The translations under genes and the position numbers were made by a program. 35,454 nucleotides of DNA from an uncultured Desulfovibrio sp. (GTDB lineage: Bacteria > Desulfobacterota > Desulfovibrionia > Desulfovibrionales > Desulfovibrionaceae): positions 1-35,454 of the forward strand of contig CASEWR010000122.1 in NCBI GenBank assembly GCA_949291675.1, given 5' to 3'. The notes below the pieces were generated by a model. The model was not told the DNA's origin. It ran no database searches and was given only the letters and a program-made list of their open reading frames with translations. This document shows positions 1-35,454 of the stretch, piece after piece. Within the stretch, counting starts at the first letter, position 1; each line of letters opens with the position of its first letter.

Positions 1-753
1 TTCTGCTGCATGTACACGGCAAAACAGGCCGTTCTGACCAAGGACCACATCCCGGATTCCCAGTCCTATGTCTTCTACATGGACATCCGTGCTGCCGGTA
101 AGCTCTATGACGAGTTCACCCGCAGAGCCATGGAAGAGTACGGCACCGAGTACATCCGCGGCCGTGTGTCCAAGATCTACCCCGATGGCAATGGCCAGCT
201 CATTGTCTGCGGCGCTGACACCCTGCTCGGCCAGCGTGTGGAAGTGCCCTGCGACCTCGTTGTGCTGGCAGTGGGCATCAATGCCAGCAAGGGTGCCTCG
301 CACCTGGCTGAAAAGCTGCGCATTTCCTATGACCAGTACGGGTTCTTCCTGGAAGGTCACCCCAAACTGCGTCCTGTGGAAACCAATACCGCAGGCGTCT
401 TCCTGGCCGGCGTGTGCCAGGGCACCAAGGACATTCCCAGTTCCGTTGCCCAGGGTTCCGCTGCTGCAGCCAAGGTCCTGTCCCTCTTTGCCCGCGACAA
501 GCTGGAAAACGACCCCCAGATTGCCCATGTGAACGCAAGCCGCTGTGTTGCCTGCGGCAAGTGCATCCGCTGCTGCCCCTTCGGCGCCATCAGGGAAGAA
601 GAGTTCCGCGGCCAGCTCAAGGCCAAGGTCATCGACACTGTGTGCCAGGGCTGCGGTCTGTGCACGGCAACCTGCCCGCAGGGTGCCATTCAGCTCTCAC
701 ATGCCACTGACAACGAGATACTTGCGGAGGTGAACCTGTTATGCCAGTTCTAG
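1..753 (+). CDS. hdrA: HdrA-like heterodisulfide reductase subunit A, C-terminal half (cut by window start)
   Basis: This is the C-terminal 250 residues of an HdrA-type iron-sulfur flavoprotein, the subunit that carries the bifurcating FAD in heterodisulfide-reductase-like complexes. The frame is open from base 1, and the first visible residues are FCCMYTAKQA; the CCMY..K.A stretch is a typical HdrA signature, so the internal ATG at 10 is not the start. An FAD/NAD-binding segment follows (CDLVVLAVGI, then GVFLAGVCQGTKDIPSSVAQG). Two ferredoxin-type [4Fe-4S] motifs close the protein, CVACGKCIRCCPFGAI and CQGCGLCTATCPQGAI. The stop overlaps the start of the next gene by 13 bases, which suggests translational coupling. 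HdrB and HdrC are not in the window and could lie upstream. The family call is firm; electron donor and acceptor are inferred from the neighbours. Confidence 0.9.
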   Translation, partial: FCCMYTAKQAVLTKDHIPDSQSYVFYMDIRAAGKLYDEFTRRAMEEYGTEYIRGRVSKIYPDGNGQLIVCGADTLLGQRVEVPCDLVVLAVGINASKGASHLAEKLRISYDQYGFFLEGHPKLRPVETNTAGVFLAGVCQGTKDIPSSVAQGSAAAAKVLSLFARDKLENDPQIAHVNASRCVACGKCIRCCPFGAIREEEFRGQLKAKVIDTVCQGCGLCTATCPQGAIQLSHATDNEILAEVNLLCQF

Positions 754-2210
754 AAGGCAAAGAACTCAGGATTGTGGCCTTTTTGTGCAACTGGTGCTCC
801 TATGGCGGCGCAGACACCGCAGGTGTTGCCAGAGCAACGCAGCCCACAGACCTGCGTATTATTCGTGTCCCCTGCTCGGGACGTATTGACCCTCTCTTCA
901 TTCTCCGCGCTCTGCTCAATGGTGCGGACGGCGTGCTTGTGTCCGGCTGTCATCCCAATGACTGCCACTATTCCGCAGGCAACTTCTACGCCAGACGCCG
1001 CCTGGAAGTGCTCAAGCAGTTCCTGCCCATCCTTGGTATTGATGACAGGCGCTTCGAATACACCTGGGTGTCCGCCTCCGAAGGTGCCCGCTGGCAGCAG
1101 GTGGTCACCAATTTCACCAACCGTATCCACGAGCTCGGACCTGCCCCGCGCCTTGAGAACGTCGAGCCCCTGCTCGAAATTGCCGACATGGCCTTAAAGC
1201 CCCTGCGCGCCCTGGGCACTGGCCAGAAGGCTCCCCTTGATGACCTCAAGGCTGCCATCAAGGCCAGGCTCAAGGACCTTGATGTGGTGATCGGCTGGCA
1301 GAAGGGCTATGACGATGCCCACACCATCCCGCTCTTCATGCGTACAGAAGAGGACGTGGACCGTCTGGTCTGGGGTCCGTTCAATGTGAACAACCCTGCC
1401 ACCTACGTGAACGAGTTCATCGGCACCGCGCTGCCTCTGGCCAAAAAGAAGAAGATCGGCCTGGTGGTCAAGGGCTGCGACAGCAAGTCTGTTGTGGAGC
1501 TGCTGCAGGAAAAGCTCATTGACAAGGAGAACATTGTTCTCTTTGCCCTGCCCTGCGAAGGCACCTTTGACATGGCCCGCATCGACAGGGAGCTCGGCCG
1601 CTACCTCAGCATCGACAAGGTTGAGTACGACGAAGCCGGTGTCACCATCACTGCTGACGGCAAGGAGCATCGCTTCTGCATCACGGACTATGCCCAGGGC
1701 AAGTGCTACAACTGCACCATGCCTCTGGCCCCCACTGCAGACGAGTCCTTCGGCACCATGCCCGAGATCAGCGGCACGCCTGGCACACCTCCGGAACTGG
1801 CCATGCTCGACAAGATGACCCTCGAGCAGCGCTTTGCCTTCTGGAAGGGTGAAATGGACCGCTGCCTGCGCTGCTATGCCTGCCGCAACGCCTGTCCCAT
1901 GTGCGTGTGCCGCGACTACTGCATTGCAGACAGCCGCGAGCCGCACTTCATTTCCCAGGAATGGTCAGTGCGCGAGAAGATCTACTTCCAGTGCATCCAT
2001 GCCATGCATCTTGCCGGCCGCTGCACCTTGTGCGGTGAATGCCAGCGCGCCTGCCCGGTGGGTATCCCGATTCTTGCCCTGCGCCAGCAGATAGTCCGCG
2101 TCATCGGCCAGCTCTTTGACAACTACAAGAGCGGCATGGATGCGCAGGCCGTTCCGCCGCTGCTGTGCTACCAGGTTGAAGAAGCGAACATCAAGCAAAG
2201 GGAGCTGTGA
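741..2210 (+). CDS. MvhD domain fused to FrhB-like dicluster ferredoxin protein (FloxD/FloxC-like)
   Basis: A 489-residue electron-transfer protein with two parts. Residues 1 to about 140 resemble MvhD, the [2Fe-2S] subunit that passes electrons to HdrA: FLCNWCSYGGADTAG, then VPCSGRIDP and SGCHPNDCHY supply the conserved cysteines. Residues from about 165 resemble the coenzyme F420 hydrogenase beta-subunit (FrhB) family (KGCDSKSVVELLQEK, LPCEGTFD). They end in a dicluster ferredoxin region with CLRCYACRNACPMCVC and CTLCGECQRACPVGIP. MvhD is often a separate small protein or fused to HdrA, so this fusion is worth noting. The gene overlaps hdrA by 13 bases and is followed one base later by the next ATG. 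It probably links the NAD(H) module encoded downstream to HdrA. The exact partner assignment (FloxC plus FloxD) is inference. Confidence 0.8.
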   Translation: MPVLEGKELRIVAFLCNWCSYGGADTAGVARATQPTDLRIIRVPCSGRIDPLFILRALLNGADGVLVSGCHPNDCHYSAGNFYARRRLEVLKQFLPILGIDDRRFEYTWVSASEGARWQQVVTNFTNRIHELGPAPRLENVEPLLEIADMALKPLRALGTGQKAPLDDLKAAIKARLKDLDVVIGWQKGYDDAHTIPLFMRTEEDVDRLVWGPFNVNNPATYVNEFIGTALPLAKKKKIGLVVKGCDSKSVVELLQEKLIDKENIVLFALPCEGTFDMARIDRELGRYLSIDKVEYDEAGVTITADGKEHRFCITDYAQGKCYNCTMPLAPTADESFGTMPEISGTPGTPPELAMLDKMTLEQRFAFWKGEMDRCLRCYACRNACPMCVCRDYCIADSREPHFISQEWSVREKIYFQCIHAMHLAGRCTLCGECQRACPVGIPILALRQQIVRVIGQLFDNYKSGMDAQAVPPLLCYQVEEANIKQREL

Positions 2211-2211
2211 G

Positions 2212-3273
2212 ATGGGCACATTCAGATTCGCTACATCCTCTGATTTCCCGGCTCTCCTTGCCTTTCTTGCCAGGGAGAACCGCGTCCTCGTTCCGGTGGT
2301 CAAGCCTGCCGTGAAACCCTCGGTGGTCTTCGAGCCCTGGAAGGAGGGTCTGGAATTCACCCTTGACAAGGCCACCGTGCCTGCCAAGGAAGCAGTCCTG
2401 CCCCAGACCGAAACCCTGGTCACCTACACCAAGACCAGGAATCCCGAGGAGCCGGACAAGTTCCTCCTGAAACTCGACGACACCCCTGAGGCTGTGCCCA
2501 CCGTGGTCTTTGCCACCCGCGCCTGCGACGCCCGCGGCTATGCCACCCTGGACAGGCCCTTCATGAACGGTCTCTATAAAGACCCCTACTATACTGCCAG
2601 GCGCAACAGCCTGACGGTCATTACCCTGACCTGCAACAGCGGCTGCAATACCTGCTTCTGCCACTGGGTCGGCGGCGGTCCTTCCTCGCCGGAAGGCTCG
2701 GACATTCTCATGACCGAGATTGCCGACGGCTATGTGCTGCAGGCAGTCACAGACAAGGGCAAGGCCGTTCTGGAAGCCTCTCCGCTCAAGGATGCCGCAG
2801 ACAGGGAAGCCGAGGTCATGGACGTGCGCAAGCAGGCCTGGCGCACCCTTATTGCCAGAGAGGACCTGACATACGCTCCTGACCGTGTCCTGGAACGCTT
2901 CACGGACATGGACTTCTGGACAAAGGAAACAGACCGCTGCCTTTCCTGCGGTGCCTGTACCTACTTCTGCCCGAGCTGCTACTGCTTCAACATGACTGAC
3001 GAAGGCAGCGGCATGGGCAAGCCCGGACGCCGCCTGCGCAGCTGGGACAACTGCATGAGCTCCCTCTTCACCAGAGAAGCCAGCGGTCACAACCCCAGGG
3101 CCAGCAAGGCAGAACGCATGCGCCAGCGCGTGACCCACAAGTTCGCCACCTATCCGGAAAACTGGGGTGCGTTCTCCTGCATGGGCTGCGGACGCTGCAT
3201 CAGCAACTGCCCTGCACGCATCGACATCAGACGTATTGTGCTTGATGCCATTGAATACGGGACCAAGGAGTAG
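2212..3273 (+). CDS. 4Fe-4S dicluster protein, FloxB/AsrA-like
   Basis: A 353-residue iron-sulfur protein. An N-terminal domain of about 240 residues has a cysteine cluster (TCNSGCNTCFCHWVGGG), as in the anaerobic sulfite reductase A / hydrogenase beta family. A C-terminal dicluster ferredoxin region follows with CLSCGACTYFCPSCYC and CMGCGRCISNCPARID. The open frame reaches further upstream, but ATG 2212 is preferred because it lies one base after the previous stop and has AAAGGGAG upstream. Proteins of this type pass electrons between an FAD/NAD(H) subunit and a partner enzyme. Here that fits the next gene, which encodes such a flavoprotein, so the two probably form the NADH-oxidising module of a Flox-Hdr complex in the cytoplasm. 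It could alternatively be named AsrA or HydB-like; without the catalytic sulfite reductase subunit the Flox role is favoured. Confidence 0.8.
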   Translation: MGTFRFATSSDFPALLAFLARENRVLVPVVKPAVKPSVVFEPWKEGLEFTLDKATVPAKEAVLPQTETLVTYTKTRNPEEPDKFLLKLDDTPEAVPTVVFATRACDARGYATLDRPFMNGLYKDPYYTARRNSLTVITLTCNSGCNTCFCHWVGGGPSSPEGSDILMTEIADGYVLQAVTDKGKAVLEASPLKDAADREAEVMDVRKQAWRTLIAREDLTYAPDRVLERFTDMDFWTKETDRCLSCGACTYFCPSCYCFNMTDEGSGMGKPGRRLRSWDNCMSSLFTREASGHNPRASKAERMRQRVTHKFATYPENWGAFSCMGCGRCISNCPARIDIRRIVLDAIEYGTKE

Positions 3274-3276
3274 GGA

Positions 3277-4557
3277 ATGGCAACAAAGACAAAGAAGCCT
3301 GCAGCCACCAAAAGTGGCGCAGCAAAGAAAAAGACCACTGCAAAGGCCGCTGCCCCCGCAAAGGCCCTTGAAGTGAAGGAACAGACTCCTCCCGCAGTGG
3401 CAGAAGAAGCACAGGCACCTGCAGTGGCTGAACCTGCTGCTGTGCCTGCACCTGCAGCAGCGAAGAAGGCTCCTGCCAAAAAGGCTGCAGCAAAGAAGGA
3501 AGCACCTGCCAAGGCTGCTGAAGCACCGGCTGAGGCTGCACAGGCAGCTCCTGCCGAAGCCGCCGAAACACCTGCCGAGGAGCCCGCCAAGGCTGCTGAA
3601 GCACCCGCTGAGGCTGCACCGGCAGCTCCTGCCGAGGCCGCCAGGGCTGCCAGGCCTGAGCCCAGGATTCGTCTTGTGCCCAACTCTGACGGCTCCAAGC
3701 TCACGGAAATCGTGGCCAGGCCCGTCAATGCCGGCAACCCCTACAAGCCCATGGAAGCCACGGTTCTTGAAGTCATCACGGAATCTCCGAACATCAAGAC
3801 CATCCGCGTTACCCTGGACGACCCGGAAGTTGCCAGAAACTTCACCTACGAGCCCGGCCAGGTAGGTCAGCTCTCCGTCTTCGGCGCAGGCGAGTCCACC
3901 TTCGTCATCAACTCCCCGCCGTCCCAGAAGGACTATCTGCAGTTCTCCGTCATGCAGGCCGGCGAGGTGACCACGGTCATCCATAACCTCTGCAAGGGCG
4001 ACAAGGTCGGTGTGAGAGCTCCTCTCGGCCGTCCCTTCCCCTATCAGCTGTGGAAGGGCAAAAAGCTCTTCTTCATCGGCGGCGGTATCGGTATGGCCCC
4101 CATCAGGACCATCATGCTGCACTGCCTTGAGCACAGCAGCGAATACGAGAAGATCAGCCTGCTCTACGGCTGCAGAACCCCTGATCTCATGCCCTACAAG
4201 TATGAGCTCGAAGACTGGCTGAATCGTCCTGACCTCGACTGCACACTGACCATCGACATCGAGTCCGAAGGCTGGCCGTATGAAGTAGGTATGATTCCCA
4301 ACGTCCTGCGCAAGCTCAATCCCAGCCCCGACAACTGCATAGCCATCCTCTGCGGCCCGCCGGTCATGATCAAGTTCACCCTCATGGCACTTGATGAGCT
4401 CGGTTTTGCCCATGAGAATGTGTACACCACGCTGGAAAAGCGCATGAAGTGCGGTATCGGCATCTGCGGTCGCTGCGGCATTGGCGGCAAGTACGTCTGC
4501 CTTGACGGCCCTGTGTTCTCTCAGAAGGAACTGGACGAACTGCCGCCGGAACTCTAG
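3277..4557 (+). CDS. FAD/NAD(H)-binding oxidoreductase subunit (FloxA/AsrB/PyrK-like) with long Ala-Pro-Lys N-terminal extension
   Basis: A 426-residue flavoprotein. From about residue 155 it follows the ferredoxin-NADP reductase / dihydroorotate dehydrogenase electron-transfer subunit plan: an FAD-binding barrel, a nucleotide-binding motif FFIGGGIGMAPIRT, YGCRTPDLMPYK, and a C-terminal cysteine motif CGIGICGRCGIGGKYVC that probably holds a [2Fe-2S] cluster. Residues 1 to about 130 are unrelated to catalysis: a Lys-rich start followed by Ala/Pro/Glu/Lys-rich low-complexity sequence, including a 26-residue internal repeat (78 bp, near 3508 and 3586). Enzymes of this family are usually 260-290 residues, so the extension accounts for the extra length. 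The gene starts three bases after the previous stop. It is likely the NAD(H) entry or exit point of the complex. The extension's role is unknown. Confidence 0.82.
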   Translation: MATKTKKPAATKSGAAKKKTTAKAAAPAKALEVKEQTPPAVAEEAQAPAVAEPAAVPAPAAAKKAPAKKAAAKKEAPAKAAEAPAEAAQAAPAEAAETPAEEPAKAAEAPAEAAPAAPAEAARAARPEPRIRLVPNSDGSKLTEIVARPVNAGNPYKPMEATVLEVITESPNIKTIRVTLDDPEVARNFTYEPGQVGQLSVFGAGESTFVINSPPSQKDYLQFSVMQAGEVTTVIHNLCKGDKVGVRAPLGRPFPYQLWKGKKLFFIGGGIGMAPIRTIMLHCLEHSSEYEKISLLYGCRTPDLMPYKYELEDWLNRPDLDCTLTIDIESEGWPYEVGMIPNVLRKLNPSPDNCIAILCGPPVMIKFTLMALDELGFAHENVYTTLEKRMKCGIGICGRCGIGGKYVCLDGPVFSQKELDELPPEL

Positions 4558-4604
4558 GCCGGACAGAACTGACAGCAACTTCCCCATATTCCCCATAGAC
4601 AGAG

Positions 4605-4637
4605 ATGGCCCCGGAAACCAGTGGTTTCCGGGGCCAT
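4605..4637. terminator. Perfect 15-bp palindrome between converging operons
   Basis: Bases 4605-4619 and 4623-4637 are exact reverse complements (ATGGCCCCGGAAACC and its complement) with a three-base loop. On the plus strand the stem is followed by GTGCTTTTGTT, a weak T-rich tail, 48 bases after the flavoprotein stop. The minus-strand operon ends 46 bases away on the other side. A shared, mainly plus-strand terminator is the likely role. The minus side has no T run. Confidence 0.65.
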
Positions 4638-4683
4638 GTGCTTTTGTTGCTGCGCCTGCCATCAGGCGCATTGTGCAGTCTGG

Positions 4684-5169
4684 TTAGCGAATCAGACAGT
4701 TGCCGTCCTCACATTCCGCTGAGGGAATGACAGGGGTGAGCTGCACAAGCACAATGCGCTCTCTCGGGCCTGTGCCATCTGCCACCAGGGTCGCACGCAT
4801 AAGGCCTGATGGCAGCGCCTGATTTGAGATGGCAACAAAGGTACCGTTGCCTGTCACCATGCGTACAGGGCCTGCAGAAGACTCACGCAGGTTCTTGAAC
4901 TTCGCGGACTTGACGATCAGATGCCTGTTGCGAATTGTCTCCAGGAAGTGTTCCTTGTCCTGCACATGGCCATTGGAGCCGATAAAGATAAAGTTCGAGG
5001 AAAGGAGTCTGTCCAGACTGTCCGCATCTGCGTCAAGCAGAGCCTCCACAAAGAGGTCCACAGGGTCTGCAGCAGCCTTTGCCTCATACGGGGCAAGGGC
5101 AAGGCCTGCAGCAAGCAGCACCGGAGCGAGACAGAACAGCGACAGCAGACGGGAGAGTGCGGACAGCAT
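4684..5169 (-). CDS. Small exported protein, NTF2/SnoaL-like fold (tentative)
   Basis: A 161-residue protein starting at ATG 5169, which has a strong AGGAGG six bases upstream; a longer frame (to 5205) lacks this support. Residues 1 to about 33 form a signal peptide (MLSALSRLLSLFCLAPVLLA, cleavage probably after AKA), so the product is probably periplasmic. The mature part begins DPVDLFVEALLDADADSLDRLL and continues with a pattern of short helices and beta strands typical of the SnoaL/NTF2-like or DUF4440 fold; no catalytic residues can be assigned. A CEDGNC pair of cysteines lies at the C-terminus. It starts eight bases after the purN stop, so it is probably co-transcribed with purN, but the context does not suggest a purine-related role. 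The function is unknown. Confidence 0.65.
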   Translation of the reverse strand: MLSALSRLLSLFCLAPVLLAAGLALAPYEAKAAADPVDLFVEALLDADADSLDRLLSSNFIFIGSNGHVQDKEHFLETIRNRHLIVKSAKFKNLRESSAGPVRMVTGNGTFVAISNQALPSGLMRATLVADGTGPRERIVLVQLTPVIPSAECEDGNCLIR

Positions 5170-5177
5170 GGAACCTC

Positions 5178-5855
5178 CTAAAAACCTTCCTCCAGCGGGG
5201 GCCACACAAGGCTGTTTTCGCCTGGCACAGCCAGCTTCCTGTCAGCCTTTGCCACAGACACCCTGCGGCCCTGCACATGGACGCGTCCTTCGGCAATCCA
5301 CTGCACAGCCTGGGGGTAGATGCGGTGCTCAAGGACATGGATGCGATTCATCAGAGACTCCTCATCATCCTCTGCGTCACAGGGCACTGCGGCCTGAATG
5401 ATGATGGGACCGGAGTCCACTTCCATCTCCACAAAGTGCACCGTACAGCCCGAGAGCTTGACCCCGTGGGCCAGAGCATCCGGGCCTGCGTGCACGCCGC
5501 CGCCAAAGGCAGGCAGCAGTGAGGGATGGATGTTGATGACCCTGTTTTTGAAGGCATCGAGGAAGGTGCTGGTCAGCAGGCGCATATAGCCTGCCAGAAC
5601 AATGAGTTCGGCACCGCTCTTCTTCAACGCCTCGGTCATCACCGCGTCAAAGGCCTCACGGGAAGGATAGGCCTTGTGATCCTCCATCTGCCAGGGAATG
5701 CCTGCAGCCTTGGCGCGCTCGATGACACGGGCGTTGGGACGGTTGCAGAAGATGAGCCTGATGTCCACATCGAGAACACCCTGCTTCATGAGGTCAATCA
5801 TGGCCTGGGCATTGGTCCCGTTTCCAGAGGCGACAATGGCTATGGGCAGAGACAT
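5178..5855 (-). CDS. purN: Phosphoribosylglycinamide formyltransferase
   Basis: PurN transfers the formyl group of 10-formyltetrahydrofolate to glycinamide ribonucleotide, the third step of de novo purine synthesis, in the cytoplasm. The 225-residue protein begins IAIVASGNGTNAQAMID (phosphate-binding loop). It carries the folate/catalytic region NRVINIHPSLLPAF with Asn and His in the expected spacing, followed by GCTVHFVEMEVDSGPIIIQ, which includes the conserved aspartate. The length is slightly above the usual 190-215 residues because of a C-terminal tail of about 20 residues. ATG 5855 follows AAGGAG at a good distance. It lies 69 bases downstream of cobA-hemD on the same strand and is followed closely by the exported NTF2-like gene, so all four minus-strand genes here may form one transcript. 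Confidence 0.93.
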   Translation of the reverse strand: MSLPIAIVASGNGTNAQAMIDLMKQGVLDVDIRLIFCNRPNARVIERAKAAGIPWQMEDHKAYPSREAFDAVMTEALKKSGAELIVLAGYMRLLTSTFLDAFKNRVINIHPSLLPAFGGGVHAGPDALAHGVKLSGCTVHFVEMEVDSGPIIIQAAVPCDAEDDEESLMNRIHVLEHRIYPQAVQWIAEGRVHVQGRRVSVAKADRKLAVPGENSLVWPPLEEGF

Positions 5856-5924
5856 GTGATCACTCCTTCGTGGTACCCCGGGCAGCTTGCAGCACCCTGC
5901 GTACCTTGCGTTATCTTGTACTAG

Positions 5925-7445
5925 CTAATCCTTGCTGTAGTGGGCTGTCAGCGCCTCCACAAGATGGGGAATGGAGAAATTCTCCGGCACAAGGCCAGGC
6001 GTAAGACCGTAGCTCTCGATGGTTCTGGCAGTGACAGGGCCTATGGCTGCAAGCAGGACCCCGGGATGCTCCTTCATGGTCTGCGCAGGCACAAGGGAGA
6101 AGAAATTGTCCACAGTGGACGAGGAACCAAAGGTCACACAGTCAATGTCGCCTGCCAGAATGCGCTGCAGGATTTCGTCCTTCGGGGCATCCTCGGGCAC
6201 TGTCTCATAGCAGGGCACCACATCCACTGTGGCACCGGCCTTTGCAAGGCAGTCAGGCAGCACCTCGCGAGCTTTGGCGGCTCTGGGCAGCAGGATGCGT
6301 GCTCCTGCAAGAGAGCCTGTCTTTTCCAGGGCCTCCACCACGCTCTCTGCCACATACTTGTCCGGCACAAGGTCAGGACAGAGCCCATGCTCTTCCAGGG
6401 CCTTTGCCGTGGCAGGGCCTATGGCGGCAATGCGGGCAGTGCACAGGGCTCTGGCATCACGGCCAGCCTTGCGCAGGGCCGTCCAGAACCAGCGCACCCC
6501 GTTGACTGAGGTGAAGATGACCCACGAGTAGGAGGCAAGCTCTTCCACGGCCTTGTCCAGGGCGGCATTGTCCTCCAGAGGCTCAATGCGGATAGTGGGG
6601 AACTGCACCACTTCTGCACCGAGTTCCTGCAGGGTCATGGCCAGGGAGCTTGCCTGCTCTCTGGCTCTGGTCACCACAATGCGGCGGCCGAAGAGGGGGC
6701 GTTTCTCAAACCAGTTGAGCTCGTCGTGCAGGGAGCAGACCTTGCCCACCACGATGACGGAAGGGTTGGTGAAGCCCTGCCTGACGGCCTCTTCGGGCAG
6801 TGTGGCCAGTGTGGCCACCAGGGAGCGCTGCCTCGGTGTGGTGCCCCTGTAGACAAGGGCTGCCGGGGTCTCGGGATCAAGGCCGCTGGCCAGCAGATTC
6901 TCCACAATATTGGGCAGGTTCTTCATGCCCATGACAAAGACCAGGGTGGAAGCTGACCTGGCAAGCGCATCCCAGTTAATGGCGCTCCTGGCCTTGTCGG
7001 GATTCTCATGGCCTGTGACAATGGTCACTGAGGAGGCAAAGTCCCTGTGGGTCAGGGGGATGCCTGCATAGGCAGGAGCGGAAATGGTGGAGGAGATGCC
7101 CGGCACTTCCTCAAAGGCAATGCCTGCAGACAGAAGCTCCTGTGCTTCCTCGCCGCCGCGCCCGAAGATATAGGGGTCACCGCCCTTGAGGCGGGCCACC
7201 AGCTTGCCTTCCTGTGCCTTTTGCACCAGCAGGGCATTGATCTCATGCTGCTTCAGGGCATGCTGATCGGCAATCTTGCCCACGTAGATGCACTCGGCAT
7301 CCTTTCTGGCCAGGGAAAGATAGCTGGCATTGGCCAGGGCGTCGTAGACGACCACGTCGGCAAAGCCGAGAATTTCCTTTGCCCTGAGGGTGAGGAGACC
7401 GAAGTCACCGGGGCCGGCTCCTATGAGATAGACCTTACCGCTCAT
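5925..7445 (-). CDS. cobA-hemD: Fused uroporphyrinogen-III C-methyltransferase / uroporphyrinogen-III synthase
   Basis: A 506-residue bifunctional tetrapyrrole enzyme. Residues 1 to about 245 are the SAM-dependent SUMT domain: VYLIGAGPGDFGLLTLRA, VYDALAN, LKGGDPYIFGRGGEEA and EVPGISS are hallmark motifs. It methylates uroporphyrinogen III at C2 and C7 to make precorrin-2. Residues from about 250 (FGRRIVVTRAREQASSLAMTL) form the HemD domain, which closes hydroxymethylbilane into uroporphyrinogen III; the SVNGVRWFW and TFGSSSTVDNF segments are typical. This fusion is known from Desulfovibrio and some Firmicutes and channels carbon to siroheme, cobalamin and, in these organisms, the alternative heme route. 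The start codon overlaps the pepA stop by four bases (ATGA), showing translational coupling. Confidence 0.94.
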   Translation of the reverse strand: MSGKVYLIGAGPGDFGLLTLRAKEILGFADVVVYDALANASYLSLARKDAECIYVGKIADQHALKQHEINALLVQKAQEGKLVARLKGGDPYIFGRGGEEAQELLSAGIAFEEVPGISSTISAPAYAGIPLTHRDFASSVTIVTGHENPDKARSAINWDALARSASTLVFVMGMKNLPNIVENLLASGLDPETPAALVYRGTTPRQRSLVATLATLPEEAVRQGFTNPSVIVVGKVCSLHDELNWFEKRPLFGRRIVVTRAREQASSLAMTLQELGAEVVQFPTIRIEPLEDNAALDKAVEELASYSWVIFTSVNGVRWFWTALRKAGRDARALCTARIAAIGPATAKALEEHGLCPDLVPDKYVAESVVEALEKTGSLAGARILLPRAAKAREVLPDCLAKAGATVDVVPCYETVPEDAPKDEILQRILAGDIDCVTFGSSSTVDNFFSLVPAQTMKEHPGVLLAAIGPVTARTIESYGLTPGLVPENFSIPHLVEALTAHYSKD

Positions 7446-8995
7446 GCAGCACCTCCGCGGCCAAGTTCAAGAAGAGTTCTGGCAGCAAAGCCCGTAGCTC
7501 CCTTGTCGCACAAGGGTGTGTCTTTCTCAGACCAGTCCAGAGCTGCAATGTCCAGGTGCGCCCAGCGGGTGCCCTCAGGCACAAAATGCTCCAGGAAGAG
7601 GGCTGCTGTAATGGCACCGCCGGCACGGCCGAAGGCAGAGTGGCAGATGTCGGCAATGGGGCTTTCCAGCTTCTTGGTGTAGCCCTTCCACAGGGGCATG
7701 CGCCAGTAGTTTTCCCCAGCGCAGTGCCCGGCACTCTGAACGCGCTCAGCCAGCTCGTCATCATTGCAGAACAGACCGCCAAGCTCCTCGCCCAGAGCCA
7801 CAGCGCAGGCACCGGTGAGTGTTGCCACGTCCACCAGCACCTCGGGCTTCCAGCGGCTGCAGGCATAGGAAATGGCGTCGCACAACACAAGGCGCCCCTC
7901 GGCGTCTGTGTTCACCACCTCAATGGTGTCCTTTGAGTAGCCCTGCACAACATCGCCGGGTTTCACGGCATTGCCGTCAGGCATATTCTCTGCCAGGGGC
8001 ATGAGGGCAACAACGCGGCGGGGCACTTCTTCCTCGGCCAGGGTGAGCATGGCAGCCAGCACTGCGGCAGAGCCGGTCATGTCGCCCTTCATCTGATGCA
8101 TGTTGGCAGAAGGCTTGAGTGAGATGCCGCCGGAGTCAAAGGTGATGCCCTTGCCGATAAAGACCAGGGGAGCCTCGTCCTCATGCCCTTCGGGGGCATG
8201 CTCGAGAATGACCAGGCGGGGAGCATGGGAAGAGCCTCTGCCCACGGCAAGGTGAGCGCCAAAGCCCTGCTCCTGCAGTGCTGTCTCATCCAGCACCTCG
8301 CAGCGCAGCTTGGTTTCTTCAGCAAGCTGCCTGGCCTTTTCGGCATAGGTCACGGGATTGAGCACATTGCCGGGTGCAGCAGCAAGCTTGCGGGCTTGAA
8401 TCACGGTCAGAGCGGACCTTTCGCCGCGTCTGGCAGCCTGACGGGCATTTTCCGGCACATACTGTCCGCGGAAGCCCACAGCCAGCCATTCCAGGCAGGG
8501 CGTCAGCTCCTCGCGGGTGGTCTTCTTGTACCTGGCGTTCTGAGAGTTGGCGAGAACGCAGGCATAGACAGCCTCTTCGAGCACGCGCTCGGCATTGCCG
8601 AAGCGCTCAAGGCTGGACCAGGGAATGTGTGCAGAGGTAAAGTGCATGGCCCTTGCCTTGCGCAGGCCTTTTGCATAGGCAGTGCGCAGCACGTCCATGG
8701 CATTGTTCGAGCTCAGGCATTCCTTGCCCATGCCGATGAACATGACCCTGGAATAGGCCAGATCCGGGTGTCCGTAGACAATATTGATTTCGTTCTTGCG
8801 ACCGGTCACATCCCTCATGCCGGGAGCAATCTGCAGGAAGGGGGCAGCATCAAAGAGCTGTGCACAGCTTTCCCGCACATTTTCTCCCTCCCAGAGGGGA
8901 ATCAGGGCCACGTCGGCAGACCATTTGTCCTCGCCACCGGCATGGAACCGTATTTCAAGATCGTTCGCTATATGTTTGCTTTCACTTGCACTCAC
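7442..8995 (-). CDS. pepA: Leucyl aminopeptidase, M17 family
   Basis: A 517-residue cytosolic aminopeptidase that removes N-terminal residues from peptides, using two metal ions in a hexamer. The family signature NTDAEGRLVLCDA is present near residue 360. The metal- and substrate-binding stretch FIGKGITFDSGGISLKP lies about 80 residues earlier, followed by MKGDMTGSAAV. The size matches the family (about 500). The start is GTG 8995, with AAAGGAGC seven bases upstream and no better ATG. It is the first gene of a minus-strand operon with cobA-hemD (four-base overlap), purN and an exported protein. Some PepA proteins also bind DNA at recombination sites; nothing in this sequence shows that here. 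Confidence 0.94.
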   Translation of the reverse strand: MSASESKHIANDLEIRFHAGGEDKWSADVALIPLWEGENVRESCAQLFDAAPFLQIAPGMRDVTGRKNEINIVYGHPDLAYSRVMFIGMGKECLSSNNAMDVLRTAYAKGLRKARAMHFTSAHIPWSSLERFGNAERVLEEAVYACVLANSQNARYKKTTREELTPCLEWLAVGFRGQYVPENARQAARRGERSALTVIQARKLAAAPGNVLNPVTYAEKARQLAEETKLRCEVLDETALQEQGFGAHLAVGRGSSHAPRLVILEHAPEGHEDEAPLVFIGKGITFDSGGISLKPSANMHQMKGDMTGSAAVLAAMLTLAEEEVPRRVVALMPLAENMPDGNAVKPGDVVQGYSKDTIEVVNTDAEGRLVLCDAISYACSRWKPEVLVDVATLTGACAVALGEELGGLFCNDDELAERVQSAGHCAGENYWRMPLWKGYTKKLESPIADICHSAFGRAGGAITAALFLEHFVPEGTRWAHLDIAALDWSEKDTPLCDKGATGFAARTLLELGRGGAA

Positions 8996-9009
8996 GGCGA
9001 AGCTCCTTT

Positions 9010-9061
9010 TGAGTCAACTTGAGTCAATTTGCGTGAATTTGATTGAAATTGATTTGAATTG
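9010..9061 (-). repeat. TTGACTCAA direct repeats and A/T-rich leader before pepA
   Basis: On the minus strand the nine-base TTGACTCAA occurs twice, ten bases apart. It is preceded by degenerate AATTTCAATCAA-like copies that make this a locally A/T-rich island in a GC-rich window. It lies between the proposed promoter and the pepA ribosome binding site, so it would be in the leader RNA. It could bind a regulator or simply be slippage-derived. Confidence 0.45.
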
Positions 9062-9067
9062 CGGCGC

Positions 9068-9097
9068 AGTATATGCGCACAAGGCCTTGCTTGCCAA
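9068..9097 (-). promoter_or_regulatory. Candidate sigma-70 promoter of the pepA operon
   Basis: Read on the minus strand, TTGGCA (9097-9092) and TATACT (9073-9068) are separated by 18 bases. This is close to the -35 and -10 consensus, and it lies about 75 bases before the pepA start. It gives the operon pepA, cobA-hemD, purN a plausible single promoter. The rest of the gap to hemW (to 9289) shows nothing else I recognise. Confidence 0.5.
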
Positions 9098-9289
9098 GTA
9101 CCGCAGCCAGCCCGCAAGCCCGCACAGGCAAGCCCCATACCTGTCTCACTAGCGCCATGTGGCACCTGAGTGCAGGGGCCTGGCAGCCATGCCCTGACTG
9201 CCCTTTGCCAGCGTCATTCTGTCAGCTCTGCAGCCAGCCTTTCAGCCAGTTGTACAGCCTGTTCTGCACCAGGCCATGCTTCTTGAACC

Positions 9290-10435
9290 ATGCTCTTCTA
9301 TATCCACGTTCCCTTCTGCCGCGCACGCTGCGCCTACTGTTCCTTCTACTCCCTGGCTACAGGCCACAGGGCTCTGCCCGAAGGCTATGTGCCGGGCCTT
9401 CTGCGCGACATAGCCTGGCTTGGCAAACGCCATGGCAATGACACGGCAGGCCCTGTCACCAGTATCTTCTTTGGCGGTGGTACGCCGAGCCTGCTGGAGC
9501 CGGGAGATATGGAGTGCATCCTTGCCGGTATAGCCCGGGCCTTTCCCGTGGCAGAACAGTGCGAAATCACCATGGAGGCCAACCCTGAGAGCCTGCAGGA
9601 CAGAACACGCGTCCAGGGCTTTCGTGCAGCCGGCATCAATCGCCTGTCCATGGGCGTACAGACCATGACCGATGATGGCTTGAAAACGCTGGGGCGTATT
9701 CACACAGTCTCCCAGGCCCTGCAGGCTGCCGACAATGTTCATGCCGCAGGCTTTGCTTCCTTTGGTCTGGATCTCATGTGGGGCCTGCCGGGGCAGAGCT
9801 GCGGAGACTGGTGTCAGGTGCTGGAGAATGCCTGTTCCCTTGCGCCACACCATATCTCAGCCTACAGCCTCACAGTGGAAGAAGGGACGCGTCTTGCTGA
9901 GGCCGTGGAGAAAGGACGCCTTGTCCTGCCTGATGAGGATGAGCTTGCCCGCATGTTTCTGGAGGGTCATGCCTCTTTGGCTGCACACGGCTTTGAGCAC
10001 TACGAAATTTCCAATTTCGCAAGATCGGGACATCGCTGCCGCCATAATCTCGGCTACTGGCAGGGAGAAGACTACCTGGGCGCAGGTCCTGGAGCAGTAT
10101 CGACCTGGCAACATGTGCGCATCTCAGAGCCCTGTGACCTGAAGCTCTGGCTCGACACGGAGCCGGAAGAACGTCCCAGAGAAAGGGAAGAACTGGACGT
10201 GGCAACAGTGCGTGAAGAGCGCATCATGCTCTCCCTGCGCACTGCGCGCGGTCTGGACGTGACTGCTGCTGATATGGACCAGGGTGAGAGCTTTCTTGCA
10301 CAGCATAGAGCCTACATCGAGGCACTGTTGCGTGCAGGCCTGGCCCGCATTGACGAGGAAGACGGCAGGACCTTCTTTGCCCTCACCCCGGAGGGCATGC
10401 TCGCCTCAAACGAAATTGTGGCCAGATTCTTTTAA
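9290..10435 (+). CDS. hemW: HemW-like radical SAM protein (heme chaperone family)
   Basis: A 381-residue radical SAM enzyme of the HemW/HemN-like family. The [4Fe-4S]/SAM motif is at the very N-terminus: YIHVPFCRARCAYCSFYS (CxxxCxYC). It is followed by FFGGGTPSLLEP, EANPES, INRLSMGVQT, GLDLMWGLPGQ and HYEISNFARSG, all characteristic of the family. HemW binds heme and helps insert it into proteins; it is often misannotated as oxygen-independent coproporphyrinogen oxidase, and it lacks the extra cysteine (CxxxCxxCxC) of true HemN. ATG 9290 puts the motif at the normal position. The last 50 codons are the first copy of a 222-bp triplicated unit that continues past the stop, so the 3' end of this gene founded a repeat. 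Confidence 0.92.
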   Translation: MLFYIHVPFCRARCAYCSFYSLATGHRALPEGYVPGLLRDIAWLGKRHGNDTAGPVTSIFFGGGTPSLLEPGDMECILAGIARAFPVAEQCEITMEANPESLQDRTRVQGFRAAGINRLSMGVQTMTDDGLKTLGRIHTVSQALQAADNVHAAGFASFGLDLMWGLPGQSCGDWCQVLENACSLAPHHISAYSLTVEEGTRLAEAVEKGRLVLPDEDELARMFLEGHASLAAHGFEHYEISNFARSGHRCRHNLGYWQGEDYLGAGPGAVSTWQHVRISEPCDLKLWLDTEPEERPREREELDVATVREERIMLSLRTARGLDVTAADMDQGESFLAQHRAYIEALLRAGLARIDEEDGRTFFALTPEGMLASNEIVARFF

Positions 10436-10480
10436 GCTGCTTTGATCTCAAAGTGTCCGGGACAACGAGCCGGTTCGGAT

Positions 10481-10496
10481 TGTTTCACGTGAAACA
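10481..10496. promoter_or_regulatory. parS site 1 (perfect)
   Basis: TGTTTCACGTGAAACA, a perfect 16-bp palindrome identical to the classical chromosomal parS site bound by ParB. It lies 45 bases after the hemW stop, in copy 1 of the 222-bp repeat. Confidence 0.92.
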
Positions 10497-10518
10497 CTAA
10501 GCGTGAAAACGCCTTCTG

Positions 10519-10676
10519 GGTGCAGCACGGTGCCTCTATCTCTGCCCTGCTGCGTGCAGGCCTGGCCCATATTGCCAGGGTAGACGGCAGGACCTTCTTC
10601 GCCCTCACCCCGGAGGGCATACTCGCCTCAAACGGGATTGTGGCCAGATTCCTCCAAGCTGCTTCAGCCTCAGCAA
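10519..10676 (+). pseudogene. hemW 3'-end fragment, copy 2
   Basis: Translation still reads ALLRAGLAHIARVDGRTFF and ALTPEGILASNGIVARF, matching the HemW C-terminus (ALLRAGLARIDEEDGRTFF), but there is no start or N-terminal part, and the stop is lost. It is a duplication remnant inside the 222-bp repeat, not a gene. Confidence 0.8.
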
Positions 10677-10702
10677 GACCGGGACAACGTGCCGGTTCGG
10701 AC

Positions 10703-10718
10703 TGTTTCACGTGAAACA
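10703..10718. promoter_or_regulatory. parS site 2 (perfect)
   Basis: Perfect 16-bp parS palindrome in copy 2 of the 222-bp repeat, with the same right flank (CTGAGCGTGAAAACG) as site 3. Confidence 0.92.
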
Positions 10719-10740
10719 CTGAGCGTGAAAACGCCTGCCG

Positions 10741-10895
10741 GGTACAGCACAGTCCCTCTGTCTCAGCTTTGTTGCGTGCAGGCCTTGCCCATATTGCCAG
10801 GGAAGACGGAGGACCTTCTTCGCCCTTACCCCGGATGGCATGCTTGCCTCAAACATGGTTGTGGCCAGATTCTTCCAAGCTGCTTAAGCCTTAGC
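10741..10895 (+). pseudogene. hemW 3'-end fragment, copy 3
   Basis: Third copy of the HemW C-terminal coding segment. A one-base deletion near 10809 shifts the frame, and it has more substitutions than copy 2, so it is older or less constrained. It is non-coding. Confidence 0.75.
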
Positions 10896-10923
10896 AAGGC
10901 CAAAACAACGTGCCGGTCCGGAA

Positions 10924-10939
10924 TGTTTCACGTGAAACA
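10924..10939. promoter_or_regulatory. parS site 3 (perfect)
   Basis: Perfect 16-bp parS palindrome at the end of copy 3 of the 222-bp repeat, about 25 bases before the probable end of the IS200 element. Confidence 0.92.
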
Positions 10940-10963
10940 CTGAGCGTGAAAACGTCTGACTGT

Positions 10964-11605
10964 ACAGAGCTGGGATTCAAAAAAGTTCCTTGTGGTTCTG
11001 TCTGCACGCGCAGGGCATGTCTGCTCATCGAAAAACATCGTCTTCTGCATCCTGGCTCTCAACATAGTTCTGTATGTCCTCCTCAGTAACAGTGCCAGTA
11101 CTGCAGCAGAGATATCCGTCTGCCCACATGATCTGCCCAACATAGTATTTTCTCAAAGCTTTGAATTCATGGAACAGTAAAGAGGACGTTCTCTCCTTGA
11201 ACTGTTGCATCAACTCACTGACCGACAGAACCGGAGGGATTGAGACCAGCATATGGACATGATCAGGAGACACTGTTCCCTGCAAAATCTCGACACGGTT
11301 CTTTTCACACAGCATGCGCAGTATATCTCTGCATCGGACAGCAATATCTCCTCTCAGCACCTTTTTGCGGCACTTTGTCGTCCATGCCAAATGCAATTGC
11401 GCGGAAATGACAGTGTGTGATCCTTTTCGATATGTGCTCATGACAACAGCTTAGCACAAGACCGCTGAAGTCTCCACAGAAAGAAGATTTCAGAAAACGG
11501 CTCCAGGGAGTATTTCTGAGCAGAAAAAGACGCTGCTGTCTGCACGGCAGGGGATACAGTCATATTCACAACTGCCCTCACCCCAGCTATGACGGAGAGG
11601 CAGTT
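10964..11605 (-). mobile_element. IS200/IS605-type insertion element (tnpA only; ends approximate)
   Basis: The transposase gene is flanked by two imperfect hairpins, as expected for this family, which has no inverted terminal repeats. ACAGAGC at 10964 pairs with GTTCTGT ending 11001; AACTGCC at 11570 pairs with GGCAGTT ending 11605. Exact cleavage sites cannot be fixed from sequence alone. The element interrupts the parS region between sites 3 and 4. No tnpB is present. Confidence 0.6.
11025..11441 (-). CDS. tnpA: IS200/IS605 family transposase TnpA (Y1 HUH)
   Basis: A 138-residue single-strand transposase. The metal-binding HUH motif is DHVHMLVSIPP near residue 60, and the catalytic tyrosine is in EEDIQNYVESQ near the C-terminus. 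The N-terminal part HTVISAQLHLAWTTKCRKKVL and the middle FKERTSSLLF are typical. The length is normal (130-155 residues) and no frameshift is visible, so it could be active. Enzymes of this family excise and insert single-stranded DNA, often using the lagging-strand template, and recognise subterminal hairpins; such hairpins are seen on both sides. ATG 11441 is the start. Confidence 0.92.
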   Translation of the reverse strand: MSTYRKGSHTVISAQLHLAWTTKCRKKVLRGDIAVRCRDILRMLCEKNRVEILQGTVSPDHVHMLVSIPPVLSVSELMQQFKERTSSLLFHEFKALRKYYVGQIMWADGYLCCSTGTVTEEDIQNYVESQDAEDDVFR

Positions 11606-11865
11606 GTCGCGAGTTTTTGTTTCACGTGAAACACCTCCCACTGCCCGGACACAACAGGCAAACGAAAACGCCCATGCCCACAGACTGAGGCGCTGTATTT
11701 CAGCCCTCATGGCGTGGGAGTGAGGAGCGTGTGGGCTAGAGTATACCGGAGCATCCAGTTCGGAATCCAGAGACAAACGTGCACGAGGGCCCGTGTAGTG
11801 TGCGCAGGTACAGCCCATCCATGATGTCTTTCAATGCTGTATAGTCAGTGGTGAACAGACAGAGA
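11606..11865. other. Intergenic stretch with parS site 4
   Basis: Between the IS200 end and the Sel1-repeat gene. Apart from parS site 4 I see no gene, terminator or recognisable repeat. Open frames here are short, overlap on both strands, and have no ribosome binding site. Confidence 0.5.
11618..11633. promoter_or_regulatory. parS site 4 (perfect)
   Basis: Perfect 16-bp parS palindrome, 13 bases beyond the IS200 hairpin. Its flanks differ from both repeat families, so it is a solitary copy. Confidence 0.9.
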
Positions 11866-13503
11866 CTATTCCCAGGGAAAGAGCCCGAACTTTCGCATGT
11901 GCCCACCCCAGATGCGGTCATAGTGCGAATCAAAACTACGGGGGCTGTTGTAGAGTTCATAGAGTTCTCTGATCCCCTTTGGCACTGAGAGGAGTCCGCC
12001 CTTTCCTGCCAGATACAACCAGCCGCGCCTGTACTTCGCTTCCGCAGCAAAGCGTGCCTTTTCATACCATGCCAGTGCCTGCTCATAGTTCTGCTCGACG
12101 CCGATTCCGAACTCATAGAGCGTGCCGACCATATAGGGAAACTCCCATTTGCGAACTGCCTTTGCCAGCATCTCCTTTCCCTTTTCAAAATTCTGTTCGA
12201 CGCCATCGCCCTTGAAATACATCATGGCAATCTCAATTCTGGCCTTTCTGCTGTCTTTCCTGGAACGTTCAGCAATCTTCTCCAGCCAGAGAACTGCCTG
12301 TTCTTCATCCCTGGACAGGCCGTACTGACCTTTCCGAAAGAAAGAGCTCAGGTCATAGTAGCCCTGGAATTCTCCCAGAGCAGCAGCTCTGTCATAGTAC
12401 GCGATTGCCTTGTCCAGATCCCTGATCCGCTCATCCTTGAGATAGAGTTCCCCAAGTCTGAGCATAGATTCCGTATCGTTCAGCGTACAGCCCTTTTCAT
12501 ACCAGAAGACGGCCCTGTCTATGTCATTTCGTCCCGGGCTCAGCCAGAGTTCGCCAAGCAGCCTGATGCCGGTGAGGTCATTGTGTGCTGCTGCCTTTTC
12601 ATACCAGGAGATGCCCAGCCGCTGGACCACATCTTCAGGTCCGAGCTCCCCGGAAAAAAAGATGTGCCCCAGGAAGATCATGGCCATGGTATTGTTCAGA
12701 TCGGCAGCCTTCGTAAACCACTTCACTGCCTCCAGCGCATCCCTGTCCACAAAGTATTCTCCTGTATAGAAGGCTATGGCCAGGTGGAGGATTGCCCTCA
12801 CATCGTTGTGTTCGGCAGCCTGAAGGTAGAGGGTGCGTATCTGCGTGCGAATCGCCGGGTCTTTACTGCGACTGTTAAGCTTTGCGGCCAGCCTGCGCAT
12901 GGCAACGCTATTACCAAGTGCTGCGGCCTTTCTGTAGCACTCGCGCACCTTTTCATTGATATGCTGGCCAGCATACTTCCTGTCGTACAGATCCCCCAGG
13001 GCAAGCATTGCCCAGGAATTATTCCTGGCTGCTGACTTCTCAATCCAGGCAAGCCCCTCCTCCAGAGATTTCGGAGCGCCCCCTTCCCCCCGGACATAAA
13101 GGAGCCCTACTGCAAGCTGGGCATCTGCATCGCCGCGCTCTGCTTCCTTTTTCAGACTGGGGAAGTTCGGATTCTTGATTACAAATCCCCGATCCTTATC
13201 AAGAGTCATTCTGGCAATCATCATGTCCACCTTCAGATAGGGACCCGCCTTTGCGACAGGCACTACTGCTCCCAGACTGTCAGCTTCTTTTGCCTGCACA
13301 CAGTCCGACTGAAGGGCAATCATCCACAGACAGCAGCAGATAAGAACAGCTGCACGCAGCTGTGCTGGAAAATAAGCAGATACTCTGTGCACGTCTGTCT
13401 GCACAATCTCTTGCACTAATCGTCCCTGTCCGGAAAAGGACGCATCTGTTCTGTCAAAAGCGTTCACGGGTCTGCTCCTGAACACCATACAGTCCGTCTT
13501 CAT
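11866..13503 (-). CDS. Sel1-like repeat (SLR) protein, probably exported
   Basis: A protein built of about ten Sel1-like repeats, the TPR-like 36-residue helical pairs used for protein-protein contacts. Repeats such as AQLAVGLLYVRGEGG, AVKWFTKAADLNNTMAMIFLG, AVFWYEKGCTLNDTESMLRLG and AIAYYDRAAALGEFQGYYDLS run from about codon 90 to the end. A hydrophobic segment (AAVLICCCLWMIAL) ending near CVQA precedes the repeats and looks like a signal peptide or membrane anchor. The start is uncertain: the frame is open up to 13680, but that reads through parS site 5. ATG 13503 is given here, and GTG 13404 or 13392 would place the signal peptide closer to the N-terminus. No strong ribosome binding site decides it. 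The gene sits inside the parS region with parS on both sides. Partner and role are unknown. Confidence 0.75.
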   Translation of the reverse strand: MKTDCMVFRSRPVNAFDRTDASFSGQGRLVQEIVQTDVHRVSAYFPAQLRAAVLICCCLWMIALQSDCVQAKEADSLGAVVPVAKAGPYLKVDMMIARMTLDKDRGFVIKNPNFPSLKKEAERGDADAQLAVGLLYVRGEGGAPKSLEEGLAWIEKSAARNNSWAMLALGDLYDRKYAGQHINEKVRECYRKAAALGNSVAMRRLAAKLNSRSKDPAIRTQIRTLYLQAAEHNDVRAILHLAIAFYTGEYFVDRDALEAVKWFTKAADLNNTMAMIFLGHIFFSGELGPEDVVQRLGISWYEKAAAHNDLTGIRLLGELWLSPGRNDIDRAVFWYEKGCTLNDTESMLRLGELYLKDERIRDLDKAIAYYDRAAALGEFQGYYDLSSFFRKGQYGLSRDEEQAVLWLEKIAERSRKDSRKARIEIAMMYFKGDGVEQNFEKGKEMLAKAVRKWEFPYMVGTLYEFGIGVEQNYEQALAWYEKARFAAEAKYRRGWLYLAGKGGLLSVPKGIRELYELYNSPRSFDSHYDRIWGGHMRKFGLFPWE

Positions 13504-13881
13504 GGCACTGCTGCTCTGCCTTAATGCGCAGCACGTCGCCCTGTTTTGCATTTTGTTGTACCACGCTCCGTGCAGAAAGAACAGTACAGTGACTAGCCGG
13601 AACACATTCACTGTCCCTGCCTGTGTTGTTTCACGTGAAACAAGAGACGTCCACGCATGATATTCGTCCTGCACAGGCAAATGGGATGCTCGTGAAGGCC
13701 TGCTTTTCTCCTGGACAGCAGAACTGCCTTGTCATGAGAGGCCTCTGTCCTTTTGAGGGAAAAAGAGCAGACGCATATCCCATGTCTCTTTCCAAAGTGC
13801 CTGCTCTGGCGTAGAGGCAGAGGCACTGTCCGGGAAGGTCGCCGGCAGGTCAGACTCTCATTCCACTTTTTCGAGGCGCAT
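13504..13881. other. Divergent intergenic region with parS site 5
   Basis: Holds the leaders of the Sel1-repeat gene (leftward) and the MFS gene (rightward), and parS site 5. No clear sigma-70 promoter pair was found. ParB bound at this site could affect both genes, which is inference. Confidence 0.5.
13626..13641. promoter_or_regulatory. parS site 5 (perfect)
   Basis: Perfect 16-bp parS palindrome between the divergent Sel1-repeat and MFS genes. In the longest reading of the Sel1 frame it would encode VSRET, which argues that the real start is further downstream. Confidence 0.9.
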
Positions 13882-15027
13882 ATGCAGCACTGCGTTCCGC
13901 ACATTCTCCGGGCTCTCAGATTCTGCTTCTTCTTTCTCGGTGCAGGCTACAGTTTACTCATGTCGCGTATGCCGGCACTCAGCGCCCAGTGCAATGCAGA
14001 TGAAGCTGCCATTGGTGTTGCCGTGCTCTGCCTTGGTGCCGGCAGCCTGCTGGGCTTTGTCCTTGTCCCTGTTCTGCAGAATCGTTTTCAGACCAGGACG
14101 ATCTTCAGGACAGGAACCATACTGATGCTCTGCACACTGCCCCTGTGCGGTCTTGCAGACAGCGTGCTCTTTCTCTGGGTATCCTTTGTCATTGGCGGTT
14201 TTTTCTATGCCATCTCGGAAGTCTGTGCCAATGTCCAGGGCATTCTCTTTGAAATACGCTCTCGCAGAAACTGCCTTTCGAGCATGTACGCCTCCTACAG
14301 CTGCGGCTGTCTTGCAGGCTCTCTCTATGCTGCCATATGTGCCTTCCTCGGACTGACGCCTTTTGTTACCTTCTGCTCAGCAGCACTACTCCTTTTCGCC
14401 GGACGTGTCGTTGCAGTCCGCTATCTTCTCAAGGACAGCAGGCCGAAGACCGAAAACACAGGCACCTCCTCCCAAACAGGTATCCCGGGCATCACCATCT
14501 TGTGTGGTTTTCTGGCCATGTGTGCCTACACAGTATCAGGGGCAAGCGCAGAATGGAGCGCCCTGCTGCTTAACACTGTCAAAGGCGCTGATGAGGGCAC
14601 ATCTGCCCTGGCCTTTGGCTGCTTTGCCATTTCTCTTGCCATTGGTCGTGCTTTCGGAGACGGGCTGCGGCTGCGCTACGGGGATTTCAGAACGCTGTTT
14701 TGCGGCTGCATGCTTTCACTTGCGGGACAGGCCTGCTTCCTTCTCTCTCCGTACCCCATTGTCTGTCTTGCAGGCTACGCGATTGCCGGCTTCGGCTTTT
14801 CCCCGGCAATTCCTATCCTGATGAGCAGAGGTGCCAAGAGAAAGGACATCACCCCACAGAAGGCAACAGCCATCATCTCAACCCTGGGGAATACAGGCGT
14901 GCTGATCATCCCCCCGGCCATTGGCTGGCTGGCAGGCCATTTCGGCCTCACCCAGGCTCTTCTGCTGCCGGTTGTACTGACACTCATCGTCATGTCCAGC
15001 TCGCTGATCTTCAGAAAGCCTGCCTGA
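13882..15027 (+). CDS. MFS transporter (FucP/YbjJ-like)
   Basis: A 381-residue integral membrane protein with about 12 hydrophobic segments, starting at ATG 13882 with GAGG six bases upstream. The longer frame from 13753 adds an Arg-rich, non-membrane stretch and is not preferred. The N-terminal half has GAGYSLLMSRMPALSAQCNADEAAIGVAVLCLG-like MFS features, with the central loop around KDSRPKTENTGTSSQ. The second half has SGASAEWSALLLN, a motif seen in the YbjJ/FucP-type subgroup, and GRAFGDGLRLRYG, the usual basic loop motif. The substrate cannot be predicted. It lies alone between parS site 5 and the long repeat array and may have been acquired with the Sel1-repeat gene. Confidence 0.85.
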   Translation: MQHCVPHILRALRFCFFFLGAGYSLLMSRMPALSAQCNADEAAIGVAVLCLGAGSLLGFVLVPVLQNRFQTRTIFRTGTILMLCTLPLCGLADSVLFLWVSFVIGGFFYAISEVCANVQGILFEIRSRRNCLSSMYASYSCGCLAGSLYAAICAFLGLTPFVTFCSAALLLFAGRVVAVRYLLKDSRPKTENTGTSSQTGIPGITILCGFLAMCAYTVSGASAEWSALLLNTVKGADEGTSALAFGCFAISLAIGRAFGDGLRLRYGDFRTLFCGCMLSLAGQACFLLSPYPIVCLAGYAIAGFGFSPAIPILMSRGAKRKDITPQKATAIISTLGNTGVLIIPPAIGWLAGHFGLTQALLLPVVLTLIVMSSSLIFRKPA

Positions 15028-15342
15028 CCCACTCAAAGCCCGCCTTTGCGGATCGGCAAAACAGGAGTCATGCTCAGACTTTCCCTCCCACGCTGCTCTT
15101 CCTGTTCTCTGCCGGCGGTACAAAGACATGAGAGCATCTGAACAGCATACAGCTCGTCTGTGTCTGTATCTCGCTCCTGAGTGTGAGTATTGCCACTGAT
15201 CCGGCCTCGTTCTTCAGTCGCTTCAGCTGCAAGACCTGCGAGCTGACAAGCTGGGGTAAGCAGATACCTGCTGCCACAGAGTACTCCCAACCTCTGCGCT
15301 ACGTCTCAGTGCCATTTAAAACCTCCTGCTGTGTCCTGACAC
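15028..15342. other. Intergenic stretch left of the repeat array
   Basis: No gene, RNA or terminator could be supported. Open frames are short and unrelated to known proteins. It leads directly into parS site 6 and the long array. Confidence 0.4.
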
Positions 15343-15358
15343 TGTTTCACGTGAAACA
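15343..15358. promoter_or_regulatory. parS site 6 (perfect)
   Basis: Perfect 16-bp parS palindrome opening array unit 1. Confidence 0.92.
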
Positions 15359-15661
15359 TCCCCGCACCTCCAGGGCAATGTCTGACCGAATTGTGCCTTT
15401 ACGGAAACGGCATTGCCAGTGGCTCCCCTTGTATCCGCATCTTTGTTGCTAAAGCTCTGATGCTCTACTCTCTGTCTGACTATCAGAGCACGTGCCGATC
15501 AATGTCCTTGCGGGTGCGTTGACCGGCTTTTCTTTTCAACGTGCTGACACATAGAGCAGGAGGTCTGGAGGAGCTCCTCCCCGTCTGGCGTCAAAGGCAG
15601 ACTTCATCGTACTACTTGCACAGCAGACATCCTGCTCTCTGTCACTGTCAGACACAGAAGT

Positions 15662-15921
15662 CTGCTCCCATGTACACGTTGCACGACACCCCAGGACCTC
15701 TCCCCTTCGTCCAACGCAGACGACGGAGCACCGCCACACGTTGTGTTTGTACAGGCGTGCTGCCCTCTCTGTCTCTATCAGACACGGAAGCCTGCTCCCT
15801 GGTGCGTGTTCGTCACATTCTGAAGCCTCGGCAGACTTCAGACGCATATGGCAAAACGCTGTCCACGTACACGTTGTACGACACATCCTGGGGCACAGTC
15901 TTGCGTCAGACGCATACAACG
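15662..15921. repeat. 126-bp sub-repeats, unit 1
   Basis: CTGCTCC landmarks at 15662 and 15792 (130 bases apart) begin diverged copies of the 126-bp sub-repeat that contains CGACAC, CCAGGACCTCT and CCCTTCGTCCAACGCAGACG. The second copy is only partly conserved. Confidence 0.6.
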
Positions 15922-16001
15922 AAGAAGCAATGACTCTCGTCACAGTACTACGGCAAATGTTGGGACTGCGTCAGTGTCCTGCGTCTCAACTGGCCCTCAA
16001 A

Positions 16002-16017
16002 TGTTTCACGTGAAACA
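16002..16017. promoter_or_regulatory. parS site 7 (perfect)
   Basis: Perfect 16-bp parS palindrome opening array unit 2, 659 bases after site 6. Confidence 0.92.
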
Positions 16018-16294
16018 TCCTGTCACTCCCTGGGCAATGTTTGACTGTATTGCGCCTTTGCGGAAACGATATTGCCAGTGGCTCCCCTTGTATTCGCATC
16101 TCCACGGCTAGAGCTCTGCTCAGTACTCCCCTTCTGGCTATCAGAGAACGTGCCGGTCAATGTCCTTGCGGGTGCGTTGACAGACTTTTCTCAACGTGCA
16201 GACACACAGGGCAGCAGGTCTGGAGGACCATTACGCTGTCTGGCGTCAAAGGCGGACGCAGCTCCCATTGTGCTACTTGTACGGACACACGAGT

Positions 16295-16672
16295 CTGCTC
16301 TCATGTACACGTTCCACGACACACCAGGACCTCTACCCTTCGTCCGACGCAGACGGGGGAGCACAGCCACGCGTTGCGTTTGCACAGGCATCATGCCCTC
16401 GTCTGTGTCAAACAAGATGTCTGCTCCCATGTACAAGTTGCACGACACACCAGGGCATCTACCCTTCGTCCAGCGCGGACGGCGGAGCACCGCCATACGT
16501 TGCGTTTGTACTGGCATCATGCCCTCGTCTGTGTCAAACAAGATGTCTGCTCCCATGTACAAGTTGCGCGACACACCAGGTCTTCTCCCCTTCGTCCAGC
16601 GCAGACGACGGAGCACCGCCCCGCGTTGCGTTTGTACTGGCATCCTGCTCCTTGTTTCTGTGGGACAGAGAC
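16295..16672. repeat. 126-bp sub-repeats, unit 2 (three copies)
   Basis: CTGCTC landmarks at 16295, 16421 and 16547 give an exact 126-bp period. The second and third copies are nearly identical (GTCTGTGTCAAACAAGATGT before the landmarks at 16421 and 16547), so this is the most recent local expansion in the array. Confidence 0.85.
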
Positions 16673-16752
16673 GACAAAACGCTGCCCCATACCCGTTGTA
16701 CGGCACTTCCTGGGGGCAGCGTCAGTGTCCGGCGTCTCCGCAGGCACCTGAA

Positions 16753-16768
16753 TGTTTCACGTGAAACA
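16753..16768. promoter_or_regulatory. parS site 8 (perfect)
   Basis: Perfect 16-bp parS palindrome opening array unit 3, 751 bases after site 7. Confidence 0.92.
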
Positions 16769-17048
16769 TCCTCGCACTCCCTGGACAATGTTTGACCGTT
16801 TTGTACCTTGCGGAAACGGCATTGCCAGTGACTCCTCTTGTATTCGCATCTCCACCGCTAGAGCTCTGCTCTGTACTCCCCTTCTGGCTATCAGAGAACG
16901 TGCCGGTCAATATCCTTGCTGAGCATTGACCAGCTTTTCCATTTTCAAAGTGCAGACACACAGGACAGGAGGTCTGGAGGACCATTTCCCCATCTGGCTG
17001 CAAAAGCAGACGCAGACCACAATGTGCTACTTGTACGGACACAGGAGT

Positions 17049-17301
17049 CTGCTCTCATGTACACGTTGCACGACACACCAGGACCTCTACCCTTCGTCCA
17101 ACGCAGACGACGGAGCACTGTCACTCGTTGTATTTGTACAGGCATCCTGTCCTCGTCTGTGTCAAACAAGGTGCCTGCTCCCATGTACGAATTGCACGAC
17201 ACACCAGGACCTCTACCCTTCGTCCAACGCAGACGGCGGAACACTGCCACACGTTGCGTTTGTACTGGCATCCTGCTCTCGTCCCTGTCAGGCACAGAAG
17301 T
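17049..17301. repeat. 126-bp sub-repeats, unit 3 (two copies)
   Basis: Landmarks at 17049, 17175 and 17302 (126 and 127 bases apart) delimit two copies. They share CACACCAGGACCTCTACCC and CCTTCGTCCAACGCAGACG. Confidence 0.8.
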
Positions 17302-17514
17302 CTGCACCCTGTAAGGCGTGTTCGTCACATTCTGAAGCCTCGACTGACATCAGACGCATATGACAAAACGCTGTCCGCGTACCCGTTGTACGACACATCC
17401 TGGGGCACAGTCTTGCGTCAGACGCATACAACGAAGAAGCAGTGACCCTCGTTACAGTACTACGGCAAATTTCGGGGGCAGCATCAGTGTCCGGCGTCTC
17501 TACTGGCCCCAGAG

Positions 17515-17530
17515 TGTTTCACGTGAAACA
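17515..17530. promoter_or_regulatory. parS site 9 (perfect)
   Basis: Perfect 16-bp parS palindrome opening array unit 4, 762 bases after site 8. Confidence 0.92.
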
Positions 17531-17724
17531 TCCCCGCACTCCCTGGACAATGTTTGACCGTTTTGTGCCTTGGGGAAACGGCATTGCCAGTGACTCCCCT
17601 CGTTTTCATAGCTCCGTTGCTTTCACAGTGCACACACAGGACAGGAGATCTGGAGGAACACTTCCTCGTCTGGCGGCAAAAGCAGACGCAGACCACAACG
17701 TGCTACTTGTACGGACACAGGAGT

Positions 17725-17978
17725 CTGCTCTCATGTACACGTTGCACGACACACCAGGACCTCTCCCCTTCGTCCAACGCAGACGACGGAGCACCGCCAC
17801 TCGTTGCATTTGCACAGGCATCCTGCCCTCGTCTGTGTCAGACACAGGAGGCTGCTCTCATGTACACGTTGTACGACACCCCAGGAACTCTCCCCGATGT
17901 CATACGCAGACGACGGAGCACCGCCACTCGTTGCAGTTGCACAGGCATCCCGCTCCCTGTCTCAGTCGGACAGAGACG
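17725..17978. repeat. 126-bp sub-repeats, unit 4 (two copies)
   Basis: Landmarks at 17725 and 17852 (127 bases apart) begin two copies. The second is more diverged, especially around 17890. Confidence 0.75.
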
Positions 17979-18055
17979 GCAAAACGCAGCCACGTACCCG
18001 TTGTACGGCACTTCCCGGAGCAGCGTCAGTATCCATTGTCTCTACAGCTCCAGAA

Positions 18056-18071
18056 TGTTCCACGTGAAACA
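18056..18071. promoter_or_regulatory. parS site 10 (one change)
   Basis: TGTTCCACGTGAAACA: one base differs from the other sites, at the position that is variable in the published parS consensus (TGTTNCACGTGAAACA). It closes array unit 4. Confidence 0.85.
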
Positions 18072-18198
18072 TTCGCACGTGTCCGTCCTGCGCTGTCCTG
18101 AAGCACACTGGCTTCCATCCTGACACCAGTGTCTGACTGCAGACGGTACATTTATCAGCTACTCCGGGAACATTTCTTATTTCGTGACAACAGTCTCA

Positions 18199-18214
18199 TG
18201 TTTCACGTGAAACA
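18199..18214. promoter_or_regulatory. parS site 11 (perfect)
   Basis: Perfect 16-bp parS palindrome beyond the array, with unrelated flanks. The rest of 18072-18365 shows no gene or other feature I can support. Confidence 0.9.
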
Positions 18215-18365
18215 CTCACACTGCTGCTGCGTCCATCCTTTTGGGCGGTGCGGAAAGCCGGCACTGCACAGAGATTGGCGCAGCATGGAGCGATCCCTGC
18301 CCTGCTCTTTTCCCCTGGGAGTAATGACACTCCCCCTGGCCATCCCATGCAGGGCGCGCACAGAA

Positions 18366-18403
18366 ACAAAAAAGCCCCGGAAGATGCCTATCCCTCCAGG
18401 GCT
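18366..18403 (-). terminator. Rho-independent terminator of the class II aldolase gene
   Basis: On the minus strand AGCCCTGGA (18403-18395) pairs with TCCGGGGCT (18381-18373), with one C-A mismatch, and is followed by a run of six T with one G then three more T. It lies 67 bases after the aldolase stop, so the transcript runs across parS site 12. Confidence 0.85.
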
Positions 18404-18431
18404 GATGAAATTCTCTGTTGTCGTCCGGGAC

Positions 18432-18447
18432 TGTTTCACGTGAAACA
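18432..18447. promoter_or_regulatory. parS site 12 (perfect), within a transcribed 3' region
   Basis: Perfect 16-bp parS palindrome located between the aldolase stop (18470) and its terminator (18403), so it is copied into the mRNA 3' end. It is the rightmost of the twelve sites. Confidence 0.9.
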
Positions 18448-18469
18448 GTCCGACATCGACTTCTGGTTC

Positions 18470-19138
18470 TCAGCTTAAGAAAAACAGCTGCGTCTGAGCA
18501 AGGTGTTCGTACTGCTCACACACGCCCAGAGCCTCGATGGCCGTCCTGCCCACCGTACACAGGCCATGCTGGCTCATAAAGACAGCCTTGATGGCCGGGT
18601 CTGCAAAGCCCTGTGCCGTTGTCTCTGCGAGATCCATGGTTCCCGGTGCACAGGCCTTTGTCATGACCAGACTTGCCCGCCATGCCTCGGACTCAAAGAG
18701 TGGCATGCGCAAATAGTCCTGCTCTGAGACGCGCAGGGACAGGGCCAGCATGGCTGCAGGATGCACATGGAGCACACAGCTGATATCCGGGCGCTTCTTG
18801 TAGATGGCCACATGCATGGCAGTCTCACTGGAGAGCTTCGGGCCGCGGATGCAGACACCTTCTGCATCAGACAGGGCAATGTCACCGAGCTGCAGATGGC
18901 CCTTGGCCACACAGGTTCCGGTGACAAGCAGGACATAGCCGGTGGGCGTGTCTGCCGCAAGACGCATGCTCATATTCCCGTTGAAGCCACGCATAAACCC
19001 GCTCTGCCAGGCATCGCGACAGGCAGCCTGCATATCTGCCAGCGCACAGCCACAGGCCTTCTTGTCTGCACCAAGCTGTGCAAACTCCCTGTGCTTCATA
19101 TCAATGGCATCAAGCCATTCCCTGAATACCTGTTTCAT
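18470..19138 (-). CDS. Class II aldolase/adducin family protein
   Basis: A 222-residue zinc-dependent aldolase-fold protein of the fuculose-1-phosphate aldolase / ribulose-5-phosphate 4-epimerase family. Seen motifs are GFNGNMSMR (phosphate binding), TGTCVAKGHL, GPKLSSETAMHVAIYKKRPD (SSE loop with the conserved glutamate), CVLHVHPAAM (two zinc-ligand histidines) and SQHGLCTVG (third histidine). All residues expected for an active enzyme are present. Its substrate cannot be fixed: fuculose-phosphate, methylthioribulose-phosphate and other sugar phosphates are all possible. It starts 12 bases after the thiL stop, so it is probably co-transcribed with thiL. A proper terminator follows it, with parS site 12 in between. 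Confidence 0.87.
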   Translation of the reverse strand: MKQVFREWLDAIDMKHREFAQLGADKKACGCALADMQAACRDAWQSGFMRGFNGNMSMRLAADTPTGYVLLVTGTCVAKGHLQLGDIALSDAEGVCIRGPKLSSETAMHVAIYKKRPDISCVLHVHPAAMLALSLRVSEQDYLRMPLFESEAWRASLVMTKACAPGTMDLAETTAQGFADPAIKAVFMSQHGLCTVGRTAIEALGVCEQYEHLAQTQLFFLS

Positions 19139-19149
19139 GCCTGCCTCCC

Positions 19150-20169
19150 TCAGCTGGAGAAATGATCAAAGCCTGTGAGTGCGTCCACTGGTTCCTTGTT
19201 GCAGAAGATTCTGTCCCCCTCGGTGACCACGCCGATTTCCCAGAAGTCCGGGATGGCCGCGTGCAGGGCCACCAGCATGTCAGGGGCGCAGCTGCCCAGC
19301 AGGGCATAATCATCACCGCCCAACAGGGCCTCATGGACAGGGTTCCTGCCATTTCTGCTGCACCAGGTGACCAGCTCCTTATGGAGCAGACCGGCAGGAA
19401 TGAGCAGTTCAGCCCCAAGGCTCTGTCCTTCTTCATCCCAGACGCCGGTTTCGCCGGTGAGGCCCAGCAGACGGGGCAGGTCACGGGCAATGCCGTCAGA
19501 GAGATCCATGAGCGCAGGTGGTCTGGCATTCATGCCCACGCGGGCAAGCATCAGACCTGCATCCACCCTGGGCTCAGGCTTGAGCAGCGCCTGGCAGGCA
19601 TTGGGATAGTCCTCAAAGGCAGCACGACCACGCTTTTCCAGCTCATACAGGCCTGCCCTGGCAAGGCCTATGGCGCCCACGATAAAGATGGAGTCACCAG
19701 GCATGGAGCCTGCACGGGAGAGGAAGCCCCCTACCCCGACCACTTCGCCAAAGACTGTGATGGAGACAGTAAGCTTGTCGGTTCTGGACAAGTCACCGCC
19801 AATAAGACCCAGGCCGTAGCGTGCGGCAAGGGAGCCCATGCCGTCAAAAAAGGCATTGAGCCACACAGGGTCAATGTTTCCCGGCAGCCCCAAGTTCAGG
19901 GTAAAGGCAAGAGGACGGGAGCCGCAGGCAGCAAGGTCGCTGATATTGCAGGCCAGGGCCTTGTGGCCGATTTCCTCTGCAGTGGCATAGGACGTTCTGA
20001 AATGCACGTCCTCAAGAAAGAGATCACTGCTGATGGACAGCGGCTTTCCTGCGGGCAGCAGGGCGCAGTCATCCCCGCGTCCGACAAGGATTCCGGGACG
20101 CCGTAAGGGGAAATAGCGTCTGAGTGTATTGAGTATGTCGTCCTCTGATCCAAATGGCCCTGCTGGCAT
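19150..20169 (-). CDS. thiL: Thiamine-monophosphate kinase
   Basis: ThiL phosphorylates thiamine monophosphate to thiamine diphosphate with ATP, the last step in making the coenzyme. The 339-residue protein has the expected metal and nucleotide motifs in order: GRGDDCALLP, SSDLFLEDVHFRTSY, IGHKALACNISDLAACG, LIGGDLSRTDKL, LMDLSDGIARDLPRL and LGGDDYALLG. The N-terminal SEDDIL is the usual family start. The length is normal. ATG 20169 has GGAG nearby (GGAGTGACGT before the start). It sits between the helicase gene, 63 bases upstream, and the class II aldolase gene, 12 bases downstream, all in the same direction. No thiamine riboswitch was recognised upstream. Confidence 0.93.
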   Translation of the reverse strand: MPAGPFGSEDDILNTLRRYFPLRRPGILVGRGDDCALLPAGKPLSISSDLFLEDVHFRTSYATAEEIGHKALACNISDLAACGSRPLAFTLNLGLPGNIDPVWLNAFFDGMGSLAARYGLGLIGGDLSRTDKLTVSITVFGEVVGVGGFLSRAGSMPGDSIFIVGAIGLARAGLYELEKRGRAAFEDYPNACQALLKPEPRVDAGLMLARVGMNARPPALMDLSDGIARDLPRLLGLTGETGVWDEEGQSLGAELLIPAGLLHKELVTWCSRNGRNPVHEALLGGDDYALLGSCAPDMLVALHAAIPDFWEIGVVTEGDRIFCNKEPVDALTGFDHFSS

Positions 20170-20184
20170 ACGTCACTCCTTCAG

Positions 20185-20205
20185 TCCCCTGCCTTCTGCA
20201 GGGGA
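20185..20205 (-). terminator. Hairpin between the helicase gene and thiL
   Basis: TCCCCTGC and GCAGGGGA form a perfect 8-bp stem with a five-base loop, 28 bases after the helicase stop. On the minus strand no T run follows; the thiL ribosome binding site comes next. It may be a weak terminator, a processing site or a leader structure. Confidence 0.4.
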
Positions 20206-20232
20206 CGGCCTCGCAATGCTCGCCCGAAAAAG

Positions 20233-22539
20233 TTACTTCTTCACGAAGAGATAGGATGCGATGATGGTCTTGGTACCAAGCACAGGGAAGGAAACCTTCA
20301 GCTGATTGCCTTCCTGGACTGAGAGAATGCGTCCCTCACCGAACATGCGATGCTGACATGTCTTTATCCTGCCTGCCCGGATCTCGTCCATAACTTCAGT
20401 CGCAGGAACAAGGGAGCCCCTGTCCTCTGGCACACAGGCAGCCGGCTCGGCATAGCTGTGCCTGCCCGCCTTTGCGGCAGCACGTTCCTTTTGCTGCACA
20501 AGCTCGTTGAGCTTGCGCTGAACATTTTCCAGCTGCTCGCGCAATTCGTCTACTGAGGCAGCCTTTGAGGCGGAACCTGATGCAGAAGTTTCGGAGAAAG
20601 GTACTGCCGCTTCGGGCTTTTTGGCCCGCAGACCAGTGAGCCTGCCGGAGGCTGTCCCCTTGGCATCATCCACATCTTCAGCGTCCAGTTCCTCAAGGAA
20701 GGTGCTCATGCTGCAGTAGCTGTCGCCACCGCCATAGGAAGCCTGGGATTCCGAATAGCCGTACCAGTAGAGCTCCAGATTATCCTTAGCTCTGGTACAG
20801 GCCACATACATGAGCCTGCGCTCCTCCTCCATGATATCACCGCGGGACAGCGCAAAGCGCGAGGGCAGCTTGCCATCCACAAGGTCAATGACAAAGACGT
20901 GCTTCCACTCCAGGCCCTTGGCAGAGTGTATGGTGGAGAGCACAACGTCATCCTCGCTCTTCTCTTCCCTGTCCACGCTGTCGAGCAGCACTTCGGCAAG
21001 AAAGAGGTCCAGGTGCTCTGCCCTGCCGGCCAGAGTCTTGAGTTCATTGAGGCCAAGACGGCGCGCAGGGCTGTCTTCAGGATAGAGCTCCGTCAGATGC
21101 GGGTCATAGATATCCAGAACCCTGTCCACGATGTCCTCTGGGGACAGGGCGGCGTTGCGCATGGCAGCAAGCTCGTCAATTTCCTGGAACAAATTCGGGT
21201 AGGACTTGCGATGCCTGGCTTCTGCCTCTGTGCCGAGGCCATGTAAAATCTTTTCCGCAGTCTTGATGCCGATTTTGGGCTGCATGCAGGCTATGCGTGT
21301 GAAGGAAGGCAGATCGTCAGGATTGACGATGAAATGCAGATAGGCCATGAGGTCCTTCACGTGAGCTGCTTCCTGATAGCGCAGGCCGCCGTACTTTTTG
21401 TAGGAAATGCCCTTGCCGGTCAGTGCTGCCTCAAGCTGATAGGACTGATAGCCGGAGCGGAAGAGCACTGCGATCTCATGGGGCGGCACGGTCTCCAGCA
21501 GTGCGCTGATCCTGCTGGCCACGCAGGAGGCCTGGTCGCCATCTGTGCGGCACTGTACCACGCGCACAGGGTCCCCGCCCGCGCGGAAGGCTGTCAGTGT
21601 CTTTTCATAGCCTTCCTTTGCAAAGCTCATGATCTTGTTGGCAACCTGGAGCACAGGCTGCACGGAGCGGTAGTTCTCTTCCAGGGCAACAATTTGTGTG
21701 CCTGGAAAAATCTTGGGGAAATCCAGAATATTGCGCACTGTAGCGCCGCGGAAGGCATAGATGGACTGGGCTTCGTCGCCAACAGCCATGACCGAGCGAT
21801 CTCCTTCCGGTCTGCCTGCCAGAAGCTGAAGGATGCGCGCCTGCACAAGATTGGTATCCTGATACTCGTCCACCAGGATGTGCTTGTACTGTCCCTGCAG
21901 CGTGTAGCGCAGGGCCTGATCTGTGTGCAGCAGCTCCTCAAGTTCAAAGAGCAGGTCATCATAGTCCAGAAGATAGTTGGCGCGCTTGTAGTCTGTATAG
22001 CGCCCGGCAACTGCCTCCAGAGCCCTGGCATAGTGCAAGAGCTGCGGAGAGTCCCTGGTCAGGATGTCCTGAAGTTCCACTTCCTTGTTGCGGGCCTTGC
22101 TGATGATGCCCACAATGGCCTGGGCCTTGGGAAAGCCGCGCGTGCCCTTGCCGACGCCGGCATCTTCCTTGCAGCGCTTGATGATTTCCTGCTGATCCGC
22201 GCTGTCCAGGACAGAAAAATTGTGCTCCATAAGCCAGGCAGGCTTGTACTGGCGCAAGATCCGGTAGGCAAAGGCATGAAAGGTGCCGCCATACAGGCCG
22301 CGCAGCTCTGCCCCCAAGAGCTCCGTGGCCCTGTCCAGCATTTCCCTGGCAGCCTTGCGGGTAAAGGTCAGAAGAACAATGTTCCAGGGATCAACACCGT
22401 GCTCCACAAGCCAGGCAAGACGGTAGACAATGGTGCGGGTCTTGCCTGTGCCTGCACCGGCAATGACCAGCATGGGGCCGTTGGGGGCTGATACCACCTT
22501 GTACTGTGCTGTATTCAGAAGCTCACTGTAGTCCAGCAT
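20233..22539 (-). CDS. uvrD: UvrD/PcrA-type ATP-dependent DNA helicase
   Basis: A 768-residue superfamily 1A 3'-5' helicase acting in repair and replication-transcription conflicts. Motifs in order: Q-motif region LLNTAQYKVV, Walker A IAGAGTGKT, motif Ia LLTFTRKAAREM, Walker B ILVDEYQDTN, motif III VGDEAQSIYAFRGA, motif IV ALEENYRS, motif V VLSTIHSAKGLEWKHVF and motif VI EEERRLMYVACTRAKDNL. The C-terminal tail has a coiled coil (DELREQLENVQRKLNELVQQ). It ends in HRMFGEGRILSVQEGNQLKV and a following FPVLGTK segment, which looks like the Tudor-like domain by which PcrA/UvrD contacts RNA polymerase. ATG 22539 follows GGAG. PcrA would be an equally good name. The following gene, thiL, is 63 bases away. 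Confidence 0.93.
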   Translation of the reverse strand: MLDYSELLNTAQYKVVSAPNGPMLVIAGAGTGKTRTIVYRLAWLVEHGVDPWNIVLLTFTRKAAREMLDRATELLGAELRGLYGGTFHAFAYRILRQYKPAWLMEHNFSVLDSADQQEIIKRCKEDAGVGKGTRGFPKAQAIVGIISKARNKEVELQDILTRDSPQLLHYARALEAVAGRYTDYKRANYLLDYDDLLFELEELLHTDQALRYTLQGQYKHILVDEYQDTNLVQARILQLLAGRPEGDRSVMAVGDEAQSIYAFRGATVRNILDFPKIFPGTQIVALEENYRSVQPVLQVANKIMSFAKEGYEKTLTAFRAGGDPVRVVQCRTDGDQASCVASRISALLETVPPHEIAVLFRSGYQSYQLEAALTGKGISYKKYGGLRYQEAAHVKDLMAYLHFIVNPDDLPSFTRIACMQPKIGIKTAEKILHGLGTEAEARHRKSYPNLFQEIDELAAMRNAALSPEDIVDRVLDIYDPHLTELYPEDSPARRLGLNELKTLAGRAEHLDLFLAEVLLDSVDREEKSEDDVVLSTIHSAKGLEWKHVFVIDLVDGKLPSRFALSRGDIMEEERRLMYVACTRAKDNLELYWYGYSESQASYGGGDSYCSMSTFLEELDAEDVDDAKGTASGRLTGLRAKKPEAAVPFSETSASGSASKAASVDELREQLENVQRKLNELVQQKERAAAKAGRHSYAEPAACVPEDRGSLVPATEVMDEIRAGRIKTCQHRMFGEGRILSVQEGNQLKVSFPVLGTKTIIASYLFVKK

Positions 22540-22639
22540 TGTTTCTCCATTCCTGTCGTGTGTCGTCTGCCCTGTTCAAGACGGGCTGCCCCGAAGGACA
22601 GCCCGCAAAATATCGCCCTCTTTTCCCGCCAGGTTCCCG

Positions 22640-23149
22640 TCAGGAGAGCGCCTTCTCGTGCAGCGCCTGTCTGCGCTCGCGCAGGAGAGCAAACCAGCCT
22701 CTGCCGGATTTGCTGAAGAAGAAGATCACGGCAGCAAGGTCCATGAGCAGGGAGAGCAGACGGCTCACAAAGAAGCCCTGGGAGAAGACAAAGAGGTCTG
22801 CCCCGTACCAGGCAAGGAAGCCTGCGTTCACAAGGGTCAGCACACTGACCACATAGAGCGGCCAGCGGTAGCAGCGGCTCAACAGAAAGCCAAGCCCTCC
22901 CTCCAGCACTGCTGCGATAACCATCTGCACGATGACCACACGCAGATGCCGGAACTCGTCTGCTGCTGCCTCAGCCCACTGCACTTCACCGGTAATGATG
23001 AGGAAGACCAGGGCCACGGCACAGGCCGCATAGAGAAAGACGACGCCGAAGCGCACATTTTCGGGCTTGTCCGGCAGAGGCGGCAACTTCACCGACTCCT
23101 GTTCCAGTTTTTCCCTGTACCTGCGTGCCCGCTGAAAACTTGCTGCCAT
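22640..23149 (-). CDS. Predicted inner-membrane protein, four transmembrane helices
   Basis: A 169-residue protein starting at ATG 23149 with AGGAGA upstream; the frame continues further but without a ribosome site. After a basic N-terminus (MAASFQRARRYREKLEQE) there are four hydrophobic segments: FGVVFLYAACAVALVFLII, VVIVQMVIAAVLEGGLGFLL, PLYVVSVLTLVNAGFLAWYG and LLSLLMDLAAVIFFF. The C-terminus is basic (RGWFALLRERRQALHEKAL) and probably cytoplasmic. No family is recognised. It lies between the helicase gene and a hypothetical protein gene, all on the minus strand with gaps of 60-100 bases. Confidence 0.7.
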   Translation of the reverse strand: MAASFQRARRYREKLEQESVKLPPLPDKPENVRFGVVFLYAACAVALVFLIITGEVQWAEAAADEFRHLRVVIVQMVIAAVLEGGLGFLLSRCYRWPLYVVSVLTLVNAGFLAWYGADLFVFSQGFFVSRLLSLLMDLAAVIFFFSKSGRGWFALLRERRQALHEKALS

Positions 23150-23210
23150 GTGATCTCCTGGTCCTGTCCTGAATGTCTTCAGTCTGCCTGTTCTGTCCCT
23201 GAGAGACGGC

Positions 23211-23711
23211 CTAGTGCTCGTGGCGCAGCAGCTCTGCCTTGAGCTCGTCGCGAATCTGCACTGCCTGCTCGCTCTCACACCACTGGGTGAAGGCGTTCTG
23301 CCAGCCGGCAAAATCAAGGAAGTTCTGCTCCAGTGCCTTTTCGTAGGCCTGAACCCAGATGTTGAACAGCTGCAGGCCTATCTGGAAGGCATGGGTATCG
23401 AAATAGGCAGCCACAGAGCCGGTGGGGATGAGATCGCCCTCGTAGTGATCCCTGATGAAGTTACAGACAGCGTTACGGGAAACATCCAAAGACAGCTCCC
23501 TGCCGTTGAGCTCTTCCGCCATGGACAGAAATTCCGGGAAACGTTCGCGGATGCGATCCAGTCCCTTCTCCGGAATGGCAATGGAGAGCACATACTTGCC
23601 CTCGCTCACCTCGTCTTCCCTGAGAAAATAGAAACGCAGCCAGTTCTCGAACATCACCGAGTCAAGCATGGCTGCAACGGCCTTGTGAAAGCGTTCCTGC
23701 TCTGCGGGCAT
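23211..23711 (-). CDS. Hypothetical soluble protein
   Basis: A 166-residue, acidic, mostly helical protein with no signal peptide or membrane segment. I recognise no domain. Visible features are MFENWLRFYFLREDE near the start, SLDVSRNAVCNFIRDHYEGD in the middle, and a Trp/Phe-rich helical end (QNFLDFAGWQNAFTQWCESE). The ATG lies two bases after the stop of the SpsF-like gene, with GGAG inside that gene's end, so the two are translationally linked. That link suggests, but does not show, a shared role. The composition fits its neighbours. Confidence 0.75.
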   Translation of the reverse strand: MPAEQERFHKAVAAMLDSVMFENWLRFYFLREDEVSEGKYVLSIAIPEKGLDRIRERFPEFLSMAEELNGRELSLDVSRNAVCNFIRDHYEGDLIPTGSVAAYFDTHAFQIGLQLFNIWVQAYEKALEQNFLDFAGWQNAFTQWCESEQAVQIRDELKAELLRHEH

Positions 23712-23713
23712 GA

Positions 23714-24418
23714 TTACTCCTTGCTGGGTTTGCCAGATTTGCTGCCGTCCCAGGCGGCAAGTATGTCGCGTGCATCAGACTCCTGTGTCACAGGCAGCCT
23801 GGCCAGGCTGCAGAAGTCATCGGCAGTGTCTATGTCCAGTTTGACGTCCGGGCGCCTGAGCCAGGTTTCCTCAGGGTCAAAGGTCCCGATGGAAAAGAGC
23901 TCTTTGTTGTCCCAGATGTAGTTGAGGCAGTGCTCGCGCTGCGAGGCCTCGGTGGCACGACGTCCGATCTCCTCCAAAAGTCCGGCAGCAACCATTTCCG
24001 CGCCCAGGCCGTCAGGCCAGAGATTGGCGCGGGGGATATGATTGTAACAATAGTCGAAGCTGCTATTGTCGTAAAAATCCACAAGTCTGTCTATGGCTTC
24101 TCCCCAGACCAGGGGATTATCCGCGCAGATGCGCACCACGCGCTCAGCCTGCACGGATCTCGCAGCCATGAGGAAGCGGGTCAGCACGTCCTGCTCGGGA
24201 CCGCGCACAACCCTGACCCCCTGCCCTTCCAGGTGGTCGGCCAGCACGTCATCGCGGGCAGTGTCGGGCATGGCAACCACCACACCGTCCAGCAGTCTGG
24301 CCTTTGCCACCCTGCGCACCACCCAGTCAATAAGGGCATGGCCGCGCAGGCAGAGCAGGGACTTCATGGGCAGACGGGAGGAACCCACCCGTGCCTGAAT
24401 GATGGCAACTGTTTTCAT
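23714..24418 (-). CDS. SpsF-like cytidylyltransferase / nucleotidyltransferase family protein
   Basis: A 234-residue GT-A-fold nucleotidyltransferase of the SpsF / CMP-acidic-sugar synthetase type. The nucleotide-binding start is intact: VAIIQARVGSSRLPMKSLL, the Arg-x-Gly-Ser-x-Arg-Leu-Pro-x-Lys signature. RICADNPLVWGEAIDRLVDF supplies the conserved aspartate, and VKLDIDTADDF is the usual C-terminal metal motif. Such enzymes usually activate acidic or amino sugars as CMP derivatives for surface polysaccharides or flagellin. It follows, 42 bases downstream, a cytidylyltransferase-PseG fusion whose own nucleotide loop is degenerate, so this protein may be the working activating enzyme of the cluster (inference). 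Confidence 0.85.
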   Translation of the reverse strand: MKTVAIIQARVGSSRLPMKSLLCLRGHALIDWVVRRVAKARLLDGVVVAMPDTARDDVLADHLEGQGVRVVRGPEQDVLTRFLMAARSVQAERVVRICADNPLVWGEAIDRLVDFYDNSSFDYCYNHIPRANLWPDGLGAEMVAAGLLEEIGRRATEASQREHCLNYIWDNKELFSIGTFDPEETWLRRPDVKLDIDTADDFCSLARLPVTQESDARDILAAWDGSKSGKPSKE

Positions 24419-24460
24419 GAAACTGTGCGGGGGCGCTGGGAAAGCCCCCCGTCTCCTCCT

Positions 24461-26164
24461 TTACTCTGCGGCCTGGTGCGCAGGCCCTGCTACCACGGCA
24501 GATGGCTGCACAGCACCGGACCCATCCGGCCCGTCAGGCAGAAGGTCCAGAATGCGCCTGATCACTTTGGCCTTGTTGCAGGTGAAGTCCAGGGCTGCCA
24601 TGCGCTCATGGAAGCGCTGGCGCTGCCTTGCCCCCAGCATGGCACAAAAGGCCCGCAGGATCTTTTTGTCTGTCACCTTGTCCATGAGGCCCAGGAAGAC
24701 AAAGCCGTACTTCGGTCTGGCAAAGCTGTGGGTTGCCTCGCGCTCATGGGTGGCCAGCACCATGGCAGGCACACGCATGTGGGCAAGCTCGTAGGTTGTG
24801 CGCCCTGCAGAACAGATGCACAAGTCCGCGCCTTCCATCATGCGGCTCATGACATTGGTTGCCCAGGTGAAGGAAATGAGGGGATTGGCCTCCTGTGCTT
24901 CCTGCACACGCCTCTCCATCTCGTAGCGATGCATGTAGCCGGGGCCGGCCACAATGCGGATGGCAATGCCCTTCTCCCTGCAGACAGGCTCGATGAGCTC
25001 GAAGATTCTGCGGGTGAAGTTGCGCTGATCTGTGCCGCCGAAGGTGATGAGCACTGTCTTCACCTCCTTGCGGAACACATTGCGGGTGGCATTGACAAAT
25101 TCATCGCGCAGACAGAACCACTCCGGCCCGTAGAGCCTGTCAGGCGTACTCTGGGGAGCGTCGTAGACGGCATTGATGACCAGGTCGGCAAGGGCAGAGC
25201 CCTCGCCCTCGTCCTCAAAGTTCACGGTGCGCACGCCGGCCTTCTTCAGAGCTTCCATGTACTCGGCATCGGTATTGAGAATGTCGTTGACCACAAGGTC
25301 AGGACGCAGCCTGAGCACGGACTTTTCCAGACGCTCCTCGCCCTGGCGGGTGGAGTGATAGTCGCGCTCGGCAATGCTCTGCACTGCCAGCTCGGACTCT
25401 CTGGTGCACACAAAGGATATCTTGTGGTCCGCTATCTCGTGGGCCAGCATGAGGGCGCGGTAGATATGCCCCATGCCAATGGCAGGCCAGCCTGCCACCA
25501 CAAAGACGATGTGGCGCCTGCGCAAAAGATGCTCGCAGATCCACCAGTCCTGGTAGGACTGAATCTCGATGGCCCTGTCATTGAGGAAGTAGGGCACCAC
25601 GTTGTCCATGTGGGCGGAATGGCCCTCGGCAAGGGCCCGGATGAGGGCCTCGGAGCGCAGGATGATGAGCGCCCTGCTCTCCACCACCACTTCAAATTCG
25701 CCCACTTCCTCGTCCAGCAGCTGCTCCAGATTCTGGCCCTGCACGCTCCACACGCGCTGATGCACACTCTTGACTGTCACCAGGCTGTCGCAGCCGCTGT
25801 CCAGATACTTGTGCCAGGCGTCTTCCACATCCACCCAGGTGATGAGGGGGCAGGAGGCGCGCAGCACAATGCAGTGCTCGTACTTTTGCGACAATTCACT
25901 CAAAACATCGCGCATTTCCGCGACAATGTTCAGGGTGCGGAACTTGAGATCCTTGTTGCACCTGGTCTGCACGCCTGCCCGCTCGCAGATGAGGACGATT
26001 TCCTGGCTGTCGGTGAGCACATAGATGTCCTCACCGCCGACCACACCCCTCGCAGTGTTGATGCCGCGCTCCATGAGGGTCACACCTGCCAGCTTCTTTA
26101 CCAGCTGGTCAGGAATGACGGCATTTTTCTTGATGGCGGGAATGACAATGCAGCGCTTGCGCAT
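24461..26164 (-). CDS. Cytidylyltransferase-like domain fused to PseG-like nucleotide-sugar hydrolase domain
   Basis: A 567-residue two-domain protein. Residues 1 to about 215 resemble CMP-acidic-sugar synthetases (MRKRCIVIPAIKKNAVIPDQ, then VLRASCPLITWVDVEDAWHK). The usual IPARxGSKxIPxKN loop is replaced, lacking the Arg and Gly-Ser. Residues about 220 to 540 resemble PseG, the GT-B-fold enzyme that removes UDP from 2,4-diacetamido-trideoxy-altropyranose in pseudaminic acid synthesis. GWPAIGMGHIYRALMLA keeps the catalytic His in GxGHxxR, and ITFGGTDQRNFTRRI and CSAGRTTYELAHMRVPAMVL are typical. Its start is one base from the aminotransferase stop, so the genes are co-translated. PseF-PseG fusions are known; the substrate here is not determined, because other pse genes are not seen. 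Confidence 0.82.
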   Translation of the reverse strand: MRKRCIVIPAIKKNAVIPDQLVKKLAGVTLMERGINTARGVVGGEDIYVLTDSQEIVLICERAGVQTRCNKDLKFRTLNIVAEMRDVLSELSQKYEHCIVLRASCPLITWVDVEDAWHKYLDSGCDSLVTVKSVHQRVWSVQGQNLEQLLDEEVGEFEVVVESRALIILRSEALIRALAEGHSAHMDNVVPYFLNDRAIEIQSYQDWWICEHLLRRRHIVFVVAGWPAIGMGHIYRALMLAHEIADHKISFVCTRESELAVQSIAERDYHSTRQGEERLEKSVLRLRPDLVVNDILNTDAEYMEALKKAGVRTVNFEDEGEGSALADLVINAVYDAPQSTPDRLYGPEWFCLRDEFVNATRNVFRKEVKTVLITFGGTDQRNFTRRIFELIEPVCREKGIAIRIVAGPGYMHRYEMERRVQEAQEANPLISFTWATNVMSRMMEGADLCICSAGRTTYELAHMRVPAMVLATHEREATHSFARPKYGFVFLGLMDKVTDKKILRAFCAMLGARQRQRFHERMAALDFTCNKAKVIRRILDLLPDGPDGSGAVQPSAVVAGPAHQAAE

Positions 26165-26165
26165 A

Positions 26166-27356
26166 CTACCCCCGTAACGAGGTCAGCACTTCCCTGGCAG
26201 AGGCGAGCATATAGGCGCAGTCCTCATCGCTCATCCAGGCCTGGAAGGGGAAGGAAACCATGGTATCGTAGAAGAGATCTCCGTTGGGGCAGTCGGCGTC
26301 GCCAAGACCCTGACGGATGTAATAGTCATAACGATTGAGCGGGATGTACTGCACCACGCACTTGATGCCCTTTTCCTCGTACATGGCACGCATGAAGGCA
26401 TCGCGCTTTTCCTGCCCTGTGGTCATGCGGGCAACCAGCAGGTGGTAGTTGTGCCGCGCTGTCTCCTCGCGCAGAAATTCCAGCTCCGGGAAGTCGGCAA
26501 GGCCGTCAATGAAGGCCAGGGCGCGCCTGCGCTTTGCCTCGTTGATGGCATCAATGCGCTCAAGCAGTTTGCAGCCCAGGGCGCATTCCACCTCACCCAG
26601 GCTGTAATTATTGGGCTGCAGGGCAATGCCGTCCAGCATGGGCAAATCCACATTGCCCATGGCAGGCTTCCAGTAGTCCGCACGCTCGAAGGCGTAGGCG
26701 CAGTGCCCGTTGTGGCGCAGCATGGGCAGGAGTTCCTGGTATTTTCTGTCCTTCACCCAGATCATGCCACCCTCGCCCAGGGTGGTGAGGTTCTTGTGGG
26801 AATGAAAGGAGAAGGTGGCCATATCGCCGAAGGTGCCGGACTTTCTGCCCTTGTACTCTGCACCAATGCTCTGGGCAGCATCCTCGATGAGCAGGACACC
26901 GCGCTCACGGCACAGATCGGCAATCTCGTCCATGGGGGCCACATAGCCGTAGAGATGCACGACCACCACGGCCTTTGTCTTCTCTGTCATGGCCTTTGCA
27001 ATGGTTTCGGGCGTCACCACATGGGTGTGCAGGTCCACATCGCACCAGCGAAGCGCAGCCCCCTTCTTGAGGTAGGGATAGGCAGAGGCTGTGAAGGTGT
27101 GGGAGGGAATGACCAGCTCATCGCCCGGGGCAAAGCAGCACAGCTGTGCGCTGAGCTCAAGGGCAGAGGCGCCGTTCATGACCGCAAAGCAGCTGCCCTC
27201 TTCGACACCCTGATACCTGGCAAAGGCTTTTTCAAACTGCTGCAGGTATTTGCCCTGGGTCAGAGGCTCTGCAGTACGCATAACCTCGGCAACAAGGGCA
27301 ATTTCCTCTTCTGTATAGCGGATGGAACGTCCGCTGAAATTGATGCGTAAATCCAT
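26166..27356 (-). CDS. DegT/DnrJ/EryC1/StrS family sugar aminotransferase
   Basis: A 396-residue PLP-dependent aminotransferase that puts an amino group on a keto sugar. FAVMNGASALELSAQL is the phosphate-binding start, VIPSHTFTASAYPYL and LLIEDAAQSIGAEYKG contain the PLP-contacting residues, and FSFHSHKNLTTLGEGGM carries the catalytic lysine. The family length is matched. It lies directly downstream of a KdnB-like sugar dehydrogenase gene. In Shewanella, KdnB oxidises Kdo at C8 and a DegT-type enzyme (KdnA) aminates it. A similar oxidise-then-aminate step is likely here, although this protein is not obviously KdnA itself. The start ATG 27356 is preceded immediately by four 8-bp repeats that carry the only Shine-Dalgarno-like sequences. 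Confidence 0.9.
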   Translation of the reverse strand: MDLRINFSGRSIRYTEEEIALVAEVMRTAEPLTQGKYLQQFEKAFARYQGVEEGSCFAVMNGASALELSAQLCCFAPGDELVIPSHTFTASAYPYLKKGAALRWCDVDLHTHVVTPETIAKAMTEKTKAVVVVHLYGYVAPMDEIADLCRERGVLLIEDAAQSIGAEYKGRKSGTFGDMATFSFHSHKNLTTLGEGGMIWVKDRKYQELLPMLRHNGHCAYAFERADYWKPAMGNVDLPMLDGIALQPNNYSLGEVECALGCKLLERIDAINEAKRRRALAFIDGLADFPELEFLREETARHNYHLLVARMTTGQEKRDAFMRAMYEEKGIKCVVQYIPLNRYDYYIRQGLGDADCPNGDLFYDTMVSFPFQAWMSDEDCAYMLASAREVLTSLRG

Positions 27357-27388
27357 ATCCTGATGTCCTGATGTCCTGATATCCTGAT
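27357..27388 (-). repeat. Four 8-bp tandem repeats forming the ribosome-binding region of the aminotransferase gene
   Basis: On the minus strand four copies of TCAGGAYA-type units (consensus YATCAGGA) end directly at the ATG. AGGA occurs in each; the nearest is too close to the start (two bases) and the next lies ten bases away. A change in copy number would leave the spacing from AGGA to ATG the same but alter the leader length. Confidence 0.75.
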
Positions 27389-27433
27389 GCCCCGGTGTCC
27401 CGGACGCTCCGTGTCCCGGAAGCCTGGACGCGC

Positions 27434-27460
27434 GTGCGAAGGGGTTTGTCCCCTTCGCAC
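27434..27460 (-). terminator. 11-bp hairpin after the KdnB-like gene
   Basis: GTGCGAAGGGG and CCCCTTCGCAC form a perfect stem with a TTTGT loop, 36 bases past the dehydrogenase stop and 46 bases before the repeats of the aminotransferase leader. No T run follows on the minus strand. It may be a partial terminator or RNA-stabilising structure between the two genes. Confidence 0.5.
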
Positions 27461-27495
27461 CTGATCAGCATTCGTGAAAACCCTTTGGCGTCCAG

Positions 27496-28578
27496 CTACA
27501 TGCGCTTGAAGCGGGCAATGACGTTTTCAGGGGTAAGCACCTTGCGGAAATCCGGGCCAAGGGCATTGGTCAGCGGCTTTTCATGCACAATGCTGGCATC
27601 ATAGAGCTGCTGATACTGGGCGTCCGTCAGATTGGCGCAAATGCCCTTTTTCAGGCTCACACCCTGCTTTGCCATCATGCCCATCACTTCGCTGTGCTGT
27701 TCGGGATAGATGTCCTCAAGCACGGAAAGGGCATAGCAGTTGGCAATGCCGTGATGCATGTGCAACACCATGGAGAGACCGGCACTGATGGGATGCACAA
27801 CGCCCACAAAGCCTGCGGCAAGACCGCCGAGATAGGAGGCAATCATGAGCTTTTCGCGATTTTCTGCAGTCATCATGTCTGCAGAAAGGAAGACCTGACG
27901 GGAAAGATCAATGGCCTTTTCAGCCAGGCTGTCCACAACCACATTGCGATAGGAGCCGGACAGGGACTCAAAGCAGTGCATATAGGTGTCAATGCCTGTG
28001 AAGAAATACTGCTCTCTCGGCACAGTCACGGACAGATCAGGATCCAGCACCAGCTGATCAAACATGGTGAAGTCGCTGTTCATGCCCAGCTTGAGGTTCT
28101 TCACCTCATTGCAGAGCACGCCTGTGCGCGAGGACTCGGAGCCTGTGCCGGACAGGGTGGGACATCCGATCTTGTAGGGAGCGGGATTCTTCACCAGTTC
28201 CCAGCCCTGGTAGTCTTCGGCCCTGCCGGGGTTGGTGAGCAGATTGCCCACGCATTTGCAGGTGTCCATGGTGGCACCGCCGCCAAAGGCCAGCAGCGCA
28301 CAGGGCAGTGCACCCTCAAGGCCTTCCTTCACCTGCTTTGTATAGGCATCAATGCCATCCGTGGTGGGCTCTTCTGTGCTGTCCACAAAGACGATCACGT
28401 CCTTGTCCTGCACCGGAAGGCGTTTGGGCAGATCACTGGTGGTAAAGAAGTGGTCAAAGAACCACACTGCCTGGCCACCCCTGGCGCGCAGGGGAGCAAG
28501 CACTTCCTCAAGCTGGGAAATGGCACCCTGGCCGATCATGACATAGCCGACGTTCTTGGCATTCCTGTATGAAGACAT
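27496..28578 (-). CDS. kdnB: KdnB-like iron-containing alcohol dehydrogenase (3-deoxy-octulosonate 8-oxidase family)
   Basis: A 360-residue group III metal-dependent alcohol dehydrogenase. It has FGGGATMDTCKCVGNLL (NAD binding), CPTLSGTGSESSRTGVL, and the metal-ligand region with HPISAGLSMVLHMHHGIANC. Stretches such as STEEPTTDGID, NPGRAEDYQGWELVKNPAPY and LKLGMNSDFTMFDQLVLDPD closely recall Shewanella KdnB as I remember it. KdnB oxidises the C8 hydroxyl of Kdo as the first step to 8-amino-Kdo. The start is ATG 28578 (MSSYRNAKNVGYVMIGQGAI); the open frame extends further but is Pro/Arg-rich and unlike the family. It heads a cluster with an aminotransferase, a cytidylyltransferase-PseG fusion and an SpsF-like gene, consistent with making an amino-modified CMP-activated acidic sugar. 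Confidence 0.8.
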   Translation of the reverse strand: MSSYRNAKNVGYVMIGQGAISQLEEVLAPLRARGGQAVWFFDHFFTTSDLPKRLPVQDKDVIVFVDSTEEPTTDGIDAYTKQVKEGLEGALPCALLAFGGGATMDTCKCVGNLLTNPGRAEDYQGWELVKNPAPYKIGCPTLSGTGSESSRTGVLCNEVKNLKLGMNSDFTMFDQLVLDPDLSVTVPREQYFFTGIDTYMHCFESLSGSYRNVVVDSLAEKAIDLSRQVFLSADMMTAENREKLMIASYLGGLAAGFVGVVHPISAGLSMVLHMHHGIANCYALSVLEDIYPEQHSEVMGMMAKQGVSLKKGICANLTDAQYQQLYDASIVHEKPLTNALGPDFRKVLTPENVIARFKRM

Positions 28579-29088
28579 TGCTGCACGTTCTCCGTATGAC
28601 CCCGGACAGCCGGCAGATTTTGCTCCCTGGCTGCGGGGGAAAATGGGGATGCACCTGGGGATGCACGGATCCGTCCGGTTCAGCCTGAAGCAGCCTGAAT
28701 CAGGCTTGCTCAGTCTTGCGCAGTCCGGATCAGATCCCGGAAAATCCCGGATCGGGGGAAAAGGCATGCCATACGCCGGCATGCTTCCTACCTTCTAGCG
28801 AAAGCCGTTCCTGGGGACAAGCCCGGCGAGGCAGGGTGTGTGGTACGCTTTTGCAAATATCCCGGGAGGATAGAAGGAAAAATCGCCTTTGTGGCAATGA
28901 GCCCGAAGCGCAGGCAGGAGAGTGCGCGCACAGGACAAAGGCTGCAGGGGCTGCGGGACAGGTTCAGGACAGGATCAGGGCAGGTGGCAGGCTGTGCTGC
29001 TGCCGGAAGAGACGGCAGCAGCACACAAACACCCTGCACAAACACTCTGTACAAACAGGAGATGCCCAAGCCCCTGGCAACGACCTGT
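28579..29088. other. Intergenic region between folD and the KdnB-like gene
   Basis: No gene could be supported here. It holds a perfect 13-bp hairpin at 28993-29025 (TGTGCTGCTGCCG and complement, seven-base loop) about 65 bases past the folD stop, a probable minus-strand terminator without a T run. Short imperfect repeats follow (CACAAAC/GTACAAAC near 29020-29060; CAGCCTGAA and CCCGGATC copies near 28680-28760). No clear promoter for the KdnB-like gene was found. Confidence 0.5.
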
Positions 29089-29985
29089 TTACAAACCGAG
29101 GCGGCTGCGCCAGGACTGCACGGTATTGGCGAGCAGCATGGCAATGGTCATGGGGCCCACGCCGCCGGGCACAGGGGTGATGGCCTGCACCTTGTCGCAC
29201 ACTGCGGCATAGTCCACATCGCCGCACAGGCCTTCCTCTGTCCTGTTGATGCCCACGTCAATGACCACTGCGCCTTCCTTCACCATGTCGGCAGTGATGA
29301 ACTTCGGCCTGCCTATGGCTGCAAAGAGGAAGTCAGCCTCGCGGCACACGGCTGCCAGATTTTCAGTGCGGGAGTGGCAGACAGTCACTGTGGCATTGCC
29401 GAACCTGCCCGGGCGCATGAGCAGAGAGGCCAGGGGCTTGCCCACGATATTGGAGCGGCCCACCACCACGGCCTTCCTGCCTTCGGTAGGCAGGTCATAG
29501 CGGCGCAGAAGCTCGATGACACCGGCAGGGGTACAGGACACAAAACCGGGCAGGCCAAGCACAAGGCGGCCCACACTCACAGGGTGGAAGCCGTCCACGT
29601 CCTTGTCAGGGTCAATGGCCAGAAGGCACTTGTCAGCATCAAGGCCGGCAGGCAGGGGCAGCTGCAGGAGAATGCCGTCCACGGCAGGGTCGGCATTGCA
29701 GGCGGCAATGAGCGCAAGCAGCTCGTCCTGGCTGGTTGTGGCAGGCAGGCGGTGGGGAAAGGAGAGGATGCCGGTCTCGGCACAGGCCCGTTCCTTGTTG
29801 CGCACATAGACCTGGGAGGCAGGGTCCTCGCCCACCAGGATCACTGCCAGGCCCGGGGCGCGCACCCCCTTTGCCACAGTCTGCTCGATTTCCGTTCTGA
29901 TTTCACTGCGAATGTCTGCAGCAGTTTTCTTACCATCTATGATCGTACTGCCGTCTGTAATCTTCTTTTCGTCTTTCTGGATCAT
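29089..29985 (-). CDS. folD: Bifunctional methylenetetrahydrofolate dehydrogenase / methenyltetrahydrofolate cyclohydrolase
   Basis: FolD interconverts methylene-, methenyl- and 10-formyl-tetrahydrofolate using NADP, supplying one-carbon units for purines and formyl-Met. The 298-residue protein starts at ATG 29985, with GGAGG four bases upstream. Hallmarks are [25 protein letters not shown] (catalytic YxxxK), [45 protein letters not shown] and [17 protein letters not shown]. It is the second gene after eno, a pairing also seen in Desulfovibrio genomes. Its product 10-formyl-THF is the substrate of PurN, encoded elsewhere in this window. Confidence 0.95.
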
Positions 29986-30000
29986 TCCGCCTCCATAGGC

Positions 30001-30063
30001 CAGACAGGCCGCACTATGCGGCCTGTCTGACAAGCAGGGGGAGAAGGCATGCCCTCTCCCCCT
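30001..30063 (-). terminator. Two hairpins between eno and folD
   Basis: A first stem pairs AGGGGGAG (30036-30043) with CTCCCCCT (30056-30063). A second, perfect 13-bp stem pairs CAGACAGGCCGCA (30001-30013) with its complement (30017-30029) around a three-base loop. Neither has a T run on the minus strand. They lie 55-117 bases after the eno stop and directly before the folD ribosome binding site, so they may tune folD expression relative to eno. Confidence 0.5.
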
Positions 30064-30117
30064 GATAGGTCTGCGCTGTGTCAGACAGCTGTCTGTTTGT
30101 CCGGGGAAATGCGGGAC

Positions 30118-31464
<1,347 letters not shown>

Positions 31465-31467
31465 TTA

Positions 31468-31483
31468 TGGTCAGATGTGACCA
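31468..31483. promoter_or_regulatory. 16-bp palindrome upstream of eno (possible operator)
   Basis: TGGTCAGATGTGACCA is a perfect 6-4-6 inverted repeat, 40 bases upstream of the eno GTG. Its spacing resembles Crp/Fnr-family sites, but the half-site is not the classical one. Regulator unknown. Confidence 0.35.
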
Positions 31484-31616
31484 GTGCAGATAGGTAGTGG
31501 AAAAAGGGTGTCCAAACGTTCCTGCTGCACCCGCAGCGGAATGTCGGCTCATTGTCAGGAGAATATCAGTGGAATGTCAGGGCAGCGTCACAGCAGCAAA
31601 AGAGCCCGGCAGCAGT

Positions 31617-32462
31617 TCAGCACCGTTGTGCCGCATGCTTCGCCTGTTCTGTCGTCTGCTCTGTCGTATGATCTGTATGATCCGTATGATGCTCTTCATA
31701 GAGCAGTCTCAGGCCCTGCAGCAGAAGGTCCGGTGTGACCTCTTCCAGGGCAGGCGTGAGACGGGCAATGCGGGCAGCAAAGCCGCCTGTGCCCACAACG
31801 CGCACAGGCCCCTGCAGCTGGGCAGAGAGGCGGGCAACCAGGCCCTCCACCATGCTGGCAAAGCCGAAGAGGATACCGTGGCGTATACTGGTGGAGGTAT
31901 CACGCCCTGGTGTGGGCTCAAGGTCCTCGCAGTCCAGGTTCACGCCGGGCAGCTTGGCTGTTGCCCCTGCCAGGGAATTGAGGGCTGTGAGAGGGCCGGG
32001 AAAGATGAGGCCGCCAAGGTAGGATGCCCCCTGCACACAGTCAAAGGTCACTGCCGTGCCAAAGTCCACCACCACAAGGGCCGGGGTGTCAGGATGCAGC
32101 ACTCTGGCAGCCCAGGCGGCCACCAGTCTGTCCGCACCGACCTGATCGGCACGGTAATAGTGGTTTTCCAGGGGAACGGGCAGATCTCCCGGTGTGAAAA
32201 GCACAGGGCAGCCCACATAGCGGGTGATGGCTTGTGTGAACAGCGGGTCCATGCCGGGCACAACGGAACAGATGACGCAGGCTGCAAAGTCTGTTGTGTC
32301 GCAGCCGGCATGGTGCAGCAGCGCAAGCAGGGAAAAGCCCAGACTGTCGCTTGTCTGGCCGCTGCTGGTCTGCAGGCTGTACACGTCGCGCGTCCCGTCG
32401 TGCACAAGCCCGATCTTCATTGTCGTATTGCCTATATCGACAAGAATAAGGTTCGTGGGCAT
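31617..32462 (-). CDS. coaX: Type III pantothenate kinase
   Basis: CoaX phosphorylates pantothenate, the first step of coenzyme A synthesis, and needs a monovalent cation. The 281-residue protein starts at ATG 32462 (MPTNLILVDIGNTTMKIGLV), with GGAG four bases upstream. The DxGNT phosphate loop, the pantothenate-site motif ADQVGADRLVAAWAA, and VVVDFGTAVTFDCV and VVGTGGFAARI of the ASKHA fold are all present. The frame is open 134 codons further, but that part is Pro/Gln/Cys-rich and outside the family. The last 24 residues (HHTDHTDHTTEQTTEQAKHA and following) are low-complexity, encoded by short repeats (TGATC, GTCGTCTG types), and are not part of the domain. Transcribed divergently from mreB. 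Confidence 0.92.
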   Translation of the reverse strand: MPTNLILVDIGNTTMKIGLVHDGTRDVYSLQTSSGQTSDSLGFSLLALLHHAGCDTTDFAACVICSVVPGMDPLFTQAITRYVGCPVLFTPGDLPVPLENHYYRADQVGADRLVAAWAARVLHPDTPALVVVDFGTAVTFDCVQGASYLGGLIFPGPLTALNSLAGATAKLPGVNLDCEDLEPTPGRDTSTSIRHGILFGFASMVEGLVARLSAQLQGPVRVVGTGGFAARIARLTPALEEVTPDLLLQGLRLLYEEHHTDHTDHTTEQTTEQAKHAAQRC

Positions 32463-34043
<1,581 letters not shown>

Positions 34044-34203
34044 CATCATCCCGGAACACGCAGGCCGGGACATGCAGGGCTGACAGCTTCTGGCCGGCTT
34101 TTCTTGTGCAGGGAGGCGTCCCGCCATGCCGGGATGTCTCCCTGCTGTCGCACCTGCCCCCTGCCCACCTGCCATTCTTCTTGTGCTGCCATGGGGAGTT
34201 TTT

Positions 34204-35127
34204 GTGAACTTTCGCCACGCCCTCATCACTGCAGGCCTTGTGCTGGTCTTCTTTCTGGCCCTGTACACGGTCAACAGGACCACCGGCGTACTTGACCGCG
34301 TGACCACCAATATCGGCCTGGAAGTGACCGGTGTGGTCATCAATCCCGTGCGCCAGCTGGAAAGCGCCATAGCGGATCTGTGGAACAGCTATGTGGATCT
34401 TGTCCATGTGCGCGAGGAGAACAGAGTCCTGCAGCAGCGCATCCAGGAGCTGGAAGCCCAGGTCCTGGCCCAGAGCGAGGACATGGCAGAGCTGCGCAGA
34501 CTGCGTGAGCTGTTGAAAATGCCCCTGGATGTCTCCTGGACCCCGCTGGGCGCGCGTATTCTGGCAGGACGCATCGGCCCGAGCTCCCAGCTTGAGTCCT
34601 TCACCATCAATCGCGGCTATACCACAGGCGCTGCTCCCGGCACCCCCATTGTCACCAACCAGGGTCTGCTCGGGCGCGTGCTGCGCGCAGCCCCGCATAC
34701 GGCAACTGCCATTCTGCTCACCAATCCCACCAGCCGCATTGCCATCTTCACCCAGAAAAGCAGAACCCCGGGCATCCTCACCGGCATGGGCCCCAGCAGG
34801 CCCATGGAAGTGCGCTACATGGACAAGGGCACAACCACCGAGCCAGGTGAGCTCCTGGTAACCTCGGGCCTGGACGGCAAGTACCCCAAGGGCATTCCCG
34901 TTGCCCGCATCACCTCCATGCAGCCCTCAAGCTCCAGCGAGTTCATGACCATCCTGGCAGAGCCCCTGGCAGACCTGCGCCACACAGAAGAAGTGCTCCT
35001 GCTTGAGCCCACAGGCATTGTGCGCCCGCCTGAGCCTGCCACACCGGCACCGGAGTTTGTGGGGCCACCCCTGCCTGACTTTCTGAAGCGGGACGATCCC
35101 CCGGGCCCGCGCGGCCCTGCCCGCTGA
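34204..35127 (+). CDS. mreC: Rod shape-determining protein MreC
   Basis: MreC is a bitopic membrane protein that links MreB to the periplasmic wall machinery. The chosen start is GTG 34204, with GGGAG five bases before it, giving 307 residues. The upstream frame is Pro/Cys-rich with no ribosome site. A short cytoplasmic start is followed by one transmembrane helix (HALITAGLVLVFFLALYTV), a coiled coil (VHVREENRVLQQRIQELEAQ and following), and the MreC beta domains: VLRAAPHTATAILLTNPTSRIAIF and GILTGMGPSRPMEVRYM, then GELLVTSGLDGKYPKGIPVARI. The C-terminus is Pro-rich (PPEPATPAPEFVGPPLPDF). Located between mreB and a probable mreD. Confidence 0.93.
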   Translation: MNFRHALITAGLVLVFFLALYTVNRTTGVLDRVTTNIGLEVTGVVINPVRQLESAIADLWNSYVDLVHVREENRVLQQRIQELEAQVLAQSEDMAELRRLRELLKMPLDVSWTPLGARILAGRIGPSSQLESFTINRGYTTGAAPGTPIVTNQGLLGRVLRAAPHTATAILLTNPTSRIAIFTQKSRTPGILTGMGPSRPMEVRYMDKGTTTEPGELLVTSGLDGKYPKGIPVARITSMQPSSSSEFMTILAEPLADLRHTEEVLLLEPTGIVRPPEPATPAPEFVGPPLPDFLKRDDPPGPRGPAR

Positions 35128-35240
35128 CAGGTCTGTCCGGCTGTTTCCGGGCCTGCTGTCCCCTGCTCTGCTTCCCTCGCTGCCCGCAGACTCCCGGCCT
35201 GCCCGGCTGCCAGCTCAAGCGCTGCGTCTGCCCTGCACAG

Positions 35241-35307
35241 GGCGCCAGCAGAACTTCAGCAGGGCGCCAGCCGGACTTCAGCAGGATTTCGGCAGGACTT
35301 CGGCAGG
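35241..35307. repeat. Short tandem repeats before the probable mreD
   Basis: A 22-bp unit starting GGCGCCAG (35241 and 35263) runs into three 11-bp copies of ACTTCRGCAGG (35275-35307, one with ATTTC). It lies in the 236-base gap between mreC and the next gene, which otherwise shows no feature. Confidence 0.65.
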
Positions 35308-35363
35308 GCATGCGCAGGACTTTTTCCCGGCACGAGCGTCACACGCAGCAACACGGAGGCCCC

Positions 35364-35454
35364 ATGCTTCTTGTCCAGAACATCTTCTGGTGGCTTGCCT
35401 TTCTTTTCTGCGGTATCATCCTGCAGCTCTATGTGCCGGGCCTTGATGCCCTGG
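35364..35454 (+). CDS. mreD: Probable MreD (start only, cut by window end)
   Basis: ATG 35364 is preceded by GGAGG at a good distance and opens a hydrophobic frame, MLLVQNIFWWLAFLFCGIIL then QLYVPGLDAL, that runs off the window. Only 30 residues are visible. Position after mreC and the membrane-helix start fit MreD, a multi-pass membrane partner of MreC. The identity is inferred mainly from gene order. Confidence 0.55.
   Translation, partial: MLLVQNIFWWLAFLFCGIILQLYVPGLDAL

What the first reader, a model, noticed from the sequence alone, without database searches (positions are those of the whole stretch)
10481..18447. Twelve parS centromere sites packed into 8 kb
The 16-bp palindrome TGTTTCACGTGAAACA occurs eleven times perfectly, plus once with the single change allowed by the known consensus, at 10481, 10703, 10924, 11618, 13626, 15343, 16002, 16753, 17515, 18056, 18199 and 18432. 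I found no other copy in the remaining 27 kb. In well-studied chromosomes parS sites are usually spread over tens to hundreds of kilobases around the origin, so this density is unusual and more like a plasmid or point centromere. Seen: the sites. Known: ParB binds this sequence, spreads, and loads SMC. Inferred: this is the main chromosomal centromere and lies near oriC, although parA, parB and dnaA are not in the window.
Basis: partly seen in the sequence, partly recalled or inferred. Interest (0 to 1): 0.93.

Follow-up and report, generated by a model that had tools for sequence, protein, structure and literature searches.

The report
Bacterial centromere built from satellite-like repeats
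This bacterium packs 22 of its 27 copies of the chromosome-segregation signal parS into two compact repeat arrays, which likely grew by repeated local duplication around older single sites and would show how a bacterial centromere expands.

Summary
In detail: twelve parS-consensus palindromes (eleven perfect, one with a single change) lie at 10481-18447; site 5 is at 13627, not 13626. The genome has 27 sites with at most one mismatch. Ten form a second, denser array on the parAB contig, so the window array is neither unique nor clearly "the main" centromere.

New here is how the arrays are built. Sites 1-3 sit in 222-bp tandem copies of the 3' end of hemW. Sites 6-10 head ~540-760-bp higher-order units with 1-3 copies of a 126-bp monomer. 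Array B is made of decayed copies of a methyltransferase 3' end. In five repeat families from three genomes, flanks have decayed to 50-70% identity while parS stays at 97.5-100%. In orthologous gaps relatives carry 1-2 sites (B) and 4-8 (A), against 10 and 12 here. I infer local duplication seeded on existing parS, then selection on the 16-mer.

Synteny suggests an origin-region location. "Loads SMC" is not supported: no canonical Smc was found in 14 of 14 genomes. Dense parS clusters are known (Myxococcus, 22 in 3 kb), so this is a new variant of a known kind. ParB binding is untested.

The parts
9290..10435 (+). hemW; its 3' end is the source of the 222-bp repeat units
   Evidence: TIGR00539 over cut-off; copies of residues ~321-381 downstream
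10325..10958 (+). 222-bp tandem repeat, 2.9 copies: 3' end of hemW plus one parS per unit
   Evidence: TRF 86% match; the repeat finder; tblastn of HemW
10481..10496 (+). parS 1 (perfect), 45 bp after the hemW stop; a parS lies just after hemW in An276 and G188 too
10703..10718 (+). parS 2 (perfect)
10924..10939 (+). parS 3 (perfect)
11025..11441 (-). IS200/IS605-family Y1 transposase gene inside the array (bystander in my reading)
   Evidence: PF01797; NF033573 over cut-off, REP-associated model below cut-off
11618..11633 (+). parS 4 (perfect), in unrepeated DNA apart from a 34-bp match to the right block that includes the parS
11866..13680 (-). Sel1-repeat protein gene; its longest open frame overlaps parS 5
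   Evidence: PF08238; ORF
13627..13642 (+). parS 5 (perfect)
13753..15027 (+). MFS transporter gene
   Evidence: PF07690
15343..18078 (+). higher-order repeat block: parS spacings of 659, 751, 762, 541 bp, with 1, 3, 2, 2 copies of a 126-bp monomer between successive parS; matches only this contig in the own genome
   Evidence: no codon periodicity in the differences
15343..15358 (+). parS 6 (perfect)
15660..15775 (+). 126-bp monomer, only copy of the first unit
16002..16017 (+). parS 7 (perfect)
16293..16661 (+). three 126-bp monomers of the second unit
16753..16768 (+). parS 8 (perfect)
17047..17290 (+). two 126-bp monomers of the third unit
17515..17530 (+). parS 9 (perfect)
17723..17949 (+). 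two 126-bp monomers of the fourth unit (the last matched over 98 bp)
18056..18071 (+). parS 10 (one change, TGTTCCACGTGAAACA)
18199..18214 (+). parS 11 (perfect)
18432..18447 (+). parS 12 (perfect), 22 bp from the end of the convergent aldolase gene
18470..19138 (-). class II aldolase gene, convergent with hemW; right border of the locus, also in An276 and G188
   Evidence: PF00596

Best explanation
The window array (12 matches to the parS consensus in 8 kb) and its twin on the parAB contig (10 in 3.8 kb) are likely ParB-loading centromere arrays that grew by repeated tandem duplication of local DNA around pre-existing single parS sites and are kept by selection on the 16-bp site. Shown: each repeat unit carries a parS; the units are copies of the neighbouring gene's 3' end (hemW; a methyltransferase) or of local DNA with a 126-bp monomer; flanks decayed while parS did not; orthologous gaps in the relatives examined hold fewer sites. 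Inferred: the chromosomal ParB binds each site, loads as a CTP-dependent sliding clamp, and the many entry points raise the amount of DNA-bound ParB that ParA pulls on near the origin. Because no canonical Smc was found in this lineage, the arrays would act through ParA-driven partition and ParB condensation rather than through Smc loading.
For: Sites. Genome-wide: 27 sites at up to 1 mismatch, 24 exact; 22 of 27 in the two arrays. parA-parB with one parS immediately upstream of parA at C200:27516; ParB over the TIGR00180 cut-off; residues equivalent to Caulobacter R173 and G201, which PMC7383237 calls absolutely conserved in ParB orthologs, are R210 and G238. Duplication: 222-bp hemW units; higher-order block; array B carries methyltransferase C-terminal copies, 5 of the 6 translated with 2-3 stops each. 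Constraint: parS mean pairwise identity 1.000, 0.975, 1.000, 1.000, 1.000 against flanks 0.696, 0.501, 0.573, 0.666, 0.689 in window-left, window-right, array B, G056, G175; 0 of 1074 flank windows of 16 columns is as conserved. Control for having picked units by their parS: profiles of the flanks alone find a parS beside 27 of 27 upstream-flank hits and 26 of 31 downstream-flank hits; the 5 others are hemW itself, three displaced pieces ~120 bp past a parS in array B, and one weak reverse-strand hit in G056. Orthology: gap A holds 4 sites (An276), 8 (G188), 12 (here); gap B holds 1 in 96 bp (An276), 2 (G146, G165), 10 in 3.9 kb (here). Recurrence with unrelated flanks on the parAB contigs of G056 (another genus) and G175.
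Against: No binding or segregation data exist. In C. glutamicum one parS gives wild-type-like growth and segregation (passages), and in P. aeruginosa one suffices (title of PMC4368675), so a benefit of 12 is not established. Four of the 12 window sites (11618, 13627, 18199, 18432) are not in recognisable repeats, and the 8 sites of G188 at the same gap show no self-match, so very old decayed copies or another route must explain those. Most relatives have 0-2 exact sites: 114 of 119 in the family sample.
Confidence: 0.72

Rival explanations
1. Passive expansion: the repeats grew by replication slippage or unequal recombination with no benefit, and parS was simply carried along.
For: Tandem units derived from arbitrary neighbouring sequence (hemW, methyltransferase) are what mutation alone makes. 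One site suffices in other bacteria. That every repeat family found here contains parS is no evidence against it, since I searched by parS.
Against: A passenger would decay with its flanks; instead the 16-mer is the most conserved stretch in all five repeat families, and flank-only profiles find hardly any unit that lost it.
Confidence: 0.12
2. The array is an Smc (condensin) loading platform.
For: ParB-parS recruits Smc in several bacteria (passages of PMC7333895).
Against: No match over the TIGR02168 cut-off in the own genome (98.6% complete) or in 13 of 13 relatives including 4 one-contig genomes, while 10 of 14 control genomes score over it. The best own match is a JetC (Wadjet) protein.
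Confidence: 0.06
3. A mobilised palindrome: the IS200-type Y1 transposase inside the array spreads a REP-like palindrome that happens to equal parS.
For: A Y1 transposase gene lies at 11025-11441 between sites 3 and 4.
Against: It scores as IS200/IS605 and below cut-off for the REP-associated model. Units are 220-760-bp tandem copies including gene ends, not short inserted palindromes. Sites lie in two arrays plus five single places rather than scattering widely.
Confidence: 0.03
4. An integrated plasmid or mobile element brought its own centromere.
For: High density; lower GC (51-57%) than the flanks; the Sel1 and MFS genes are not found in the two orthologous gaps fetched.
Against: Borders hemW and aldolase, and parS near both borders, are shared with An276 and G188. 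One PF02195 ParB in the genome. The left repeat unit is hemW's own 3' end. The sites equal the parS next to chromosomal parA.
Confidence: 0.03

Closest known systems
Myxococcus xanthus parS cluster (22 sites in 3 kb, ~4 kb upstream of parA; PMC3899335 passages; 24 sites in PMC3778016 passages)
   Same: Very dense chromosomal parS cluster near parAB and the origin; ParB binds it in vitro.
   Different: Denser (about 7 per kb) and one main cluster. The passages I saw do not describe gene-derived or higher-order repeat units; I did not examine its sequence. Here there are two arrays with unrelated repeat families.
Chromosomal parS clusters of Caulobacter (five strongest sites in 5 kb; passages) and Corynebacterium glutamicum (ten in 35 kb; passages)
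   Same: Origin-region parS cluster with ParA/ParB; in Caulobacter clustering is proposed to raise local DNA-bound ParB because spreading is short.
   Different: Fewer sites per kb. Satellite-like repeats are not mentioned in the passages read. C. glutamicum uses Smc at parS; that Caulobacter does too is recalled.
Eukaryotic satellite centromeres (higher-order alpha-satellite with a conserved CENP-B box; recalled, no call)
   Same: Diverged tandem monomers arranged in higher-order units with a conserved protein-binding box.
   Different: Tiny scale (3 kb), canonical bacterial ParB site, no homology. Analogy only.
Listeria innocua and Streptomyces coelicolor (20-23 parS; PMC7333895 section 13)
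   Same: Similar total number of sites near the origin.
   Different: Described in that section only as near the origin, not as compact repeat arrays; not examined here.

Membership tests
Chromosomal ParABS centromere (parS) | 16-bp palindrome matching the parS consensus | tested here: met
   11 of 12 perfect, 1 with one change
Chromosomal ParABS centromere (parS) | cognate parA-parB on the chromosome | tested here: met
   ParB and ParA at C200, one parS just upstream of parA
Chromosomal ParABS centromere (parS) | ParB residues that specify parS rather than NBS (R173, G201 in Caulobacter) | tested here: met
   R210 and G238 by alignment; an offset of 10 between the paper's numbering and the crystal chain was worked out from the GKSR motif
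Chromosomal ParABS centromere (parS) | location near the replication origin | tested here: inconclusive
   Own genome is in 245 contigs. Genes of five of six parS contigs match within 1.96-2.22 Mb of G123, where GC skew changes sign; C131 gave no match there, and only 1.84-2.24 Mb of G123 was searched
Chromosomal ParABS centromere (parS) | ParB occupancy in vivo | not testable with these tools
   needs ChIP-seq
ParB-dependent Smc loading site | a canonical Smc in the genome | tested here: not met
   0 over cut-off in own genome and 0 of 13 relatives; a divergent condensin is not excluded
Plasmid centromere | own partition genes nearby, plasmid context | tested here: not met
   single PF02195 ParB in genome, on another contig; neighbours hemW, hemD, pepA, aldolase conserved in An276
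REP/BIME palindromes moved by a REP-associated transposase | REP-associated Y1 transposase over cut-off | tested here: not met
   NF047646 33.3 bits against cut-off 80; IS200 model met
Satellite DNA (in the structural sense) | diverged tandem units with higher-order organisation | tested here: met

The most novel reading that the evidence does not exclude
A bacterial satellite centromere: in bacteria without canonical Smc, selection for more ParB entry sites repeatedly turns a single parS, together with whatever gene end lies beside it, into a tandem and even higher-order satellite, so that unrelated repeat DNA is built around the same 16-bp box at several loci and in several lineages, as eukaryotic centromeric satellites are built around their binding boxes.
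Probability: 0.4. Interest if true: 0.86.

Novelty: new variant of a known kind. Interest (0 to 1): 0.68.

Why it matters
[quoted passage not shown] section 13 of PMC7333895, read whole). Here likely intermediate stages sit side by side in orthologous gaps (1, 2, 10 sites; 4, 8, 12 sites), and the duplicated gene ends reveal the mutational step. It points to a clade, with a named genome (Desulfovibrio sp. An276), in which centromere growth and its benefit without Smc could be tested. In the paper searches (listings, plus passages of the papers cited) I saw no description of parS spread by tandem duplication; most subscription papers are not held.

Tried and rejected
Plasmid/mobile origin, REP-like mobilisation, Smc loading and neutral expansion are weighed under rivals. 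Coding function of the right-hand block: differences between repeat copies show no codon periodicity (16/11/11, 3/3/5, 2/3/2, 9/3/9 by position), and the one long overlapping frame tested in array B (428 aa) has no Pfam match. A dispersed genomic repeat: the 813-bp right-block query matches only C122, 7 places. Extended-palindrome idea: bases -1/+1 are complementary in 8 of 27 own sites, 5 of 8 in An276, 12 of 15 in G146/G165 and 9 of 9 in G188, so no fixed extension here. Extra half-sites: the 23 TGTTTCAC in array A are all accounted for by the 12 sites (two each from 11, one from the variant); none elsewhere in the window. The tRNA and Rfam scans of the window gave nothing. The genome-contig scan with ParB named one close relative of five loci. 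Searches for a Desulfovibrio ParB or condensin paper gave nothing on point in the listings. No structure prediction, no large protein search and no DNA-similarity search of phages, plasmids or E. coli was run.
Full report
OBSERVATION. The twelve sites are there: eleven perfect, one with a single change, all within 10481-18447, none elsewhere in the window at up to three mismatches; expectation by chance 0.04. The stretch is poorer in G+C (51-57%) than most of its surroundings.

THE WHOLE GENOME. The assembly has 245 contigs and is 98.6% complete. It holds 24 exact sites and 3 with one mismatch; the reversed control pattern gives 3 matches at up to two mismatches and 0 exact. Besides the window (contig C122, 12) they are on C40 (6), C200 (6), C131, C220 and C195 (1 each). 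The C200 and C40 clusters join: the end of C200 and the reverse complement of the end of C40 overlap perfectly over 141 bases, giving ten exact sites in 3.8 kb ('array B') with spacings of 213-518 bp, plus the one-mismatch site 2.66 kb further. Because contigs break there, ten may be an undercount. C200 also carries parA and parB, with a single parS just upstream of parA; array B begins about 9 kb beyond that site. So the window is one of two arrays, and B is the one beside parAB.

ANATOMY. In the window, sites 1-3 lie in 222-bp tandem units (2.9 copies, 86% match), copies of the last ~60 codons of hemW plus downstream DNA with the parS. Sites 6-10 lie in a 2.7-kb block of higher-order units: parS, a leader of ~200-320 bp, then 1, 3, 2 and 2 copies of a 126-bp monomer. 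In the own genome the block matches only this contig and it shows no coding signature. Sites 4, 5, 11 and 12 are outside these repeats. In array B the units contain decayed pieces of the C-terminal ~110 codons of the methyltransferase gene at its border; of six pieces translated, five have 2-3 stops and one none. Both arrays lie between convergent border genes (hemW/aldolase; methyltransferase/GGDEF), though gap A also holds the Sel1, MFS and IS200 genes.

CONSTRAINT. Aligning units within each family, parS is 97.5-100% identical between copies while flanks are 50-70%; 0 of 1074 flank windows of 16 columns reach the parS value. Families and rows: window-left 3 and window-right 5 (8 of the 12 window sites; 4 dropped as unrepeated), array B 9 of 10 (the last has a different flank), G056 6 of its 9 exact sites, G175 3 of its 6. 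Units are anchored on parS, which favours alignment near it, and they were picked by having a parS. I therefore searched with profiles of the flanks alone: a parS lies beside 27 of 27 upstream-flank hits and 26 of 31 downstream-flank hits. The five others are hemW's own 3' end, three displaced pieces about 120 bp past a parS in array B, and one weak reverse-strand hit in G056. No clear unit has lost its parS. Selection on the 16-mer is the simplest reading.

ORTHOLOGOUS LOCI. In An276 the hemW-aldolase gap holds four sites (one with a mismatch), the first just after hemW and the last just before the aldolase end. In G188 the same gap holds eight exact sites. Here it holds twelve. A gene of ~1650-1750 residues lies in that gap in An276 and G188; the An276 copy has DEAD and UvrD helicase domains. 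It is absent here, where Sel1, MFS and IS200 genes lie instead. At locus B, An276 has a 96-bp gap with one site (one mismatch). G146 and G165 have two sites (one with a mismatch) whose surroundings, parS included, match each other at 78% over 63-64 bp. This genome has ten in 3.9 kb. The HemW tree joins this genome with An276 and G188 (100/99) and then with G146/G165 (97/94); the ParB tree, without G188, agrees more weakly (89/97 for An276). Many other forks are unresolved. G146 and G165 have no parS on their hemW contigs at up to two (G146) or one (G165) mismatch.

RECURRENCE. G056 (another genus) has 217-218-bp parS units, on the parAB contig and at the end of a second contig not linked to it. 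G175 (a different branch) has ~1.4-1.7-kb units on its parAB contig. Their flanks do not match the window's or array B's. Across 119 family genomes 114 have 0-2 exact sites; this genome has 24, the next 9, then 4, 4, 4. Across the 79 genomes of the genus held, 22 have an exact match; this genome has 24, then 9, 7, 6, 6, 6. Many genus members instead carry one- or two-mismatch forms (56 of 61 match at up to two, where the reversed control also gives 0-5), so exact counts understate them.

POSITION. In the one-contig relative G123 the GC skew (40 stretches of 20 kb) turns from negative to positive between about 1.90 and 1.98 Mb, with one stretch out of order; ParB is at 1.994 Mb, a weak DnaA match at 1.973 Mb, hemW at 2.165 Mb. 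Genes of C200, C40, C195, C122 and C220 match within 1.96-2.22 Mb of that genome (C220 by one locus); C131 does not; only 1.84-2.24 Mb was searched. hemW lies ~0.12-0.22 Mb from parB in the four one-contig relatives compared (one distance rests on a rounded genome size). So arrays A and B are probably both in the origin region, apart from each other.

MACHINERY. The ParB has the N-terminal, HTH and C-terminal Pfam domains, matches solved ParB, Spo0J and Noc structures by sequence, and carries R and G at the two positions that PMC7383237 (passages) calls absolutely conserved in ParB. Its best NCBIfam score is to the nucleoid occlusion model, but below that model's cut-off (214 against 315). A canonical Smc is missing: nothing over the TIGR02168 cut-off in this genome or in 13 relatives, four of them single contigs, while 10 of 14 control genomes pass. 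The best own match is a JetC (Wadjet) protein. ScpAB, MukBEF and MksB were not searched.

MECHANISM. Shown: structure, constraint, orthology. Inferred: duplication is seeded on a parS with whatever lies next to it; new copies are kept because each is a ParB entry point; the rest of the unit drifts. PMC5815017 (passages) proposes that clustering raises DNA-bound ParB where spreading is short, and that new sites are tolerated only near old ones; the arrays fit both. Without Smc, the gain would be in ParA-driven partition and ParB condensation. This last step is untested.

NOVELTY. A dense cluster as such is known: 22 sites in 3 kb in M. xanthus (PMC3899335 passages). What I did not see described is the repeat construction and its stages. 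I call it a new variant of a known kind.

Noticed in passing
own genome and G133, G188, G146, G165, G147, G175, G123, G040, G171, G138, G102, G154, G056: No canonical Smc over the TIGR02168 cut-off in any of 14 genomes, four of them single contigs: this branch of the family may lack the standard condensin.
   Followed up: partly
G000:C147, L188:499-4155: A 1218-residue open frame whose best match is the JetC1 (Wadjet anti-plasmid) model, so a Wadjet system may be present; its other genes were not looked for.
   Followed up: partly
G000:C218, C171; G123, G138, G040, G171; G146; G165: Two Bac_DnaA matches in 8 of 12 genomes; in the four one-contig ones a lower-scoring match lies 17-21 kb from parB; none at E 0.001 in G146 and G165. 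The initiator near parB may be diverging in this clade.
   Followed up: no
L060:8304-13571 and L181:9065-13999: A ~1650-1750-residue protein between parS sites in An276 and G188, with DEAD-box and UvrD helicase domains in the An276 copy, absent from the window's gap.
   Followed up: no
window 3419-3638 and 35238-35322: Short tandem repeats (units of 11-78 bp) overlapping long open frames.
   Followed up: no
G123:C1:1996107 and 1996131; G160:C5:106011 and 106039; G102:C4:155021 and 155540: Some genus members carry paired variant palindromes (TGTTTCACGGGAAACA near parB in G123; GGTTTCACGTGAAACC; CGTTTCACGTGAAACG), which suggests drift of the parS form within the genus.
   Followed up: no
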